In this document: positions 1 through 64,000 of the stretch, piece by piece
Layout: each line of letters starts with the position of its first letter
Numbering within the stretch: the first letter of the stretch is position 1
DNA from: Planktothrix tepida PCC 9214
GTDB lineage: Bacteria; Cyanobacteriota; Cyanobacteriia; Cyanobacteriales; Microcoleaceae
Length of the DNA stretch: 64,000 nucleotides
Assembly (NCBI RefSeq): GCF_900009145.1
Contig: NZ_LN889801.1
Location: 1 to 64,000, forward strand
Direction: 5' to 3'
Made by a program: the position numbers and the translations under genes
Notes under the pieces: model-generated
Databases searched by the model: none
Told to the model about the DNA's origin: nothing
What the model saw: only the letters and a program-made list of their open reading frames with translations

Positions 1-3
1 GTG

Positions 4-133
4 TCAAACCGTCCAATCTTCTGTTTTCAAACCAGGAACTTTGCTAAAGTCCCTAACATTTCTAGTTAATAATATTAAGTTACGAGACTCGCTGTAGGAA
101 ACTAATGTGGTCGGTGTCGAGCAGATATTTCAC
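4..133 (-). pseudogene. VapC-type PIN toxin remnant, internally deleted
   Basis: On the minus strand a GTG at 131-133 opens VKYLLDTDHISFLQR, the usual N-terminus of a VapC-type PIN-domain RNase with its first catalytic Asp, and then hits a stop. In another frame of the same strand the sequence continues at once with SRNLILLTRNVRDF followed by VPGL and EDW, the usual VapC C-terminus, ending in TGA at 4-6. The roughly 90 residues that normally lie between these ends are missing, so the toxin cannot fold. No intact antitoxin is visible upstream. The family call rests on recognised end motifs; the deletion is read directly. Confidence 0.6.
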
Positions 134-276
134 AATTCTTGATTACCTTGAATAATGGGTTGATCAGCTTGACGAAAAGCAAAGATCATAAAAATATTTA
201 ATAAAAAAATAGGGAACAAGAATAAAATTTTTATTTTGAATTGTATTAAACTAAAAGTAACTCTTAGAAAAGGGTA

Positions 277-444
277 ATGGTAATGGTGACACTGCAACTC
301 AAACAACTTAGCGTTCCCCCTGGACAGCGTGTGCTATTTGTGGATGTAAGCTGGCAAGATTTTGAGGCGATTTTAGCGGATTTGGGCGAACATCGGGCGG
401 CGCGAGTCGCTTATTGTCAAGGAATTTTGGAGATTACGAGATAG
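277..444 (+). pseudogene. Truncated Uma2-family (DUF820) nuclease, N-terminal fragment
   Basis: A 55-codon reading frame begins MVMVTLQLKQLSVPPGQ and continues with the WQDFEAIL and CQGILEI segments that open Uma2-family (DUF820) putative PD-(D/E)XK nucleases, which are very abundant in cyanobacteria. Intact members run to about 190-260 residues; here a TAG follows straight after the ILEI motif, before any catalytic residue. It is therefore an inactive 5' remnant. ATG at 283 is an equally possible start. An intact relative lies at 13486-14277. Confidence 0.65.
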
Positions 445-554
445 GATAGAATTATAGCGTTGATAATATTCTATGAGAGATAAGAAAAGAGTTTGCCACT
501 GATACAGTTAACATATAATAGAAAGGGCGATCGCATCATCTTTACCTGTTCATC

Positions 555-2261
555 TCAACTCCCACGCCCAAACAAAGCTATAATTCTTGTTAAAGTTATT
601 ACTAAAGTCTCTATTGATAGGGAAAATCTTTCTAAAACAGACATTTGAACTACTGATAAAATGGCTCGTAATGGAGAACGACGAGCTTTAAAAAGTATAG
701 CTGTTAAAAAAATAGCTGAAAGTAAAATTATAAAATTTAGAGATAAAATTAGTGTGGTTTTATAGGAACGTTGATTAATACAATCTCCTAAAATATTTAA
801 ACATTGATTATCATCAGTATTGAAAATAACAATATTAAATACTAAGGCTACAATAGAGAATAAAATTCCTATAGAGAAGACAACCCATAATTTTGATTTA
901 TTATTTAAAAATTTAATATCCCATACTTTCACTGATTCATCAATACTGCTACTCGCTAATATCTGGTCTGTAGGACTAAACGCTAGAGAAGTAACAACCT
1001 GTGAGTGGCTCTCAATTGTGGAGATCAGGTTTTTCTTTTTAAAGCCCCAAATTTTAATCGTTTTATCAAAGCTTCCACTTGCTAAGGTTTTTTCATCACA
1101 GCTAATTGCTAAACAAGTGATGGAGCCTTGATGTCCCTTCATTTCGTAGATGAGATTACCTGTAATATCCCATATTTTAATCAAGTTATCATGACCACCA
1201 CTAATTAGAACTGGCTTTTTAGAACTAAACAAAATACTATAAGTTCCACCGCGATGACCGAGAAAAGTACGATCAATTTTTCCTGTGCTTAAATTCCAGA
1301 TTGTTATATTACCATCATCACTAGCACCAGCTAAAAATTTCCTATCTTCACTAAAACTAAGAGAACGAATACAGCTTTCATGACCTGATAACGTTAAGAT
1401 TTCCGACTTTGACTTGATATTCAAAACTTTAATGAAGTTATCTACTCCTGCGATCGCTAATAACTGACTATCATGACTAAATTTAATAACTACAACAGAA
1501 TTTAATTTAGATCCAAAATCAAAAAGTTTTTCTCGTTTATGTAGATTCCATAATTTAATCGGTTGATTTCCACTAGCAGTTGCTAAGAATCTTTCGTCTT
1601 GGCTAACATCAAGCGCAGTGATCGCTTGATCATAAAAGTTAAATTCAACAAAGTTTTTTCGTTGATCTTTATTGATTTTAACAACCTTACTGTTTAACCA
1701 GTCCCAAAAGGTTATAAAACCATCTCCTCTACTACAAATCAATTTTCTTCCTTGGTTTGTAAATGCAACCTGGAAAAAACCATAGGGTATAGGAGACAAT
1801 AATTGATCGCCAATAAAAATTTCTAGGGTTGGTAAAACTGGCTGAGTGCTAGAAGGATAATTTCTAATAATTTTAGCTATATTTTCTTTGCCATTTTTCA
1901 GTGATTTATGAAGTGATTCAACAGCTTGAGAGGCTTTTTTCTGCATTTTTTCTGTTGTTTCAGTTGCATTTTTAGAAATAACATCTTGAACTTCTGAAAT
2001 CTGTTTAACAGTCTCTTGAATTTCTTTAGTCTTGTCCCTAAATTTCTCAGCAATCTTTTCTGGAGATTCAGGAATTTTCGTTGTGAGTTTATCAACGCTA
2101 TCATTCAGTTTTTGGGTAGCGTCGTTAACTGCATTTTCGCCTAGTTGTTTAAGTTTGTTTAAGGGATTATCCAAGATATTTGCCAGGGGAAGGAGATTTA
2201 CATAACAAAGATTATAAAACTGAGCTATTGTATTCAGATTAAAACCTATACAAAACTTCAA
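555..2261 (-). CDS. Coiled-coil / WD40-repeat protein with C-terminal membrane helices
   Basis: 568 residues in three parts. Residues about 30-130 are rich in K, E, Q and A with heptad-like spacing (repeated KL.., EK.QET, EKMQKKA) and should form a coiled coil. Residues about 160-455 hold seven WD40 repeats with recognisable GH..(I/V)..L.FS and IK(I/V)W signatures, predicting a seven-bladed beta-propeller. Two hydrophobic helices follow (about 460-483 and 505-527), then a short basic/hydrophobic tail. The propeller would be anchored at the membrane by its C-terminus, an unusual order. The gene stands alone between decayed genes and a toxin-antitoxin pair. WD40 propellers are protein-binding scaffolds; no catalytic domain is visible, so the function is unknown. 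Confidence 0.8.
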   Translation of the reverse strand: MKFCIGFNLNTIAQFYNLCYVNLLPLANILDNPLNKLKQLGENAVNDATQKLNDSVDKLTTKIPESPEKIAEKFRDKTKEIQETVKQISEVQDVISKNATETTEKMQKKASQAVESLHKSLKNGKENIAKIIRNYPSSTQPVLPTLEIFIGDQLLSPIPYGFFQVAFTNQGRKLICSRGDGFITFWDWLNSKVVKINKDQRKNFVEFNFYDQAITALDVSQDERFLATASGNQPIKLWNLHKREKLFDFGSKLNSVVVIKFSHDSQLLAIAGVDNFIKVLNIKSKSEILTLSGHESCIRSLSFSEDRKFLAGASDDGNITIWNLSTGKIDRTFLGHRGGTYSILFSSKKPVLISGGHDNLIKIWDITGNLIYEMKGHQGSITCLAISCDEKTLASGSFDKTIKIWGFKKKNLISTIESHSQVVTSLAFSPTDQILASSSIDESVKVWDIKFLNNKSKLWVVFSIGILFSIVALVFNIVIFNTDDNQCLNILGDCINQRSYKTTLILSLNFIILLSAIFLTAILFKARRSPLRAILSVVQMSVLERFSLSIETLVITLTRIIALFGRGS

Positions 2262-2295
2262 TATTGAGTGTTGAGAGACAGAATGAGATCCGACT

Positions 2296-2380
2296 AAAAA
2301 GCCTCCTGTGAATCAGAGGAGGGTTAGCAAAGGTATAAGAAAAAGAGCTTCTAAAGTTGCTTCACTTCCGAAACTAACAA
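2296..2380. repeat. Diverged duplicate of the pntB 3' end and its terminator (copy A)
   Basis: On the minus strand this segment reads LLVSEVKQL then stop (TAG at 2351-2353), matching the last residues of PntB (KLVSEVKQL, stop at 3169). It is followed, as at pntB, by a CCTCC/GGAGG-type hairpin (2302-2322) and a run of T (complement of 2296-2300). The rest of pntB is absent. The intact copy lies at about 3124-3198, and the ParE-type toxin-antitoxin pair sits between the two copies. Confidence 0.7.
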
Positions 2381-2426
2381 GGATAATATATAATTGATAA
2401 AAAATAAGTTTCGCTACAACTGTTGA

Positions 2427-2723
2427 TTATGTTCGGATTTTCAAAGCTTTTGGATCTCTCCGACTATGAAAAATTGCCGTTATAATCACCCGACTCGATA
2501 CAATCCGATAGTAAACAAGATAAGGGAAGCGACGCACCACAGACCGCCTAACATCACGATAAACTATTGGATAAGACTCTGGCATCTGGCAAATGCGATT
2601 TAATACCTCGTCTATAGAATCCAAAAAATCATCACCTAGTCCGGTTTGCTGATTTTCATACCAATCATAAGCTTCATTAAGTTCTTCACGAACTTCTGGT
2701 CTAAATACTAGGACATAATTCAT
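2427..2723 (-). CDS. RelE/ParE-family toxin
   Basis: 98 residues with the RelE/ParE fold pattern: an N-terminal strand (YVLVFRPEVREEL), a long helix with AYDWYE..Q.GLGDDFL, the central basic strand (IVYRDVRRSVVRRFPYLVYYRI) and the C-terminal AIFHSRRDPKAL motif. This family blocks either ribosomal translation (RelE) or gyrase (ParE); the GLGDDF and HSRRDP signatures are closer to the ParE-like branch, but the target cannot be fixed from sequence. It lies 7 nt downstream of its presumed antitoxin, so the two are almost certainly co-transcribed. The pair sits between two copies of the pntB tail, which points to a mobile or duplicated cassette. Confidence 0.85.
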   Translation of the reverse strand: MNYVLVFRPEVREELNEAYDWYENQQTGLGDDFLDSIDEVLNRICQMPESYPIVYRDVRRSVVRRFPYLVYYRIVSSRVIITAIFHSRRDPKALKIRT

Positions 2724-2730
2724 GATTTTT

Positions 2731-2958
2731 TTATTTTCTTTTAATTGAAGCTTTTATATCCTCCCAAGTCATCACATCATCTGGATTGGTTTCATAAGCA
2801 GTAATTCGATGATCAAGTTCTTGTTTCTCTACATCTGTCAAATCAAGATAAGTTTGCTCTTCTGCTATACTATCCCAAATTGCTTGTACAAGACGAATCC
2901 GGTCTACAATACTCAGAGATGTAATTTGATTTAAGGTAGCAGTAAGATCCATGTCCAT
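2731..2958 (-). CDS. Antitoxin, addiction-module component family (TIGR02574-like)
   Basis: 75 residues, acidic, with the pattern of the short addiction-module component family that accompanies ParE toxins: a start such as LNQITSLSIVDRIRLVQAIWDSIAEE, a central LTDVEKQELDHRI and a C-terminal MTWEDIKASIKRK whose WED.K motif is typical of the toxin-binding tail. It is the first gene of the two-gene unit, as expected for an antitoxin. A second in-frame ATG at 2952 could also be the start. The antitoxin probably autoregulates the operon with the toxin, by analogy. Confidence 0.8.
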   Translation of the reverse strand: MDMDLTATLNQITSLSIVDRIRLVQAIWDSIAEEQTYLDLTDVEKQELDHRITAYETNPDDVMTWEDIKASIKRK

Positions 2959-3123
2959 TACCTAGATAGAAGGTTTTACAACTGATACACTCAAAATATA
3001 ACAGAAATAATGTTAACTATCATTTCTTGTTTAACACTGGGTATTGATGACATCTGTTTAACCATTACTCTATTGTTGATTTAAGCGATCGCTTCGCTCT
3101 TAATCTTATTATAATTCCTAAAT

Positions 3124-3153
3124 TAAAAACCCTCCCCGAAATTACGGAGAGGG
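3124..3153 (-). terminator. Rho-independent terminator of the pnt operon
   Basis: On the minus strand, shortly after the pntB stop, a CCCTCTCCG / CGGGGAGGG hairpin (one mismatch) with a 6-nt loop is followed by a run of five T. It lies where the operon transcript should end. A diverged copy is at 2296-2322. Confidence 0.65.
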
Positions 3154-3168
3154 TCACAAAGGATGTTT

Positions 3169-4572
3169 TTACAGTTGTTTTACTTCCGAAACTAACTTAG
3201 CAACAACATCCTTAGCACTGCCAAACAACATCATGGTTTTGTCTTTGTAGAACAAATCATTTTCCACCCCAGCAAACCCAGTATTCATACTGCGTTTAAT
3301 CACAATGGTATGTTTAGCTTTATCGACATCCAAAATTGGCATTCCATAAATGGGGCTATTTTTATCTTCCCGTGCGGCCGGGTTCACCACATCGTTTGCT
3401 CCGATAACTAATGCCACATCGGTTTGATCAAACTGTGGATTAATGTCATCCATATCATATAACTGAGGATAGGGAACATTCGCCTCTGCTAACAGTACAT
3501 TCATGTGTCCCGGCATCCGTCCCGCCACAGGATGAATGGCATATTTAACATCCACCCCATTACTTTCTAATTGATCCACCAACTCCTTAACACTATGCTG
3601 GGCTTGGGCTACAGCCATACCATAACCGGGGACAATGACCACAGAACGGGCATATCCTAACATCATCGCCCCTTCTTCGGGGTCAATACTGCGAACCGTT
3701 TGATCGGTTGCAGTGCCTCCACTGGCAGCCCCAGAACCGGCTTCTCCTGTGCCAAACCCAGCAAATAGCACGTTCGTTAAAGAACGGTTCATCGCCTTAC
3801 ACATAATCACCGTTAAGATAATCCCCGATGCCCCCACCAACGCCCCAGCAATGATTAACAGGTTGTTCATCACAACAAACCCGGCGGCAGATGCGGCTAA
3901 CCCCGAAAAGGAGTTTAACAGAGAAATCACAACGGGCATATCACCGCCACCAATGGGGATGACAAATAACACGCCTAATATTAGAGAAATGAAAACTAAC
4001 CCTAAAAAGACCGCCACATTAAACGGGGTTAGGCAAATATAAACACTACCCAAACCAAAGGCAACAAACAGCAGAATATTAAACTGTTGTTGTAGGGGAA
4101 ATAAGATGGGAGAACCACTCATAATTCCCTGTAATTTGGCAAAGGCAATCATGGAACCTGTAAAGGTTACACCTCCAATTAATACCCCTAAAATAGCCGT
4201 AATGGTTGTGCCTAAAGGGGGAGATTCTGCTAAAGCTAAATACCGCCAAAATTCTCCCACCGCTACCATGGAAGAAGCTGCACCCCCTAAACCATTGAGT
4301 AACCCCACCATTTGGGGCATTTCTGTCATTTGAACTTTATACGCAATTACTGCCCCAATAACTGAACCAATAATTAAGGCGAGAGCGATCATTTCATAGT
4401 TCAAAACTTGCCGATCTAACAGGGTGGCAACAACGGCAATTAACATCCCAATAGCTGCCCATAAATTGCCGTTTCTGGCTGTTGCTGGAGATCCTAATTT
4501 TTTTAATCCAAAGAAAAACAAGGTGACAGCCACTAAATAGCTGAGTTGTATTCCCGTTAAACGAATATCCAT
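3169..4572 (-). CDS. pntB: NAD(P) transhydrogenase subunit beta
   Basis: 467 residues, full length for PntB. The first about 260 residues are a run of eight to nine hydrophobic helices forming part of the proton channel, including the conserved GGGDMPVVISLLNSFSGLAA segment. The C-terminal part is the NADP(H)-binding domain III, with VIVPGYGMAVAQAQ (the nucleotide-binding GYGMAVAQ motif), HPVAGRMPGHMNVLLAEANV, and ALVIGANDVVNPAA. The enzyme couples hydride transfer between NADH and NADP+ to proton movement; in cyanobacteria it sits in the thylakoid or plasma membrane and supplies NADPH under low light or mixotrophy. Its ATG overlaps the pntAB stop as TAATG, implying translational coupling. Confidence 0.97.
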   Translation of the reverse strand: MDIRLTGIQLSYLVAVTLFFFGLKKLGSPATARNGNLWAAIGMLIAVVATLLDRQVLNYEMIALALIIGSVIGAVIAYKVQMTEMPQMVGLLNGLGGAASSMVAVGEFWRYLALAESPPLGTTITAILGVLIGGVTFTGSMIAFAKLQGIMSGSPILFPLQQQFNILLFVAFGLGSVYICLTPFNVAVFLGLVFISLILGVLFVIPIGGGDMPVVISLLNSFSGLAASAAGFVVMNNLLIIAGALVGASGIILTVIMCKAMNRSLTNVLFAGFGTGEAGSGAASGGTATDQTVRSIDPEEGAMMLGYARSVVIVPGYGMAVAQAQHSVKELVDQLESNGVDVKYAIHPVAGRMPGHMNVLLAEANVPYPQLYDMDDINPQFDQTDVALVIGANDVVNPAAREDKNSPIYGMPILDVDKAKHTIVIKRSMNTGFAGVENDLFYKDKTMMLFGSAKDVVAKLVSEVKQL

Positions 4573-4868
4573 TAGGCTTTAGCCTCCTTTTTCTTAAACA
4601 TTTCCAGCATTCGATCTGTGACTAAAAAGCCACCGACAACGTTAATCATGGCGAGAATAATGCCAATAAATCCAAGAATCACGGTGACATTCCAATCGCG
4701 ATCGCCCGCAATAATTAACGCGCCTAAAACGGAAATTCCTGAAATCGCATTAGCCCCAGACATTAAGGGTGTATGCAATGTCGGCGGAACTTTGGTAATC
4801 ACTTCAAACCCCGCAAAGGTCGCTAAAACAAACACAAACAATGCGGAAATTAAGGTTTCAGTAGTCAT
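4572..4868 (-). CDS. pntAB: NAD(P) transhydrogenase subunit alpha, membrane part (alpha-2)
   Basis: 98 residues with three hydrophobic helices and the conserved LHTPLMSGANAISGI segment. This is the membrane domain that in E. coli is the C-terminal part of PntA; a separate small subunit is the usual arrangement in cyanobacteria and Rhodospirillum. It lies between the soluble alpha subunit (20-nt gap) and pntB (1-nt overlap), and with PntB builds the proton path. The basic tail (MLEMFKKKEAKA) probably faces the cytoplasm. Confidence 0.95.
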   Translation of the reverse strand: MTTETLISALFVFVLATFAGFEVITKVPPTLHTPLMSGANAISGISVLGALIIAGDRDWNVTVILGFIGIILAMINVVGGFLVTDRMLEMFKKKEAKA

Positions 4869-4888
4869 AATTTCAGAACAATTGACAG

Positions 4889-6046
4889 TTAACTGTTTAC
4901 AGGAGACTGTTGATGATTGAGGCTTAAGGCTTGTTTAACTCTTTCGGAACGAATTTCACCGTTATGAGTTACACAAGCTCCATCGAGAATATCATCTGCA
5001 AAATTGAGGTTGAGTTGCTTCTCTTTGTTAATCATTAATGTTAATAAAGCCGAGAGATTTTTGGCATAAACTTCGCTGGCATGAATGGGCATCGAAGACG
5101 GTAAATTAATCGGCCCAATAATCGTTACACCATGTTTAACCACATCTTTTCCCGGTTCGCTGCATTCACAATTTCCGCCTTGTTCGGCTGCCAAATCAAC
5201 AATTACCGAACCCGGTTTCATGTGGGCTACCATGTCTTCTGTTACTAATACAGGTGCTTTTCTACCGGGAACTTGGGCCGTTGTCACCACCACATCAGAG
5301 GCGGCGACGTGCTGCGTCAGAACTTCACGGGTGCGTTCCTTGGCTTTTTCGGAGATTTCCTTGGCATAACCGCCTTCAGCAACGGTATCTTCCTCCAGGG
5401 ACACATCCACAAATTTGGCCCCTAAACTTTGGACTTGTTCTTTAACTTCGGGACGAATATCAAACCCTTCGACAATAGCACCCAGCCGTCGGGCGGTAGC
5501 GATCGCTTGTAACCCAGCAACCCCGGCTCCCAAAATCAACACCTTAGCGGGACGAATGGTTCCGGCAGCCGTTGTTAACATAGGGAAATATTTCGGTAAA
5601 GCCGTTGCTGCAATTAATACCGCCTTATATCCCGCTAAGTTCGCTTGAGAAGATAAGGCATCCATGCTTTGGGCGCGACTGGTACGGGGGATCAGTTCCA
5701 TACTAAAAGCGGTAACGTTCTGGGCTGCGAGTTTCTGAACTAATTCAGGATTTCCCAAGGGGTTTAAAAAGCTAATTAACACCCCCCCAGAACGCAGTTG
5801 AGACACTTCAAAGTCTTGCAAGACCCCCACTTTCAACAGCACATCTGCCTCACGCCAAACGGTACCTTGATCAGCGATTTTTGCCCCCACCTGTTCATAG
5901 GTGCTATCGGAAAAACAAGCCCGTTCCCCAGCCCCAGCCTCCACCCACACTTCCACGCCTTGTTTCACCAAACGAGCAACAACATCAGGGATGAGGGCGA
6001 CTCGCCGTTCATCGACCTGACTTTCTTTAGCAATACCAATTTTCAT
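4889..6046 (-). CDS. pntAA: NAD(P) transhydrogenase subunit alpha, NAD-binding part (alpha-1)
   Basis: 385 residues with the alanine dehydrogenase/PntA fold. The N-terminus is MKIGIAKESQVDERRVAL. The Rossmann NAD(H)-binding loop is VLILGAGVAGLQAIATARRLGA (about residues 167-188), with VEGFDIRPEVKEQ after it. The mobile loop GYAKEIS and the IIGPINLPSSMPIHAS segment are present. It is the soluble domain I that binds NAD(H) and exchanges hydride with PntB domain III. It is the first gene of the pntAA-pntAB-pntB operon. The 20 nt before pntAB repeat an ACTGTTGATGATTGA-like string that also occurs upstream of this gene (about 6095-6110). Confidence 0.96.
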   Translation of the reverse strand: MKIGIAKESQVDERRVALIPDVVARLVKQGVEVWVEAGAGERACFSDSTYEQVGAKIADQGTVWREADVLLKVGVLQDFEVSQLRSGGVLISFLNPLGNPELVQKLAAQNVTAFSMELIPRTSRAQSMDALSSQANLAGYKAVLIAATALPKYFPMLTTAAGTIRPAKVLILGAGVAGLQAIATARRLGAIVEGFDIRPEVKEQVQSLGAKFVDVSLEEDTVAEGGYAKEISEKAKERTREVLTQHVAASDVVVTTAQVPGRKAPVLVTEDMVAHMKPGSVIVDLAAEQGGNCECSEPGKDVVKHGVTIIGPINLPSSMPIHASEVYAKNLSALLTLMINKEKQLNLNFADDILDGACVTHNGEIRSERVKQALSLNHQQSPVNS

Positions 6047-6342
6047 AAAATCTCCTCATAATTGTGTTCACTGTTAACGATTAGCTTGACTGTTGACTGT
6101 TGATGATTGACTTTGAAAAGTCAGCGAACCCTGGTAGGCGTAGCATTCCTTCTCCTGTCGCCCCTACTTCCCCTACTCCTCCTCTCCCCCTGCGATCTTT
6201 CCTCTCTATCCCGAGTTGTGTAACAATAGAGTTCTAATTTTGCATCGTAAAGCTAAATGCCTGATTTGGATTCTTATCTTTAACTTGTCTTTATCTAGTT
6301 CAGAAAACTTAAACAAAATTTCACTGTGTTACGGGAGTGTGT
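6047..6342. other. Intergenic region between pntAA and the DUF2808 gene
   Basis: About 300 bp between divergent genes. It contains short degenerate direct repeats (GACTGTT units around 6085-6110) and a pyrimidine-rich stretch around 6145-6200. It must hold both promoters, but no convincing -35/-10 pair was identified and no coding potential is seen. Confidence 0.5.
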
Positions 6343-6855
6343 ATGCGACAACTATTTTCTGCGATCTTGATTACGGGTTTGGCGGTGACGGGTTTAGCTG
6401 AAATAACTCAAGCCCAAGGTTTACCGGGTATTACCTTACTCAGTGGCCCCGATAAAACCAATATTTTAAATTATTTTCTTGAAAGCGGACGTTCAGGGGA
6501 GTGGGATCGCTACAAACTCAGACTTCCAGCCGATAAGTTGAACTTAGCGATCGCAGAAGTTTCCATCACCTATCCCGACTATTACAAAGGGACGATAGAT
6601 CCCGACCGGGTACAAATTCGGGTTCAAAATAAACCAATTCCCTTAGAAGAAGTGATTTGGGATAAAGAAAACCATATTATCCAAATTTATCCTCAAGAAC
6701 CGATTCCGGCGGGTACGAAAGTTGAAATCGTGATGTCTAACGTCAAAAATCCCACCTTTGGGGGGGTTTTCAACTTTAACGCCAATATTCGTACCCCTGG
6801 AGATGTTCCCATGTTGCGTTATGTCGGAACTTGGATTTTGAGTATTGATGATTAA
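6343..6855 (+). CDS. DUF2808 domain secreted protein
   Basis: 170 residues from the ATG at 6343, preceded by ACGGGAG at good spacing; an upstream in-frame GTG at 6337 is less likely. An N-terminal signal peptide (MRQLFSAILITGLAVTG, cleavage near TQAQG) directs export. The rest matches DUF2808: Y.LRLPADKLNLAIAEV, ITYPDYYKGTIDPDRVQI, and the C-terminal PMLRYVGTWILSI. DUF2808 proteins are small cyanobacterial periplasmic or cell-surface proteins of unknown role. The gene has its own position upstream of the rpmH cluster and about 150 bp separate the two. Confidence 0.8.
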   Translation: MRQLFSAILITGLAVTGLAEITQAQGLPGITLLSGPDKTNILNYFLESGRSGEWDRYKLRLPADKLNLAIAEVSITYPDYYKGTIDPDRVQIRVQNKPIPLEEVIWDKENHIIQIYPQEPIPAGTKVEIVMSNVKNPTFGGVFNFNANIRTPGDVPMLRYVGTWILSIDD

Positions 6856-6945
6856 TCTTCGTTGCCAGAGTGCCCATTGTTAAGAGGGATCAGTCCCGAT
6901 TAACAGATTACTGTGAAGCCGGGAGAGAAAGTCCAACAATTGTGA

Positions 6946-6951
6946 TATACT
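6946..6951 (+). promoter_or_regulatory. Candidate -10 element upstream of rpmH
   Basis: TATACT preceded by TGA, 54 nt before the rpmH start, fits an extended -10 hexamer. No good -35 is visible at 16-18 nt upstream. An RBS (ACCGGAGG) lies just before the rpmH ATG. Confidence 0.35.
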
Positions 6952-7004
6952 GAAAAATTGTGACTTTTGATTAAAAATTAACGAAAAGGCACCGGAGGTA
7001 AGCA

Positions 7005-7142
7005 ATGGCTCAACAAACCCTGCAAGGAACAAACCGCAAAAAGAAAAGAGTTTCTGGCTTCAGGGTAAGGATGCGGACAAAAAACGGCCAAGCCGTGATC
7101 AAAGCCCGTCGCAAAAAAGGACGGGCACGTTTAACGTTTTAA
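7005..7142 (+). CDS. rpmH: 50S ribosomal protein L34
   Basis: A 45-residue, strongly basic protein: starts [19 protein letters not shown] and has the L34 signature R.RM.TK.G..VI.ARR.KGR..L. L34 is a small component of the large ribosomal subunit. A CGGAGG ribosome-binding site precedes the ATG. It is the first gene of the conserved cyanobacterial rpmH-rnpA-PH-yidC-jag run. It is too short for most ORF finders but unmistakable. Confidence 0.97.
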
Positions 7143-7252
7143 TTCCTTGCTCCGAATTAAAGACACCCTATTGCTATTCCCACGAACTCATGGCGATCCC
7201 GATGGTCAAGCTGAGGGAAATGGGTGAATTTGTGGGTGGCAGTACCTGATTC

Positions 7253-7657
7253 ATGTTACCCAAAATCAATCGACTCCGACATCCCAAAGACTTCAAAGCC
7301 GTCTACAGCAAAGGACTGCATCGAAAAACCCCTCATTTGACCTTGAGGGCGTTACGAGGTCAACCTTATAGAACAGAAAAGAATTTAACAAACTCCGCCT
7401 CTGTTCACCCGACTCGGATGGGAATTTCCATTAGCCAAAAAGTCAGTAAACGGGCTGTTGTCCGAAATCGGATCAAACGCCAAATTCGGGCAGCTTGGCA
7501 TCAGTTTTTACCCCAGGTATCCCCCGGTTGGGATGTGGTGATTGTCGTCAAACCAACAGCCGATCAGTGCAATTATGCAGAAATTCTGCAAGAATTAAAA
7601 CAGTTGTTGGTAGAAGCAGAGGTTTTAAATGGGTATACGGGAGGAAAGTTTTTATGA
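7253..7657 (+). CDS. rnpA: Ribonuclease P protein component
   Basis: 134 residues. It has the RNase P protein pattern: an N-terminal LPKINRLRHPKDFKAVYSKG, a central MGISISQKVSKRAVVRNRIKR containing the conserved RNR basic motif that contacts the catalytic RNA, and a C-terminal WDVVIVVKP segment. It supports 5' maturation of tRNAs by the RNA subunit. It follows rpmH by about 110 bp, and its 3' end overlaps the next gene by 29 nt, so translation of the PH-domain gene may be coupled to it. Confidence 0.95.
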   Translation: MLPKINRLRHPKDFKAVYSKGLHRKTPHLTLRALRGQPYRTEKNLTNSASVHPTRMGISISQKVSKRAVVRNRIKRQIRAAWHQFLPQVSPGWDVVIVVKPTADQCNYAEILQELKQLLVEAEVLNGYTGGKFL

Positions 7658-8021
7658 AGGAGGCCCCGCTATCGGCGACCTCATTATCAATCTATTAATA
7701 GGGCTGACGATTATTGGCATCCCTCTCACCATTGGGGCAATTGTCCGGGCGTTATGGCTGCGCTATCGCATCACCAATCGCCGGATATCCGTCATGGGTG
7801 GATGGATGGGTCAAGACCGTACTGATATCGTCTATTCAGAAATCGCCAAAATCGCGAAAGTTCCTAGAGGATTTGGGGCTTGGGGGGATATGGTATTGAC
7901 CCTAAAAAATGGTTCTCGTCTGGAACTCCGGGCTGTTCCTCGTTTTCGAGAAGTCTATGACTTTATCCTAGAAAAACTCTCGCCCCAAGCTCAAAAAGCC
8001 AGTGCTGCGATGAGCCGATGA
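7629..8021 (+). CDS. PH-domain (DUF304-type) membrane protein
   Basis: 130 residues. The N-terminus MGIREESFYEGGPAIGDLI is followed by one hydrophobic hairpin (about 20-45), then a bacterial PH-like domain (YRITNRRISVMGGW, DIVYSEIAKI, MVLTLKNGSRLELRAVPRF). It is the conserved small gene found between rnpA and yidC in cyanobacteria (compare Synechocystis slr1470, from memory). The start at 7629 lies inside rnpA (29-nt overlap) but is supported by the conserved FYEGGP segment right after it. The function is unknown; the context suggests a link with membrane protein insertion. Confidence 0.85.
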   Translation: MGIREESFYEGGPAIGDLIINLLIGLTIIGIPLTIGAIVRALWLRYRITNRRISVMGGWMGQDRTDIVYSEIAKIAKVPRGFGAWGDMVLTLKNGSRLELRAVPRFREVYDFILEKLSPQAQKASAAMSR

Positions 8022-8186
8022 TCTTGATATGGGACAACATCGCCCTTAACAGGATTGAGTTCCTTCCTGTTGAGCCTCAACGCTGATCAATCAACTGGGT
8101 TGTCACCCGCCTATCGGTCAAGTGTTGGCGAATGGTTCTTAAAATTAATCTATATTCAATCCAAGCAGTTCAATAAACTCAAAAGA

Positions 8187-9350
8187 ATGGACTTTGGTAT
8201 CGGGTTTCTTTCCAACAATGTGATGTTGCCGATCCTAGATTTTTTCTACGGGATCGTGCCGAGTTACGGTTTAGCGATTGTGGCGTTAACCTTAGTGGTG
8301 CGCTTCGCGCTTTATCCCTTGAATGCGGGTTCAATTCGCAATATGCGGCGAATGAAAGTAACCCAACCGTTAATGAAAGAACGGGTTGACAAAATTCAAC
8401 AACAATATAAAGATGACCCGGAAAAACAACGGGAAGAAATGAGTAGAGTCTACAAAGAATTGGGAAATCCCTTAGCCGGATGTTTCCCGCTTCTGATTCA
8501 AATGCCCATTCTCTTCGCGTTGTTTGCCACATTACGGGGTTCACCCTTTTCAGACGTTAACTATACGGTTGATGTTCAAATTTTTCCCCGTGAACAAATT
8601 CAACAAATTCAACCCCAAGCCTACGCCACTAAACCGCAAAACTATTATTTTGCTGATGGAATTCATGCCTCTGTTGTGGCAATGATTCCCAGTGGAAACC
8701 GTTTAGGCGTTGGAGATCAAGTCCCCGTTGAACTCCAAACCGTTGAGGGTAAACCCTTACAAACGGAATTAGCTCAATATCCAGATGTGCATTTAACCCC
8801 CACCTGGAAAGTTCTCAAAGGAGAAGACAAAATTCAAGTCAATGAAAACGGTCAAATCATTGCCTTGGCTCCTGGAGATGCCAGTATTCAAGTGGGCTTG
8901 AGAGGATTAGCATCGGATAAAGGATTCTTGTTTATTGATGCCTTGGGTCGCGTGGGAGCCGTTGATCCCGATGGTACGATTCACTGGGATATTGTCGGCA
9001 TGATTCTAGCCTTTGGGGTGTCTTTATACCTCAACCAAGTCCTCTCTGGACAAGGGCAAGGTTCCAGTGGGAATCCTCAGCAAGATACAGTGAATAAAAT
9101 TACTCCGGTAATTTTTAGTGGGATGTTCTTCTTCTTCCCCCTCCCCGCAGGTGTGTTGCTGTATATGCTGGTTGCCAATATCTTCCAAACCATTCAAGCC
9201 TTTATTTTATCGCGGGAACCCCTGCCTGAAAACCTGCAAAAAATTGTGGAAGAATCCAATAAAACCGCTAAATTGGCGACGGCGGAAGGGGAAGAACGAG
9301 AAGCGTTACCCTTTGAGCCGAGACGTTCTAAGAAAAAGGCGCAATCCTAG
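8187..9350 (+). CDS. yidC: Membrane protein insertase YidC/Oxa1/Alb3
   Basis: 387 residues from the ATG at 8187 ([20 protein letters not shown]), which is where cyanobacterial YidC proteins usually begin; the frame is open back to 8055, but that stretch does not look like YidC. Core motifs are present: [25 protein letters not shown], a cytoplasmic coiled coil with Q..KDDPEK, and [17 protein letters not shown] large insertion (about residues 125-285), containing a Big_2-like beta domain (VHLTPTWKV..., [15 protein letters not shown]), separates the middle and C-terminal helices, as is usual in cyanobacteria. YidC inserts proteins into thylakoid and plasma membranes. The next gene starts 2 nt after the stop. 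Confidence 0.95.
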
Positions 9351-9352
9351 CA

Positions 9353-9829
9353 ATGAACAACAGCGATATACAACAGGGTCAAGAGTGGTTGGAGGAATTG
9401 CTCAAATTAGGGGGCGTTCCTTCCACCGTCAAACCGAGTTTAGAGGCAGACTCCTGTTGGTTAACGATAGATGAAGTCAATCTCACCCCCGAACAAGTGG
9501 CTATTTTGGTGGGCCAGGATGGGGAAGTTTTAGATGCGATTCAATATTTACTTAACGCCATTCACAACCTAGGCAAAGAGGACGAAGAACGCACCTCTTA
9601 CACCGTAGAACTGAACGGATATCGAATTCGACGTCATTTAGAACTACGGGCTTTAGCTGATCATGCCGCGAATCGTGTCCGTCAAACGGGCGGGGAAGTG
9701 GAAATTAAGTCCCTTTCCTCGGTCGAACGGCGTCTGATTCATCATTTTCTCGAAGAAAGCGATGATTTAGAAACCTATAGTCGGGGACAAGATCCCGACC
9801 GTCGTTTGGTGATTAAAATAAAGGGCTAG
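9353..9829 (+). CDS. jag: Jag/KhpB-like KH-R3H RNA-binding protein
   Basis: 158 residues. A KH-like domain (about 45-105) contains the NI/ML-GQDGEVLDAIQYLLN signature around the GxxG-type loop, and the C-terminal R3H domain has L..YRIRRHLELRALADHAANRVRQTGG followed by ERRLIHHFLEE. Both domains bind single-stranded nucleic acid. KhpB/Jag proteins are linked to cell elongation and post-transcriptional control in other bacteria. The N-terminal Jag domain of firmicute homologues is absent or very short. The gene lies 2 nt after yidC, the normal partner. Confidence 0.9.
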   Translation: MNNSDIQQGQEWLEELLKLGGVPSTVKPSLEADSCWLTIDEVNLTPEQVAILVGQDGEVLDAIQYLLNAIHNLGKEDEERTSYTVELNGYRIRRHLELRALADHAANRVRQTGGEVEIKSLSSVERRLIHHFLEESDDLETYSRGQDPDRRLVIKIKG

Positions 9830-9881
9830 ACGAGGACTTCTTGTTTAGCCTTGTTTATTGTTGGAGGGTTTGAAAGTAATT

Positions 9882-10385
9882 ATGGACTCTATCTATATCC
9901 CTCATTTACTGAGAACACAAAACCGATCTTTAGAATTCGAGTTTCAAGAGTTTTTTCCAGACCTAGAAACCTTAACTCCGGTTCGGGGTCGGATGCGAGT
10001 GAGCCACAAAACCACTTATCTTGAAGTTGTGGTACAAGCTGAAACCATTGTCACTCTCACCTGTGACCGATGTTTAAAACAATATAATCATCGGTTAAAA
10101 GTAGATACGTCCGAATTGATTTGGTTGGATGTTTCGGCTGATCAACTGGATACTGCAACGGGTGAAGTGGAAATTTTGCTGGATGAACCAGTAGAAAGTT
10201 TACACCCCCAAGGTGATTTTTTAGCTGGGGATTGGCTGTATCAGCAATTATGCTTGGCTCTGCCTCTAAGACAACTCTGTGATGGCCCCTGTGAACCTCC
10301 AAAACCGGCTGCAATCGAACCCCAGACCCTTGTTGACGGGCGCTGGGCTGCGTTACAAGCTTTGAAGCAAAATCTACCAAGTTGA
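9882..10385 (+). CDS. yceD: YceD / DUF177 family protein
   Basis: 167 residues from the ATG at 9882; an upstream TTG at 9858 is in frame, but the conserved part begins at MDSIYIPHLL. The DUF177 pattern is clear: an N-terminal beta domain, CDRCLKQYNHRL with the CxxC pair near residue 55-60, ELDEPVE-type acidic motif and LCLALPLRQLC with C-terminal cysteines. Family members work in 23S rRNA accumulation or ribosome biogenesis in bacteria and plastids and usually sit by rpmF; here the partner genes are jag and ycf46. A GGAGG lies at 9863-9867, rather far from the chosen start. Confidence 0.85.
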   Translation: MDSIYIPHLLRTQNRSLEFEFQEFFPDLETLTPVRGRMRVSHKTTYLEVVVQAETIVTLTCDRCLKQYNHRLKVDTSELIWLDVSADQLDTATGEVEILLDEPVESLHPQGDFLAGDWLYQQLCLALPLRQLCDGPCEPPKPAAIEPQTLVDGRWAALQALKQNLPS

Positions 10386-10393
10386 GGGATCTG

Positions 10394-10513
10394 TCCGTGG
10401 AACAGGCATCTTGCCTGTTAACCTATGAAAACCTGTTAATCTGTTAAAACCTGTTAATCTGTTAAAACCTGTTAACAGGCTGCTATTAACAGGCAAGATG
10501 CCTGTTCCACGGA
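10394..10513. repeat. Nested palindromic intergenic element with tandem core
   Basis: Two perfect inverted arms of 28 nt (10394-10421 and 10486-10513) enclose a core made of 18-bp tandem units (CCTGTTAATCTGTTAAAA, two full copies and a part). Each arm is itself a hairpin (AACAGGCA, 3-nt loop, TGCCTGTT). The element fills nearly the whole yceD-ycf46 gap and would fold into a large cruciform or RNA hairpin within the transcript. Confidence 0.85.
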
Positions 10514-10534
10514 TTCTACACTCCTGTTCTTTCT

Positions 10535-12046
10535 ATGAGCAAATTCAATGAAGAATTGAAGCTACTATTGCGATCGCGCTACGCGATTATTTATATCCCG
10601 ACTTTAGAAGAAGAACGAGTTGAAACTGCGATTAAACAAGCCGCCAAAGAACAAGGAAATCGTGCGGTTTATGTTTGGGATTTTGTTGATGGATATCAAG
10701 AGGGAAATCCTAATGATTTAGGGGCTGGAAAGCGTAATCCTTTACAAGCGTTAGAATTTATAGAAAAATTACCGGAAGCAATGCCAGCAATTTTTGTTTT
10801 AAGAGACTTTCATCGATTTTTAGAGGATATTTCGGTTTCTCGGAAATTAAGAAATTTAGCGCGAAATTTGAAATCTCAACCTAAAAATTTAATCATTATT
10901 TCCCCTCAAGTTTCAATTCCATCTGATCTCAGTGAAGTTTTAACGGTATTAGAATTTCCCTTACCCAATAAAACTGAGATCAAAACAGAAGTTGAACGAT
11001 TATTAATGGCAACGGGACATCCGATAGAGCCTCGGTTACTCGATGAAATGGTACGTTCTTTTCAAGGATTGTCTTTAGAAAGAATTCGGCGAATTTTAGC
11101 CAAAGCGATCGCCACCCATGGAGAATTACAAGCAGATGATCTGGAATTAATCTTAGAAGAAAAACGCCAAACGATTCGCCAAACTCAAATTTTAGACTTC
11201 TATGCAGCCCAAGAAAATATTTCCGATATTGGAGGGTTAGATAATTTAAAAGATTGGTTATTAAGGCGGGGAGGAGCATTTTCTGAACGGGCAAGACAAT
11301 ATGGTTTACCTTATCCCAGAGGATTATTATTAGTCGGAATTCAAGGAACCGGAAAGTCCTTAACTGCAAAAGCGATCGCCCATCATTGGCATTTACCGTT
11401 ATTAAGATTAGATGTAGGGCGTTTATTTGCAGGGTTAGTGGGAGAATCAGAATCTCGTACCCGACAAATGATTCAATTAGCAGAAGCGTTAGCACCTTGT
11501 GTGCTGTGGATTGATGAAATTGATAAAGCCTTTTCAGGAGTAGATGGAAAGGGAGATTCAGGAACAACGAATCGGGTATTTGGTACATTTATTACATGGT
11601 TAGCCGAAAAAACCTCTCCCGTTTTTGTAGTTGCAACTGCCAATAATATTCAATCTTTGCCTGCGGAACTGTTAAGAAAAGGGCGATTTGATGAGATTTT
11701 CTTTGTGGGATTACCCTATCAAGAGGAACGAAAAGCAATTTTTGAAGTGCATCTATCTAAACTCCGACCTCAGAGTATTAAAAATTATGATATTGAACGG
11801 TTAGCTTATGAAACTCCTGATTTTTCGGGGGCGGAAATTGAACAAACTTTAATTGAAGCCATGCACATTGGCTTTAGTCAAAACCGAGATTTCACAACCG
11901 ATGATATCTTAGAAGCCGCGAGTCAAATTGTTCCCTTAGCCCGAACTGCGAAAGAACAAATTCAGTTTCTTCAAGATTGGGCGGCGGCGGGAAAAGCGCG
12001 TTTAGCGTCTCGACAGAGTAGTTTAAATCGTCGTTTGTCCAGTTGA
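10535..12046 (+). CDS. ycf46: AAA-family ATPase Ycf46
   Basis: 503 residues. An N-terminal half with a degenerate P-loop-like fold (LLLRSRYAIIYIPTLEEERVE...) is followed by a AAA module: Walker A GIQGTGKS near residue 268, Walker B VLWIDEIDKAF near 325, second region FVVATANN and arginine finger RKGRFDE near 390. It matches the Ycf46 family, encoded in some plastid genomes and in nearly all cyanobacteria. In Synechocystis the homologue (slr0374) has been linked to inorganic carbon use. It is the last gene of the plus-strand run and is followed by a palindromic repeat element. Confidence 0.92.
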   Translation: MSKFNEELKLLLRSRYAIIYIPTLEEERVETAIKQAAKEQGNRAVYVWDFVDGYQEGNPNDLGAGKRNPLQALEFIEKLPEAMPAIFVLRDFHRFLEDISVSRKLRNLARNLKSQPKNLIIISPQVSIPSDLSEVLTVLEFPLPNKTEIKTEVERLLMATGHPIEPRLLDEMVRSFQGLSLERIRRILAKAIATHGELQADDLELILEEKRQTIRQTQILDFYAAQENISDIGGLDNLKDWLLRRGGAFSERARQYGLPYPRGLLLVGIQGTGKSLTAKAIAHHWHLPLLRLDVGRLFAGLVGESESRTRQMIQLAEALAPCVLWIDEIDKAFSGVDGKGDSGTTNRVFGTFITWLAEKTSPVFVVATANNIQSLPAELLRKGRFDEIFFVGLPYQEERKAIFEVHLSKLRPQSIKNYDIERLAYETPDFSGAEIEQTLIEAMHIGFSQNRDFTTDDILEAASQIVPLARTAKEQIQFLQDWAAAGKARLASRQSSLNRRLSS

Positions 12047-12118
12047 TGAGATCAAGAAACCGGGTTTCTAACCTATTTTTTCCTGAAAAACCCAGTTTCT
12101 GTCCTTGTCCAGTTGATG
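12035..12118. repeat. AGAAACCGGGTTT palindromic element flanked by 14-bp direct repeats
   Basis: The element (12055-12100) begins AGAAACCGGGTTTCT and ends AAACCCAGTTTCT. It is flanked by TTGTCCAGTTGATG at 12035-12048 and again at 12105-12118. The left copy is the authentic last codons and stop of ycf46, so the right copy looks like a target duplication made when the element arrived. Confidence 0.6.
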
Positions 12119-12152
12119 TTATCATGGTTGTTTTTAATCCTGTTAAAAATTC

Positions 12153-12635
12153 ATGTATAGACCTGCTCCCAAAACTATGAATCTTTATGGTGTTTTTAAA
12201 TTTATCGTTGGCTTTTTTCTGGCTATTTTAATTTTAGCGGGTGCAACGGTAGCAACAGCTTTATATTTTGCAGCGCGTTTAGCAGAACTTCCAGAACGTC
12301 CCACCTTTCCCAATGATAACCCCAAGGCAAAGGTCGCTTCAAAAGCAACAACTCCTCAACCTCAAGCTACTCCCACACCCACCCCAACCCCAGCAGAAGA
12401 AAAGCTGGAACCCGGTGCTTATCGAGCAATTGTGACACAGCCCATTGGTTTAATTTTACGCGATAGTCCTAGTACAGACGCGAACCGAATTGGGGGAATT
12501 GCTTATAACGAAAAAGTGGTGGTGTTAGGAGAAAGTGAGGATAAAGGATGGCAAAAAGTTCGGGTTTCTCAGGATAGCGATCGCACCGGATGGGTTAAGG
12601 GAGGAAATACAGAAAAAATTGAATCAGAAAACTAA
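12153..12635 (+). CDS. Membrane-anchored SH3-domain protein
   Basis: 160 residues: a short N-terminus, one transmembrane helix (about 10-40), a Pro/Thr-rich linker with repeated TPTP (about 60-80) and a C-terminal bacterial SH3 domain (PIGLILRDSPSTDANRIGGI, VVVLGESEDKGWQKVRV, RTGWVKGGNTEKI). Bacterial SH3 domains often bind the cell wall or proteins at the cell surface. The protein should sit in the plasma membrane with the SH3 domain in the periplasm. An alternative start is the ATG at 12177. It is followed after 13 nt by another membrane protein and may be co-transcribed. Confidence 0.8.
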   Translation: MYRPAPKTMNLYGVFKFIVGFFLAILILAGATVATALYFAARLAELPERPTFPNDNPKAKVASKATTPQPQATPTPTPTPAEEKLEPGAYRAIVTQPIGLILRDSPSTDANRIGGIAYNEKVVVLGESEDKGWQKVRVSQDSDRTGWVKGGNTEKIESEN

Positions 12636-12648
12636 TATTTAATCAAAT

Positions 12649-13485
12649 ATGGTGAATCAATCTCTAAATTTTCTCCTGTTGAGATGGAGGATCTTCTTCA
12701 AAGTTCTCCCCTTTGTTGTCTTATTTTGCCTAATGAAATGGATAACTCATCAATTAGGATGGCAACTGGGAACCTTTGATAGTCAGATGGGTTCCTTGTT
12801 AGCTGCGGTAACATTTATTGTCGCTTTTATGTTAGGTGGAACCTTAAGCGATTATCGCATTTGTGAAGATATTCCCATCCAGATCGTTAATGCTATTGAA
12901 ACCATCCAAGATAGTAACCTTTATTTAGCTGCTAGAAAGCCAGAATATGATCCTCAACCTCTGACTCAAGGGTTATTTGATATTGTTAAATCTATTTTAC
13001 TTTGGTTAGAAAAAGCAGAACCTCTTGAACAGATTGAAAAAAATCTAACCGATTTGAATCAATTATTTGTTACTTTTGCTATCAATTCTGATGCTCCCAT
13101 TGTCGCTAGAATTCAAGGGGAACAAGCTAAAATTCGAGTGTTAGTTACCAGAATAGAACGAATTCGAGATACAGAGTTTATGACTCCAGCCTATTCCTTA
13201 CTCAAAATTCTTTTAGTTTCTTCTCTCTTAGCTTTATTACTGATAGAAACTCCTGAATTTACCATTAATTTAATGATTTCTGGACTCATTAGTTTATCCT
13301 TATCCTATATTCTGGTTTTAATTTATGACCTCGATAACCCCTTTGAATATGATGGAAAATCGAGTGCGGATGTTGACTTATCTCCTCTAAAAAAACTGTT
13401 AGAACAGTTACAACCGAATCCGTTACAAGGTTTAGTCTTATCAAACACCTTAATAGGTAGTGCTATACCCGGAAACGAAAAATAA
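12649..13485 (+). CDS. Multi-pass membrane protein, possibly DUF4239/bestrophin-like
   Basis: 278 residues with two N-terminal helices (about 17-35 and 48-68), a long soluble central part (about 70-185) and two C-terminal helices (about 190-230). The layout, with TLSDYR after helix 2 and YDLDNPFEYDG near the end, resembles DUF4239/bestrophin-like proteins, whose late (L/I)...D...PF segment is conserved. Bestrophin-type proteins are anion channels, and some cyanobacterial and plastid members act in thylakoids, but membership here is an inference. It ends at 13485, immediately beside the convergent Uma2 gene. Confidence 0.6.
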   Translation: MVNQSLNFLLLRWRIFFKVLPFVVLFCLMKWITHQLGWQLGTFDSQMGSLLAAVTFIVAFMLGGTLSDYRICEDIPIQIVNAIETIQDSNLYLAARKPEYDPQPLTQGLFDIVKSILLWLEKAEPLEQIEKNLTDLNQLFVTFAINSDAPIVARIQGEQAKIRVLVTRIERIRDTEFMTPAYSLLKILLVSSLLALLLIETPEFTINLMISGLISLSLSYILVLIYDLDNPFEYDGKSSADVDLSPLKKLLEQLQPNPLQGLVLSNTLIGSAIPGNEK

Positions 13486-14277
13486 TTAGTCTTCGGGTGT
13501 AATTCCTAATGCTCGTAATTGTTCTGCTAACCGTTCCGCTCGTTGGCGTTCAGTTTCCGCCCGTTGACGTTCAGTTTCCGCTCGTTGACGTTCAATTTCC
13601 GCTCGTTCATTCCCGGTTAATAACAAATTTCCTTCACTATCCCACCAGCGCAACCAAGGTAATTCTACATTTTGATATTCACCTTGCCAAATTCCTAATT
13701 CAACATTTAGGGACGGGATCAAATAATGTCCGCGTTCATTTTGGGGCAGAAGTTCAAAGCGATTTTCTATCAAATGATAGACTTCAATACTAGCTTTTTC
13801 AACTTCATAAATTCCGTAAAATGCTGGACGAATGACTTGCTCATAAATCCAAAATTTACCCGGTTTTTTGCCTTGCGGTTCTGCTGTCCATAAGGATGTT
13901 TTATCCCGTTCTTCTGAACCATCCCCAGAGACAAATTCTACAATAATTAAAGGGGCAACATATTCTTGCCAAAGCACATAGGAACGTCGCATTTGACCGT
14001 TTAAACTGGGGAGAACATTAGGAACATAAAACCAATCTGGTGCTTCTGCTCCCCGTTGAGGTGGGTCTGTAATTCGCCAATAAATCCCACTATCTTGACC
14101 AATACAATAGTATCCGTCGGGATGAATATTTTGCAGAATCGGGTTAATTGAGTCTGTGAGTAAAATACTTTGAGGATGTTCTTGAAAGTTTTTCACAAAG
14201 GTTCCGTCTGAGTCAGGGAGTTGGGTGTGGTCAGGTAAGGTTGTTGTGAGTGGTTCGGGGGGGAGTATTGTTGTCAT
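13486..14277 (-). CDS. Uma2-family (DUF820) putative endonuclease
   Basis: 263 residues. The core shows the Uma2/DUF820 pattern with an acidic PD-(D/E)XK-like centre: DGYYCIGQDSGIYWRI, PDWFYVPNV, PLIIVEFVSGDGSEERD, and KFWIYEQV. The C-terminus ends in a repetitive helix of ERQRAET units (three to four copies), a feature common in cyanobacterial members and prone to copy-number change. The family is hugely expanded in cyanobacteria; nuclease activity is predicted from fold, not demonstrated for most. It abuts the type IIG enzyme on the other side of a 325-bp divergent gap. Confidence 0.88.
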   Translation of the reverse strand: MTTILPPEPLTTTLPDHTQLPDSDGTFVKNFQEHPQSILLTDSINPILQNIHPDGYYCIGQDSGIYWRITDPPQRGAEAPDWFYVPNVLPSLNGQMRRSYVLWQEYVAPLIIVEFVSGDGSEERDKTSLWTAEPQGKKPGKFWIYEQVIRPAFYGIYEVEKASIEVYHLIENRFELLPQNERGHYLIPSLNVELGIWQGEYQNVELPWLRWWDSEGNLLLTGNERAEIERQRAETERQRAETERQRAERLAEQLRALGITPED

Positions 14278-14602
14278 CGTAATATTAAAAATAAGGTTAA
14301 ATTTAGGATAGCAACATTAGGCGTTTATATAATTTTATAAGTTTACCACAAATTGGCTCAATTGTCTGATTTAGCAGGGAACAGTAAGCAGTGAATGAGT
14401 TTCAGGATGTAGAAGTGTCCTAACGGTAATCCGTAGCACTATATTATTGTCCTGTAGGATGATGTTTCTTAATATTAATAACCTTAAAATTAAATAAAAG
14501 ATTCAATAATTTACAGGATTCTGTTATAATGAAATTCTATTTGAATAAAAATCAGTAATTCATCTCCGGTCATCATACTTTATTCTTAATTCAGCCAACC
14601 TG
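14278..14602. other. Divergent intergenic region upstream of the type IIG enzyme
   Basis: About 325 AT-rich bp between the Uma2 gene and the restriction-modification gene. It should hold both promoters. A GTGTCCTAACGGTAATCCG-like string around 14415-14435 resembles a short sequence I believe recurs upstream of accessory cyanobacterial genes, but this is from memory. No C-box or other known controller site was recognised. Confidence 0.4.
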
Positions 14603-17600
14603 ATGCAAATTACTAAAACCTTATTTCAAAATAAAATTCTCAATAATGCAATCCGAAATTTTACTTTTCCTGATGATTTGCTAGACCGCCATGAAATTCT
14701 TCAACGTTGGATTAATACCCTAAAAGCAGGAACACTCGAAAAAGTTAAAGAAACATCTTTACAGGGGGATTTTTTAAAAGATATTTTTCAGGATATTTTA
14801 GGATATCGGTCTGTGATTTCAGGAGAAGGGAAAACCTGGGAAATTCATGCGGAACAAATGATTTCTGATGGAGGTGGGTTTGCTGATGGTGCATTAGGAT
14901 TATTTACTGCAAGTGAAGGGAAAGCAGGAAAGGTTAAACTTCAGGGTAAAATTATTGCACCCATTGAATTAAAAAGTGCTAAAGGCGATTTAGATCGACC
15001 TGCACCCGGACGCAAACTCTCTGCGGTTGAACAAGGTTGGCAATATGCGAATTATACAGAAAATTGTCGTTGGGTGATTGTCTCTAATTATCGAGAATTA
15101 CGTCTTTATCAACTCACGAAGACACCCGCTTATTTTGAATGTTTTTTATTAAGTGAATTAGCAGAAATCGCTAATTTCAAAAAGTTTTATTACTTACTCT
15201 GTCGCACTAACTTTTTACCCAAAACCGGACAACAACAATCGATTATCGATCGGTTATTGGCAGATTCCGATACCGCACAACAAGAAATTACAGAACAACT
15301 TTATCAAGATTATTATAATGTTAGAATTAATCTTGTTAATCATTTTTGCTTTACTGGTCTTAAAAATATCCCAAATCGAGATAATATTTTAATTGAAAAA
15401 GCTCAAAAAACCTTAGATAGAATCTTATTTTTAGCTTTTTGTCAAGATCGAGGATTATTACCTAAAAATACCCTCAATAATGCTCATGATCACAAAGATC
15501 CTTATAACCCTAGACCTATCTGGGATAATTATAAATCAGTATTTTCTTGGGTTGATAAAGGCAATGAAGATCCACCGATTCCGGGTTATAATGGGGGATT
15601 ATTTGAACATGATCCGTTATTAGATGAACAGTTAACGGTTCCTGACCCCCTTTGTACACAACTCAAAAATTTAACGAAATATGACTTTGAAACAGAAGTT
15701 TCTGTTGATATTTTAGGGCATATTTTTGAACAATCGATTACGGATTTAGAAGCTTTAAAAGCTAAAACTCAAAACCAAGATTTTAACCAAAAATCAGGGA
15801 AACGCAAAACCCAAGGGATTTTTTATACTCCAGCCTTTATTACTCAATATATTGTGCAGGTTGCCTTGGGAGGGTATCTCAAACAAAAAGAAGATGAATT
15901 GCGCGATCGCTTTCAATTAAATACTACCACAAAAATAACTAAAAAGCAACAAAAACAGGCAGAAATTGAATTTTGGCAAACCTATCGAGATCAAGTTTTA
16001 AAACAAACCAAAGTTTGTGACCCCGCTTGCGGTTCTGGAGCATTTTTAATCGCGGCTTTTGATTATTTATTCCAAGATTATCAACGAGTTAATCAAGCCT
16101 TATCTTCCCTAGTAACAACATCAGAACCAGAGTTAGAACGTTTAGATACAATGATTTTAACTCAAAATTTATATGGAGTTGATTTATCGGCGGAGTCGGT
16201 CGAAATTACTAAATTATCGTTATGGTTAAAAACGGCTGAACCTGGAAAATCCTTAACCGATTTAGATCATAATATTAAACAAGGTAATTCTATCATTGCT
16301 GATGCTGACTTTACGGAAAAACCCTTTAACTGGGAAACAGAATTTCCTGAAGTTTTTGCTCAGGGGGGTTTTGATGTGGTGATTGGAAATCCTCCCTATG
16401 TCCGACAAGAATTATTATCCTCGATAAAACCCTATTTAAAAGATCATTATCAATCCTATAATGGAGTGGCTGATTTATATGCTTATTTCTATGAAAAAGG
16501 GTTAAATATCCTCAAACCCGCCGGAAAATTATCTTATATTGTTACGAATAAATGGTTAAAAGCAGGTTATGGAGAACCCTTGCGTCGGTTTTTTATTGAA
16601 AATAGCATTTTTGAGCAAATTATTGATTTTGGACACGCCCCAATTTTTGAGGATGCAGATACTTTTCCCTGTATTATATCCGTTTATAAATCTTACCCTT
16701 CTCAAGAGTTAGCAACTAAAACAGAGGTTAAACTTTGTTCAGTCCCTAGAGAAAAATTAACCAATATTAACTTAACTCAATATGTCCATAATGAAGGTTA
16801 TGATGTTGCTTGGTCAAGATTTACAGCCGAATATTGGAGTTTAGAACGTCCCGACGTTGAGGAGTTAATGAAGAAAATTCAGCGTGTGGGAATTCCTCTT
16901 AAAGATTTTGCAGGAGTTAAACCGTTATATGGGATTAAAACCGGGTTAAATGAAGCATTTTTAATTGATGATGAAACTAAAAATAAAATTGTTCAAGCTG
17001 ATCCAAAATCTGCCGAAATTATTAAACCTTATTTACGAGGTCAAGATATTAAACGGTGGAGTCCAGAATGGCAAAATTTATGGATGATTTATACTAACTC
17101 CGAAGTTGATATTAATTCTTATCCCAGTGTCAAACAACATTTAAGTCAATATAAGGATAAATTAGAAAAGAGAGCTAGTAAACAAATTTGGTGGCAAATA
17201 GAAGCTTCTCCGACCTATTACCAGAATTTTTTAGATCCAAAACTAATTATCCAACGCATAGCATTTTATCCTAGAATAGCTTTTGATGATCAGAGTTTAT
17301 TTATTAATGATTCAGCTTTAATTATTCCGAGCGATAATTATTGGATATTGGGATGTCTGAACTCTCCTGCTAATTGGTATTTAAGCTTTCGTTGTCTACC
17401 CCATAAAAAAGATGAAGCATTAGCAATGGATATTCCTTATGTTCAAAATTTTCCTATTGCACCACTGACTAATATAATGTCTGTCGAGTATGATTGTATT
17501 GTCCAAAGATTAATTGAAATCACAAAAATTAATCAAACTGCTAATGATGATGTTTTAACCTGGCTACAAATTCAATATAAAGTTAAAAAAATTAGTCGAA

Positions 17601-17887
17601 AACTAGAAAACTTTGCCGATCTGAGTTTTGAAGAATTAATCGAAGAAGTGATCAAACAATTACCCAAAAGTAAATCATCTGACCCTTTAGGAGTCAAAGG
17701 ATTAAAATCCATACGAGAAGCTTATCAAGAATATGTACCCGCCATTCAATCTCGCAAACAAGAAGCTTTAACCTTAGAAAAACGGTTATCAGATTTAGTG
17801 AATCAAGCTTATCAATTAACCCCTGAAGAAATCGAATTAATGTGGAAAACAGCACCCCCTAGAATGCCTTTTTATCCCCATTCATAA
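14603..17887 (+). CDS. Type IIG restriction-modification enzyme (Eco57I/TaqI-like fusion)
   Basis: 1094 residues carrying all functions in one chain. Residues about 50-200 hold a nuclease-like region with a PD-(D/E)XK-type IAPIELKSAKGD (about 118-130). The methyltransferase core has motif I DPACGSGAF (about 472) and motif IV GNPPYV (about 595), the NPPY form that marks N6-adenine methylation. The C-terminal part resembles TaqI-type target recognition domains (IKPYLRGQDIKRW, LKDFAGVKPLYGIKTGLNEAF). Length and order fit Eco57I-like type IIG enzymes that cut and methylate without separate subunits. The frame is intact and all motifs are present, so it could be active. The target site cannot be read from sequence. 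Confidence 0.9.
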   Translation: MQITKTLFQNKILNNAIRNFTFPDDLLDRHEILQRWINTLKAGTLEKVKETSLQGDFLKDIFQDILGYRSVISGEGKTWEIHAEQMISDGGGFADGALGLFTASEGKAGKVKLQGKIIAPIELKSAKGDLDRPAPGRKLSAVEQGWQYANYTENCRWVIVSNYRELRLYQLTKTPAYFECFLLSELAEIANFKKFYYLLCRTNFLPKTGQQQSIIDRLLADSDTAQQEITEQLYQDYYNVRINLVNHFCFTGLKNIPNRDNILIEKAQKTLDRILFLAFCQDRGLLPKNTLNNAHDHKDPYNPRPIWDNYKSVFSWVDKGNEDPPIPGYNGGLFEHDPLLDEQLTVPDPLCTQLKNLTKYDFETEVSVDILGHIFEQSITDLEALKAKTQNQDFNQKSGKRKTQGIFYTPAFITQYIVQVALGGYLKQKEDELRDRFQLNTTTKITKKQQKQAEIEFWQTYRDQVLKQTKVCDPACGSGAFLIAAFDYLFQDYQRVNQALSSLVTTSEPELERLDTMILTQNLYGVDLSAESVEITKLSLWLKTAEPGKSLTDLDHNIKQGNSIIADADFTEKPFNWETEFPEVFAQGGFDVVIGNPPYVRQELLSSIKPYLKDHYQSYNGVADLYAYFYEKGLNILKPAGKLSYIVTNKWLKAGYGEPLRRFFIENSIFEQIIDFGHAPIFEDADTFPCIISVYKSYPSQELATKTEVKLCSVPREKLTNINLTQYVHNEGYDVAWSRFTAEYWSLERPDVEELMKKIQRVGIPLKDFAGVKPLYGIKTGLNEAFLIDDETKNKIVQADPKSAEIIKPYLRGQDIKRWSPEWQNLWMIYTNSEVDINSYPSVKQHLSQYKDKLEKRASKQIWWQIEASPTYYQNFLDPKLIIQRIAFYPRIAFDDQSLFINDSALIIPSDNYWILGCLNSPANWYLSFRCLPHKKDEALAMDIPYVQNFPIAPLTNIMSVEYDCIVQRLIEITKINQTANDDVLTWLQIQYKVKKISRKLENFADLSFEELIEEVIKQLPKSKSSDPLGVKGLKSIREAYQEYVPAIQSRKQEALTLEKRLSDLVNQAYQLTPEEIELMWKTAPPRMPFYPHS

Positions 17888-17953
17888 ATTGATCACAGGG
17901 AACAGAGAGCAGGTTTAAATAGATTGCTATATAGCAATCCTATTTGATTTGTG

Positions 17954-17981
17954 GTAGGGGTAATTCATGAATTACCCCTAC
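17954..17981. repeat. 28-bp perfect palindrome, GTAG...CTAC family
   Basis: GTAGGGGTAATTCA followed by its exact reverse complement. It shares outer bases and length with palindromes at 23205-23232 and 40408-40435 while the centre differs. It lies between two convergent genes and could end transcription from both sides. Confidence 0.75.
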
Positions 17982-18027
17982 AGTAAGGGTTTTAGTCATA
18001 GAGGTTATTACAACCAATTTAGGCTTG

Positions 18028-19152
18028 CTATAGTTTCTTAAAAAAATCTCGAAAATGGGAATGATATAACCGATAATAGATTTCATTATTAATCATTTCA
18101 ATTTGCAGAAATTCGATCCAATTTTCTAAGATTAATTCAATATCATATTCATCCTCATTGAATTGTTGGGCGATCGCTTCTAGGGTAATACCTTGCTGAT
18201 TTTGGCTTAAACCTGCAATGATTTTTAATTGTAATTCCGTTGGGTTTCCTGCGGTCATTTGTTGCCAAAGGCTTTGATAATAGGCGGTTAGCCGGGACGG
18301 GGTTATGTGTTGGAATAGATTTGCGGTTTCTGAATGCTCCTGAAGGGGAGAAAAAGAAGATAAATCGGACATCAAAAAAGCAATCCATTCTGAAATATAT
18401 TTAAAGTTATTTTCGCTATTAATTTTGAGCCATTCTAATCCTAGTTCCGGTTGAATTTGCCATCGATTTAAACTTGCTTGAAAGCCAGGATTATGAATAA
18501 AAAGCTGTAAATAAGCTTGAATATCCTGTTGATTTTCTGAGGAATAATTGCTTAAATCTAAGATTTGGCTAGGGGTTTCGGTTAATAACCCCGATTTGAT
18601 TTTTAGATAGGGACGACGGGAGAGAATAAAATAGACTTTTTCGGGTAAATAACGGGGTAAATATAAAAGATTTGACCCGACGGTTTGACGGGTGATGTCA
18701 ATGCGATCAACTCCATCAATGGCAATGATTAACCGTTGTTCGGGGGATAATTTTTCGCTAATTTTTTGTAAAATAATTGAGAATAACCAACCGCCCTGGG
18801 GGGAATCTTCCAGTAAGGGAATATCGGTTAATTGATAGCGATTAATTAACTGATGGCAGAGAGTTTCCAAGGTGCGATCGCTGAAATTCGGGTCTAATTC
18901 TGTTGTCGTAAAAATTAGATCGGGATACAGGTTAAGCAACTGCACCAGAATGGCAGTTTTTCCCATACCTGGATAACCCACCAGGGTAAAATATCCCCGT
19001 GAATAGCGGTTAATAAACTGTTTGATGGCATCAAAAACAAAGTTTCTGCCTGTGAAATTCAGGCGTTTTTGTTGCAAAAATTCCCCCAATTCCGGTGAAT
19101 TGGAATAGGCCTCAAGAGGAGTCGGAGAACGAGAGCGATTAGGATTGATCAT
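18028..19152 (-). CDS. STAND/NACHT-type NTPase without sensor repeats
   Basis: 374 residues. After a short N-terminal tail comes the FTGRNFVFDAIKQFI entry motif seen in cyanobacterial STAND NTPases, Walker A GYPGMGKT near residue 60, Walker B RLIIAIDGVDRID near 145 and ILSRRPYLKI. The C-terminal third is a winged-helix region (LKIIAGLSQNQQGITLEAIA, ending YYRLYHSHFRDFF). The WD40 or TPR sensor repeats that usually follow are absent; the chain stops right after the winged helix. It begins 10 nt after the stop of the WD40 fragment at 19162-19422 and so belongs to the same minus-strand unit as the interrupted NACHT-WD40 gene. STAND NTPases act as switches, often in antiphage defence. Confidence 0.8.
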   Translation of the reverse strand: MINPNRSRSPTPLEAYSNSPELGEFLQQKRLNFTGRNFVFDAIKQFINRYSRGYFTLVGYPGMGKTAILVQLLNLYPDLIFTTTELDPNFSDRTLETLCHQLINRYQLTDIPLLEDSPQGGWLFSIILQKISEKLSPEQRLIIAIDGVDRIDITRQTVGSNLLYLPRYLPEKVYFILSRRPYLKIKSGLLTETPSQILDLSNYSSENQQDIQAYLQLFIHNPGFQASLNRWQIQPELGLEWLKINSENNFKYISEWIAFLMSDLSSFSPLQEHSETANLFQHITPSRLTAYYQSLWQQMTAGNPTELQLKIIAGLSQNQQGITLEAIAQQFNEDEYDIELILENWIEFLQIEMINNEIYYRLYHSHFRDFFKKL

Positions 19153-19161
19153 TCTATTCAG

Positions 19162-19422
19162 CTAATAAAGACCCACAATTTCTAAAATGTGTATCTGCCC
19201 CAAGCTGTCACCCGCCACAATCTTTTGACCATCGGGTGTGAAAGCACAACAGTTAAAGCCACCATCGCCCCAAAAGGTGATCATCTCCTGTCCGGTAGCC
19301 ACATCCCACAGTTTCAGGGTGTTATCGTCTGAAGCAGAAACCAACCACTCCCCTTTGGGACTGATGGCCACTGCCCTTACCCAATCCTGATGTCCGGTGA
19401 GGGTACGACTTGACACTCCCAC
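19162..19422 (-). pseudogene. C-terminal WD40 fragment of the gene split by the IS200/IS605 element
   Basis: The frame holds two WD40 repeats (RTLTGHQDWVRAVAISP, SASDDNTLKLWDVATG, then FNCCAFTPDGQKIVAGD) and the typical ending QIHILEI. The first five residues of the open frame (MGVSS) are encoded by the transposon end, so the apparent start is not genuine. The missing upstream part is at 21157-21639, whose last residues (SLTPPGTGLQ) normally precede RTLTGH in this family. With only two repeats left, the propeller is incomplete even if the pieces are joined, so further deletion of repeats is likely. Confidence 0.8.
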
Positions 19423-19560
19423 CCCTGCGCTACGCTAAAGGGGTGGGATTCTCGTATCTAGTCCAGTCAAGCAGAGACAGTTGAATATACTCTTGTTTGA
19501 CTGTATTCACCGAGTTCAGGGGTGTGCCAAGCACCCCATCAGTTAAACCGGATGAATCCA
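19411..19560 (-). ncRNA. Predicted TnpB guide RNA (omega/reRNA) at the right end
   Basis: In characterised IS200/IS605 elements the guide RNA scaffold overlaps the 3' end of tnpB and the right end, and the guide is the host sequence just beyond it. Here the tnpB stop codon lies in the loop of the right-end hairpin (19417-19448), so the scaffold should fall in this interval. The predicted guide would be the WD40 sequence reading CGTACCCTCACCGG on the minus strand. This is by analogy only; the exact limits were not determined. Confidence 0.3.
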
Positions 19561-20656
19561 TTACAGAAGCATCTCTCTGTAGGTCTAACTGACAAGAAAA
19601 ACCGTCCCATTGAGCTAGGTTTTTCGCAGCATTCAAATCAGAGTTATGGTAGTGACCATTAGGGCAATTGAAATCATGTCGATTTCTTTTACCAATAAAA
19701 CCACAGGTTGAACAGGATTTGGAAGTGTATGGCGCAGGTCTTTTAATTAATTTCAATCCTTTAAGAGCCAACTTATAATTAAGTTTCTGTTCCAAAGAAT
19801 AATAAGACCAATTATGTCGAGATTCACCGGAATCAGAACGAGATTTTTGGCTCTGTTTCATTGTGCTTCGACATCCTTCTAAATCCTCAATAACAACATC
19901 AGCATTATGGTATTCGGCAAAACGAACAATTCGACGGCTGATTGTATGATTGATTGCATCCATCCATCGTCGTTCTTTTTTGTCCCATTTCTTTAATGCT
20001 CGAAACTTTTTAGCTTCTTGAAGTTGTTTTCTTCGTTGTTGAAAATAACGTCTCCGATGCTTAACGCTTTGACCATTAAAGAACTTACCAAAACCCTGTT
20101 TAGGTGCAACTACCGCTAAATTATTCTGTCCTCGGTCACATCCTAATCTTTTCTCCGTCTTAACTTCTGGAACATCCTCAGTAATTGACAGATAGGCATA
20201 CCACTTATTTCGATGTTTAATTAATTTAAAAGAACCCCCTTGAATTGTTCCCTCTAACAATCCGTCTAAAACAGGTTGCCAATGGGGAGATGCAACTTCA
20301 ATGGGAATTCTTTTTTCACCTTTAAGGGTTGGAAAACTAATTGAATAAGTATTCCCTTTTAGGGTTAACTTCCAGTTTTGGTTGTTAACTTCCACAGGAA
20401 GAACTTTATATTGTTTGGTTTTACGACCTGTGGGTGATGTGGTATGTCGGATTACTTGGTTAACAAGGGCAGATTTTAACTCGGACATAATTTTAGCTGT
20501 TGTCATTTTACGCCGTTCTTTAATCGGCAATGACAACAGCTTGTTGGCAACCCGTGTGTTTTCTGCCGTCATTTGCTCAAACACCTGAGCTTTACAACGG
20601 TTGAGATCCACGAATTTCAATTTAATCGTCCGAGTTATTTTTGTCATGTCATCCAT
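19430..20656 (-). CDS. tnpB: TnpB, RNA-guided nuclease of the IS605-type element
   Basis: 408 residues from the ATG at 20656 (MDDMTKITRTIKLKF); the frame is open to 20725, but that stretch overlaps tnpA and lacks similarity to TnpB. RuvC-like residues are all in place: D in LGCDRGQNNLAVV, E in DVVIEDLEG and D in HNSDLNAAKNLA. The zinc-binding region is CSTCGFIGKRNRHDF then CPNGH, so the fourth ligand is His or displaced rather than the usual CxxC. TnpB proteins cut DNA next to a short motif under guidance of an RNA from the element's right end, which helps the element persist. The gene is intact and only 35 bp from the divergent tnpA. Confidence 0.93.
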   Translation of the reverse strand: MDDMTKITRTIKLKFVDLNRCKAQVFEQMTAENTRVANKLLSLPIKERRKMTTAKIMSELKSALVNQVIRHTTSPTGRKTKQYKVLPVEVNNQNWKLTLKGNTYSISFPTLKGEKRIPIEVASPHWQPVLDGLLEGTIQGGSFKLIKHRNKWYAYLSITEDVPEVKTEKRLGCDRGQNNLAVVAPKQGFGKFFNGQSVKHRRRYFQQRRKQLQEAKKFRALKKWDKKERRWMDAINHTISRRIVRFAEYHNADVVIEDLEGCRSTMKQSQKSRSDSGESRHNWSYYSLEQKLNYKLALKGLKLIKRPAPYTSKSCSTCGFIGKRNRHDFNCPNGHYHNSDLNAAKNLAQWDGFSCQLDLQRDASVMDSSGLTDGVLGTPLNSVNTVKQEYIQLSLLDWTRYENPTPLA

Positions 20657-20691
20657 GATAACATAAGGTTGATGAATCGTGTGTATCGACA

Positions 20692-21090
20692 ATGACAGAA
20701 AATCAATATAGAAGAAAAAACACATCAGTTAGTCTGATCAACTATCATTTTGTCTTTTGCCCAAAAAGGAGGAAAAGGGTGTTGGTTAACGGAGTGAGCA
20801 GAAGATTAGAGGAAATTATCTACCAAAAAGCAAAAGAGCTAGAATGTGATGTCCTAGCTCTGGAGATAATGCCTGATCATGTGCATTTATTTATTAGTTG
20901 TCACCCTTTGATTGCTCCACATCAAATTATGTTCAGAATCAAAGGGGCATCATCAAGAATATTAAGAAAAGAATTTCCTCATTTACTTAAACTACCTTCT
21001 TTGTGGAGTCGAAGCTATTATTGTGGGACGGCTGGTTCTGTTTCTAGTGAAACTATCAAAAAGTATATTGCTAACCAAAACTCTCACTAG
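20692..21090 (+). CDS. tnpA: IS200/IS605 TnpA, Y1 HUH transposase
   Basis: 132 residues, full length for the family. The HUH motif is MPDHVHLFISC (about residues 60-70) and the catalytic Tyr lies in ETIKKYIANQ near the C-terminus; LWSRSYYCGTAGSVS precedes it as usual. The enzyme cuts and joins single-stranded DNA at hairpin ends without target duplication. All catalytic residues are present, so the element is probably active or was until recently. Confidence 0.95.
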   Translation: MTENQYRRKNTSVSLINYHFVFCPKRRKRVLVNGVSRRLEEIIYQKAKELECDVLALEIMPDHVHLFISCHPLIAPHQIMFRIKGASSRILRKEFPHLLKLPSLWSRSYYCGTAGSVSSETIKKYIANQNSH

Positions 21091-21156
21091 CCTTCACTCC
21101 GCCTAAAGGCGGGTATTCTACATCCCACGCTTGAAAGACGTGGGCTTTGAATACGG

Positions 21157-21639
21157 TTATTGTAAGCCTGTACCGGGAGGAGTTAAACTGGGGGTGAGGG
21201 GACGCAAGCAAGGGCTATCCTGAGATTGGCAAGATTGGGTGAGTAGGGATTGAATGGCAGGTAACGTCTGAAAAGGTTGCAACCGTCCCCAGAGTTGGCT
21301 GATCAGTTGATTTGGGTCTTGACGGAGGATATGGGCGGAGAGGGTGAGGGTTTCCTGAAGGCGTTGCAGGGCGGTGTCGGTGTTACGATCAGCGTCGGGG
21401 GCGTTGATTAACCCAGGTTGCGATCGCAGTTGATAATCCTCAATCAGAGAATCAATGCCAAATTCGGGATGGGCAATTTTAGCGGAGAGAAAATCAAAAT
21501 CCGTTAAAATTCGATAGTATTTTTTCAGATTATTATTCTCCAGACTGATGCGAGGAGCTTGCAGTTGAATCCGTTGTTTACTGGGGGAAACGTGCGTAAA
21601 GGATTGGTAAAAATTACGCTTTTTTTTATTCTTCTTCAT
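21157..21639 (-). pseudogene. Middle part of a NACHT-WD40 protein, cut by the IS element
   Basis: From the ATG at 21639 (MKKNKKKRNFYQSF) the frame contains KKYYRILTDFDFLSAKIAHPEFGIDSLIEDYQL, the hinge normally found between the NACHT winged helix and the WD40 propeller, then LQETLTLSAHILRQDPNQLISQLWGRL and SLTPPGTGLQ. The next residues expected are RTLTGH, found on the far side of the transposon at 19408. The start overlaps the end of the NACHT gene by 14 nt in another frame, near a run of eight T, so the two ORFs may be one gene split by a frameshift or two translationally coupled genes. Confidence 0.8.
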
Positions 21640-23080
21640 TGTTGTTATCCTCCCCCTCATTATCATCCCAAAAGCCATCTGTATAGCGATCTAAGAGTTG
21701 GTTCGCTTCTCGTTTAATCACCGTTTGTTTCGAGAGGAAATCCGCAAAACTTTTATGATAAAGGGTATAACAGATTTCGCCTTTGTAGGGATAACTTCTT
21801 AAAAATCCCATCCAATCTTTACTTTTTAAAACGTTCTCCACATCATAAACGGTTTGATTTTGGGTACAGTTTGCGATCGCTTCTGCACTCACAGGTTTAT
21901 TAATTACAGACAGCATCGCTAAAACCACTGCTTTTAAACGGTTTCGCGGTTGATCCATTCCCAACCGTTGCCAATGTTTATAATAATATTCCTCTAACCC
22001 TTTTGGGAGTTCGTTGATCCTTAAATTAGGATAATATCCTTTACTGATGTCGGGCAAAACAAAGCGCAAATACATAAAATTATAATCACTTTTTTCCGTT
22101 AAAACCTCAATAAATTCTTCTTGAGTCATTCCGGCTTTGCTAATCCAATCTTGTAAATTTTGGCAATGTTCAGGATCATGGGTGATAAAACAACGAATAT
22201 AGCCTCGAATATCATTTTTAGTTAACATTTTATATTTTTCCTCCCTGAGATCTAAAATCTGTTCGAGTCCTGGGGCGACAGAAAACCGTTTTTCTTCCTG
22301 AGAATAAGGGCGACGAGTCATCAGGAAATACACATTTTTAGGGAGGGTATAAGGTAAATAAAGCAGGTTTCCAGCACCTTCCTGTTGCACTTCGTCTAAA
22401 GCATCCACCACCAGAACTAATTTTTCATCTTTTAAATCGTTATTGTTAACAGTTTCTAATAATTTCGGTAAATCAAATTGTTCAGCATCTTTGAGGTTAA
22501 ACCGTTGAATCAGTTGTTGACGAAATTCGGTTAAAAATAACTCAGGAGAAGTTCTCCCGCTAGACATATCATTAAAATAATGTATCGTTTGATAATCTAT
22601 TGTATATTTAGCTGCGATCGCACTTTTCCCCATCCCCGGTTCACCAATAATAACAAAATATCCTCGCTCTTTCTGGGTTAAAAATTGCTGAAATTCATCA
22701 AAAACAAATTCTCGACCGTGAAAGTTTTTAACCTTCTCTTCAATTAAAGATTCAAACCCCGTTGTTAACTTTTGGGGAGGATGGGGAATAGGAGGATCAT
22801 TTTGTTGATAAAATTGTTGTCTCAGATATTGATGTAATTTATTAGATTTACCTGCGCCTTTAATTTCCTTTAATTCAGGGAAAATATTATCGAATTTTTC
22901 ATAAATTGATTGCATTCGTTGTTTAATAGCCTCTACACCATATTGAAGATATTTTGCCACAGATGCTTGATCAGATCTTTGTTCTTCCGATGGAAAATAT
23001 TGTAACAAGGTTTCCCTTTCCTTAATTGATAAACCCTGTTTAATTGCAATATTTTTAATAAAAGTTTCCCACTCCATCAC
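21626..23080 (-). CDS. NACHT/STAND NTPase, first part of a NACHT-WD40 locus
   Basis: 484 residues. The N-terminal about 110 residues (MEWETFIKNIAIKQGLS..., YLQYGVEAIKQRMQSIYEKF) form a helical, HTH-like domain often found before cyanobacterial STAND NTPases. The NTPase follows: FHGREFVFDEFQQFL, Walker A GEPGMGKS near 155, Walker B LVLVVDALDEVQ near 215, LMTRRPYSQEE near 255, and a winged helix ending ICYTLYHKSFADFLSKQ near 455. WD40 sensor repeats should follow but lie in a separate frame (21157-21639) broken by the IS element. NACHT proteins with C-terminal sensors include antiphage systems, and the neighbouring restriction enzyme fits a defence setting. An ATG at 23077 is an equal start. 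Confidence 0.85.
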   Translation of the reverse strand: MMEWETFIKNIAIKQGLSIKERETLLQYFPSEEQRSDQASVAKYLQYGVEAIKQRMQSIYEKFDNIFPELKEIKGAGKSNKLHQYLRQQFYQQNDPPIPHPPQKLTTGFESLIEEKVKNFHGREFVFDEFQQFLTQKERGYFVIIGEPGMGKSAIAAKYTIDYQTIHYFNDMSSGRTSPELFLTEFRQQLIQRFNLKDAEQFDLPKLLETVNNNDLKDEKLVLVVDALDEVQQEGAGNLLYLPYTLPKNVYFLMTRRPYSQEEKRFSVAPGLEQILDLREEKYKMLTKNDIRGYIRCFITHDPEHCQNLQDWISKAGMTQEEFIEVLTEKSDYNFMYLRFVLPDISKGYYPNLRINELPKGLEEYYYKHWQRLGMDQPRNRLKAVVLAMLSVINKPVSAEAIANCTQNQTVYDVENVLKSKDWMGFLRSYPYKGEICYTLYHKSFADFLSKQTVIKREANQLLDRYTDGFWDDNEGEDNNNEEE

Positions 23081-23567
23081 CCAGTTCCTCCGTTAGTCGT
23101 TTTTCAATCATAACATCAAAAGCCTTGAAATCAATTTCAGGCTAAAAGCTCCAACCCGTTAAAACGGGTTAAGAAAGACAAGTCTTGAGTTATCTTTAGA
23201 TAACGTAGAGACGCGCCATGGCACGTCTCTACAGCCCGAAATGCAAGTTCAGGGCATGATAACTTAAGTTGACACTAATGTGTCCCACCTCGCCCCCACA
23301 AAGCTGTTTTAACAGGTTAATGAAATTTTGTATTTCATGACCTCACCTAGAATATTAGGTTAGTTTGCTAATTGATATTATATCTAGCAATTGGGATAAA
23401 TTCTTGAAAATTAGCTGAGTTTACACTTTAATTACCTCTTGATTACACCTCAATTACCTTTACACTTTTTACACCTCAAATACATTAATTGCTATACCTT
23501 TTTCTATTGCTAATCCCTAATAAATGGATATGATAAAAATATAGAAAGCAGACCAAGAGGTAACACA
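23081..23567. other. Repeat-containing intergenic region
   Basis: About 490 bp between divergent genes. It includes a CCCGTTAAAACGGG hairpin (about 23155-23169), a 28-bp palindrome (23205-23232) and a string of loosely repeated TTACACCTCAATTACC-like units around 23430-23490. No coding potential or RNA gene was recognised. Confidence 0.5.
23205..23232. repeat. 28-bp palindrome, GTAG...CTAC family
   Basis: GTAGAGACGCGCCA followed by TGGCACGTCTCTAC, one mismatch from a perfect palindrome. It has the same length and outer bases as the elements at 17954-17981 and 40408-40435. Confidence 0.7.
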
Positions 23568-24044
23568 ATGGAATTTGAAAGCCTGAAAGAAATTTTAATG
23601 AAAGATCCCAGAGTGCAAAGATTAATTGCTCAACAAAGTTCTGATAAAAATAAAAATTCCCTAATCCTTCAACCCGGAAACTTACCGTTAAAACAGTTAA
23701 AAATTGCCCAGGTGATGCCCCATTCTATCCGTTTAATTATTCCTTCAAAAGATTGCAATTCTCAACCCATTCCCAACACCGAAAAATATCAGGAAATGGT
23801 CAAACATCGTTTTAGTCAATGGTCTGGAGGCTATACCGATAAATCCGGTGAAGGCGGTTATTGTTCTCAAAGCGGTGGTTTAATGCGGGAAAATATTACC
23901 GAAGTTGAAACCTGGATGACAGAAATGCAACTGTTACAGCATTTGGATGAGTTAGAAGGTTTAATGGCTTTTTTATTAACAGAAATGAACCAAGAAACCC
24001 TGATGCTGATTGTTGATCACTGCGCTGTTTTATTAGCGTTGTAA
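23568..24044 (+). CDS. Hypothetical protein with Gly/Ser-rich centre
   Basis: 158 residues starting at an ATG preceded by AAGAGGTAA. I do not recognise the family. The N-terminal half is mixed helical/strand (FESLKEILMKDPRVQRLIAQQ). The centre has a striking aromatic and Gly/Ser-rich stretch, FSQWSGGYTDKSGEGGYCSQ, followed by an acidic helical C-terminus (EVETWMTEMQLLQHLDELEGLMAFLLTEM). No signal peptide or membrane helix is seen. It is first of four small plus-strand genes (23568-25348) of unknown function on the edge of the accessory region. Confidence 0.65.
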   Translation: MEFESLKEILMKDPRVQRLIAQQSSDKNKNSLILQPGNLPLKQLKIAQVMPHSIRLIIPSKDCNSQPIPNTEKYQEMVKHRFSQWSGGYTDKSGEGGYCSQSGGLMRENITEVETWMTEMQLLQHLDELEGLMAFLLTEMNQETLMLIVDHCAVLLAL

Positions 24045-24157
24045 GGATTATGGGCGAGGTCTTCTCGCCTCTACAGTGACATTTATTTTAGCACTAATTG
24101 ACTCACATCTCAACAGTAAATCAATAGAATTGATTGATAATAACAGGAGGCAAAACA

Positions 24158-24688
24158 ATGATTTTAACAGTCAAAGATGATCAAAATCTTATCCGCAAAA
24201 CTGATAACTTTCTCGAACAGTTAAACGAATTAAAACTCGATGAAAGCTTAAGCTTAATTGATCAATATTTGAGCCAATTTACAGCAACCGAACTCTTAGC
24301 ATCGAAAGAATGGTTAAGACAGGAAAAGTTTTATCGTAAACCGATTTTACAATTAACATCTATGAGTGTGATTGCATTTTTATGGAATCCCAGTGATATC
24401 ACAGAATATCACCGCCATCATAATTATCAAAATGGATTTTCCCATGCTTTTATTAAAGTATTAAAAGGAAAAGCCTTTCATGAAGTTGCAGAAATTGTTG
24501 ATGAAACTAAACCCTTTATTAAACTTCGTCAATGTTATAGCGAAATTGTCAAACCAGGAATGATTACCCAAGTTCAACCCGAACAAGCTCACGCTTTAGG
24601 TAACTTTGGATGTGGACAAATGTTGAGTATTCACCTGTATATTACCCCTGTTAAAAACGTCGATGAACAATTTTGTTTAATTTCCTAA
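24158..24688 (+). CDS. Cupin-fold protein, cysteine-dioxygenase-like
   Basis: 176 residues from the ATG at 24158, chosen because ACAGGAGG lies 7-12 nt before it. A helical N-terminus is followed by a cupin-like barrel: LTSMSVIAFLWNPSDITEYHRHHNYQNG, where the H.HH group fits metal ligands; AFIKVLKGKAFHEV; and VQPEQAHALGN, whose His fits the third ligand. The order resembles cysteine/thiol dioxygenases, which bind iron and oxidise thiols, but the H.HH spacing is not the standard HxH and the substrate is unknown. It may be co-transcribed with the small genes on either side. Confidence 0.55.
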   Translation: MILTVKDDQNLIRKTDNFLEQLNELKLDESLSLIDQYLSQFTATELLASKEWLRQEKFYRKPILQLTSMSVIAFLWNPSDITEYHRHHNYQNGFSHAFIKVLKGKAFHEVAEIVDETKPFIKLRQCYSEIVKPGMITQVQPEQAHALGNFGCGQMLSIHLYITPVKNVDEQFCLIS

Positions 24689-24756
24689 AACTTAGAAGTC
24701 TGGGTGAGATATTCCTCACCCCCAAAAACAAATTACAATCAGAAGGTAAAACTATC

Positions 24757-25023
24757 ATGAAAAACAATAATTTTCAAACAGAATGTACAAGTCCTTTCTG
24801 TCTGTGGGTAGAAGATGTTAAATACCCTAATCAACATTTTGTTTGCTTAAAATGTACCCGTGAACGCTGGATTAATCGTCCCTTTGATTTCACAAATTTG
24901 GTTATTATTGTGAGTGCTATTTCTCTTTTAATCCTGTTAATTGCTCGTCCCCAGTCTCCGCAGCCTCAACCTCCCATTCAACCTAATATTGGAGAAGAAA
25001 CCCTCAATCCTCGTTATCTTTAA
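24757..25023 (+). CDS. Small membrane protein with four-cysteine N-terminus
   Basis: 88 residues from the ATG at 24757 (AGAAGG upstream). Residues 6-35 contain C...FC and CLKC (CTSPFC then FVCLKCTRER), a possible zinc site. One transmembrane helix follows (about 43-63, LVIIVSAISLLILLIA), then a Pro/Gln-rich tail (PQSPQPQPPIQP). The family is not recognised. A longer frame back to 24673 overlaps the cupin gene and is unlikely. Confidence 0.6.
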   Translation: MKNNNFQTECTSPFCLWVEDVKYPNQHFVCLKCTRERWINRPFDFTNLVIIVSAISLLILLIARPQSPQPQPPIQPNIGEETLNPRYL

Positions 25024-25171
25024 TCGTTAATTCTCCTACAGATTGATTAAGAAAAGTATCCAAATTTAAAGCTTAATTGCAATTTCAGTCAAAACTGATA
25101 AAATTTTTCGGTCTAAGTGATAGGGTTAAAGCCATTCAAACATAACGGCTTTAATCTTACTCACCTAGATT

Positions 25172-25348
25172 ATGAACCCTAAACCTTCACAACGCGATCC
25201 CCTAGAATCCGCCGTCACCGCAGCATTAGGCGCGGGTGTAGCCACTTCTTTTGCCGTCAGTCAAGGTCAAAGTCCTTGGGTTGCTCTAGGAATTACAGCC
25301 TTTGCTGCTATTGTTGCGTTAATTTGCGATCGCGCAGGGCTAGTTTAA
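25172..25348 (+). CDS. Small hydrophobic protein
   Basis: 58 residues, MNPKPSQRDPLESAVTAALG and then a hydrophobic, Ala-rich stretch (GVATSFAVSQ, WVALGITAFAAIVALIC) forming one or two membrane helices. It is too short for the usual ORF cut-offs, but the codon use looks like that of neighbouring genes and the frame is flanked by non-coding DNA. The function is unknown; cyanobacteria have many such small membrane proteins. Confidence 0.5.
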   Translation: MNPKPSQRDPLESAVTAALGAGVATSFAVSQGQSPWVALGITAFAAIVALICDRAGLV

Positions 25349-25448
25349 ACCTCACTTTTAACCCTGATCTACAATGGGGGGAACAAACCCTTCTACAAAG
25401 AATTTTGTGGAAGGTTGAAGTTGATGAATAATTTTTCCCCCAAAAACA

Positions 25449-27047
25449 ATGATTGAATCCTATGCGTTTCTAGCTTTAGCCTTAACCTACGAAGATCCAA
25501 CATCTGATCCATTCCCAGAATTGAATTATGTTAATTGGAAAAAGCTTTCCAGCCAAACCTATCGCTATTTTCTCGCTTTAGGGGTAGCTTTTTCGGTCTT
25601 AACGGTCGCTCAAACAGCCCAAGCTTTGGTCATGTCTGGAGATTCGGGAACCCAAGTCCGCCAAATTCAACAACGTTTACAAGAACTTGGGTATTTTAAT
25701 GCGAATGTCACAGGTTATTTTGGCAGCCTGACTCAAGATGCGGTGATTCGCTTTCAACGAAATGCAGGTTTATCCGCCGATGGCATTGTCGGCCCCCAAA
25801 CGCTCAGGGCTTTGGGATTAGTCAGCAGCGAACCGTCTAATCCTGGCAGTAATCGAGACTTAATTGGTCTGGGACGGGGAGACAGTGGCCCCGGCGTTTC
25901 AGATTTACAGAGACGGTTACAAACCTTGGGTTATTTTAACCAACAACCCACAGGTAACTTTGGAACTGTCACGGAAAATGCCGTAATTCAACTCCAGCAA
26001 GACTACAATCTTCCAGCAACGGGTTTGGTCACAGAAGCTACCCTCGCTGTCCTCAATAGTGGCCTTAATTCTGGTCAGAATGTTGTTTTTCCTGGTACAA
26101 CCTTACAACAAGGCGATCGCGGATCTGCGGTTGCCACATTACAACAAACGCTACAAAACCTCGGCTTTTATGATGGCAATATTACAGGATATTTTGATGA
26201 CCAAACAGAAGTAGCTGTTCAACGGTTTCAACAATCTCAGGGGCTCTCTGCCACTGGAGTCGTTACATCCACAACATTAGTGGCTTTAAATCTTTATGTT
26301 CCTGGGGTTCCCTCTAATCCTCAGTTTGATAATATTCTTCGATTAGGGAGCCAAGGCTCTGCTGTTCGGATATTACAAGGACAACTACAAAGACTAGGAT
26401 ATTACACGGGGATAGTCGATGGTGTATTTGGTCGATCTACCCAACAAGCTGTGATCAATTTTCAACGCGCTTATGGGATTACCGTAACGGGAGAAGTGGG
26501 GCCGACTACTACGTTCTATCTAGCAAGTGCAAGAACAGCCAACACCTCTACTCCAATGTTCACTCCTCCCTCTCAAATCCCCATTGTTCAACATCCTATG
26601 GCTCCTGTAACCAGTCCTTTATCAACGGTTTATTTTGGAGATAGCGGAGCAGAGGTTAGAAAAATTCAACGGCGTTTACGCGAGTTAAACTATTATAATG
26701 GCCCCATTAATGGCTTCTTTGATACTGCAACTCAAGAGGCTTTAATTTGTTTTCAACGCTCCTCTGGAATTACAGCCACGGGAATTGCTGGCCCAACAAC
26801 TCAAACCTATTTGTTTAATATTCAACCCCTTTCTGCAACCCCAACTCGTACCGTTTTAGTCGCACAAATGGCTCCGCCTATTTCCGGTTCAACCAACATT
26901 CAACAGTTGCAACAAACATTAAGAATTCAGGGACTTTATAATGGCCCTATTAATGGAATTTACGATAGTTCAACACAACAAGCTGTTGCACAAGCCAGAG
27001 CTTTTTATGGCCCTAGTGCAGATACCATTCTATTTGGAGGGCAATAA
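25449..27047 (+). CDS. Peptidoglycan-binding repeat protein
   Basis: 532 residues. After about 35 N-terminal residues comes a hydrophobic export signal (YFLALGVAFSVLTVAQTAQA), then five full and one partial PG_binding_1 domains of about 55-60 residues, each with a pattern such as GDSG..V..IQ.RL..LGYF......G.FG..T..AV..FQR..GL...G.VGP.T. They start near residues 63, 142, 216, 298, 396 and 478. No catalytic amidase or peptidase domain is present, so it should be a wall-binding structural or adaptor protein. The N-terminal extension before the signal is common in cyanobacterial homologues. Confidence 0.88.
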   Translation: MIESYAFLALALTYEDPTSDPFPELNYVNWKKLSSQTYRYFLALGVAFSVLTVAQTAQALVMSGDSGTQVRQIQQRLQELGYFNANVTGYFGSLTQDAVIRFQRNAGLSADGIVGPQTLRALGLVSSEPSNPGSNRDLIGLGRGDSGPGVSDLQRRLQTLGYFNQQPTGNFGTVTENAVIQLQQDYNLPATGLVTEATLAVLNSGLNSGQNVVFPGTTLQQGDRGSAVATLQQTLQNLGFYDGNITGYFDDQTEVAVQRFQQSQGLSATGVVTSTTLVALNLYVPGVPSNPQFDNILRLGSQGSAVRILQGQLQRLGYYTGIVDGVFGRSTQQAVINFQRAYGITVTGEVGPTTTFYLASARTANTSTPMFTPPSQIPIVQHPMAPVTSPLSTVYFGDSGAEVRKIQRRLRELNYYNGPINGFFDTATQEALICFQRSSGITATGIAGPTTQTYLFNIQPLSATPTRTVLVAQMAPPISGSTNIQQLQQTLRIQGLYNGPINGIYDSSTQQAVAQARAFYGPSADTILFGGQ

Positions 27048-27153
27048 ATAGTAACTCCTTTTGACAACAATTACACGGATTGAATACAGGTTTTAATAAG
27101 TCTTATCTTTCCCTAATCGTCCTAATTTAATCTGTGCAATCTGTGTAATCCAC

Positions 27154-27699
27154 CTAATCTGTGTTCCCATTTTCCGTTAACTCATAATCCATTTCAAAAT
27201 TACAATCGGCAATTGCTTTAGAACAAGTCCAATTACTAGAAATTAGCGACGGCCAACCCATGCGTAAAGCTTCATGACAAATGGTATGAATTGTTAATTG
27301 ACAATCTAATAAATGAAACCCCGATTTCTCCGCTTGCTTCATGCTGGTTTTAGAAATGGAATCATTTTTAAATTCAATCGTTTTATTACACTGAACGCAA
27401 ACTAAATGATGATGGTGATGGGGATAAGGTTGATTAATTTCATAATGTTTATGGCCTTCAGCCAATTCCAATTCGCGTAAAATTCCCATCCGGGCCATTA
27501 ACTTCAAAGTGCGATAAATTGTTGATAAACTAATCGCTTCTCCTCGACTTTTTAATAAATTGTACAGATCCTCCGCACTTAAATGATTTCCTTTCGGTAA
27601 ATTCTGAAAGACCTGCAAAATCGTTTCCCGTTGGGGAGTTAACCGCCAGCCTTTATCATTGAGTTCGGATTTAAACGAGACTGCTGTATATAAAGCCAT
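27154..27699 (-). CDS. fur: Fur-family transcriptional regulator, closest to FurA
   Basis: 181 residues. The winged-helix DNA-binding part (KGWRLTPQRETILQVF, HLSAEDLYNLL, ISLSTIYRTLKLMARMGILRELEL) is followed by the dimerisation and metal part with PHHHHHLVCVQC. The cysteine spacing (CVQC, then DCQLTIHTIC with 8 residues between) is like cyanobacterial FurA, where these residues serve in metal or haem sensing. The C-terminal 30 residues (WPSLISSNWTCSKAIADCNFEMDYE) extend beyond the usual end. PerR-like cyanobacterial Fur proteins share much of this sequence, so subgroup is not certain. It lies next to sigC and shares its orientation. Confidence 0.82.
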   Translation of the reverse strand: MALYTAVSFKSELNDKGWRLTPQRETILQVFQNLPKGNHLSAEDLYNLLKSRGEAISLSTIYRTLKLMARMGILRELELAEGHKHYEINQPYPHHHHHLVCVQCNKTIEFKNDSISKTSMKQAEKSGFHLLDCQLTIHTICHEALRMGWPSLISSNWTCSKAIADCNFEMDYELTENGNTD

Positions 27700-27764
27700 A
27701 CGTTAAACTGTTTTCAATAAAGCTTGCATACTGACAATAATACACAACAAATTTCCTGATTGTC

Positions 27765-27793
27765 AAAAAAAACCAGCTATTGAAAATAGCTGG
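27765..27793 (-). terminator. Rho-independent terminator of sigC
   Basis: On the minus strand, CCAGCTATT, a 3-nt loop, AATAGCTGG and then eight T. It lies 62 nt after the sigC stop and before fur, so the two genes are separately terminated despite their tandem order. Confidence 0.85.
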
Positions 27794-27854
27794 CTTAAGA
27801 GTTCAGAGTAACAGATTTTAAATTCTGACTGCGGGCTGCTCTGGTGTTCTCAGA

Positions 27855-29105
27855 TTAGCTCAGGGACTCCAGATAATCCCGAACCCGGTTACGACGTTTC
27901 GGTTGGCGTAGTTTTTGCAACGCTTTCGCTTCAATTTGGCGGACTCGCTCCCGTGATAATTCTAGCGCTCGGCCAATTTCAGCTAAGGAATAGGGATGGC
28001 CATCTCCCAACCCATACCGCATCAGAATCACATCCCGTTCCCGACTGGTTAAATCCGCTAACAGGTGTTGTAAATCCCGATGCAAAGATTCTCGCATCAG
28101 TAATTCTTCCGGTGTCACCTCTTCGGTTTCTAGTAAATCCCCTAATTCTGTATCTTTATCCGTCCCGACTTTTGTTTCTAAAGAAACAGAACGAGGAACC
28201 CGTAACAAGACTTCTCGCACTTGAATCGGAGTCATCTCTAACTCCATTGCAATATCATCGATGGTAGCGGTACGGCCTTTTTCTTGAGAAATTTTTCGTT
28301 GGGCTTTTTTAATTTTGTTAAGTTTTTCGGTAATATGAACGGGTAAACGAATCGTGCGGCTTTGGGTTGCGATCGCCCGCGTAATGCCTTGACGAATCCA
28401 CCAATAAGAATAGGTGCTAAACCGATATCCCCGTGTGGGATCAAACTTTTCAACCGCCCGTTCTAGTCCTAAAGTTCCTTCTTGAATTAAATCGAGAAGT
28501 TCTAAACCCCTATTTTGATATTTTTTCGCCACCGAAACCACCAGACGCAGATTGGCTTTAATCATCTGGTCTTTGGATTTTAGACCTTCGGCTTGAATTT
28601 TATCCAATTCTTCAACTGTTAAACCCACAATCTCAGCCCAACGCCGTTTCCCGGCGGCTAAAATTGGCTTCAGTTCAGCCACATCAACCCCCCCTGTTGT
28701 CGCCCATCGTTCTAAAGACGGACGATGACCTAACTGGGCGGATAACTGATCCCGGGTTTTAATCAGGCGCACATAAACGTTGATTACACCTTCTTCTTGG
28801 CTGGCTGCATTATCCCGTAATTCAACTAACCTCAGATAACGCTGAACTTTTTGAGCTTCTGATACTTCTTCATCTCGTCCTAAAAGACGAACTCGACCTA
28901 TTTCTTGAAGATACAGTCGAACCAAATCCGTCGTTCGACGATTCACTGATTTCTGGAGTTTAGCGTCGCTGGCATCCTCTATATCCAGATCAATTAAATC
29001 ATCCACATCAGGCTCCAGGTGATTATTTATAAGATCTTCAGGTTCAGAATAGCCCTCAAAAGGCAGGTTCGAGTTATTGTCGGCATAGATTTTAGTGGCT
29101 GGCAT
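27855..29105 (-). CDS. sigC: Group 2 RNA polymerase sigma factor, SigC type
   Basis: 416 residues. Region 1.2 (TTDLVRLYLQEIGRVRLLGRDEEV), region 2 (MIKANLRLVVSVAKKYQNRGLELLDLIQEG, then FSTYSYWWIRQGITRAI), region 3 and region 4 (LTSRERDVILMRYGLGDG, LAEIGRALELSRERVRQIE) are all present, with the ending RDYLESLS. The N-terminus (MPATKIYADNNS) and the acidic linker DDLIDLDIEDASD are, from memory, those of cyanobacterial SigC rather than SigA. SigC is a non-essential sigma-70 factor linked to stationary phase, nitrogen and heat responses. It has a clear terminator downstream. Confidence 0.88.
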   Translation of the reverse strand: MPATKIYADNNSNLPFEGYSEPEDLINNHLEPDVDDLIDLDIEDASDAKLQKSVNRRTTDLVRLYLQEIGRVRLLGRDEEVSEAQKVQRYLRLVELRDNAASQEEGVINVYVRLIKTRDQLSAQLGHRPSLERWATTGGVDVAELKPILAAGKRRWAEIVGLTVEELDKIQAEGLKSKDQMIKANLRLVVSVAKKYQNRGLELLDLIQEGTLGLERAVEKFDPTRGYRFSTYSYWWIRQGITRAIATQSRTIRLPVHITEKLNKIKKAQRKISQEKGRTATIDDIAMELEMTPIQVREVLLRVPRSVSLETKVGTDKDTELGDLLETEEVTPEELLMRESLHRDLQHLLADLTSRERDVILMRYGLGDGHPYSLAEIGRALELSRERVRQIEAKALQKLRQPKRRNRVRDYLESLS

Positions 29106-29702
29106 AGTTTCTATCTCAGTTGATCTGGATAATTGAGAGGCTGCACTTACGGGGATTAGCTAACCAAGGAGATGCCCACTGCTGAATGACGAACTATCAA
29201 GGTTCTCAGTTCCCTTCTATAACTTATACTGCCCAAGGATCTATCGTTTTAGCTCAAGCCTACAAAACAATTCGATCATGGGCATTGACAAGCAAAAGGA
29301 GTAAGATCAGGTTAGCAATATTTATTTTTAAATGACTGCCTTGCTAGTTAGTATATTGGTTAGTATAGGAATAAGCTGGCACTTTAAAAGTGATTCCGGT
29401 CAAACCCTCAATTAATTGTCATCACCTCTTACAAGGGCTTCAGATCACTACAGATAAATTTTGTCTTTTTTGTTACAAAACTTAATGTTTACAATGGACG
29501 GTTGACGGATTACCCATAACCCCTCTTTACCTTGTCTTCTGATGCCCTTGTCTTCCCGACTTCCCTCTTCCTTAGAGTAACAGCTTAACGACTTCTCAGA
29601 GGTGGCAATTTCTGGTAGTTTTAACTATGAACCGCTAAACAGGATTCGGTGAGCCTGTCAGCCGTATTTTTACTTACTGCCAAGTCAAGTTGGGAGAAAA
29701 AA
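29106..29702. other. Divergent region between sigC and psbZ
   Basis: About 600 bp without a convincing gene. It should contain the sigC and psbZ promoters and 5' leaders. TTACA half-sites occur at about 29473 and 29489, but their spacing does not fit an HLR1 (RpaB) site. No RNA gene was recognised. Confidence 0.45.
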
Positions 29703-29894
29703 ATGTTAACAATTCTATTTCAAGTTGTCCTTGCGGCACTGGTGATTTTATCTTTTGTGATGGTGGTAGGGGTTCCCTTTGCCTATGCCGCCCCTCAATA
29801 TTGGAGCCAATCTAAGCCTTTGCTCTATGTGGGTTCTGGTCTTTGGTTCGCATTGGTCATTTTAGTGGGTGTATTAAACTACTTAGTGGTTTAA
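29703..29894 (+). CDS. psbZ: Photosystem II protein Z (Ycf9)
   Basis: 63 residues from the ATG at 29703, preceded by GGGAGAAAAAA. Two transmembrane helices ([20 protein letters not shown] and [20 protein letters not shown]) are joined by [15 protein letters not shown], the PsbZ pattern. PsbZ is a core-edge subunit of photosystem II in the thylakoid membrane. It is followed by ribH after about 100 bp, a pairing that I recall as common in cyanobacteria. Confidence 0.95.
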
Positions 29895-29991
29895 TTCATC
29901 GGCGGAATTGGGGGTTAGAGGGTTTAGGACAATTCCCCTAAACGATTTAACCTACAATTCCGCATGGGTCTTTAAACAAAGGATAACAAGA

Positions 29992-30552
29992 ATGACGGTT
30001 TTTGAGGGGAATTTTACCCAAACAGACTCCCTGCGGTTTGCAATGGTGATTGGTCGGTTTAATGATTTGATCACAACCAAATTATTAGAAGGGTGTCAAG
30101 ATTGTTTAAAGCGACATGGCATTGATCCTGATCCCCAGGGAACACAGGTTGATTATGTTTGGGTTCCCGGAAGTTTTGAGATTCCATTAGTCGCCCATCA
30201 GTTGGCCTTAACCCGTCGCTATGATGCGATTATTTGTTTAGGGGCTGTAATTAAGGGACAAACCCCCCATTTTGATTATGTCTCGGCGGAAGTCTCGAAA
30301 GGGATTGCAGCAACGGCGTTTCAAACGGGTGTTCCGGTGATTTTTGGGGTGTTGACGACGGACACGATGCAGCAAGCTTTAGAACGAGCCGGAATTAAGG
30401 CCAATCACGGTTGGAACTATGCGATGGATGCGATTGAGATGGCAAATTTAATGCGTCAAATCAAGCAAAGTTCAACATTACCCGCAACAACGGTGGATTC
30501 TACAGCAATTTTATCGGCTAGTCCCAGTCCCGCTTTGACCGGGGAAACCTAG
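29992..30552 (+). CDS. ribH: 6,7-dimethyl-8-ribityllumazine synthase
   Basis: 186 residues from the ATG at 29992 ([10 protein letters not shown]); an upstream in-frame stretch to 29908 is not conserved. RibH motifs are [68 protein letters not shown] and [14 protein letters not shown]. It joins the ribityl pyrimidine to dihydroxybutanone phosphate in riboflavin synthesis. The last about 25 residues (Thr/Ser/Pro-rich) extend past the usual end. Confidence 0.95.
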
Positions 30553-30608
30553 AAGCAGCAACCCGAAACACCTTAAACCCTAGGATTAAAAAAATTTTGG
30601 AATAGGGG

Positions 30609-30639
30609 TTGACAAATCTAAAGATTTTTGGAATCATAG
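30609..30639 (+). promoter_or_regulatory. Candidate promoter of the tRNA-Gly gene
   Basis: A perfect -35 TTGACA at 30609-30614 is followed about 17-20 nt later by a weak -10 (AATCAT/TCATAG). It would start transcription a few bases upstream of the tRNA 5' end. Confidence 0.5.
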
Positions 30640-30655
30640 AAAAGGTGAACGGTTT

Positions 30656-30727
30656 GCGGGTGTAGCTCAGTGGTAGAGCGTCACCTTGCCAAGGTGAATG
30701 TCGCGCGTTCGAATCGCGTCACCCGCT
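30656..30727 (+). tRNA. trnG: tRNA-Gly (GCC)
   Basis: A full cloverleaf: acceptor GCGGGTG/CACCCGC with discriminator T, D-arm GCTCAGTGGTAGAGC, anticodon arm CACCTTGCCAAGGTG with GCC anticodon, and T-arm GCGCGTTCGAATCGCG-type stem with GTTCGAATC loop. CCA is not encoded; TAA follows. It reads GGC/GGT glycine codons. Confidence 0.97.
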
Positions 30728-30762
30728 TAAAATTATAGAGTTGGTGCTTTAGCACCCTTACA

Positions 30763-30806
30763 ACTCCTCAGATTAACTTTATCGAGTTAACTGGGGAGTT
30801 TTCATA
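30763..30806 (+). terminator. Terminator downstream of tRNA-Gly
   Basis: A long hairpin with AACTCC/GGAGTT outer arms and an inner AGTTAAC-type pairing, followed by TTTT. It sits 35 nt after the tRNA. Confidence 0.5.
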
Positions 30807-30904
30807 TTTATTCAAAAAACCTGGTTTTTTGTGTTCAGGGGTGTCAATAAAGTCTACATAAATGCTTTAAATACACTTGCTAAAATCAAGGAGGATCAAC
30901 AACG

Positions 30905-31129
30905 ATGAAAAGCTCTTATACCATCATTATTCAATGGTCAGAAGAAGATCAATGTTATGTAGTTAGCCTTCCTGAATGGGGAGAACATTGTCACACCCAT
31001 GGGGATAGCTATGAAGAAGCGTTAAAGAATGCACAAAAAGTTTTAGAACTCCTGATCGAGTCGGCATTGAACAATCATGAGCCTTTACCCAAACCTCAAC
31101 TTTTTGGAAAAACATTAGAGAGAGTATGA
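30905..31129 (+). CDS. HicB-family antitoxin (orphan)
   Basis: 74 residues with the HicB partial RNase-H fold: YTIIIQWSEEDQCYVVSLPEW, CHTHGDSYEEALKNAQKVLELLIE and PLPKPQ. An AAGGAGG-type RBS (CAAGGAGG) precedes the ATG. The C-terminal DNA-binding domain found in full HicB is missing, giving the short form. No HicA toxin is seen on either side, so it is an orphan or acts on a toxin elsewhere. Confidence 0.85.
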   Translation: MKSSYTIIIQWSEEDQCYVVSLPEWGEHCHTHGDSYEEALKNAQKVLELLIESALNNHEPLPKPQLFGKTLERV

Positions 31130-31558
31130 AAAATTATTAAATTGATTGAAATTATCGGCAATTTTGAATGAGAATCAACAAGCCAATAAGAGTGTGAAAG
31201 TAGCGATCGCTGGGTCTACAATAAACGAGTCTAAAAGCTGAGATCGCTTGCTTGAATGACGGGAAGTGGGGAACGAGGAACCCATACTAGCAAAAAATTA
31301 AGATGAGCTATCACTTAAGATAGAAAACACTAGATAGAGACAAAAATAAAAAAACTGAAGTGGTAGAATAGTCAGGAAGCTGAGTCGTGTTTAGATGATG
31401 AAGGGGTGAGACTCTAAAGGGTTGTGATATAATCTTTAAGAAGAGAGAATGTTAGCAAAAGCTAACCCTTTCGGTTCAAACTTAAAGTTGACTATCATTG
31501 ATTTCAGTTGCATTTTCAATCCAAATTATTACAAAAATATTAACTTAATGAATCGCTT
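31130..31558. other. Intergenic region with extended -10 promoter and hairpin
   Basis: About 430 bp. TGATATAAT at 31425-31433 is an extended -10 element, and GTTAGCAAAAGCTAAC (31451-31466) forms a stable hairpin just downstream. The rest is low-complexity and AT-rich. The transcript probably serves the GTG-start gene at 31559. Confidence 0.4.
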
Positions 31559-31972
31559 GTGCCATCTCAAAAAGCTCAAAAAATTGATTTGAATGGGGAT
31601 TATCCTTGCCCTTGTCGGCGGCGGGGGCGACTGGTTCCCATTGCATTAACCGAAGCCTTTGGCTGCGATCGCTGCCAACAAATTTTTGTTGTCGATGAGA
31701 GCGGTTATTGTTTAGAACAACTCGCAACCCATTATCCTTATAAACAGGCTTGGCGTTGGACAGGTCATCAATGGAACAGAGCCAGTCCAGGGTTAAGGGC
31801 GCATTATTTACCGATGGCTTTGGGAATGCTATTAGTTCCGTTAGTGATCTGGTTGCCATTAGCTTTGTATTCACCGGGGCCAAATCTTGTGTTATGGGCG
31901 ATGGTTGCTGTGCTGTTAGCGATGTTACCTGCACTGATGGTTTGGCTTGCTTACAGACGCGATTCTCGATGA
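31559..31972 (+). CDS. Membrane protein with N-terminal zinc-ribbon-like motif
   Basis: 137 residues with a GTG start. The N-terminus has CPCRRRG and CDRCQQIFVVDESGYCLEQL, a zinc-ribbon-like arrangement, then RWTGHQWN and two transmembrane helices (about 82-103 and 108-128), ending in a basic tail YRRDSR. The gene formerly abutted proA with an ATGA overlap: such a junction survives at 32727-32730 beside a duplicate of its 3' end. In this copy the overlap leads into a decayed proA fragment. The function is unknown. Confidence 0.75.
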   Translation: MPSQKAQKIDLNGDYPCPCRRRGRLVPIALTEAFGCDRCQQIFVVDESGYCLEQLATHYPYKQAWRWTGHQWNRASPGLRAHYLPMALGMLLVPLVIWLPLALYSPGPNLVLWAMVAVLLAMLPALMVWLAYRRDSR

Positions 31973-32111
31973 TCCTTGATAATTTCTCGCTTCCTCCTCC
32001 AGATAATTCCTAGCTTTGTGCTGACCTGGGTAGTTTTGAAGCAGCCAAAACCAGCGGCGCAGATCGAAGTCTCGCTTTGAAACTAATGGCGAAGGGATTG
32101 CGATCGCGCCG
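31971..32111 (+). pseudogene. Decayed 5' fragment of proA (duplicate)
   Basis: Starting with the ATGA overlap, the sequence reads MILDNFSLPPPDNS then stop, matching the ProA start MIIDDFSPLAPDHP. Downstream, CTAATGGCGAAGGGATTGCG aligns with the LMAKALRSR codons of the intact proA (about 32841-32860). Similarity ends near 32111. The intact gene is 32727-33989. Confidence 0.75.
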
Positions 32112-32139
32112 GGAGGAGTGAGGTTTTAGTTGATTATTT

Positions 32140-32466
32140 TTATTTAGGCTTTGTGGTTGCAGGTGTAGTAGTTGTAGCCGCCGGCTTTGTGGTGGGTGCG
32201 TGTCCAGTAGTTGCGGTCGCGGGCTTTGTGGTGGGTGCGTGTCCAGTAGTTGCGGTCGCGGGCTTTGTGGTGGGTGCGTGTCCAGTAGTTGTGGTCGCGG
32301 GCTTTGTGGTAGGTGCGTGTCCAGTAGTTGTGGCCGCCGGCTTTGTGGTAGGTGCGGAAGTCTCTGCAAATGCCGGAGAAGTTCCCGAACCGTAAGCAAT
32401 ACCCGAAATTAAGGCTGTAATACCAAGGGTGGTAGCCAAGACAGTCTTACCAAATTGAAATACCAT
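32140..32466 (-). CDS. Secreted Thr/Pro/Ala-rich protein with 13-residue repeats
   Basis: 108 residues. A signal peptide (FGKTVLATTLGITALISGIA, cleavage near AFAE) is followed by about 75 residues made of a 13-residue repeat such as APTTKPATTTTGH, encoded by 39-bp tandem units (32183-32338, four full copies and a part). The mature part contains almost only T, A, P, K, G and H. It could be a cell-surface or envelope linker protein. The gene lies between two copies of a duplicated chromosomal segment (31822-32111 and 32580-32868), suggesting a recent insertion. Confidence 0.6.
   Translation of the reverse strand: MVFQFGKTVLATTLGITALISGIAYGSGTSPAFAETSAPTTKPAATTTGHAPTTKPATTTTGHAPTTKPATATTGHAPTTKPATATTGHAPTTKPAATTTTPATTKPK
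32183..32357. repeat. 39-bp tandem repeat array (coding)
   Basis: Four full 39-bp units starting at 32183, 32222, 32261 and 32300, plus a partial unit at 32339, with a few base changes between copies. The unit is a multiple of three and keeps the minus-strand reading frame of the repeat protein. There are no unique spacers, so it is not CRISPR. Confidence 0.9.
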
Positions 32467-32579
32467 AATCAGTAAGTCCTATAGGGATTGAGGTAACGTG
32501 GTATTGGTTTACCTTTGCCTGACAGTATCACGGGTTTTTATGACACCCATGTGTCAAAGATATGAAGAGTTGATGACTT

Positions 32580-32729
32580 TGGGATGCTCTTAATTCCGTT
32601 AGTGATCTGGTTACCATTAGCTTTGTATTCACCAGGGCCAAATCTTGTGTTATGGGCGATGGTTGCTGTACTGTTAGCGATGTTACCCGCACTTATGGTT
32701 TGGCTCGCTTACAGGCGTGATTCTCGATG
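32580..32729 (+). pseudogene. Duplicate 3' end of the zinc-ribbon membrane protein gene
   Basis: The frame reads GMLLIPLVIWLPLALYSPGP and on to YRRDSR then TGA, nearly identical to the C-terminal half of the protein at 31559-31972, but has no start or N-terminal part. It overlaps the proA start as ATGA at 32727-32730, which is the ancestral junction. Confidence 0.8.
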
Positions 32730-33989
32730 ATAATTGATGATTTCTCTCCCCTTGCTCCTGACCATCCTCTCCGTCGTGCTTACCGGGCTAGTTTTGAATT
32801 AGCAAAAACGAAAGGAATGGATCGGAGTCGAGCCTTGCAACTGATGGCAAAGGCCTTGCGATCACGGCAGAATGATATCCTAGAAGCCAATACCCTCGAC
32901 TTAGAAGCCAGTCGAGATTTAGGACTATCGGAATTAATTACAGACTGGCTGAAACTGACTCCTGAACGCTTAGAAACCACCGTTCAGATTTTAGAACGTC
33001 TGGGACAATTACCCGATCCCATTGGTCGGGTGATGAGTGCTTCCTATCAACTCGAACAGGGGCAAACTTATTATCAACATATTCCGTTAGGGGTTGTTGC
33101 CTTAATTTATGAAGCCTTCCCGGAACTTGCGGCTATTGCAACGGGACTTTGTTTAAAAACAGCCAATAGTTTAGTGCTATTAGGCGGAACAGAAGCCACC
33201 CATTCTAATAATATGATTGTTCAGACGTTGCAAATGGCGTTAGAAGAATCAGGACTTCCTTTAGGTTGTTTAGAAATTTTGCCTTCTGAACAAAATGCCC
33301 CGATTCAACGGTTAGTGACTCAAGATCAATATCTCAATTTAGTCATTCCCTACGGACGCCCCCATTTTGTGCAGCAAGTCGTCAATCAATCTACAGTTCC
33401 CGTCCTACGTTCCGCCATGGGAAACTGTTATTTATATTGGTCATCAACGACGAGTGTAGATACGGTGCGATGGATGATATTAGATAGTCATGAAAGTAAA
33501 CCCGATCCGGTTAATGCCATTGAAAAAGTTTTGATTGATCCCAATCAAAAAAGCTCATCCTTAGTTCGATTATGGAATAACTTAAGGGAAGCCGGATTTC
33601 AATTGCGTGGGGATGAAGCCCTGGCTCAAGAATTTACCGAATTAACCGCTTCCGAAACAACGGAATGGTCAAAGCCCTATTTAACACGAACTGTTGCCTT
33701 TAAAGTGGTGGAAAACTTAGAAAAAGCGATCGCCTGGATGAATACCTATAGTAGCGGTCACGCTAATTGTTTAGCGACCGAATCTTACTCTGAAAGTCGA
33801 AAATTTGCCCAAGATGTCAACAGTGCTTTGACCTTTATTAATGCGTCTCCTCGATTTTCCCGTCACTTAAACCGGGGAGACGCAATCTTTCTGGGGATTT
33901 CTAACCAGAAAGGATATCGTCGTGGATTAATTGGTTTAGAAGCCCTAATGACCCTGAAACACGTTGTTCAAGGAAATCGGCAGTTTTAA
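32727..33989 (+). CDS. proA: Gamma-glutamyl phosphate reductase (divergent ProA)
   Basis: 420 residues with the ProA/aldehyde-dehydrogenase layout: RALQLMAKALRSRQNDILEAN, IPLGVVALIYEAFPELAAIA, NSLVLLGGTEATHSN, PYGRPHFVQQV, a Cys in AMGNCYLYW at the position of the catalytic nucleophile, NAIEKVLI, and YSSGHANCLAT near the end. ProA makes glutamate semialdehyde in proline synthesis. The region around the nucleophile departs from the usual GICH(V/T)Y..., and the following A.NA(I/M)E has become PDPVNAIE, so this may be a divergent cyanobacterial paralogue. The start is the ATG in the ATGA overlap with a gene fragment. It converges on desC with a 4-nt overlap. Confidence 0.82.
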   Translation: MIIDDFSPLAPDHPLRRAYRASFELAKTKGMDRSRALQLMAKALRSRQNDILEANTLDLEASRDLGLSELITDWLKLTPERLETTVQILERLGQLPDPIGRVMSASYQLEQGQTYYQHIPLGVVALIYEAFPELAAIATGLCLKTANSLVLLGGTEATHSNNMIVQTLQMALEESGLPLGCLEILPSEQNAPIQRLVTQDQYLNLVIPYGRPHFVQQVVNQSTVPVLRSAMGNCYLYWSSTTSVDTVRWMILDSHESKPDPVNAIEKVLIDPNQKSSSLVRLWNNLREAGFQLRGDEALAQEFTELTASETTEWSKPYLTRTVAFKVVENLEKAIAWMNTYSSGHANCLATESYSESRKFAQDVNSALTFINASPRFSRHLNRGDAIFLGISNQKGYRRGLIGLEALMTLKHVVQGNRQF

Positions 33990-34819
33990 ATGCGTTGAGC
34001 TTCAGCATTGGCGGGGGGTAATTTCACTTTTTGGGCTAACCCTAACGCTTGTAACAGCGAAATTGTCATCCAGGTTAAATCAATTTCCCACCATTGCAAA
34101 CCGTGACGGGCCGAATATTGGAAAGCATGGTGATTATTATGCCAACCCTCACCATAAGTGACAACCGCAACCCACCAACAGTTACGCGAAGAATCTCCCG
34201 ACTCATAGGTTTGATACCCAAATTTATGAGTGGCGCTATTGACAAACCAGGTGCAGTGAAACATCACCACAACCCGAAAGAAAATACCCCAAACAACAAA
34301 AGACCAACCGCCGATCAGATACAGTAATACTCCAAAGATGACCTGAATAACCAAAAAGTATTTTTGGAAAAACAGATAAACTGGATCGTCTGCAATGTCT
34401 TTGGTATAACGGGGAATTTGTTCATCTGCTGGAGTATGGAACAACATCCAGCCGAGGTGACTCCACCAAAACCCTTTGGTAGAATCATGGGGATCTTGCT
34501 CTTGATCAGAATATTGATGATGGAGACGGTGTAACCCGATCCAATCAATCGGCCCCCCTTGGCAAGCTAGGGTTCCGCAAAAGATTAAAAAATATTCTAA
34601 CCATTTGGGAGCTTCAAAACTGCGATGGCTCACTAGGCGGTGAAAGCCTAGCGTAATTCCTAAGCCTCCAGTCACCCAATGTAAAAATAGAGCTAGACCT
34701 ACGGCAGCCCAGCTAAAGTTACTCGGCAAAAATGCCAACAGTGCGGCAGCATGGAGAAACACCATAAAAGCAATGGTGATCCAATCGGGCTTATATTGAG
34801 GTGAAGTTGCAATCGTCAT
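33986..34819 (-). CDS. desC: Delta-9 acyl-lipid desaturase (DesC type)
   Basis: 277 residues. The three histidine boxes that bind the di-iron centre are HRLVSH (about 60), HRLHHQ (about 97) and HNNHH (about 228), with four to five membrane helices between. GDSSRNCWWVAVVTYGEGWHNNHH is typical of cyanobacterial DesC. It puts the first double bond into stearoyl (or palmitoyl) lipids at the membrane, using ferredoxin as electron donor. It converges on proA. Length fits the family. Confidence 0.92.
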   Translation of the reverse strand: MTIATSPQYKPDWITIAFMVFLHAAALLAFLPSNFSWAAVGLALFLHWVTGGLGITLGFHRLVSHRSFEAPKWLEYFLIFCGTLACQGGPIDWIGLHRLHHQYSDQEQDPHDSTKGFWWSHLGWMLFHTPADEQIPRYTKDIADDPVYLFFQKYFLVIQVIFGVLLYLIGGWSFVVWGIFFRVVVMFHCTWFVNSATHKFGYQTYESGDSSRNCWWVAVVTYGEGWHNNHHAFQYSARHGLQWWEIDLTWMTISLLQALGLAQKVKLPPANAEAQRI

Positions 34820-34916
34820 GAAACGAAAATTCGAGCTTTTTTAAACGAAAGAGTCCTATTGGCATCTATAATATGCACCGCCCACAAACAAAGTGAGTTC
34901 GGTCATCATATCTAGC

Positions 34917-36137
34917 ATGGAACAGCTAAAAGAAGCAGAACAGGAACTATTTCCGATTTTTTCTGGTATTGACACGCAGGTCAAGCATAATCTTCAACGA
35001 GTTTTAGATGCCTTTCGTCGTTACCGAGTGGGAACCCATCACTTTGCAGGCGTTACAGGTTATGGTCACGATGATTTAGGACGTCAAACCTTAGATCAAG
35101 TCTTTGCGGAGATTATGGGTGCAGAAGCGGCTGCGGTACGAGTGCAGTTTGTTTCTGGAACCCACGCCATTACCTGTGCCTTATTTGGCTGTTTACGTCC
35201 AGGGGACGAAATGCTGGCGGTGGCTGGCACTCCCTACGATACCCTGGAAGAGGTCATCGGTTTGCGCGGTCAAGGTCAAGGTTCATTATTAGAGTTTGGC
35301 ATATCTTACCGTCAATTGGATCTAACTTCTGAGGGAAAAATAGACTGGGAAGGCTTAAACACTGCAATAACCGCAAAAACTCGTCTCGTTTTAATTCAGC
35401 GTTCCTGTGGCTACTCCTGGCGTTCTAGTTTGTCTATTAGCGATATTGAGCAAATTGTTCAGAGTGTTAAACAACAAAATCCTAATACGATTTGTTTTGT
35501 CGATAATTGCTATGGAGAATTTATAGAAACTCGTGAACCGCCTGCGGTTGGTGTTGATTTAATCGCAGGTTCGTTAATTAAAAATCCAGGGGGAACTATT
35601 GTTCAAGCGGGGGGTTATGTTGCTGGAAGGGAAGATTTAGTTGAAGCCGCAACTTGTCGATTAACAGCCCCCGGAATTGGTAGCAGTGGGGGTGCAACAT
35701 TTGATCAAAATCGGATTTTATTTCAAGGGTTATTTTTAGCTCCTCAAATGGTAGGAGAAGCCATTAAAGGAACCCATTTAACCTCATATATTTTTCATCA
35801 ATTAGGATATCGTGTTAATCCTTTACCCTTTGAACCGAGGCGGGATGTGATTCAAGCGATTGAGTTAGGTTCTCCTAATAAATTAATTGCTTTTTGTCGG
35901 GCTATTCAACAGTATTCTCCGATTGGTTCTTACCTTGAACCTGTTCCCGCAGAAATGCCGGGATATGAAAGCCATTTAGTCATGGCGGGAGGTACATTTA
36001 TTGATGGGAGTACCTCGGAATTTTCCGCCGATGGGCCGTTAAGAGAACCTTATATTGTGTTCTGTCAAGGGGGAACCCACTGGACACATATTGCTTTAGC
36101 GTTAGAAGCTGCAATTGAAGCGATCGCACAGGTTTAA
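34917..36137 (+). CDS. PLP-dependent enzyme, methionine gamma-lyase / aluminium-resistance family
   Basis: 406 residues from the ATG at 34917 (MEQLKEAEQELFPIF); a GTG at 34893 is also in frame. Family signatures are HHFAGVTGYGHDDLGR, FVSGTHAITCALFG, CFVDNCYGEF with the Asp that pairs with the PLP ring, and GSLIKNPGGTIVQAGGY with the PLP lysine near residue 221. The N-terminal tyrosine-loop and C-terminal FCQGGTHWTHIALA complete the fold-type I match. The family was named for aluminium resistance and is annotated as methionine gamma-lyase-like; its true substrate in cyanobacteria is unknown. Confidence 0.88.
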   Translation: MEQLKEAEQELFPIFSGIDTQVKHNLQRVLDAFRRYRVGTHHFAGVTGYGHDDLGRQTLDQVFAEIMGAEAAAVRVQFVSGTHAITCALFGCLRPGDEMLAVAGTPYDTLEEVIGLRGQGQGSLLEFGISYRQLDLTSEGKIDWEGLNTAITAKTRLVLIQRSCGYSWRSSLSISDIEQIVQSVKQQNPNTICFVDNCYGEFIETREPPAVGVDLIAGSLIKNPGGTIVQAGGYVAGREDLVEAATCRLTAPGIGSSGGATFDQNRILFQGLFLAPQMVGEAIKGTHLTSYIFHQLGYRVNPLPFEPRRDVIQAIELGSPNKLIAFCRAIQQYSPIGSYLEPVPAEMPGYESHLVMAGGTFIDGSTSEFSADGPLREPYIVFCQGGTHWTHIALALEAAIEAIAQV

Positions 36138-36324
36138 ATGTTCTGATTATATTTCCGAAAAGGGAGATCTTAAAACTGACGTTAAAATCCTAGCACCTCA
36201 CCCCAAGTTATTTACTGAAAGGTTTATAGATTAGCCTTTGTAGAGCTTGAGTACAGCGTTAATCAGTTAAGGGGTTTGAAATTGCCATGTTCTACAATTC
36301 TGATATACTACTGTTGCCAGAATA

Positions 36325-36843
36325 ATGCCTGTTTCTAAGCCACAAAATCAAACCCAAACTTCGCCAGTCCCAAATGCTGATGGATTGTCATGGTATACCG
36401 TCCCTGAAACCGTCAAACAATTGCTAGTGCTGGCATCTACTCATTGGAATAATCCAGAGCTTGCAGATGGTTATATCAATCAGGCGCTCGCCATTGCTGA
36501 TGAACATCCTGATGTATTGGTGTCAGCCTATCGCTATTTTTTTTACACTCATAACGATCCTTTAGCCTTGCAAGTGGCGACAAAAGTGCTAGAAATGGTG
36601 AAACGCATAGAAGTGCTACCTGAAGATTGGTTTCAATTAAAACCGATATTAACCGCACGTTTAGATGATCCCAATATTCGGCTTTATATTAATGCTTATG
36701 CAGCATCAGGACTGATTAGATCTCGATTAGGAGACATTGAAATAGCTAAACAAATTGCCACACAAGTCAGTGAGATTGAAAAAAGTAACGAATTTGGCGG
36801 AAATGTAGTGCGGAATATTTTAGAAAATCCTGATGAGGATTGA
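36325..36843 (+). CDS. TPR-like helical hypothetical protein
   Basis: 172 residues. After a 20-residue disordered N-terminus the sequence is helical with TPR-like spacing (NPELADGYINQALAIADEHPDVLVSAYRYFF, DPLALQVATKVLEMV, AASGLIRSRLGDIEIAKQIA). It looks like a protein-interaction module of four to five helix pairs. A TATACT-like -10 lies at about 36303. The family is not recognised. The convergent region downstream holds a palindromic repeat. Confidence 0.6.
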   Translation: MPVSKPQNQTQTSPVPNADGLSWYTVPETVKQLLVLASTHWNNPELADGYINQALAIADEHPDVLVSAYRYFFYTHNDPLALQVATKVLEMVKRIEVLPEDWFQLKPILTARLDDPNIRLYINAYAASGLIRSRLGDIEIAKQIATQVSEIEKSNEFGGNVVRNILENPDED

Positions 36844-36861
36844 TGCTCCTAACTACCTCTT

Positions 36862-36925
36862 AGAAACCGGGTTTTTCTTTTATCTTTGGGTTTCTAACCA
36901 AACTTTCTACAAAAACCCGGTTTCT
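36862..36925. repeat. AGAAACCGGGTTT palindromic element, long type
   Basis: 64 bp, starting AGAAACCGGGTTTTTC and ending AAAAACCCGGTTTCT, with the type A centre ATCTTTGGGTTTCTAACCAA. It lies between convergent genes (36325-36843 and 36935-37210). Confidence 0.85.
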
Positions 36926-36934
36926 CTTTGGAGT

Positions 36935-37210
36935 TTAGAAGTGCTTTTGATAATAGTCTTCAACAGCACCCACAGCACTCAATAAAGGAGAATCTAAAGA
37001 TTCAATCCAGTCTGCGACTTCCCTTGCCAGCCCTAAAGTTGCAGTTCCATGAGACGGTTGAAGTTGACCTGAGATTACGGTTTGTTTGAGGTTTTTCAAG
37101 ACCGCAATTAAATTATCTAAACGATCTGATTGTTCCTCTTGATCAGTTTGTTCCGCAGAATCAATCGCTTGATCAATTAACTGAGTAAATTCGGTAATTT
37201 TGGCATCCAT
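36935..37210 (-). CDS. Hypothetical small acidic protein
   Basis: 91 residues from the ATG at 37210 (MDAKITEFTQLIDQAIDSAE); a TTG 45 nt upstream is also in frame but overlaps the next gene. Helical and acidic: QTDQEEQSDRLDNLIAVLKNLKQ, then LAREVADWIESLDSPLLSAVGAVEDYYQ. There is no signal or membrane helix. The family is not recognised. It probably forms a unit with the secreted protein gene upstream (37246-37758). Confidence 0.6.
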   Translation of the reverse strand: MDAKITEFTQLIDQAIDSAEQTDQEEQSDRLDNLIAVLKNLKQTVISGQLQPSHGTATLGLAREVADWIESLDSPLLSAVGAVEDYYQKHF

Positions 37211-37245
37211 GTTAATATCCGGTGAGGGAATTGAGTTAAAAAGAA

Positions 37246-37758
37246 TTAAGGACAATAAAAAGATTCAACACCAATATTTTGACCAGCCGACCATTTAATA
37301 TTGGGATCTTTAGAATCTTTAATAAAGATTTGATGACCCATCCCAGGATAACATTCTGTTGGCGGTTGTGGGGCTACAATGCCTTTATAAATTATTGTTC
37401 CGGCTGGTAATGTTACCGTTTCGATTATCGTTGCTTGATTTCCCCAAGCTTGGTTTAAGGCTAAATTTCTGATCACATCAACATTCTTAGTATATTGATC
37501 CGTCGTTAAATAGCGCCCATATTTCATATTATCGGTGCTATAATAACGGTAAAAATCTTGAGATTCTGATAATTGAATCTCTTTACATTCAGAGTTTAGA
37601 AATGTATTGGCAATATCGACGGGTAGAGGGCAACTACTGATAACATCTTGAGCGAAAGCTGGTGAGGCATTAAAGACAAAAAACTCAGATGCAACGGCAA
37701 AAAAGACGCTAATCAGCAAAGTCAATCCTAGACCCGTAAAAACAGATTTAATTTTCAT
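37246..37758 (-). CDS. Secreted hypothetical protein
   Basis: 170 residues from the ATG at 37758 (MKIKSVFTGLGLTLLISVFF). A signal peptide ends near ASPAFAQ. The mature part has four cysteines (SSCPLP, SECKEI, TECYPG, SFYCP), probably two disulfides, and a beta-rich sequence (ATIIETVTLPAGTIIYKGIVAP). It is likely periplasmic or secreted. The family is not recognised. Confidence 0.65.
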   Translation of the reverse strand: MKIKSVFTGLGLTLLISVFFAVASEFFVFNASPAFAQDVISSCPLPVDIANTFLNSECKEIQLSESQDFYRYYSTDNMKYGRYLTTDQYTKNVDVIRNLALNQAWGNQATIIETVTLPAGTIIYKGIVAPQPPTECYPGMGHQIFIKDSKDPNIKWSAGQNIGVESFYCP

Positions 37759-37877
37759 CGCTTGTGTTCTCAAATCGATTTCTGAAGCAATTTTATCAAA
37801 CAGGGGATGGCATTGCTAATTTGATTAAAATTTTTAAAACAAATTCATATAAGTTTACTTGAGATGAAGGGGGACTC

Positions 37878-37942
37878 AGAAACCGGGTTTTTTATCCCCT
37901 CTTTCGGTTTCTCAACAAGCTATCTATAAAAAACCGGTTTCT
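37878..37942. repeat. AGAAACCGGGTTT palindromic element, long type
   Basis: 65 bp with the type A centre (CTTTCGGTTTCTCAACAAGC). It is the first of two adjacent copies; 17 bp separate it from the next at 37960. Confidence 0.85.
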
Positions 37943-37959
37943 CCAGCTAGTAGGGACTC

Positions 37960-38023
37960 AGAAACCGGGTTTTTCTTTTATCTTTGGGTTTCTTAACAAG
38001 CTATCTACAAAAACCCGGTTTCT
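37960..38023. repeat. AGAAACCGGGTTT palindromic element overlapping a gene end
   Basis: 64 bp, type A centre. On the minus strand its right arm codes GAAACCGGGTTTTTGTAG, i.e. ETGFL and the stop codon of the NTPase gene at 38005-39453. Confidence 0.85.
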
Positions 38024-39453
38024 AATTTGATATATTCCCTAATTACGGGTGATATTGTAAATAAGGTTAATTGTTCTTGTGTTATCTTTTCAATTAATGA
38101 ACGTCTTCCTAGAGATTGAATAGCAGTCAATAACTCAGATGAGGATAAAGATAAATTCTGTAAAAGTTCTGTCACTGTTACGGGTTGATTAATTTGGCTT
38201 AATTGCAATATTATTTGTTTTTCTAATAAAGATATTCGTTGAAAATTTCGGTTTAATTGATTGATGATTTCATCTCCCAAAAACAGACTGTTATATTTTA
38301 AATAATCTCCGATTTTACCATTAAATAAGTCTTGAATCATTCGAGCTATAGTTTTTAACTCGTCAGGATGACCGCGATAGGTATTAATTAATTCTAGCCA
38401 GTGTTCTTCATCGGATAAATTGTATTCTTTAAAAATTTCTATCGCATTTTCTCCTATTCCATTTAATGATAATAGTTTTACGGGGTTACTTAAACCTGTT
38501 AAATTGATGAGTTCTAAGGGTGCTTCCCAACTATTTAAAATTAAACAGCTACTATGAGAAAGTTCACCCATATTTTTTAAGAATTCACCATAATTTTCAA
38601 ATTGATTTTTATAATTTCCGGCTAATTTACTTTCTGCTAATATTTCTTGAACATTATCCAATATAATTAAACAACGGTATTTACGCAAATATTCAAACAA
38701 TATTGATAATAATTCAGCAAGTTCTAAATCTAATATAGAATTAATATCTGTTAATAAAAAGTTACTATTAGTTGGATAATATAAGGAGAAAACTAACTGT
38801 TTAACTAAGGTTGGTAACAAGGGAGAGTGATACAAATTCTTCCAAATAATATAGTCAAAATTAGTGCTGATTTTTTCGAGGAGATGACGGGATAATGTTG
38901 TTTTACCTATACCGCTTATTCCTAATATTCCTACTACTTTAATGTTTTCTTGTAATATCCAATGTTCTAAAGTTGATATTTCATTAACTCGACCCCAGAT
39001 TTTACCAATATCCGGTGCTTCTCTAAGGTCTTGAAGGGGTAATGGGTTTAGATGAGTTTCGGGTTGATTTTGTCCGGGTGTTTGTCTATTTTTTCCATTC
39101 CTGCTATTCTCTAAAGGTGTGATGCGATCGCTACATAAACTTAAATTATTCGTAATTCCGATAACGTTACCAAAACCAACGCTTGAAGAAACAGAAAATT
39201 GTAATCTTTCTAAAGCTGAACGAAAATTCGATTTATTAACATCTTCTCCTGAAAAATTTGATAAGATTTTCCATAAATCTGAGGCGGTATCTCTAACATA
39301 ACCTTCACTACAATGGATATTATCTGCAATATCAGTATATTTTTTACCTTCCCAAACGCCTTCAAGTACGGTTTTTTGCAGATCATCTAAATGTTTTCCT
39401 GTATGATTAAAAACCAGATGATCAGCGATTTTTAAAACCTCTTGAATATCCAT
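38005..39453 (-). CDS. vMAP-type STAND NTPase (NB-ARC-like) with N-terminal HTH
   Basis: 482 residues from the ATG at 39453 (MDIQEVLKIADHLVF), the start that matches the family. Residues 1-85 are the HTH domain seen at the N-terminus of vWA-MoxR-associated proteins (KHLDDLQKTVLEGVWEGKKYTDIAD, EGYVRDTASDLWKIL). A linker is followed by an NB-ARC-like NTPase: Walker A GISGIGKTT near residue 180, Walker B CLIILDNVQEI near 260, and a winged helix. Sensor repeats (often WD40 or pentapeptide) are absent. The last five residues and the stop come from a palindromic repeat, so the original C-terminus may have been lost. Such NTPases are proposed parts of cyanobacterial conflict/signalling systems. Confidence 0.8.
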   Translation of the reverse strand: MDIQEVLKIADHLVFNHTGKHLDDLQKTVLEGVWEGKKYTDIADNIHCSEGYVRDTASDLWKILSNFSGEDVNKSNFRSALERLQFSVSSSVGFGNVIGITNNLSLCSDRITPLENSRNGKNRQTPGQNQPETHLNPLPLQDLREAPDIGKIWGRVNEISTLEHWILQENIKVVGILGISGIGKTTLSRHLLEKISTNFDYIIWKNLYHSPLLPTLVKQLVFSLYYPTNSNFLLTDINSILDLELAELLSILFEYLRKYRCLIILDNVQEILAESKLAGNYKNQFENYGEFLKNMGELSHSSCLILNSWEAPLELINLTGLSNPVKLLSLNGIGENAIEIFKEYNLSDEEHWLELINTYRGHPDELKTIARMIQDLFNGKIGDYLKYNSLFLGDEIINQLNRNFQRISLLEKQIILQLSQINQPVTVTELLQNLSLSSSELLTAIQSLGRRSLIEKITQEQLTLFTISPVIREYIKLETGFL

Positions 39454-39478
39454 ATTCTTGATGGGTGTAAAAATTTTT

Positions 39479-39533
39479 CCGACATTTTCCGACAATATCT
39501 GACATTAAATTCCCGACATTTTCCGACAATATC
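39479..39533. promoter_or_regulatory. Iteron-like direct repeats upstream of the vMAP NTPase gene
   Basis: A 21-bp direct repeat, CCGACATTTTCCGACAATAT plus C, occurs at 39479-39499 and 39513-39533; each unit contains two CCGACA half-sites about 10 bp apart. On the gene's strand the half-site is TGTCGG. They start 26 bp before the ATG, a position fitting an operator for an activator or an autoregulator. Confidence 0.55.
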
Positions 39534-39677
39534 CGACTGACAAAAATTCGATGATCAAAAATAATATCAATATTAATAGTTACAATTACTTTTTTTGAGT
39601 TTGAGTTAGTGGCGATCGCTATATTTTGGCGAATCGACAAAAGTTAAAGGAAGCTTGCAAATATCAGAGGGAAATTC

Positions 39678-40067
39678 ATGAATAGAAAAGCCGTGATATT
39701 GGTACTCGGTGCTGCTTTAGCTATGAGTGGAGCTATTATTAAAGGCACTCCCAATGCTAATGCTAATCTATCAGAAACCCGTAATCCCAATATTAATCAG
39801 AGTAGTATTCCTCCCAAGTTGAACAATGTTGGTATTATAGCACAGTCTGGGGATAGTCCTTGGAATCAAAGAATTTCCTCTCAAACCTACAGGAACCCTG
39901 ATACGGGTCAAGAATTATGTTTTTATTATAACTCATCCCGTTGGGCACCATGTCCAGGTCAAGGAGATTATATCATTGTACCTGAAAATGCCAAATGTCG
40001 AGGGGCTGCAACATCTGATGATCTTAGACTTAATTGTCCAGCACTTCAATGTAGACTAAGTAGGTAG
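39678..40067 (+). CDS. Small secreted cysteine-containing protein
   Basis: 129 residues. Signal peptide MNRKAVILVLGAALAMSGAI with cleavage near ANA. The mature part is polar and then Cys-containing (GQELCFYYNSSRWAPCPGQG, AKCRGAATS, LNCPALQCRLSR), with up to five cysteines. It is divergent from the vMAP NTPase gene across the iteron region (225 bp). The stop codon lies inside a 14-bp inverted repeat arm (40056-40069). The family is not recognised. Confidence 0.6.
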   Translation: MNRKAVILVLGAALAMSGAIIKGTPNANANLSETRNPNINQSSIPPKLNNVGIIAQSGDSPWNQRISSQTYRNPDTGQELCFYYNSSRWAPCPGQGDYIIVPENAKCRGAATSDDLRLNCPALQCRLSR

Positions 40068-40186
40068 GCTCTATAAAACCCTACTATGTAAACGATTGTA
40101 AATCGTTCTAACGCTCTCTAATGGCTGATCTAAGCCTCCTTTACATATTGTTATATGGAAAAGTTTAATCCTGCCTACCTACTTAG
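40056..40186. repeat. 14-bp inverted repeat around a gene end
   Basis: CTAAGTAGGTAGGC at 40056-40069 is matched exactly in inverse at 40173-40186. The left arm includes the stop of the secreted-protein gene. The 103-bp loop has no ORF. This may be a terminator-like fold or the ends of a small non-autonomous element. Confidence 0.55.
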
Positions 40187-40407
40187 ACAAATTGGGTGAT
40201 CTCAATATGGGTATGATTACTGGTAATTCTGGTAATACACCTCCCTGTGAGGGTTTACCGTAGTTAATCAATATTTGTGAATGAGAATCAGATAAATTTT
40301 CGATTCATCATACACAGGGTTAGAGATAGTTTATAGAGCAAGTTTCAATCTTATTGAACAATCTTAATGCTCAGGATTATTAATTCTAAAAAATGGTTAC
40401 ACCCCTT

Positions 40408-40435
40408 GTAGGGGCGAGGCGCGCCTCGCCCCTAC
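40408..40435. repeat. 28-bp perfect palindrome, GTAG...CTAC family
   Basis: GTAGGGGCGAGGCG followed by its exact reverse complement. Related imperfect or partial copies are at 24051-24074 and 45491-45513. Confidence 0.8.
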
Positions 40436-40474
40436 GATGAATTGGGTTTTAATAAATTTGTCGCTAGTGTTCTC

Positions 40475-40539
40475 AGAAACCGGGTTTTTTCTCCCATCTT
40501 TGGGTTTATCAACAAGCTATCTATAAAAACCCGGTTTCT
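40475..40539. repeat. AGAAACCGGGTTT palindromic element, long type
   Basis: 65 bp, type A centre (ATCTTTGGGTTTATCAACAA). It is followed 14 bp later by another copy. Confidence 0.85.
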
Positions 40540-40553
40540 AATTGGGGGGACTC

Positions 40554-40617
40554 AGAAACCGGGTTTTTCTTCAATCTTTCGGTTGCTAATAAAGCTATGT
40601 ACAAAAACCCGGTTTCT
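40554..40617. repeat. AGAAACCGGGTTT palindromic element, long type
   Basis: 64 bp, type A centre with more changes (ATCTTTCGGTTGCTAATAAA). A partial right arm, AAAAACCCGATTTCT, recurs at about 40638-40652. Confidence 0.85.
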
Positions 40618-40660
40618 AATGGGGGGCTGGGTGGCTATAAAAACCCGATTTCTAATAGAT

Positions 40661-41077
40661 TTAAGATTGCCAACGGACTCGCTCGGCGTGACCCCAAAAG
40701 GCTTCTAATTTATAGAAATCTCGTTCTTCGGGTAATAAAATATGGACAATTACATCCCCATAATCCATTAAAACCCAGTTACCATCATTTTGACCTTCAA
40801 TTCTGAGGGGAGGCCGTTGTAATTCTAATTCGACTTGATCTGAAATAGCTTGAGAAATTGCCCGGAGTTGAGCTTGAGAAAAGCCCGTTACAATCACAAA
40901 ATAATCAGCTAAATAAGATACTTCTGATACGCGCAGCACCAGAATATTATCCGCTTTCCGATCATCGGCTGCTCGTGCGGCGACTAGGGCGGTTTCCCGG
41001 CTGGTATCTTCATCCCCAGAAAGGGCAGAGATGATCACTTGATCAGAGGCGTATTTGGTTTTGGCGTTATCAAACAT
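40661..41077 (-). CDS. rsfS: Ribosomal silencing factor RsfS (Iojap)
   Basis: 138 residues. The family core is complete: ALVAARAADDRKADNILVLRV, YLADYFVIVTGFSQAQLRAIS, WVLMDYGDVIVHILLPEERDFYKLEAFWGHA. RsfS binds ribosomal protein L14 and blocks subunit joining when nutrients are short. The N-terminal 20 residues are variable. The gene has no close operon partner here. Confidence 0.95.
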   Translation of the reverse strand: MFDNAKTKYASDQVIISALSGDEDTSRETALVAARAADDRKADNILVLRVSEVSYLADYFVIVTGFSQAQLRAISQAISDQVELELQRPPLRIEGQNDGNWVLMDYGDVIVHILLPEERDFYKLEAFWGHAERVRWQS

Positions 41078-41282
41078 TAAGCTCTTGTATTCCTCGTATA
41101 ATAATCGGTTGCAGTTGGTTAATCCTGAATGGCTAAGATTGTAGCAAGGGGTGACAATGCCATAGAGATCTACTGATTATTTTAATCCTTGTTTTCGATT
41201 TTGGATGGTTCGGATTTTGCGAAAGCCATGAAGGAAATGCCAGAGTTTCCCGTAACCGATCATTCGAGTTTACATTCTATTA

Positions 41283-42557
41283 TCATCTAATAGATTTGGT
41301 CAAGGGTTCTGGGATAGGTGTAGACTTCGCTACTACTTCTGTAAATAACTGTTCATACTTGTTCAATGCTTGTTCAATGCTAAAACAGTCTTCTGCATAT
41401 TTTCGACCTTGTTGACCTAGAGTTTTGACCTGCTCTGGATTTTTGTAAAGATCGACAATTGCATTGGCTAAACTTTCTGCGTCTTCAGGCGGAACAACAA
41501 TTCCTCCTCCACTATTAAGAATTGCTTCTTTTGCGGTTCCCGTATCAGGAACAGAACCAACAATAGCACAGCCACTAGCTAATAAAACCGGAATTTTTGA
41601 AGGCAAATTAAAAGCAGTAACTTCTCGTTTTTGCACCACTAATCCTACATTTGCAGCCGATAACATTTCAGGTAATTTTTCACGGGGTTCCAGGGGAATT
41701 AATAAAATATTCTGGGTTTGATAGTTCTGGCGTAAATTCTCTAACTCTTGTAAGGCTTTCTGTTCTCCGGCAATCACAAAAGAGATTTCAGGAATATACT
41801 CTAATAAAGTTGCTGCTTTAATCACCGTTTCTAAACCTTGGGTTAAAGCAATATTCCCTGAATACAGAACAACAAATTTATCTTGAAGCTGATACTTTTG
41901 GCGAAAGGAATTATCAATTTTGGGTAAGGGACGAATAAATTTTGTATCGACCCAATTGGGAATATAAACAATTTTTTCTTCAGGAATCCCGTGTTCAACT
42001 AACTTATCAATAAAACCTGTCGCAATGACAGAAATTCGATCCACCTTTTCATAGGTCAATTGTTCAACGGCTTGGGCTGTTTTAACTACAATTCCATCAG
42101 GATTCACTAATTTAACCCGTAGGGCGGCTTCTGAAACAATATCCTGAATATTCAGAATCACCGGACAACGACGAACCCCAGCATACAAACCCACCGGAAC
42201 ACTGACTAATAAAGGCGGAACCGTTGCAAAAATAATATCAGGTCGCCACCCCTTAAATGCCTGAATAATACTTGTGAGCATGAAACTACTATCGAGGAGG
42301 AGACGATCTAATAACCCCGGTTTAGGGCCGCGTACCCAAATATAGCTACGCTGAATCACCACTCCATGACGTTCTTCCGTCAGATAAAATTTATTCTGAT
42401 ATCCTTCATAAATCCGGCGTTCAGGATAGTTAGGCATTCCGGTAATCACCCGAACTTGATGACCTCGTTGAACCAAGCCTTCAGCTAACTCTGTCATCAA
42501 AGGAGCAATCCCGATAGGTTCAGGATAGTAATTATACGAGTAAATTAATATACGCAT
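41283..42557 (-). CDS. Glycosyltransferase family 4, WcaI-like
   Basis: 424 residues. The N-terminal Rossmann half (MRILIYSYNYYPEPIGIAPL, RGHQVRVITGMPNYPERRIY) and C-terminal half (FVVLYSGNIALTQGLETVI, ISFVIAGEQ, PSKIPVLLASGCAIVGSV, with the late E of the EX7E-type motif in GIVVPPEDAESLA) fit GT-B enzymes of family 4. PEPIGIAPL is typical of WcaI/WbuB-like colanic-acid and polysaccharide transferases. It probably adds a sugar to an exopolysaccharide or lipid-linked precursor on the cytoplasmic face. No polysaccharide cluster surrounds it. Confidence 0.88.
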   Translation of the reverse strand: MRILIYSYNYYPEPIGIAPLMTELAEGLVQRGHQVRVITGMPNYPERRIYEGYQNKFYLTEERHGVVIQRSYIWVRGPKPGLLDRLLLDSSFMLTSIIQAFKGWRPDIIFATVPPLLVSVPVGLYAGVRRCPVILNIQDIVSEAALRVKLVNPDGIVVKTAQAVEQLTYEKVDRISVIATGFIDKLVEHGIPEEKIVYIPNWVDTKFIRPLPKIDNSFRQKYQLQDKFVVLYSGNIALTQGLETVIKAATLLEYIPEISFVIAGEQKALQELENLRQNYQTQNILLIPLEPREKLPEMLSAANVGLVVQKREVTAFNLPSKIPVLLASGCAIVGSVPDTGTAKEAILNSGGGIVVPPEDAESLANAIVDLYKNPEQVKTLGQQGRKYAEDCFSIEQALNKYEQLFTEVVAKSTPIPEPLTKSIR

Positions 42558-42728
42558 ACGCTTTGGATAGACCTAAAAACGGTTTTAGCATGATTTGTAG
42601 CTAAAGCAAGGACTCCTGAGTCATGTTAAGAAAACATTTTTATGCTTAGTCTAATGGTACTCACATCGGCAACCAAAATACTAGAAAAGGCTTGAAAACC
42701 TTTATCTCTTAGGCTTATGTTCCTTTTT

Positions 42729-44372
42729 TTAGCTTTTCGGCTTTAGCACCAATACCATTTCCACCTCAACGGTGGAAACATCAGGAAACGTGGCACTGAT
42801 ACCCAAGCCTTGAATTGAATTGAGCATCGTCATGCGGTTAGGTTGCAGGGAAATAGCTGGGGACGCTAACAAATATCCCATCGCCCAAGCCGTAATTTTT
42901 TCCATATCTAAATAAACATAGCTATGGTGGGGACTGGGTAAAAATTTACTAATCGATTGAAATTGTTGGCTTTGATTTAGGGGATGTTGGGGTTTCTGGG
43001 TGATTGCTTCCACCACTGGCCCCCCAAAAGCAACAAACATTAAATTCGGACTCAACCATCCATGTCCAAATAAGGTTCCTTGCTTAGGATCGTTCCATTC
43101 GGTGACTTCAATTCCAGCTAGAACATTTTGTTCAATATTAATCGGCGGATTACTATTAGCAATAATAGCATCCAATTTATTTAACATTCGTTCTGCGGCG
43201 GGGCGATCGCTGGTTTCAATTAATAACACGCCTCCAAGTCCCAAAGCAGCTAACACGCCTTTTTCCGAAGCGATCGCACCCAAGGCAAATTCCCCATCCA
43301 TCCAGCCAAAGACATCTGTATCAGCATCTAAATCAATCGCTTGTAGTCCCAAACGAATTTGACGGCTCAGGTTCTCAAGAGCGGGATTGTTTTTTCCTAA
43401 GCTTAAAAATTGTAACCACAGTTGATGTAGATCATGGCTATTGACAAACGCGAGGGTTTCTGTAGGAAAACGATTGACCATTTCCCCAAATTCCGGGGAA
43501 CGCCGGGATATAGTGGCAGTGGGACGTAACTGGGCAATTGCTTTTACGCGAAGTCCTTCCGGTTCTACCCCAACTGCCAAAATAATAGATTGAATGGAGG
43601 TCAAGGGAGATAAGGAACTCAGGGATAAAGGGGAAGCCTCCGGCCAAGTCGTCGCCATCTCTTTTGTAAACCGATCATAGTCCCCTATTAACACGGTGAC
43701 TAAGGGATGGGAGAGGTTAGCACTTTTCAAGAAAAGGTGGGATTGTCCTGATAAACTTACTAGAGATGGTGATCCTCTAAAGGTATCGATCGCCCGTTTC
43801 ACAGGTTCGGCACTGGCTGCAATCACTAATTGATCATTAACAACCGCAACATGATATTGTTTTCCACTTTTTTCGAGATAATGGGATAAGGTAATTCCTC
43901 GATATTGACTTTGTTGAGTTTGAATATCCGATGAAGCCTTTAATTTTTGGGCAAATAGCCAAGCTTTCCATTGATTTTTAATCCCTACCACCATTAACAG
44001 TTGAGGTTCAGAAGCGGGTTTAACCGGATCACGAGGCAATAACGCCACCATCACTCCGCCAATCCAAGGTTGAATATCTCGATTGAAATTAATCGCTGTG
44101 CCTGCTAAACTTTGCTGTTGAAAGGCTTGAATTCCCTGCCGGATGAACCCTTGGGTTTCTGGGGTGCCAAAATTTTGTAATTCTGATAAAGCGCGAGGGG
44201 TGGGAGAAACAAAGGTTGCCATGATCGCTTCACCCGGTACAACTTTGCCCGTTTCTACGGAACTATAGGCTTTGTACCGTTGATGAGTTAAATAAATGAA
44301 GGTGGCGATACTCCCAACACAGGCGATCGCTGCAACAACTAGGAAAAGCTTTGATTTTTTCTGGATCAGCAT
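42729..44372 (-). CDS. DUF3352 domain membrane-anchored protein
   Basis: 547 residues from the ATG at 44372 (MLIQKKSKLFLVVAAI). An N-terminal signal anchor is followed by the DUF3352 body: PGEAIMATFVSPTPRALSEL, FNRDIQPWIGGVMVALLP, KQYHVAVVNDQLVIAASAEPVKRAID, DVFGWMDGEFALGAI, GHGWLSPNLMFVAFGGP. DUF3352 proteins are large periplasmic proteins widespread in cyanobacteria with unknown role. A TTG 12 nt upstream is an alternative start. It is divergent from the epimerase gene. Confidence 0.85.
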   Translation of the reverse strand: MLIQKKSKLFLVVAAIACVGSIATFIYLTHQRYKAYSSVETGKVVPGEAIMATFVSPTPRALSELQNFGTPETQGFIRQGIQAFQQQSLAGTAINFNRDIQPWIGGVMVALLPRDPVKPASEPQLLMVVGIKNQWKAWLFAQKLKASSDIQTQQSQYRGITLSHYLEKSGKQYHVAVVNDQLVIAASAEPVKRAIDTFRGSPSLVSLSGQSHLFLKSANLSHPLVTVLIGDYDRFTKEMATTWPEASPLSLSSLSPLTSIQSIILAVGVEPEGLRVKAIAQLRPTATISRRSPEFGEMVNRFPTETLAFVNSHDLHQLWLQFLSLGKNNPALENLSRQIRLGLQAIDLDADTDVFGWMDGEFALGAIASEKGVLAALGLGGVLLIETSDRPAAERMLNKLDAIIANSNPPINIEQNVLAGIEVTEWNDPKQGTLFGHGWLSPNLMFVAFGGPVVEAITQKPQHPLNQSQQFQSISKFLPSPHHSYVYLDMEKITAWAMGYLLASPAISLQPNRMTMLNSIQGLGISATFPDVSTVEVEMVLVLKPKS

Positions 44373-44528
44373 GATGATTTTCAAGCGGGGGTTTTCAGGA
44401 ATGTTTCTGATCAGAAAGATTGAGGTTATTTCCCCCCATGTTAGCTTGCTACCCGCACTAGGGAAGTGGCGAAGATTTGATAATCTAAAGACACAGGTGC
44501 GACCATTCAGCCATTAAGAGTTATTTTA

Positions 44529-45455
44529 ATGAAAGTAGCAGTTACAGGAGCAACAGGATTTGTCGGAAGTCGTTTAGTAGAACGACTCCAAGAGGACGGA
44601 CATTCGGTGTTAGTCCTGACCCGCAACCCTGAGCGGGCTAAACGAGTATTTCCCAGTTCTGTCTCTTCCCAGTTAGAAATTGTGGGTTATACTCCAACGA
44701 AATCGGGGGCTTGGCAACAGGCGATTTCTGGCTGTGATGGGGTCGTGAATTTAGCCGGGGCGGGAATTGCTGATGAACGCTGGACGCCTCAACGCAAACA
44801 GGAAATTTTAGAAAGTCGTTCAACGGCGACTCAAAAGTTAGTCGAAGCGATCGCCCAAGCTAATTCTAAACCCAGCGTTCTGGTCAGTGCTTCTGCGGTT
44901 GGATATTACGGAAGCAGCGAAACGGCTTTATTTGATGAAAATAGTCCCAGTGGACGGGATTTTTTAGCCAATGTCTGTTTAGCTTGGGAAGCCGCCGCCC
45001 AACAGGTGCAAGAAGTGGGCACTCGGTTAGTCATTTTGAGATTAGGAATTGTTTTAGGAATGGGGGGAGCATTAGGAAAAATGTTAACTCCTTTTAAACT
45101 GTTTGCGGGGGGGCCGTTAGGTTCAGGACATCAATGGTTTTCTTGGATTCATCGGGAAGATTTAGTCAATTTAATTCTATTCAGTTTAACAAATTCTCAA
45201 GTGGAAGGCGTTCTGAATGCCACCGCACCCAACCCTGTAAAAATGGATCAGTTATGTCACGCTTTGGGTGAAGTTCTTCATCGTCCGTCTTGGCTTCCTG
45301 TTCCTGATTTTGCTTTAGAAATGTTATTAGGAGATGCGGCGCAGGTTATTCTCCAAGGTCAACAAGTTATCCCAAAACGCACGTTATCCTACAATTTTAA
45401 TTATCAATATCCTACGGTTAAACCTGCCCTAGAAGAAATTTTGTCTTCTTCGTAA
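44529..45455 (+). CDS. TIGR01777 family NAD(P)-dependent epimerase (YfcH/SulA-like)
   Basis: 308 residues. The nucleotide-binding loop is VTGATGFVGSRLVERL at the N-terminus; VNLAGAGIADERWT, SRSTATQKLVEAI, SASAVGYYGSS, FLANVCLAWEAAA and LRLGIVLGMGGALGKML are family signatures, with DUF1731 at the C-terminus (PVPDFALEMLLGDAAQVILQGQ). Members are short-chain dehydrogenase-like; the cell-division-inhibitor label of some homologues is weakly supported. A plant homologue acts in chloroplast division (GC1), which may hint at the cyanobacterial role. Confidence 0.88.
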   Translation: MKVAVTGATGFVGSRLVERLQEDGHSVLVLTRNPERAKRVFPSSVSSQLEIVGYTPTKSGAWQQAISGCDGVVNLAGAGIADERWTPQRKQEILESRSTATQKLVEAIAQANSKPSVLVSASAVGYYGSSETALFDENSPSGRDFLANVCLAWEAAAQQVQEVGTRLVILRLGIVLGMGGALGKMLTPFKLFAGGPLGSGHQWFSWIHREDLVNLILFSLTNSQVEGVLNATAPNPVKMDQLCHALGEVLHRPSWLPVPDFALEMLLGDAAQVILQGQQVIPKRTLSYNFNYQYPTVKPALEEILSSS

Positions 45456-45715
45456 ATGGGATGATTTTGTCAGAGATAAAACTTTTGTCTGGGCGAGGAG
45501 ACCTCGCCCCTACATTTCAAGGATTGCTGATTATTAATTTCTGATCATTACCTATTGTTCCTGTCCTCAATCCTATTAAACATCGCTAAATAATATAATA
45601 CGTTCTATAAATACCTAAACATAATTATTGCCTATTCCCTGTTCCCTGTTGCCTGTTGCCTGTTCCCTGTTCCCTTTCTCAACTCAGTAATTTATTCTGC
45701 ACAACCACTTATATA
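45456..45715. other. Intergenic region with short tandem repeats
   Basis: It contains a half-type GTAG-family palindrome (GGGCGAGGAGACCTCGCCCC with TAC, 45491-45513) and a string of heptamer repeats of the CCTGTTC/CCTGTTG type at about 45632-45680, ending 36 bp before the GTPase start. Such heptameric repeats are common in cyanobacteria. Confidence 0.6.
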
Positions 45716-47143
45716 ATGAACAATCATTTTAATCAAGCACGTTCTAGTTTAAAACAAACCTTAACCCGTTATAACCATTTACGACGTCAACGGCGCAGTT
45801 CCCATCCTGAATTACAAGCCACATTACAAAAACAGTTAGAAGTTCTATCAACTAATTTAGAAAAGCTTGAACAAGGAGTCATTAGAATTGCAGTATTTGG
45901 GTTAGTCAGTCGCGGCAAATCGGCGGTTTTAAATGCGTTATTAGGGGAAAAAATTCTGCAAACTGGCCCCTTAAATGGGGTGACTCAATGGCCCCGTTCT
46001 GTGCGTTGGAGTATATCATTACCACAAATTGAAGAACCTAACCGCATTGATAATATTGAGGAACAAAATTCGATTCAAGTTGAATTAATTGATACCCCTG
46101 GATTAGATGAAGTGGCGGGACAAGTTCGGGGAGAGATGGCAAAAGATGTAACTCGCCAAGCGGATTTAATTTTATTTGTGGTATCGGGGGATTTAACTCG
46201 AACGGAATATGATGCCCTTTTAGAATTACAAAATGCCCATAAACCTTTAATTATTGTTTTTAATAAAATTGATTTATATACAGAATCAGAACAAGATAAA
46301 ATCTATCAAAATTTACAACAGTTAATCAAGAGTAAAACCTTAGAAGGAGATGATTTTTCTCCAGCTTATTCCGTTGACGCTCCGCAAAAATCAGCCCCGT
46401 TTGAAATTGTTAAGGTATCGGCTGAACCCGCCCCCATCCGATTAAGAATTGAATGGCCTGATGGTAAAATCACCCATGAATGGGAATCTCCACCGCCTCA
46501 AATTGAGGAATTAAAACAAATTATTGTAAAATTATTAAATCGAGAAGGGCGATCGCTTTTAGCGTTAAATGCGTTAGTTCAAGCCAGAGAAGCAGAACGA
46601 ATTATTGCCCGTCAAAGTATTCAATTACAAGCGTCAGAAGCAGAAGAATTAATTTGGAAATTTACCCGTTATAAAGCCTTAGCAGTGGCGTTAAATCCCA
46701 TTGCTATTTTAGATGTATTGGGGGCAACAATCAGTGATTTAATTTTAATTCGTTCTTTAGCCCGTTTATATGGTTTACCCATGACCAGTTATGAAGCGGG
46801 AAAATTATGGAAAAAAATTCTATTAAGTTCGGGAGGATTATTATTAGCCGAAATGGGAAGCGGTTGGATCTTAGGATTTGGTAAAAGTGCCGCAGGATTA
46901 GCAACGGATCTCGCAAATTATGCCGGAATTGCCATTACTCAAGCGTCAATTTCTGCCTATTTAACTTATACCATCGGTCAAGCAGCACAAGTGTATTTAG
47001 AAAAAGGTTGTACTTGGGGTGAAAATGGAATTGATACCGCCATTCAAGGGATTTTAAGTCAAGTCAATCGAGATAGTTTTATTACTCGATTAAAACAAGA
47101 CATTGAAGGCAGTTCTCAATCCCCTTATTTAGAAGCAGATTGA
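45716..47143 (+). CDS. Membrane-associated dynamin-like/Era-like GTPase
   Basis: 475 residues from the ATG at 45716 (MNNHFNQARSSLKQ). A helical N-terminus precedes a GTPase domain: G1 GLVSRGKSAVLNALLG, G3 LIDTPGLDEV, G4 FNKIDLY. A C-terminal region has two hydrophobic stretches (YKALAVALNPIAILDVLGA, IAITQASISAYLTYTIGQAA) of the DUF697 type. It should be a membrane-bound GTPase; many cyanobacteria carry one or two. The role is unknown, with membrane dynamics or transport control being plausible. The 3' end overlaps the convergent DUF4359 gene by 19 nt. Confidence 0.85.
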   Translation: MNNHFNQARSSLKQTLTRYNHLRRQRRSSHPELQATLQKQLEVLSTNLEKLEQGVIRIAVFGLVSRGKSAVLNALLGEKILQTGPLNGVTQWPRSVRWSISLPQIEEPNRIDNIEEQNSIQVELIDTPGLDEVAGQVRGEMAKDVTRQADLILFVVSGDLTRTEYDALLELQNAHKPLIIVFNKIDLYTESEQDKIYQNLQQLIKSKTLEGDDFSPAYSVDAPQKSAPFEIVKVSAEPAPIRLRIEWPDGKITHEWESPPPQIEELKQIIVKLLNREGRSLLALNALVQAREAERIIARQSIQLQASEAEELIWKFTRYKALAVALNPIAILDVLGATISDLILIRSLARLYGLPMTSYEAGKLWKKILLSSGGLLLAEMGSGWILGFGKSAAGLATDLANYAGIAITQASISAYLTYTIGQAAQVYLEKGCTWGENGIDTAIQGILSQVNRDSFITRLKQDIEGSSQSPYLEAD

Positions 47144-47550
47144 GAAGTTTTTGGGTCTTTTGTAGGAAAGGTTACAAAGTTACCAAATCCTCCTAATGTT
47201 TGATATTTATATCCCATAATTTCGGTTGTATAAACACTGAATAAAAGAGCATTTTGTTGGATTGTGGATTTATTAATCGTATCTTTAATTAAGTCTCGTT
47301 GAGTCGTAACTAAGGTATTACAAGTATTGACTAATGTATTAGATAGTCCTTTTAAAAATTCAGGGACTTGAGATTCTTGACAAATGGATTTTTTAATTTC
47401 TACCGATAATTGATCAGAGGCATAATTGAGGTATTCTTCCCGCTTGGGGTTTGTAAATATCATTGTTCCTGCTAAAATGCTGAGTAGGATTACCCCTTTT
47501 CCGATATAACCCGAAGACGGTTTAGCTTGAATAGTGTCAAGTTTCATCAT
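47125..47550 (-). CDS. DUF4359 family protein
   Basis: 141 residues with one N-terminal membrane helix (GVILLSILAGTMIFTNP) and the DUF4359 pattern: NPKREEYLNYASDQL, SICQES, NTCNTLVTTQRDLIKDTI, QNALLFSVYTTE, TLGGFGNFVTF. Small cyanobacterial proteins of unknown function. The second Met at 47547 may be the start. It overlaps the end of the GTPase gene. Confidence 0.85.
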   Translation of the reverse strand: MMKLDTIQAKPSSGYIGKGVILLSILAGTMIFTNPKREEYLNYASDQLSVEIKKSICQESQVPEFLKGLSNTLVNTCNTLVTTQRDLIKDTINKSTIQQNALLFSVYTTEIMGYKYQTLGGFGNFVTFPTKDPKTSQSASK

Positions 47551-48000
47551 GTTAGTTACTGATTGAGTTAGAACCTATACTAGAATATCTTTATTGTATC
47601 TTTCAAGAGTTCCTGTGTCGATTCAGGATTTCTGAATTTAGAAAGTGCGATCGCTATCAAAATAGATTATAAAAGATGGCGCACTACCAGAAACCGGGTT
47701 TCTGTATTAATCGGGATTTTATATCATTAACTCTGAAGGAGAAACCCGGTTTCTTAAGTTAACCCAAATTTGAAAGAACAGATTGTCTGAAGATGGGAGA
47801 AACCCTAAAGCGGGTTTGCTGTTGCTGTTCTTCGGGTTCAATGTAAGTCATATAAATGTTTCCTTGTATTGGCAAAAACCAAGTTATCAGCTACAATACT
47901 TATCAAAGCGATTAATATTCCTGATATGCCTTGAATTTAACAAACACCAAAGGCAGTCAGATCGACATGAAAAAACTCAATTAGTTGATCGAGGCAAACT
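47551..48000. other. Divergent intergenic region
   Basis: 450 bp with one AGAAACCGGGTTT element (47689-47754). A 73-codon frame at 47783-48004 has low-complexity sequence and no RBS and is judged non-coding. No RNA gene was seen. Confidence 0.5.
47689..47754. repeat. AGAAACCGGGTTT palindromic element, type B
   Basis: 66 bp with a different centre (TGTATTAATCGGGATTTTAT). The copy at 50567-50632 has the same centre in inverse orientation. Confidence 0.85.
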
Positions 48001-48504
48001 ATGACAACGCCAGCCTTATCTTCCGCCCAAGCTAACTTAAAATTAGCTCTCTGGCAAGTCGATGCAGATTCCATGAGTAGCAGTGATTTGTTTGTTTGGT
48101 TAAATGATAGCGGTTTACCTTTAGAAGTGACAACTCGTCTGCATCAATTTGTTACCTATACGAAAAAAACTGGCCATAAAGTAATTGCAATTGGCAAAAT
48201 TATTCTGATTAAAATTATCGAATTTGTGCAAGCCAATCGAAATTTAGTGATGGGAATGGCTGTGGGTGTGGCGGCGGGATTTTTAGCAAATGCGATTCCA
48301 TTTGTTGGGCCGTTTTTAGCCCCCATTGCTACCCTACTAGGGGTTACTATTGGTGCGATCTCAGGTCATCAATTAGATCAAGGACATCGCCAATATGACG
48401 GTATTACGGGAGTAGCTCAAAGTCTGATTGAAATTGCTCAAGAATTCTTTAAGCTATTTATTGATGTTATTAACATAGTTTTTAACAACGTTGTTACGGC
48501 TTAA
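48001..48504 (+). CDS. Glycine-zipper membrane protein, first of a pair
   Basis: 167 residues. The N-terminal half is soluble and helical (LALWQVDADSMSSSDLFVWLNDSGLPLEVTTRL). A strongly hydrophobic Gly/Ala-rich core follows (LVMGMAVGVAAGFLANAIPF, VGPFLAPIATLLGVTIGAISG), a glycine-zipper pattern like those in pore-forming or channel-type proteins, then HQLDQGHRQYDG and an amphipathic C-terminal helix. It lies 42 nt before a second protein with a similar core. The family is not recognised. Confidence 0.7.
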   Translation: MTTPALSSAQANLKLALWQVDADSMSSSDLFVWLNDSGLPLEVTTRLHQFVTYTKKTGHKVIAIGKIILIKIIEFVQANRNLVMGMAVGVAAGFLANAIPFVGPFLAPIATLLGVTIGAISGHQLDQGHRQYDGITGVAQSLIEIAQEFFKLFIDVINIVFNNVVTA

Positions 48505-48546
48505 TTTTTAAGATTCATTTATTTAGTAATTGGACAAAAAATCATC

Positions 48547-49074
48547 ATGACTACAAATAAAGAACCGACAAAAGAACAAATTATGAAAGCAATTGAAAAT
48601 TTAGAAAAGAATCCCAACGATAAGTTAAATATTTTAACTACTATTGGAATTTTTGGTGTCGGTGCGGCTGGTGCTGGTTATGCTGCGAGTATTTTGGGAG
48701 CGAGTGCTCTCTTTTTTGGTTTATTACCCGTTACAGCACCTTTAGCAGTAGTTGTTGGAGGTGCTGCGTTAGGCGGTGCAGCCCTTGTGGGAGTTAAAAG
48801 AATGTTTGAAGGCAATTTTGACGAAGGTAAAAGACAAACAATGTTAGAGCAGCTAAAACAACAGAAAAACGAAATTGAAGCGAAAGAAAGAGCTTCCGAA
48901 ATAGGAGAAAGTGACAAAACAAAATTCATTGTTTGCCTAAAAGAACCTATTAAGCTTAATCTCATTAGTCCTAAAGATGCCCAACAATTAATCGCTGCTG
49001 TTGAATCTGGTCAAATGCCAATTAAGGAAGCCATTAAAATGGTTCAGGATGTTGTAGAAGCAGCCAAAGTTTAA
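48547..49074 (+). CDS. Glycine-zipper membrane protein, second of a pair
   Basis: 175 residues. A helical N-terminus (KEQIMKAIENLEKNPNDKLN) precedes two Gly/Ala-rich hydrophobic segments (ILTTIGIFGVGAAGAGYAAS, VVVGGAALGGAALVGVKRMF), then a charged coiled-coil-like region (KRQTMLEQLKQQKNEIEAKE) and a C-terminal helical domain (LISPKDAQQLIAAVESGQM). The hydrophobic core resembles that of the preceding protein; together they may form one membrane complex. The function is unknown. Confidence 0.7.
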   Translation: MTTNKEPTKEQIMKAIENLEKNPNDKLNILTTIGIFGVGAAGAGYAASILGASALFFGLLPVTAPLAVVVGGAALGGAALVGVKRMFEGNFDEGKRQTMLEQLKQQKNEIEAKERASEIGESDKTKFIVCLKEPIKLNLISPKDAQQLIAAVESGQMPIKEAIKMVQDVVEAAKV

Positions 49075-49136
49075 TGATTACAGTGACTTTTCGTTGGTTT
49101 ATTTTCTACTATTGCTCACTATTTTAATTGGCAATA

Positions 49137-49195
49137 TACTGGTATCGCTCCTTTTTTATTAGGGGCGATGATTTTTATTTAGAAGATGCGATCAC
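49137..49195. repeat. 59-bp direct repeat, left copy
   Basis: Begins TACTGGTATCGCTCCTTTTT and contains ATTTAGAAGATGCGATC. It matches 49770-49828 with a few base changes and brackets the DUF433 gene. Confidence 0.8.
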
Positions 49196-49231
49196 GTTTT
49201 TTTCCCAAAGTGCGATCATCTTACAATTATG

Positions 49232-49321
49232 TCAAATATATTCAATCCTCCCGATCATTTCTTCAGGCGCATACACTTCATAAATTAAAATCAGACTACG
49301 GATAATAATGAATTTGTTCAC
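49232..49321 (-). CDS. Short ORF downstream of the DUF433 gene, possible toxin remnant
   Basis: 29 residues, starting MNKFIIIRSLILIYEVYA with a GTG whose first bases overlap the DUF433 stop (GTGA). DUF433 antitoxins usually have a DUF5615 PIN-like toxin directly downstream with such an overlap, so this may be what is left of one. No motif is conserved, so this is only a positional argument. Confidence 0.25.
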   Translation of the reverse strand: MNKFIIIRSLILIYEVYAPEEMIGRIEYI

Positions 49322-49638
49322 TCACCTCTAATTGCCCTCAATTTTTCTTGTAACGGAGAGGGTGGACTATTGCGCTTTAATTCTTCCACCCTAGCTCGAC
49401 TTTCAGCAGTGCGACGATCAATTTCTTCTCTATGATCATAATAATAAGTCATTGCTGCATGAACCGAGGCTAGAGACAAATCATACTTACCTGCGATTTC
49501 TTCTATAGAAATTCCCATTTTGAGATACATTTCAGCGATGTGTGCTACAGCAATTCGATGACCGGAAATGCACGGTTTACCACCAAGCACCCCAGGGGTG
49601 ATTTCAATATGTTCTGTGATGACAGATTCCTTAGACAT
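49318..49638 (-). CDS. DUF433 domain antitoxin
   Basis: 106 residues from the ATG at 49638 (MSKESVITEHIEITPG), chosen over the upstream frame to 49689 for its fit to the family. It has the DUF433 core: ITPGVLGGKPCISGHRIAVAHIAEMYLKMGISIEEIAGKYDLSLASVHAAMTYYYDH. This is an HTH-like antitoxin fold normally paired with a DUF5615 (PIN-like) toxin, which is not intact here. The gene is bracketed by 59-bp direct repeats. Confidence 0.85.
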   Translation of the reverse strand: MSKESVITEHIEITPGVLGGKPCISGHRIAVAHIAEMYLKMGISIEEIAGKYDLSLASVHAAMTYYYDHREEIDRRTAESRARVEELKRNSPPSPLQEKLRAIRGE

Positions 49639-49769
49639 TATAATAAAAGACTCTGAATAGTTAATGTTTAAGCTCTTTAATATTAGCACAAATAAATGTA
49701 GTGTGATCGCTCCTAAAAACTTAATTCCTTACCAATAGCATGAATCGAACTCTAATTAATGAATAAAGG

Positions 49770-49828
49770 TACTGGTATCGCTCCTTTTTTATTAGTGGCG
49801 ATCACTTTTTATTTAGAAGATGCGATCG
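49770..49828. repeat. 59-bp direct repeat, right copy
   Basis: Begins TACTGGTATCGCTCCTTTTT, same orientation as 49137-49195; its end carries an intact GCGATCGC that is mutated in the left copy. Confidence 0.8.
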
Positions 49829-49904
49829 CCCTTCTTTCTAGTAGCAGAGCCACTAATATTTTATTTCTACTAGAAGCTAGAAACGAGGATGAAGATTGTT
49901 ATTT

Positions 49905-50294
49905 TCACCATAATCGCTCTATCTCATAACTATCAAACTTTTCATCAATACTAATAATGACTAATTTTTCGCTTTTAGCTTGAGCGATTAATAAACGATC
50001 AAAAGGATCTCGATGATGGTTAGGTAGATCACTGAGGGCATAAATATGAGATAAATCAATAGGCAATAATTGAATTTTATTTCGCTTAACCTCATCCTCA
50101 ATCAGTTGAGGTAATGCCCTTTTAAACTGAATCTTACCCAAAGATAACTTAATTTGCATTTCCCAAATACTGACAATACTTAAAAAGACTTCAGTATTCG
50201 GATCACAAAGAAGATTGTAAACGGAAAGCGAAAGATTTTTATAATCGCTTGTCCACCAAATAAACACATGAGTATCAATCAAGACTCTCATCAA
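49905..50294 (-). CDS. PIN-domain toxin (VapC family)
   Basis: 129 residues. Acidic PIN residues are in place: D in RVLIDTHVFIWW, E in SIVSIWEMQIKLSLG, and DPFDRLLIAQA, with a late IISIDEKFDSY. The HHRDPFDRLL signature marks the VapC-like group common in cyanobacteria. These RNases cut tRNA or rRNA. Its start overlaps the antitoxin stop as ATGA. All catalytic residues are present. Confidence 0.9.
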   Translation of the reverse strand: MMRVLIDTHVFIWWTSDYKNLSLSVYNLLCDPNTEVFLSIVSIWEMQIKLSLGKIQFKRALPQLIEDEVKRNKIQLLPIDLSHIYALSDLPNHHRDPFDRLLIAQAKSEKLVIISIDEKFDSYEIERLW

Positions 50295-50515
50295 TCTTCA
50301 CCCAACCAAAATGTATCAGGTAAAGGATCATTAAAATCATCGCTGATCCAGATTTCTCCTTGATGTAAGCCGGGAATGCGTGGTAAACTCGATGAATTAG
50401 AAACTAAATTACTATCATTTTTTGCAGCTTGGATCAAGTTAAAAATCTCTAATAGTAATGTTTCTGGTGCTGTTGACAATTCGTGGATGATGGTTTCTAA
50501 GATAGTCATTTTCAT
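50291..50515 (-). CDS. VapB-type antitoxin (DUF2281-like)
   Basis: 74 residues. An N-terminal helix (ILETIIHELSTAPETLLLEIFNLIQ) precedes an acidic tail with GEIWISDDFNDPLPDTFWLGED, typical of DUF2281-type antitoxins whose tail wraps the PIN toxin. It is upstream of the toxin with a 4-nt overlap. A second ATG at 50509 is possible. Confidence 0.8.
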   Translation of the reverse strand: MKMTILETIIHELSTAPETLLLEIFNLIQAAKNDSNLVSNSSSLPRIPGLHQGEIWISDDFNDPLPDTFWLGED

Positions 50516-50566
50516 AATGTGTGAATTCTATACTCCTATTTTGGCATAACGTTCTTTGCTTTACCC

Positions 50567-50632
50567 AGAAACCGGGTTTCTACCCCAGAGTTAATGATAT
50601 TAAAGCTAGATTAATACAGAAACCCGGTTTAT
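50567..50632. repeat. AGAAACCGGGTTT palindromic element, type B (inverted)
   Basis: 66 bp; its reverse complement matches the type B element at 47689-47754 across the centre. It lies between the antitoxin gene and the M48 protease gene. Confidence 0.85.
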
Positions 50633-50640
50633 TGACAATA

Positions 50641-51600
50641 TTATTTAGATTTCATCCGATTAATTTGATTTTGTAACTCCTCAATTTGGCGACGTAAATC
50701 ATCAACTTCATCTGTAGGTTTTTCGGCTTTAACATTAACTGAACCTTCGGCGGTTGCTCGTTGATATTGACCGGATCGAATTTTCTGATATTCCGCAGAA
50801 TTAGCCCATTGTCGTAAATATTGAATGCGTTCAACGGGGAAGGGATGACTTAACATCATGCCTTGACCGCCATTATACAATAAAAATTTATACACTTGAT
50901 TCAACCCATCTTGATCTAAATCTCGATATTGTTCTGATTGACGAATAAATTCATCTAAACTACATTCATGGGCATATTTTGTACTCACTCCTGCTAATTC
51001 CATCATAGATTTCATCACGCATTTGAGATCATCTGTAACTAATAATGCGGCTCTATCTGCCGATAATTCGGCTTTTCTTCGCCATTCATAAAAGGCATAA
51101 ATTAAGCCACTACTAACTAAATTTCCCAAACCAAAGGTCATTTCTCCAATCATAGAAGCCACACCCATTGCCCAAATTGCCATCTGATTTAAAATCGGAT
51201 GACCGCATTTAATATGCCCTAATTCATGGGCTAAAACCGCTCGTAATTCGGCTTCATCTACTAAGTCTAAAAGACCCGTATTCAGAATAATATAAGGGTG
51301 TTCTTGTCCTAAAGCATAACTATTGACTTGAGGATTTTGAGAAACAAATAAACCGGGTTCAGGAAAAATATCTAAATCTCGAACACATTCTCGAAAGAGA
51401 TGATAAATACTGGCATATTGTCTCGGCCCAACTTGTAGAGCATTTCCCATTAAGTAAACATATTGAGGGCGTTCATAGACGAACTCGACAAATTTACTGG
51501 CAATTAAATCAAAACCTGGAACGCTGCGGAGAGCAACTTCTGCTTCTTTATCCAGGGGATGACGAAAGGCTTCGCTAGAAATTCCGGTGTAAGTTGGCAT
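50641..51600 (-). CDS. M48-family zinc metalloprotease
   Basis: 319 residues. The zinc motif is HELGHIKCGH near residue 127 with a downstream RRKAELSADRAALL supplying the third ligand E. A hydrophobic region (MAIWAMGVASMIGEMTFGLG) may touch the membrane. The C-terminus has a coiled coil (TDEVDDLRRQIEELQNQINR). N-terminal residues (SEAFRHPLDKEAEVALRSVPG) are typical of cyanobacterial M48 members. Relatives (HtpX, Oma1, Ste24) act in membrane protein quality control. Confidence 0.9.
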   Translation of the reverse strand: MPTYTGISSEAFRHPLDKEAEVALRSVPGFDLIASKFVEFVYERPQYVYLMGNALQVGPRQYASIYHLFRECVRDLDIFPEPGLFVSQNPQVNSYALGQEHPYIILNTGLLDLVDEAELRAVLAHELGHIKCGHPILNQMAIWAMGVASMIGEMTFGLGNLVSSGLIYAFYEWRRKAELSADRAALLVTDDLKCVMKSMMELAGVSTKYAHECSLDEFIRQSEQYRDLDQDGLNQVYKFLLYNGGQGMMLSHPFPVERIQYLRQWANSAEYQKIRSGQYQRATAEGSVNVKAEKPTDEVDDLRRQIEELQNQINRMKSK

Positions 51601-51684
51601 AATAATAATTTACAAGGTTAAATTAAAAAGTGGATTTACAATGTTTTGAAGCCCTGAAGGACTTACTACGGTTTGGATGTTCCG

Positions 51685-52386
51685 ATGATGAAATTATCTC
51701 CTGTTTCTATTTTAGGGGTTGCTGTTATTTTGGGGGGGTGTGTGACTCAACCTGACCCGATGCAAGGTCATGCTCAGAAAGTAGTATCTTATTTGACGGG
51801 GGTAATGGAGACTTCAGCACAAGCTAAAGCCATTCCTGATGCGCCTAGCGTTCGGATGACGACTTGTGAGGTTAAGTTGAATTCTACAGAGGGTTCTGTT
51901 AAACCATCTGAAGGGGTTTTTCTCTATCAAGAACAAGCCTTAACTCGCAATTTATCAAAACCCTATCGTCAGAGAGTTTTAGAAATTCTGCCGAGTGCGG
52001 ATAAAAACAGTATTGAGTCCGTTAGTTTTAAACCTATTAATCCTAAAAACTGGATTGGTTTGTGTCAGAAACCTTTGTCAGAACGGGTTATTAGTTATCA
52101 AGAAATACAGAATGCCAATTGTCGTGTATTTTTAAAACCTGTGGAAACTCAATATATCGGTGAAACTCAACCGGGAGGCTGTGCTACTAATTTTAAGGGG
52201 GCGGTTAAAATTACAAATACGATTAAATTAGATCAACAGGGAATGGAAACTCAAGATCGGGGATTTGATGCTAAAGGTAAACAAGTTTGGGGGGCTGAAA
52301 ACCGTTCCTATCAATATAGGAAAATTGGGGAACAGGGAACAGGAAACACTTCGACAAGCTCAGTGCTTCGCAGGGAACAGAAATAA
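51685..52386 (+). CDS. CpcT/CpeT-like lipoprotein
   Basis: 233 residues from the ATG at 51685. A lipoprotein signal (MKLSPVSILGVAVILGGCVT) with lipobox LGGC anchors it to a membrane. The body fits the CpcT/CpeT chromophore-lyase fold: EGVFLYQEQAL, KPYRQRVLEI, and GCATNFKGAVKITNTIKL followed by TQDRGFDAKGKQVWGAENRSYQYRK. CpcT lyases attach bilins to phycobiliproteins, but a secreted lipoprotein form would not meet cytoplasmic phycobiliproteins, so it likely binds something else. The last 20 residues (GEQGTGNTSTSSVLRREQK) come from repeat DNA (ACTTCGACAAGCTCAGTG type). Confidence 0.78.
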   Translation: MMKLSPVSILGVAVILGGCVTQPDPMQGHAQKVVSYLTGVMETSAQAKAIPDAPSVRMTTCEVKLNSTEGSVKPSEGVFLYQEQALTRNLSKPYRQRVLEILPSADKNSIESVSFKPINPKNWIGLCQKPLSERVISYQEIQNANCRVFLKPVETQYIGETQPGGCATNFKGAVKITNTIKLDQQGMETQDRGFDAKGKQVWGAENRSYQYRKIGEQGTGNTSTSSVLRREQK

Positions 52387-52481
52387 AAGAAACTTTACCC
52401 TGGTTTTTGGGGTGTTCTATTCTTTGAAATCACCTATTTACGGGACTGTAATCAGCTTTAAACCTTGGAATTTTTATTAAA

Positions 52482-53105
52482 ATGATACTTAACCTTTTAA
52501 TCATTAGTTTATTTTGGTCAGTGGGACTTTTACTTAATTTATGGGATATTGCCCGAAATGTTCCCACTTTCGATATATTCACCTCAGAATTGCTGCAAGA
52601 ACGGGTTATTATGGCTGCTGCTTGTGGATTAATGGGGGGGTTAAGTGTGGGATGGGGTTTGAAACAAAGGGTTCCATCTTTAAGTGGAATTCAGGTGATT
52701 ATTATCGGCTTCATGTGGGCGATCGCTTTAGCCATAGGAGTTCAACTCAGTGCTTATATTAATGAATATGATATTGCGTTTAATCAGTTCCATTTAACAT
52801 CCTTTACCTTGGGTTCAATTCGTCAATTGATTAATTTTACCATTGCGGGGTTGATTGGCGGTTGTTTCATGGGTGTTGTTGCTAAGAAAATTCAACCTGA
52901 AATTTCTATTTTCAAACTTCTTTTAATCAGTGGCTGTTGGTGGATCAGTTTCATCCTAGCAACCGGGATTATTTTTATCATTCCTTGGTCGGGTGGAAGT
53001 GGAATTTTACGTTCATTTTTAGCGGGATTAAGTATTGCAATGTTAGGGGCAGGAATTATGTTTTTACAGGTTAAATCTTTTCCTTTTGAAGAAATATCTT
53101 CTTAG
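52482..53105 (+). CDS. Six-helix membrane protein of unknown function
   Basis: 207 residues with about six hydrophobic helices (MILNLLIISLFWSVGLLLNL, VIMAAACGLMGGLSVGW, VIIIGFMWAIALAIGVQL, QLINFTIAGLIGGCFMGVV, LLLISGCWWISFILATGIIF, AGLSIAMLGAGIMFLQV) and short polar loops. No transport or enzyme motif is seen. Small Gly-rich helices suggest tight packing. It is transcribed with the lipoprotein gene or from its own promoter; the spacing is 95 bp. Confidence 0.7.
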   Translation: MILNLLIISLFWSVGLLLNLWDIARNVPTFDIFTSELLQERVIMAAACGLMGGLSVGWGLKQRVPSLSGIQVIIIGFMWAIALAIGVQLSAYINEYDIAFNQFHLTSFTLGSIRQLINFTIAGLIGGCFMGVVAKKIQPEISIFKLLLISGCWWISFILATGIIFIIPWSGGSGILRSFLAGLSIAMLGAGIMFLQVKSFPFEEISS

Positions 53106-53291
53106 ATTATAGAGATAATACTGTAGCAACAGTTAGTATAAAAATTAATAATAAAATTAAAATATATCTACCTTTAGGGATATGTTGATTCCTGATAAAA
53201 CTGGATAGGATTTAACTTTGAAAGTGGTATTATTCATGCCTCTAACATCGGGATGTAACCTTATTAAACCCTCTCCCCTGGAGTCAACGCT

Positions 53292-55415
53292 ATGTATATT
53301 CCTTTATGGCCAGGTAAACCTTATCCATTAGGTTCTCATTGGGATGGAAAAGGAACAAACTTTGCTTTATTTTCGGAAAATGCGACAGCAGTTGAACTGT
53401 GTTTGTTTGATGAAAATGGAAAAGAAACTTGTGTATCTTTAACAGAAGTTAGTAATTTTGTTTGGCATGGTTATGTTCCTAGTATTGGGCCGGGTCAACG
53501 CTATGGTTTTCGAGTCCACGGCCCCTATAAACCCGGAGAAGGTCATCGTTTTAACCCTAATAAACTATTAATTGATCCCTATGCTAAAGCCCTTGATGGA
53601 GATATTCAAGGGGGGATAGAAACTTTAGGATATATTGCAGAACATGAGGCTCAAGATTTTTCTTATTCTGAAGAAGATGATGCCCATTTAGTTCCTAAAT
53701 CTGTTGTAATTAATGAATCCTTTGATTGGGAAGATGATCAACTTTTACGCACCCCCTTTCATGAAACCATTATCTATGAAGCTCATGTCAAAGGATTTAC
53801 AAAGCTACATCCTGATATTCCTAAACAATTACGGGGAACCTATGCCGGAGTCGGACATCCCGCTAGTATTTCTTATTTACAATCAATTGGGATAACAGCT
53901 ATCGAATTAATGCCTGTCCATCATTATTTAGCTTGTCCCGGTTATTTAGTGGATAAAGGATTAAAAAATTATTGGGGCTATGATTCCATTAACTATTTTG
54001 CTCCCTATTCAGGCTATAGTGCTAGTGGTACATTAGGGGAACAAGTAGCGGAATTTAAACAAATGGTCAAAGCCCTCCATGCAGGAGGAATTGAAGTTAT
54101 TTTAGATGTGGTTTATAACCATACCGGAGAAGGCAATCACATGGGGCCGACTCTATCATTCAAAGGTATTGATAACGCAGCTTATTACCGTTTAGTGGAT
54201 GAAGAACCCCGCTATTATATGGATTTTACAGGCTGTGGCAATTCCCTGAATGTTCGCCATCCGCAAGTGTTGAAATTGATTATGGATAGTTTGCGGTATT
54301 GGGTGTTAGAAATGCACGTCGATGGGTTCCGATTTGATTTAGCTTCCGCTTTAGCGAGGGAACTGTATGCGGTGGATCGATTAGCTGCATTTTTTGATAT
54401 TATTCACCAAGATCCGGTGTTATCTGATGTTAAATTAATTGCTGAACCTTGGGATATCGGAGAAGGGGGATATCAAGTCGGTGAATTCCCCTTATTATGG
54501 TCAGAATGGAACGGGAAATATAGAGATAATGCTCGCAATTTTTGGCGAGGAGAAGACCAAACTTTAGCAGAATTTGCTTATCGTTTGACAGGAAGTTCAG
54601 ATTTATATCAATTTAATGGTCGCCGTCCCAATGCCAGTATTAATTTTATCACGGCTCATGATGGATTTACGTTGAACGATTTAGTCAGTTACAACTATAA
54701 ACATAATGAAGCCAATGGAGAAAATAACCAAGATGGAGATCAACATAATAGCTCTTGGAATTGTGGGGAAGAAGGGCCTACAGATAACCCTGATGTGTTG
54801 AAACTTCGCAACCGTCAACGCCGTAATTTTTTAACCACCTTAATGTTATCTCAAGGGGTTCCAATGTTGTTAGGAGGAGATGAAATTGGGCGATCGCAAC
54901 AAGGAAATAATAACCCCTATTGTCAAGATAATGAAATTTCTTGGCTAGATTGGAATTTACAAGAAGAGAATTCTTCTTTATTAGACTTTAGCCGTCAATT
55001 GATTTATTTTCGTCGTCAACATCCCGTTTTTCGACGTCGTAAATGGTTCCAAGGTCGGGCAATTTATGGTTCAGGAGTTACGGATATTGGATGGTTTAAC
55101 CCCGATGGTGCGGTCATGACCGAAGAACAATGGAATATGGGGTTTGCAAAAGCCATTGGTGTGTTTTTAAATGGAGAAGCCATTATAACACCAGGAGAAC
55201 GGGGAGAACGCATTATTGATGATAGTTTCTATATCCTGTTCAATGCTCATTATGAACCCCTAGATTTCTTCCTTCCTGAACCGATGGCAAACCGAGAATG
55301 GCAAGTTGTGATTGATACGACTTACTCTCGTTTTATTAAAGATGATATTCGTTATACTGAAGATAAAGCCATTACGGTAACTGAGCGATCGCTAATGGTT
55401 TTAAAACGGTTATAA
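53292..55415 (+). CDS. glgX: Glycogen debranching enzyme
   Basis: 707 residues, full length. An N-terminal CBM48 domain ([30 protein letters not shown]) precedes the GH13 barrel. Catalytic residues are visible: D in [11 protein letters not shown] in [17 protein letters not shown] and D in [14 protein letters not shown]; the EAHVKGFT and [10 protein letters not shown] segments match region I. It is an isoamylase-type enzyme that cuts alpha-1,6 branches left by glycogen phosphorylase, releasing maltooligosaccharides. It stands alone in plus orientation. Confidence 0.96.
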
Positions 55416-55469
55416 CCTTTGTTGGGGGGTAAAAATACCAAGGTCATACAAATATTCTTGCAGAGTTAG

Positions 55470-56387
55470 TTGCCAATTCCCTCAAAACTAGATTATCTTG
55501 ACGGATGCAACGCTTACAGTTCTGACATCTTGAACCTCTTCTTCAACTCTAATCCCTCTCCCGGCCCAACAGCCAATCCTCGTTTCACAGGTTGGTCATT
55601 ACAGGATCGTGATCCTGACTATATCCGATCCTTAATGCCAATTTTAGGTTGGTTCTATGACCATTATTTTCAGGTCAAAACCACCGGTTGGGAAAATCTC
55701 CCCCCTCAAAATAAAATGTTATTAGTCGGTTCCCATAATGGGGGGTTAGCCGCCCCCGATATGTTTATGGGGTTGTACGCTTGGTGTCGTCGCTTCGGAA
55801 CAGAACGCTTACTTTACGGACTCATGCACCCGAAAGTTTGGCTGGTTTCCCCAGAAGTCGCAACTTCGGCGGTGCGTTGTGGAGCGGTGATGGCCCATCC
55901 TCGTATGGGAATGGCAGCTTTACGACAAAATGCTACGGTTTTAGTTTATCCCGGTGGCGGTGAGGATGTGTTTCGTCCCCATCACTTACGCAACAAAATT
56001 CATTTAGCAGGTCGCAAAGGATTTATTAAGTTAGCACTGCGGGAAAAAGCTCCCATTGTTCCTGTAGTTTCATCCGGTGCCCACGATACGTTAATTGTAC
56101 TCACGGATATTTACGACTGGGTAAAACAACTGCACCAGTTAGGAATGCCTTGGTTATTGAATCTTGACCCAGAGGTATTTCCGATTTATTTGGGGTTGCC
56201 TTGGGGAGTTGGAATTGGGCCGTTACCGAATTTTCCTCTACCAGCAAAAATTAAAATTCACATTTGTCCAATGATTGAGTTTGAATGGAATGGACGGGAA
56301 GCAGCAAATGACCGCGAATATGTCGATATTTGTTATCAACGAGTGAAAACAGCCATGCAACAGGAACTTGACAATTTAGCTCTGTAG
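55470..56387 (+). CDS. PlsC/DGAT-like acyltransferase
   Basis: 305 residues with a TTG start at 55470; no ATG lies before the conserved part. Acyltransferase blocks are VGSHNGGLAAPDMFMGL (the H...D catalytic block), RCGAVMAHPRMGMAALRQNATVLVYPGGGEDVFRPHH (the substrate block with YPGG) and APIVPVVSSGAHDT. A hydrophobic stretch near 235-255 suggests membrane contact. It resembles the cyanobacterial type-2 DGAT-like group (Synechocystis slr2103), reported to make phytyl esters or acyl-plastoquinol; this link is from memory and not proven. It follows glgX by 54 bp. Confidence 0.8.
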   Translation: MPIPSKLDYLDGCNAYSSDILNLFFNSNPSPGPTANPRFTGWSLQDRDPDYIRSLMPILGWFYDHYFQVKTTGWENLPPQNKMLLVGSHNGGLAAPDMFMGLYAWCRRFGTERLLYGLMHPKVWLVSPEVATSAVRCGAVMAHPRMGMAALRQNATVLVYPGGGEDVFRPHHLRNKIHLAGRKGFIKLALREKAPIVPVVSSGAHDTLIVLTDIYDWVKQLHQLGMPWLLNLDPEVFPIYLGLPWGVGIGPLPNFPLPAKIKIHICPMIEFEWNGREAANDREYVDICYQRVKTAMQQELDNLAL

Positions 56388-56470
56388 AGGGAGTCATTCA
56401 AACGAGGAGAGGGGCGACTGATTCAAAAAATCCATTTGTCTACAACCTTTATTCCAAAAAGTGGGGAATT

Positions 56471-56503
56471 AGAAACCCGGTTTCTTTGAGAAACCGGGTT
56501 TCT
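56471..56503. repeat. AGAAACCGGGTTT palindromic element, short type
   Basis: 33 bp: AGAAACCCGGTTTCT, then TTG, then AGAAACCGGGTTTCT. It lies between convergent genes. A variant copy is at 56801-56832. Confidence 0.8.
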
Positions 56504-56512
56504 GGGTACACA

Positions 56513-56772
56513 GGTTAGTTGAGAGTATTGATAAATTGTAGAACTTGCTCAACATTAAGCTGGAGAATATTAGCAATTTTTTCCACAGAAAATCCTTCTT
56601 TTAACAACTGGGGAACAGTCTCTAATTTTGCTTCCAACTTTAACTCTTGAGCAAACCGAGTTTTTCTCAAATCATCTACACCAAACATAGCTTCTAACTC
56701 CTGACGACTCATTTGAGGTAACTTTGCTAAAACAATTGTTTCTAATAAGTTTAACAATTGTAGCCGCGAAAC
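56513..56772 (-). pseudogene. Tandem 3' fragment of a DUF2887 (Rpn-family-like) gene
   Basis: The frame (open 56515-56757) codes the last about 80 residues of a DUF2887-type protein: LLETIVLAKLPQMSRQELEAMF, VDDLRKTRFAQEL, and the ending FINTLN. It is nearly identical to the end of the next gene fragment at 56845-57357 and is preceded by nothing resembling the rest of the protein. It arose by tandem duplication of the 3' part with the adjacent palindromic element. Confidence 0.8.
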
Positions 56773-56800
56773 TTGAGCAAAAAATTAGACTTGAGGAATT

Positions 56801-56832
56801 AGAAACCGGGTGTCTGGAAGAAACCCAGTTTC
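56801..56832. repeat. AGAAACCGGGTTT palindromic element, decayed short type
   Basis: 32 bp, AGAAACCGGGTGTCT and AAACCCAGTTTC. It is part of the duplicated unit (56795-57124) and matches the copy at 56471. Confidence 0.65.
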
Positions 56833-56844
56833 GGGTGACATAGG

Positions 56845-57357
56845 TTAGTTGAGAGTATTGATAAATTGTCGGACTTGTTCGATATCCAATTGTAAAATAT
56901 CAGCAATTTCCTCAACAGAAAAACCTTTTCCTAATAAACGAGGAATCGTTTGCAATTTACCTTTAATTTTCCCCCTTTGCTCCCCCTCTTCAATCAACTC
57001 TTGAGCAAACCGAGTTTTTCTTAAATCATCAACACCAAACATAGCTTCTAACTCCTGACGACTCATTTGAGGTAACTTTGCTAAAACAATCGTTTCTAAT
57101 AAGTTTAACAATTGTAACCGCGAAGGTTCATCGGGAAATTGTTGTTTGACTTGTGCAATTAACCGAGTGACTCTCTCTAAGAGTTCTTTCTTCTTGGCGA
57201 CAATTACTTGAATAATTTGTACCCCTAAAGGAGTGGTTTCACTGACTTCTATTTCATTCAAATAGATGCACTTGACCAAAGCAGAATCTAAAAACGGTTG
57301 AACTGATTCTCGTTGTCTAGCTGTGGGCTCAATGCTCCGACTCCTGAAAATAATCAT
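56845..57357 (-). pseudogene. DUF2887 (Rpn-family-like) protein lacking its N-terminal nuclease part
   Basis: 170 residues beginning inside the conserved SRSIEPTARQRESVQPFLDS segment, then VKCIYLNEI, PLGVQIIQVIV, LLETIVLAKLPQMSRQELEAMF and an HTH-like tail GFSVEEIADILQLDIEQVRQFINTLN. Full members of this PD-(D/E)XK-like family are about 250-300 residues long and hold their nuclease core at the N-terminus, which is missing here. The reading frame may still be translated, but the enzyme should be inactive. The left border coincides with a rearrangement point near 57357. Confidence 0.7.
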
Positions 57358-57929
57358 AGCACGCCTTCTAATTCTAAAATAGAATCTCTAATAAAAGCAC
57401 TCGCCCGCTTTAACAACTTTTTGAATGATCAATTAGATAAACTTTCCTTTGCGAAAGCGAAGGAGTATTTCAAGCCGGGATGGGGATGTGGGGAAGAGGA
57501 GAGATGAGGACAAGCCAGTAACCGTCAACCAACACCCCCTTTAATATTTCTTCACTAACAAATATTGCTGATTCTGCTTCTAGTCTTAAATTTTTATTAA
57601 GTTTTTGCCACAAGCCGTTAAAAGCAGCCTAAGAATAGATCAAGAGAAAAAAAATTTCGACGAATTAATCTAGCAATGGAGGAAGACTGGGTAAAATTCA
57701 AGGGTTTATCCTTGGGGATCAAGGGTTTCTGACTAAAGAGAGAGTGTAAAAATAGGATTAGGGTGTAAAAATTAATTTAGGAATTAATAAAAGAAACGAA
57801 TCCATCTGTTTTTTCAAAATCAACAGACTATTCGCCGATTTCCCTATTATTACCACTCTTAAAAGATAGCAGAATAAAAATTGATTTTGACAAAAAATTA
57901 TAAATGGGGTGAAACCCAAAGGATTAAAA
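57358..57929. other. Intergenic region with possible gene remnant
   Basis: About 570 bp. Directly beside the broken DUF2887 gene, a plus-strand frame to 57507 reads IESLIKALARFNNFL and LSFAKAKEYFKPGWG without a credible start and may be the 3' remnant of another gene. The rest is AT-rich with short GTGTAAAAAT repeats (around 57730-57770). No RNA gene was recognised. Confidence 0.4.
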
Positions 57930-58103
57930 ATGGCTACTAAACAAACGGTTCGTTGTCCTAACTGCGGAACTTTAGCAGAACGGTCTTACACCCACAAAAT
58001 CACCCAAACTCAATGTCATCGTTGCGACTATTTAATGATTACCTGTTCTGTGACGGGTAAAGTTGTGGAAGCTTATGCACCAGGACTTTCCCTTCGTTGT
58101 TAA
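57930..58103 (+). CDS. Small zinc-ribbon protein conserved in cyanobacteria
   Basis: 57 residues from the ATG at 57930 (MATKQTVRCPNCGTLAERSY). Two CxxC pairs (CPNCG and CHRCDYL) predict a zinc ribbon, and the ending TGKVVEAYAPG is characteristic of this mini-protein family. Homologues are often misnamed as a PriA helicase; at this length it can only be a zinc-binding module, perhaps for nucleic acid or protein binding. It stands alone. Confidence 0.8.
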   Translation: MATKQTVRCPNCGTLAERSYTHKITQTQCHRCDYLMITCSVTGKVVEAYAPGLSLRC

Positions 58104-58204
58104 AAAAGAAATCAGGTAGAAGAAGTGTGTAATCAGTTATCAGTTACCAGTCGTTAGACCTGCTTGGGACTTATTTCACTTCTCTGTTGTTCTTCCCTTG
58201 TTCT

Positions 58205-60856
58205 TTAAAAATCTGAATCAGAGGCAGTATCTTCTGAGGCTCCAGGCAAACAACGCAAGATTTTGGGGAGTTTCATCGTGAATGTGGAACCTTTACCCAA
58301 CTCACTAATCACGGATAAATCCCCCCCCATCATTTGACATAATTTTTGAGTAATGGTTAACCCTAAACCTGTTCCACCATAACGGCGAGTGGTGCTTTCG
58401 TCAGCTTGAGTAAAGGGATTAAAAACCGTTACTAACTGTTTAGGGGTCATACCAATTCCGGTATCAATCACTTGAAAAACAATAACCGTTGAACAGGTTT
58501 TAGGGACATCGGGGAGAGAACAAGCTTCATTAATGCCTTCCTCATTTAAACTCAGTAATTCTGAGTCTAGGGTAGGATTTCCATTCAGATTAACCTGATC
58601 TATTGCTTCTTGAAAAACTTTTAAGGTGATTTGACCATTTTCTGTAAATTTGCACGCATTACTGAGGAGATTTAATAAGCATTGACGAACTTTCGTTAAG
58701 TCAGTGTGCATCAAATCTACATCTTCTGCCATGTCTAAAATAAACTTATTCAAATTCTTCGCCACCGAAGGTGCAACCGTGGTTTCCACTTCCCAAAGTA
58801 GTGTAGCGACTTTAAAGGTTTCTAAATGGAAATTCATGCGACCCGCTTCTATTTTAGAGAAATCTAAAATTTCACTAATTAATGTTAATAAATGTTGTCC
58901 CGCTACATAAATATTTTTTAAATCTCCGACTAATTCGTCTTGCTTTAACTCTTCAGCATCTTCAATTAACAATTCACTATAGCCTAAAATTGCATTCAGG
59001 GGAGTCCGAAGTTCATGACTCATATTCGCTAAAAATAAACTTTTAGCATGATTAGCCGCTTCGGCAGCTTCTTTTGCCGTTCTGAGAACCTCTGCCTGTT
59101 GACGTTCGGTAATATCATTCGCCATCATCAGTAAACAGGAAATTCCCTCTAAATCAATTAATTCAATCGAGACCAACCAATCTCGAACTCGTCCTGATTT
59201 TTGGCGAACTTTTAACTCAACATTACTAATCTGATTTTGACGTTGTAATTGTTTTTTCAGTTTGAGATGTTGTTGAGGATGAACCCACATCTTTAGTTCT
59301 TCGGGAGTGTGATGCAGAACATCTTCTCGATTCCAACCAATTTGACGTAAAAAACTATCATTAACATCTAAAAATAGCTCCTCAACCAGCGTCATAATAC
59401 TAATCCCAATCGGACTCGCACTAAAAGTTTTTGAAAATCGTTCTTCGCTGGCTCTTAAAGCAATTTCTGCTTTTTTCCGATCAGTAATATCTTGAATTGT
59501 GCTCGTAATATGGCTTGAGGTAATCACCGCCTGTTCAAAAACAATCCGTTCCTCACCATTGATTAATTTCAAACGATAATCAATACAGTAAGGTTTTTGT
59601 TGAAATAAAGCTTGATCAATATAATGTTGTACAAATATTCGGTCTTGAGGATGGACAAATTCTAAAAATTGAGGAAAACTAGGTTTAACACCCTGGGGGG
59701 TTGTTCCTAACATCCGATAAAGTTCATCCGACCAAAATAATTCATAACTACTGATGGTCAAATCCCAATGACCTAACTTGGCAATGCGTTGAGCATTGGC
59801 TAAACTCGCTTCACTATTTCTCAAGCTAATTTCCGCTTGTTGGCGTTCTGTCACCGTTGCTGCTAACACTAAACCTGTAACGGCGATAACCAAAATAAAG
59901 GCCTGCAACGAAAAAATTTGAGGCGTATCCGTACCGCGACTAAAAAACGGCCCACTTTCACGCGCTACACCCCAAACTGCAAAACTGGCGGTAATAAAAT
60001 GGCCGAGTGCCGTTCCCCGTTGACCAAATCGTAAAGATGCCCAAACAAAAAAAGGAAAGGGTAAATATTCCAAGGGAAAACTAATCGTTGCGGAGCGGGT
60101 GCGAGAACAAAATACAAACCAATTTAAGGCGAATAATAGTAATAACCAAATCCCCACCTCGACCTGGCGCATCCACAAAAATTGACGAGGAGACCGTTCA
60201 ATCAAACGTAACCGTGTTGTTCCCAAAGGTAAACTTTGAGACAATGCGTTCAGGAAAGATGAAAATGGCGAAGCCGGAGTTTTGCAGCGATAGTAATACC
60301 GTTGAAATTCACTTCCCCAGGTTAATAGTACCGGAGTTACCACTAATACCCCCATGGCATTTCCCAACCATCCCGCCACCCAGGTTTCTCCAAAATCTTT
60401 CCACAACAACCAGCCATTTAAACAACCCACGAGCAGGGTAATTGTGGGATGAATCAAAGTAGCAATCACTCCGGCTAAAATCATTAATCCCAGAACATCT
60501 TTGAGACGTTTGAGTTCTGGGGAAAAGTCTAGCCGATGAAGTAAGTGAGTCGCTAAACACGCTTGTAATGTCGCTCCTACGCTGGAAAATACCACCACCA
60601 TGAGCGGAATTTGTTCCGTTCCTAGAAGGGAAAAAAAGCAACCCAGGGTAATTGCGGGCCAATATCGATAACCACACAACAGAATAATCGCTTGGGCGAC
60701 TCCTGCTGTCGGCAAAAATAAGGTTTGGGTAGGACTCAACATTAAATATTCAATGGTCAACTTCCCGATGAGCCAGTAGGCTATCGCCATCAAACCCACT
60801 GCACCGAGGTATCGGCCATTGGTGACCTTCGCACGTTCAAGGGATTTCATTAACAT
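58205..60856 (-). CDS. MASE1-PAS sensor histidine kinase
   Basis: 883 residues. The N-terminal about 340 residues hold eight to ten membrane helices of the MASE1 sensor type (LMLSPTQTLFLPTAGVAQAI, GWLGNAMGVLVVTPVLLTWG). Two PAS domains follow (SLRNSEASLANAQRIAKLGHWD from about 345, LRASEERFSKTFSASPIGIS from about 468). HisKA has the phospho-accepting His in LANMSHELRTPLNAILGYSE near 611, and the ATPase domain has NLLSNACKFT, DTGIGM, and GGTGLGLTI near 720-850. No receiver domain is attached, so it needs a separate response regulator; none is adjacent except RpaB at 63237, which normally uses NblS. The sensed signal is unknown. Confidence 0.92.
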   Translation of the reverse strand: MLMKSLERAKVTNGRYLGAVGLMAIAYWLIGKLTIEYLMLSPTQTLFLPTAGVAQAIILLCGYRYWPAITLGCFFSLLGTEQIPLMVVVFSSVGATLQACLATHLLHRLDFSPELKRLKDVLGLMILAGVIATLIHPTITLLVGCLNGWLLWKDFGETWVAGWLGNAMGVLVVTPVLLTWGSEFQRYYYRCKTPASPFSSFLNALSQSLPLGTTRLRLIERSPRQFLWMRQVEVGIWLLLLFALNWFVFCSRTRSATISFPLEYLPFPFFVWASLRFGQRGTALGHFITASFAVWGVARESGPFFSRGTDTPQIFSLQAFILVIAVTGLVLAATVTERQQAEISLRNSEASLANAQRIAKLGHWDLTISSYELFWSDELYRMLGTTPQGVKPSFPQFLEFVHPQDRIFVQHYIDQALFQQKPYCIDYRLKLINGEERIVFEQAVITSSHITSTIQDITDRKKAEIALRASEERFSKTFSASPIGISIMTLVEELFLDVNDSFLRQIGWNREDVLHHTPEELKMWVHPQQHLKLKKQLQRQNQISNVELKVRQKSGRVRDWLVSIELIDLEGISCLLMMANDITERQQAEVLRTAKEAAEAANHAKSLFLANMSHELRTPLNAILGYSELLIEDAEELKQDELVGDLKNIYVAGQHLLTLISEILDFSKIEAGRMNFHLETFKVATLLWEVETTVAPSVAKNLNKFILDMAEDVDLMHTDLTKVRQCLLNLLSNACKFTENGQITLKVFQEAIDQVNLNGNPTLDSELLSLNEEGINEACSLPDVPKTCSTVIVFQVIDTGIGMTPKQLVTVFNPFTQADESTTRRYGGTGLGLTITQKLCQMMGGDLSVISELGKGSTFTMKLPKILRCLPGASEDTASDSDF

Positions 60857-61198
60857 GGTCGTTGTGAGTAAGCTGATGTGGAGTGAGTAACCCTGAATTT
60901 CTAGTTTAGATTGCTTCTTGGGGAATTGCTTGAGTTTGATTTAGATTGCCTATGCTTTAAAAATAGATGGGAAAAAGCGAAAGAGCCGTTGACAATTTTG
61001 CTCTTAATTGCTGTATAAAACCAATACGAATTGTCCCTAAATCTACTGATTTTTTAACAAGGTTAGATCAGTCACGGATTAGGGTATCAATCAAACTCAC
61101 CCTAAAAATGTCCCGGATGATTAATAGTTTAACAGATTCGATCCCGCAAATATCGCAACAGACAGTGAGGCTGGCAGCCAGATACCTAAGATTCAGGA
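60857..61198. other. Intergenic region between histidine kinase and radA
   Basis: About 340 bp between two minus-strand genes. It should hold the kinase promoter. No repeat, RNA gene or clear regulatory site was recognised; an 82-codon plus-strand frame here has no supporting features. Confidence 0.4.
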
Positions 61199-62812
61199 TC
61201 AGAATTCATCATTGAGGGTTGGGGGTTGAGCCGGAATAGAAGCGATAATCGCATCAATCACTTTACCCACCGGAAGAATTTGTAACCCTAAATCGGCAGG
61301 ACTTTGACCTCTGGGGATAATTGCCCGTTTAAATCCCAATTTTGCCGCCTCCCGCAGTCGGAGTTCCAGTTGGGACACCGGACGCACCTGTCCCCCTAAA
61401 CCGATTTCCCCGATTAAAATCGTTCGTGGATCAACCACCCGATCACGGAAACTCGCAACAATAGCAATGGCGATCCCCAAATCGGCTGCGGGTTCTTCCA
61501 CTTTTAACCCCCCCACCGATGCTACATAGGCATCCAATTTAGACAACGGAATCCCCACCCGTTTTTCTAATACCGCTAAAATTTGTAATAAGCGGCTACT
61601 GTCTACCCCGGTTGTTGCTCGTCGAGCCGAACCGTAACTAGCGGGACTGACTAACGCTTGAATTTCCACCACAATGGGCCGAGTCCCTTCTAACGCCACC
61701 ACCGTTGAAGTCCCCGGAGCAAATTCATCTCGATTTCCTAAGAATAATTCTGAGGGATTAGAAACTTCTTTTAACCCATGGGCGACCATTTCAAAGACTC
61801 CGATTTCATGGGTCGCTCCAAACCGATTTTTCATTGACCGTAATAACCGATGGGAGGCAAAGCGATCGCCCTCAAAATATAAGACCGTATCGACTAAATG
61901 TTCCAAAACCCTCGGCCCTGCAATACCTCCATCTTTGGTGACATGACCGACAATTAATAAGGTAATATTTTCCCGTTTTGCCACTTGCATTAAAGCTGAC
62001 GTGCATTCCCGTACCTGAGCCACCGAACCGGGTGCAGAGGTCAGACTAGCGAAATAAATGGTTTGAATACTATCAATAACGGCTAACTGCGGTTTTAAAG
62101 ATTCTAATTCTCTTAAAATAACTTCTAAATCCGTTTCAGGAAGCAAATATAAGTTGTCTTCGTGATGTTGGGGTGTCACAGATTCAGACTTCGGGGGTGG
62201 ATTTTTTTGCCCATTTTCTGGGGAATTTGACTTTTTCTGTCGCCGACCTTTAAGCTGTTCACTAAAGGGATCAACTGTTGTAGCAGAAGGTTGGGAATTG
62301 CCGTTTTCTGGTTCAGGTGAGGGGTCTGTTTCCTCATCCACACCCACCCCTAAACGTTGCGATCGCAATTTTACTTGCTGTCCCGACTCTTCGGCTGAGA
62401 CATAGAGTACCCGACTGCTGTGGGATAAACGATTTGCCACTTGTAACAACAGCGTAGACTTGCCAATTCCGGGTTCACCTCCGATTAAGACTAAAGAACC
62501 TGGAACAATACCCCCTCCCAAAACCCGATCTAATTCTCCATAACCTGATGGCATTCGGGATTGGGATTGATCGGAAATTTGGGATAATCGGAAGGAAGAC
62601 CGAGGTTGTCCGGGTTTAGTCACTTCCGGTGAACCCTCTGGGTGTTCTGGGCTCAGGTTACTCCAACTAAAGCGTTGCAAAGAGGTCGGAGGGGGTTGTT
62701 CAACTTGTTCTTCCAAAGAATTCCACGCATGACAAGCAGAGCACCGACCAAAATATTGAGGAAATTCGGCTCCACATTCGTGACAAACATAAAGGGTGCG
62801 AGATTTCGGCAT
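61199..62812 (-). CDS. radA: DNA repair protein RadA
   Basis: 537 residues. A C4 zinc finger (CHECGAEFPQYFGRCSAC) opens the protein; Walker A GEPGIGKST is near residue 110, the RadA motif KNRFG near 327, and a Lon-like C-terminal domain (VGGLKVEEPAADLGIAIAI, IGEIGLGGQVRPV) follows. RadA drives branch migration of recombination intermediates. An extra charged insertion of about 70 residues (about 155-225, Pro/Ser/Lys-rich) interrupts the ATPase domain after LRSQRLGV; it looks disordered. The gene is divergent from rpaB. Confidence 0.95.
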   Translation of the reverse strand: MPKSRTLYVCHECGAEFPQYFGRCSACHAWNSLEEQVEQPPPTSLQRFSWSNLSPEHPEGSPEVTKPGQPRSSFRLSQISDQSQSRMPSGYGELDRVLGGGIVPGSLVLIGGEPGIGKSTLLLQVANRLSHSSRVLYVSAEESGQQVKLRSQRLGVGVDEETDPSPEPENGNSQPSATTVDPFSEQLKGRRQKKSNSPENGQKNPPPKSESVTPQHHEDNLYLLPETDLEVILRELESLKPQLAVIDSIQTIYFASLTSAPGSVAQVRECTSALMQVAKRENITLLIVGHVTKDGGIAGPRVLEHLVDTVLYFEGDRFASHRLLRSMKNRFGATHEIGVFEMVAHGLKEVSNPSELFLGNRDEFAPGTSTVVALEGTRPIVVEIQALVSPASYGSARRATTGVDSSRLLQILAVLEKRVGIPLSKLDAYVASVGGLKVEEPAADLGIAIAIVASFRDRVVDPRTILIGEIGLGGQVRPVSQLELRLREAAKLGFKRAIIPRGQSPADLGLQILPVGKVIDAIIASIPAQPPTLNDEF

Positions 62813-63236
62813 GGTTGAGAATCATCAAGTGAAATGCAAGAAAACCTGTATTTACCCCTAAAACACAACAACCCCAAATTAAAGCAACTTTAAAAAACTT
62901 TAAAGCTGATTCATCTTGACAAGAAAGATGATTAAACTTTTGTTACAGCTAGTGATCGATGTCCAAGGAATACGGGGGTATAATTCGGTATCTCAATGGG
63001 GGTTCCCTTAATGATAAGGTAAAAAAATCAATACATTTCTCAAACTAAACTTAACATAAGTTGAGATTCGCCTAGTACAGTCGCGCCAGCCACGAGTTCA
63101 TACCGTAGGCTAAGGCCTTGCCCCAAGGCAATGGGTGTGGTTGTCTGCTAGAAATTCCTTAGATTCAGGGTTGCGAGTCTTACTGTTGTTCTATCTAAAC
63201 TGTAACTTAATGCAACTAAGGGAGCGTTGAAATCCA
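62813..63236. other. Divergent region between radA and rpaB
   Basis: About 420 bp holding both promoters and probably a long rpaB leader. A GCCTTG/CAAGGC hairpin lies at about 63113-63128. No HLR1 site (two TTACA boxes at the RpaB spacing) was found. Confidence 0.45.
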
Positions 63237-63968
63237 TTGGAAAATCATAAAGAAAAAATTTTGGTTGTTGATGATGAGGCCAGTATCCGTCGGATTTTGG
63301 AAACTCGCCTTTCCATGATTGGTTACGATGTCGTTACCGCCGCCGATGGAGAAGAAGCCTTAGAAACGTTCCGCAAAACTGACCCGGATTTAGTGGTCTT
63401 GGATGTGATGATGCCCAAATTAGATGGGTATGGAGTCTGCCAAGAGTTACGCAAGGAATCCGATATCCCGATTATTATGCTAACGGCCTTGGGAGATGTC
63501 GCAGATCGGATTACCGGGCTAGAGTTGGGGGCGGATGATTATGTGGTTAAACCGTTTTCCCCCAAGGAACTCGAAGCGCGAATTCGTTCAGTATTACGTC
63601 GCATTGACAAAAATGGCGCATCGGGAATTCCCAGTTCGGGTGTCATTCATGTTAGCAATATTAGAATTGATACCAACAAGCGACAGGTTTACAAGGGAGA
63701 TGAACGCATCCGCTTAACGGGAATGGAATTTAGTTTATTAGAACTTTTAGTGAGTCGTTCTGGTGAACCCTTCTCTCGGTCTGAAATTTTACAAGAAGTC
63801 TGGGGATATACCCCAGAACGTCACGTTGATACCCGTGTCGTGGATGTTCATATTTCTCGTCTCCGGGCTAAGTTGGAAGATGATCCCAGTAATCCTGAAT
63901 TAATCTTAACGGCCAGGGGAACCGGTTATTTGTTCCAACGCATTATTGAACCGGGGGAAGTCGGTTAG
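63237..63968 (+). CDS. rpaB: Response regulator RpaB (Ycf27)
   Basis: 243 residues with a TTG start at 63237 (GGAG about 12 nt upstream); the sequence MENHKEKILVVDDEASIRRI is the conserved RpaB N-terminus, so the non-ATG start is well supported. The receiver has the acidic pair DDE, phospho-acceptor D in LVVLDVMMPK near 57, T in IIMLTALGD and K in DDYVVKPFSP. The OmpR-type winged helix has LTGMEFSLLELL and VDVHISRLRAKLE. RpaB, phosphorylated by NblS, controls high-light genes and photosystem I genes through HLR1 sites and is essential. It was once linked to phycobilisome coupling. Confidence 0.95.
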   Translation: MENHKEKILVVDDEASIRRILETRLSMIGYDVVTAADGEEALETFRKTDPDLVVLDVMMPKLDGYGVCQELRKESDIPIIMLTALGDVADRITGLELGADDYVVKPFSPKELEARIRSVLRRIDKNGASGIPSSGVIHVSNIRIDTNKRQVYKGDERIRLTGMEFSLLELLVSRSGEPFSRSEILQEVWGYTPERHVDTRVVDVHISRLRAKLEDDPSNPELILTARGTGYLFQRIIEPGEVG

Positions 63969-64000
63969 AGTCGGGGAAGCAGGGGGAGTTGGGGAAGCAG

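Follow-up and report, generated by a model that had tools for sequence, protein, structure and literature searches.

A tnpA/tnpB mobile element in the cyanobacterium Planktothrix tepida PCC 9214 lies between frames for a helical domain and for WD40 repeats, which raises the question of which gene it has broken and of what its RNA-guided nuclease, TnpB, would target from there. The window, i.e. the whole stretch of DNA analysed, comprises 64,000 nucleotides (contig NZ_LN889801.1). As argued below, it is very probable that an element of the IS608 type inserted behind a TTAC tetranucleotide in the middle gene of a NACHT / helical-WD40 / NACHT-like cassette, and that the predicted TnpB guide would target the unbroken form of that gene.

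The gene cassette

Four host frames are involved:

21626..23080, minus strand: gene A, NACHT protein of 484 aa; Pfam NPHP3_N above cut-off, NACHT below; frame unbroken
21157..21639, minus strand: 5' part of gene B, helical (APAF1_C-like) domain; Pfam APAF1_C; last 5 nt belong to the element
19162..19422, minus strand: 3' part of gene B, one WD40 blade and a terminal half blade; Pfam WD40 1.8e-18; 19422-19410 belong to the element
18028..19152, minus strand: gene C, second NACHT-like AAA_16 protein of 374 aa, without WD40; Pfam AAA_16

The initial annotation had described a single NACHT-WD40 locus split by the element. Twenty relative loci were picked by hand among the best hits, and in none of them did NACHT-A share one ORF with the WD40 gene; their longest ORFs were -68 to +210 nt apart in the 17 loci measured, and in the window they overlap by 14 nt. 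A single split NACHT-WD40 gene was rejected because the two are separate neighbouring genes in relatives. By sequence comparison, the break at 21626/21639 between A and B is a natural gene boundary and no damage. Seventeen of these 20 loci carry a gene C homologue at the corresponding position, in two cases a shortened one. The cassette order is NACHT / helical-WD40 / NACHT-like, and only the middle gene, B, is broken, so that the split holds for the helical-WD40 gene and was withdrawn for A and B. For annotation, NACHT and WD40 genes in such cyanobacterial loci are not to be joined, being separate neighbours.

In libraries of defence systems, the NACHT genes matched in part (Avs1b, 7.6e-10 in PADLOC; in NCBIfam 20.1 bits, the cut-off being 1500), and the WD40 gene of one relative matched HEAT-ARM_XIII over part of its blades; no family was assigned in either case. 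No TIR domain was found in gene A of the window or in the seven relatives scanned.

The element and its predicted empty site

The following features lie between the two parts of gene B:

19410..21161, minus strand (the tnpB sense strand): IS200/IS605 element of the IS608 type, 1752 bp, ends from 16 identical copies
21162..21165, minus strand: TTAC target tetranucleotide and presumed TAM, host DNA preceding the element
21124..21144, minus strand: left-end palindrome CCCACG...CGTGGG; DNA fold z = -4.76; AAAG (21148-21145) at its 5' foot
19418..19447, minus strand: right-end palindrome; DNA fold z = -5.14; GAAT (19451-19448) at its 5' foot
20692..21090, plus strand: tnpA, Y1/HUH transposase of 132 aa; Pfam Y1_Tnp 1.1e-39, NCBIfam transpos_IS200
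19430..20656, minus strand: tnpB, RNA-guided nuclease of 408 aa; NCBIfam guided_TnpB 1.1e-40, RuvC D/E/D present

Sixteen full copies, base-for-base identical over 1752 bp and all preceded by TTAC, were present in the draft genome. Their comparison gave the anatomy of the window copy as TTAC (21165-21162), element (21161-19410) and GTCGTACC. Together with the Pfam and NCBIfam matches, these ends bear out the earlier description of a complete, intact IS605-type element between the helical and WD40 frames. The right end is TCAA, its last base at 19410; TCAA was also found at 15 of 15 related right ends (only those whose alignment reached the end), and TTAC preceded all six related elements with an aligned left end, one of them from the same genome. 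Insertion at TTAC, a TCAA right end and absence of target duplication, the marks of the IS608 subgroup, were observed in 16 of 16 copies, the last being read from an empty site judged by the family junction of relatives. The hairpins and the tetranucleotides at their 5' feet (AAAG, GAAT) match features described for IS608 (PMC5934647, in excerpt). TnpA carries an HVH motif at residue 63, and its best solved-structure match was 2f4f, with ISHp608 2a6m third.

Eight of the 16 copies break open frames that continue in matching register on both sides (more than 40 codons open on one side and more than 15 on the other). Combined with the identity of the copies, this indicates that the window copy belongs to a recent burst. 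The element is an ordinary, common and very recently multiplied IS200/IS605 jumping gene.

Without the element, the predicted sequence of the site is GGCTTACGTCGTACC, and the junction reads GGC TTA C|GT CGT ACC, i.e. GLRRTLTGH, one open frame with no gap, as expected by the initial annotation. The LQ/RT junction proposed there had to be corrected to GL-R-RTLTGH, as the element, not the host, supplies two bases of the Q codon together with the entire next stop. The gene B frame runs through one hybrid codon to a stop inside the element, with A and C keeping open frames; for the downstream WD40 frame, 19162-19422, the start codon is a GTG within the right end of the element. The spacing of the empty site equals that of the PP...L.RTL junction in all 13 relative ORFs in which a script found the motif (27 ORFs or pieces listed). 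It is extremely improbable that 21157-21639 and 19162-19422 are two independent small genes with the element lying between them: each has its own start codon, but most relatives encode the helical part together with the WD40 blades in a single ORF, at the same junction spacing, and the empty site reads through in frame.

Searches for an IS-free orthologue gave five stretches matching a pattern in a protein search of genome contigs, none of which was confirmed. The exact empty-site pattern had no match in genome contigs, and the search of viral contigs gave none. A DNA search of 20 relatives returned, among the matches listed, dispersed repeats and short gene A pieces (G059, G011, G061), and a DNA search of plasmids for the site only one 63-nt piece.

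TnpB, its predicted guide and candidate targets

The RNA features at the right end are both predictions:

19410..19640, minus strand: predicted omegaRNA scaffold covering the tnpB 3' end and the right end; conservation across 14 aligned sequences
19394..19409, minus strand: predicted 16-nt TnpB guide, WD40 coding DNA, directly after the right end

All three RuvC residues (D, E, D) were found in the motif columns of the TnpB alignment. A four-cysteine zinc finger is usual in TnpB and not required in all members. That of the window protein has three Cys, with CPNGH in place of the fourth. The fourth Cys is replaced as well (CPNGH or CPHGH) in 10 of 10 relatives of at least 68% identity, and most of the zinc-finger cysteines are gone from the 10 relatives at about 41-45% identity; a defect of this particular copy was ruled out, the missing Cys being common to its clade. 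Libraries of defence systems returned Cas12f/Cas12u matches of TnpB, which were not taken as a family assignment. A protein search for TnpB in 1623 plasmid records gave none of at least 60% identity, the best listed being 54%. The predicted omegaRNA is foldable, only 3 of 63 predicted pairs showing changes on both sides among the 14 aligned sequences, and it had no Rfam match.

TnpB of this element family takes from the flank past the right end its guide, which serves as a homing device (Karvelis 2021, PMC8612924, in excerpt; the guide length of ~16 nt is adopted from the same source). By this rule the window guide would be the WD40 sequence itself, as the initial annotation had predicted; a guide derived in this way is the family norm and no peculiarity of the window copy.

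Insertion was by single-strand transposition: as the anatomy shows, TnpA placed the circle on the 3' side of TTAC and left the target unduplicated. From what is known of the family, TnpB, its omegaRNA running into the flank, should cut the unoccupied TTAC+GTCGTACCCTCACCGG. Candidate targets would be the donor joint after excision or an IS-free copy of the chromosome, the cell being presumably polyploid, as cyanobacteria in general are. Repair after such a cut would restore or fix the element. The locus is a clean case of a TnpB element drawing its guide from the gene that it has broken, with 16 identical copies fixing its ends and target motif exactly.

The initial annotation had also called it conceivable that TnpB, so guided, cuts related WD40 repeats elsewhere, and we consider it very unlikely that such cutting contributed to repeat loss. 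The idea draws on the guide being WD40 coding DNA and on the WD40 matches of the genome, at least 150 (150 of 314 candidates scored), as well as on the shortness of the window propeller and on a related species whose TnpB element has sibling sites (both below). However, just one other site of the 6.78-Mb genome differs from the 16-nt guide at no more than 2 positions; this sole WD40 near match is preceded by TTAA, not TTAC. No WD40 gene of this genome combined exact TTAC with up to 3 mismatches, and WD40 off-targets at that limit were rejected on this search. The only other such site lies in a frame without visible WD40 repeat, and a reversed control pattern gave an equal number of matches. 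Moreover, the lost inner blades probably had boundaries different from the LRRTL of the first blade and would probably be poor targets too.

Probable blade loss and comparison with known systems

The residual two-repeat propeller noted at the outset proved to be one full blade and a terminal half, compared with 6-15 blades in 18 relative ORFs taken as unbroken. This makes the suggested loss of repeats likely: gene B probably lost blades. Mean blade identity was 0.35-0.83 over the 18 ORFs, too few blades being left in the window for comparison. One account, with about an even chance of being right, is that gene B was already short and degenerate, in-register recombination having removed blades before the element hit a dispensable gene. 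It is consistent with the wide variation of blade number among relatives, with middle genes broken at loci where no TnpB was seen, such as L142 and L146, the latter in two overlapping frames, and with disrupted repetitive propellers in the literature (PMC9218822, in excerpt). By contrast, neither half of gene B contains a stop, and the gene retains its conserved C-terminal half blade, arguing for little decay besides the missing blades.

A different TnpB element, G020:C712 of a related species, likewise sits in a WD40 blade. It has four TAM-bearing sibling sites (GGGT) that differ from the first 12 guide bases at no more than 2 positions; two of them lie in the gene it occupies and the other two in the tandem neighbour of that gene. 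Conceivably, a TnpB landing in a blade of a tandem-repeat WD40 gene would gain a guide fitting sibling blades and drive blade loss or gene conversion, G020:C712 being an earlier stage and the window stub, left without a target, an end product. We hold this to be very improbable, slightly more so because the G020:C712 TnpB may be inactive: where RuvC-II normally has its Glu, inspection by eye gave IGQN. A search of 61 family genomes for a second insertion of this element at the same blade motif gave the known one only. The G020 locus offers a concrete place for asking whether TnpB cuts sibling repeats.

Compared with known systems (all sources in excerpt), the window element is close in anatomy to IS608 of Helicobacter pylori, sharing TTAC/TCAA cleavage sites, AAAG/GAAT guide tetranucleotides, subterminal palindromes, a Y1 TnpA and a TnpB (PMC5934647). 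It differs in host and protein sequences, in its 16 identical copies in one genome and in a rarer C after TTAC, found in 8 of 16 copies (G in the window copy) against ~70% reported for IS608 (PMC5934647). Like ISDra2 of Deinococcus radiodurans, it would use a right-flank guide, its transposition target as TAM and the donor joint as target; the ISDra2 TAM is TTGAT instead of TTAC, and ISDra2 TnpB activity is shown, whereas that of the window TnpB is inferred (PMC8612924). For multicopy plasmids, a gene-drive role of the guide is described as well (PMC11870625). In Planktothrix, 'group 7' IS200/IS605 TnpB genes measure 1227-1230 bp in one lineage and reach 20 full-length copies per strain (PMC9366434); the window tnpB (1227 bp, 16 full copies) resembles them by this description. 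As to the host genes, WRAP-type cyanobacterial WD40 proteins (Npun_R6612) are propellers, highly repetitive ones, that likewise adjoin STAND NTPase genes, with disruption and turnover reported (PMC9218822). There, however, a single protein joins STAND and WD40 and is coupled to a TIR-STAND gene, whereas in the present cassette NACHT and WD40 are separate genes.

Interruption of the middle gene of the cassette

The cassette consists of three genes, of which A encodes a NACHT protein, B (the middle gene) a helical-WD40 protein and C a second NACHT-like protein. On the minus strand the order is gene A, helical part of gene B, the IS608-type element, WD40 part of gene B and gene C:

21626-23080, minus: gene A, NACHT
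21157-21639, minus: gene B, helical part
20692-21090, plus: tnpA, within the element
19430-20656, minus: tnpB, within the element
19162-19422, minus: gene B, WD40 part
18028-19152, minus: gene C, second NACHT-like AAA_16 gene

With the flanks of the element joined by script, 241 codons read as a single open frame through the junction PPGTGL-R-RTLTGHQDWV, which supports interruption of the helical-WD40 gene by an IS605-type element. The PP motif was found by script in 13 relative ORFs, among 27 ORFs and pieces listed, and in those 13 it was followed by L[L/I][R/G]TL at the spacing of the joined flanks. The initial annotation had placed the junction at LQ/RT; the element does sit between the two frames, but the helical frame runs out into element sequence, which supplies two bases of the Q codon and the stop, and the WD40 frame likewise takes its opening codons from the element; the real junction is GL-R-RTL. 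The stop codon of tnpB lies inside the right-end palindrome, 7 bases before the GTG opening the WD40 stub (19418-19432), so that the tnpB message could also serve for translation of the stub.

Two further features border the cassette. A dispersed repeat with many matches in the same genome and in congeners lies upstream of gene A (23099-23306), and a large ORF (14603-17887), in which an NPPY methyltransferase-type motif was read by eye, adjoins the cassette and is perhaps a restriction-modification gene.

Gene order and broken middle genes in relatives

Relatives' cassettes were examined in 20 loci picked among the strongest matches, the fractions of which do not describe the whole family. Genes A and B were separate ORFs in 19 of them, contrary to the earlier view of NACHT and WD40 as one split gene; of the damage that had been supposed, half therefore reflects the usual arrangement of the genes. 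In the twentieth (L144), gene A persisted only as a 72-codon remnant. The gap between the longest A and B ORFs, measured in 17 loci, ranged from -68 to +210 nt. A gene C homologue came next in 17/20 loci, shortened in two (L142 and L148); of the remaining three, one stops at a contig edge. The N-terminus of gene A in five relatives contained NNH5 in two, an HTH_26 match in two (one above Pfam's cut-off) and no match in one; no TIR domain was found in gene A of these five, of L129 and L130, or of the window.

Blades were counted with a WD40 profile built from relatives, which differed from Pfam by one blade in two of four compared ORFs (Pfam versus profile, 7 versus 6 in L129 and 12 versus 13 in L148). 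The 18 relative ORFs taken as unbroken (433-882 aa) carried 6 to 15 blades, with the usual C-terminal half blade missing from L131 and L136, and the window stub contained one full and one terminal blade. Among the 20 loci, the middle gene was cut by an IS4-type gene in L132 and by another TnpB gene in L140, broken by a change of frame in L146, in pieces with no transposase seen in L142, and contained unknown bases in L135. Disruption of repetitive propellers is already known, according to the available text of PMC9218822. In L132 (G042:C1), the intervals 5407-6567 and 11969-13087 correspond to the IS4-type transposase gene in a copy of the middle gene and to a gene of IS630 type that neighbours a shortened gene A.

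The predicted guide and related WD40 sites

The family rule for TnpB, as given in the accessible part of PMC8612924, takes the guide from the flank beyond the right end. By this rule the predicted guide of the window copy is GTCGTACCCTCACCGG, which is WD40 sequence as had been proposed, and its predicted target would be the empty site behind TTAC. Cutting of related WD40 repeats elsewhere had also been considered conceivable. With up to two mismatches, the 16-nt guide matched its own place in the genome and a single further site, C26:419520, which lies in a WD40 gene but has TTAA in front of it; one match was obtained with the reversed control pattern. When TTAC was required exactly and the guide was allowed up to three mismatches over 20 bases, a genome-wide search found only C26:614737, where no WD40 repeat was seen by eye in the frame, and a shorter TTAC-guide pattern gave two matches, as did its reversed control. 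Cutting of other WD40 genes is therefore not supported. The general idea is not new, since the accessible text of PMC8612924 already suggests that TnpB could carry its element to ectopic positions that have the TAM and match the guide.

The element in L140 (G020:C712, 5731-7079) is independent, belongs to another subfamily and lies inside a WD40 blade of the middle gene. Thirteen other copies were fetched from that genome: GGGT or GGGTT stood at the left end in the eight aligned there, and CGGT at the right end in 13/13. Its guide begins TACTGCCATAGC. Four sites in the 11.5-kb locus, two of them across the insertion in the gene's remaining half and two in a tandem neighbour gene, combine GGGT with at most two mismatches to the first 12 guide bases (a single one at one site) and two to four over 16; 200 shuffled guides gave no such site, although shuffling ignores blade kinship. 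Counting against activity, the position where RuvC-II usually has Glu reads IGQN in this TnpB, as judged by eye, and shows none. Across 61 genomes, no second insertion at the same blade motif was found besides the known one. Of 64 partly overlapping loci around element copies or pieces, four had WD40 blades within 1.5 kb, namely the window site twice, L140, and L068, which is near an unbroken WD40 gene; a preference of TnpB elements for WD40 genes is not evident from this. L166 (G008:C35, 1345-7226) contains an unbroken WD40 frame of 1312 codons, followed about 650 bases downstream by a 92% tnpB relative.

The element, its copies and its ends

The RuvC residues of the window TnpB are present. 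The fourth zinc-finger cysteine is absent from it and from 10/10 relatives of 68% identity or more, and most zinc-finger cysteines have gone from the 10 relatives whose identity is about 41-45%. Conservation of the last 231 bases of the element extends over 14 sequences, and the region can be folded, but only 3 of 63 predicted pairs changed on both sides and Rfam gave no match to this region; an omegaRNA structure over the right end is a plausible model.

Searching the genome (6.78 Mb, 191 contigs) at the DNA level returned 24 matches. Sixteen were full copies, all 1752 bp, identical base for base and directly preceded by TTAC; the remainder comprised short fragments and the pieces of a 90% relative. 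Eight of the 16 interrupt frames open on both sides in matching register, as judged by open-frame length alone. In plasmids, the sole match was a 63-nt P. agardhii piece. TCAA was the right terminus in all 15 related elements aligned to that end, of which one came from this genome and 14 from others in the genus, TTAC preceded 6/6 with an aligned left end, and the feet of the two palindromes are AAAG and GAAT. Two related elements, L025 and L071, in which the tnpA part is not matched over its full length, have a longer left palindrome in place of AAAG.

By sequence, TTAC, TCAA and the AAAG and GAAT feet match the anatomy of IS608 in the available text of PMC5934647. The same source gives about 70% C for IS608 at the position after the right end, whereas C stands there in 8 of the 16 copies, T in five, G in two (including the window copy) and A in one, so that agreement is only partial. 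Elements of the IS200/IS605 family, in up to 20 copies and with the same gene length as here, are described for Planktothrix in the accessible part of PMC9366434. From this and the 63-nt P. agardhii piece, the host may belong to Planktothrix or stand near it. The event is an ordinary one: an element of known kind inserted recently, and its guide is as in the textbook.
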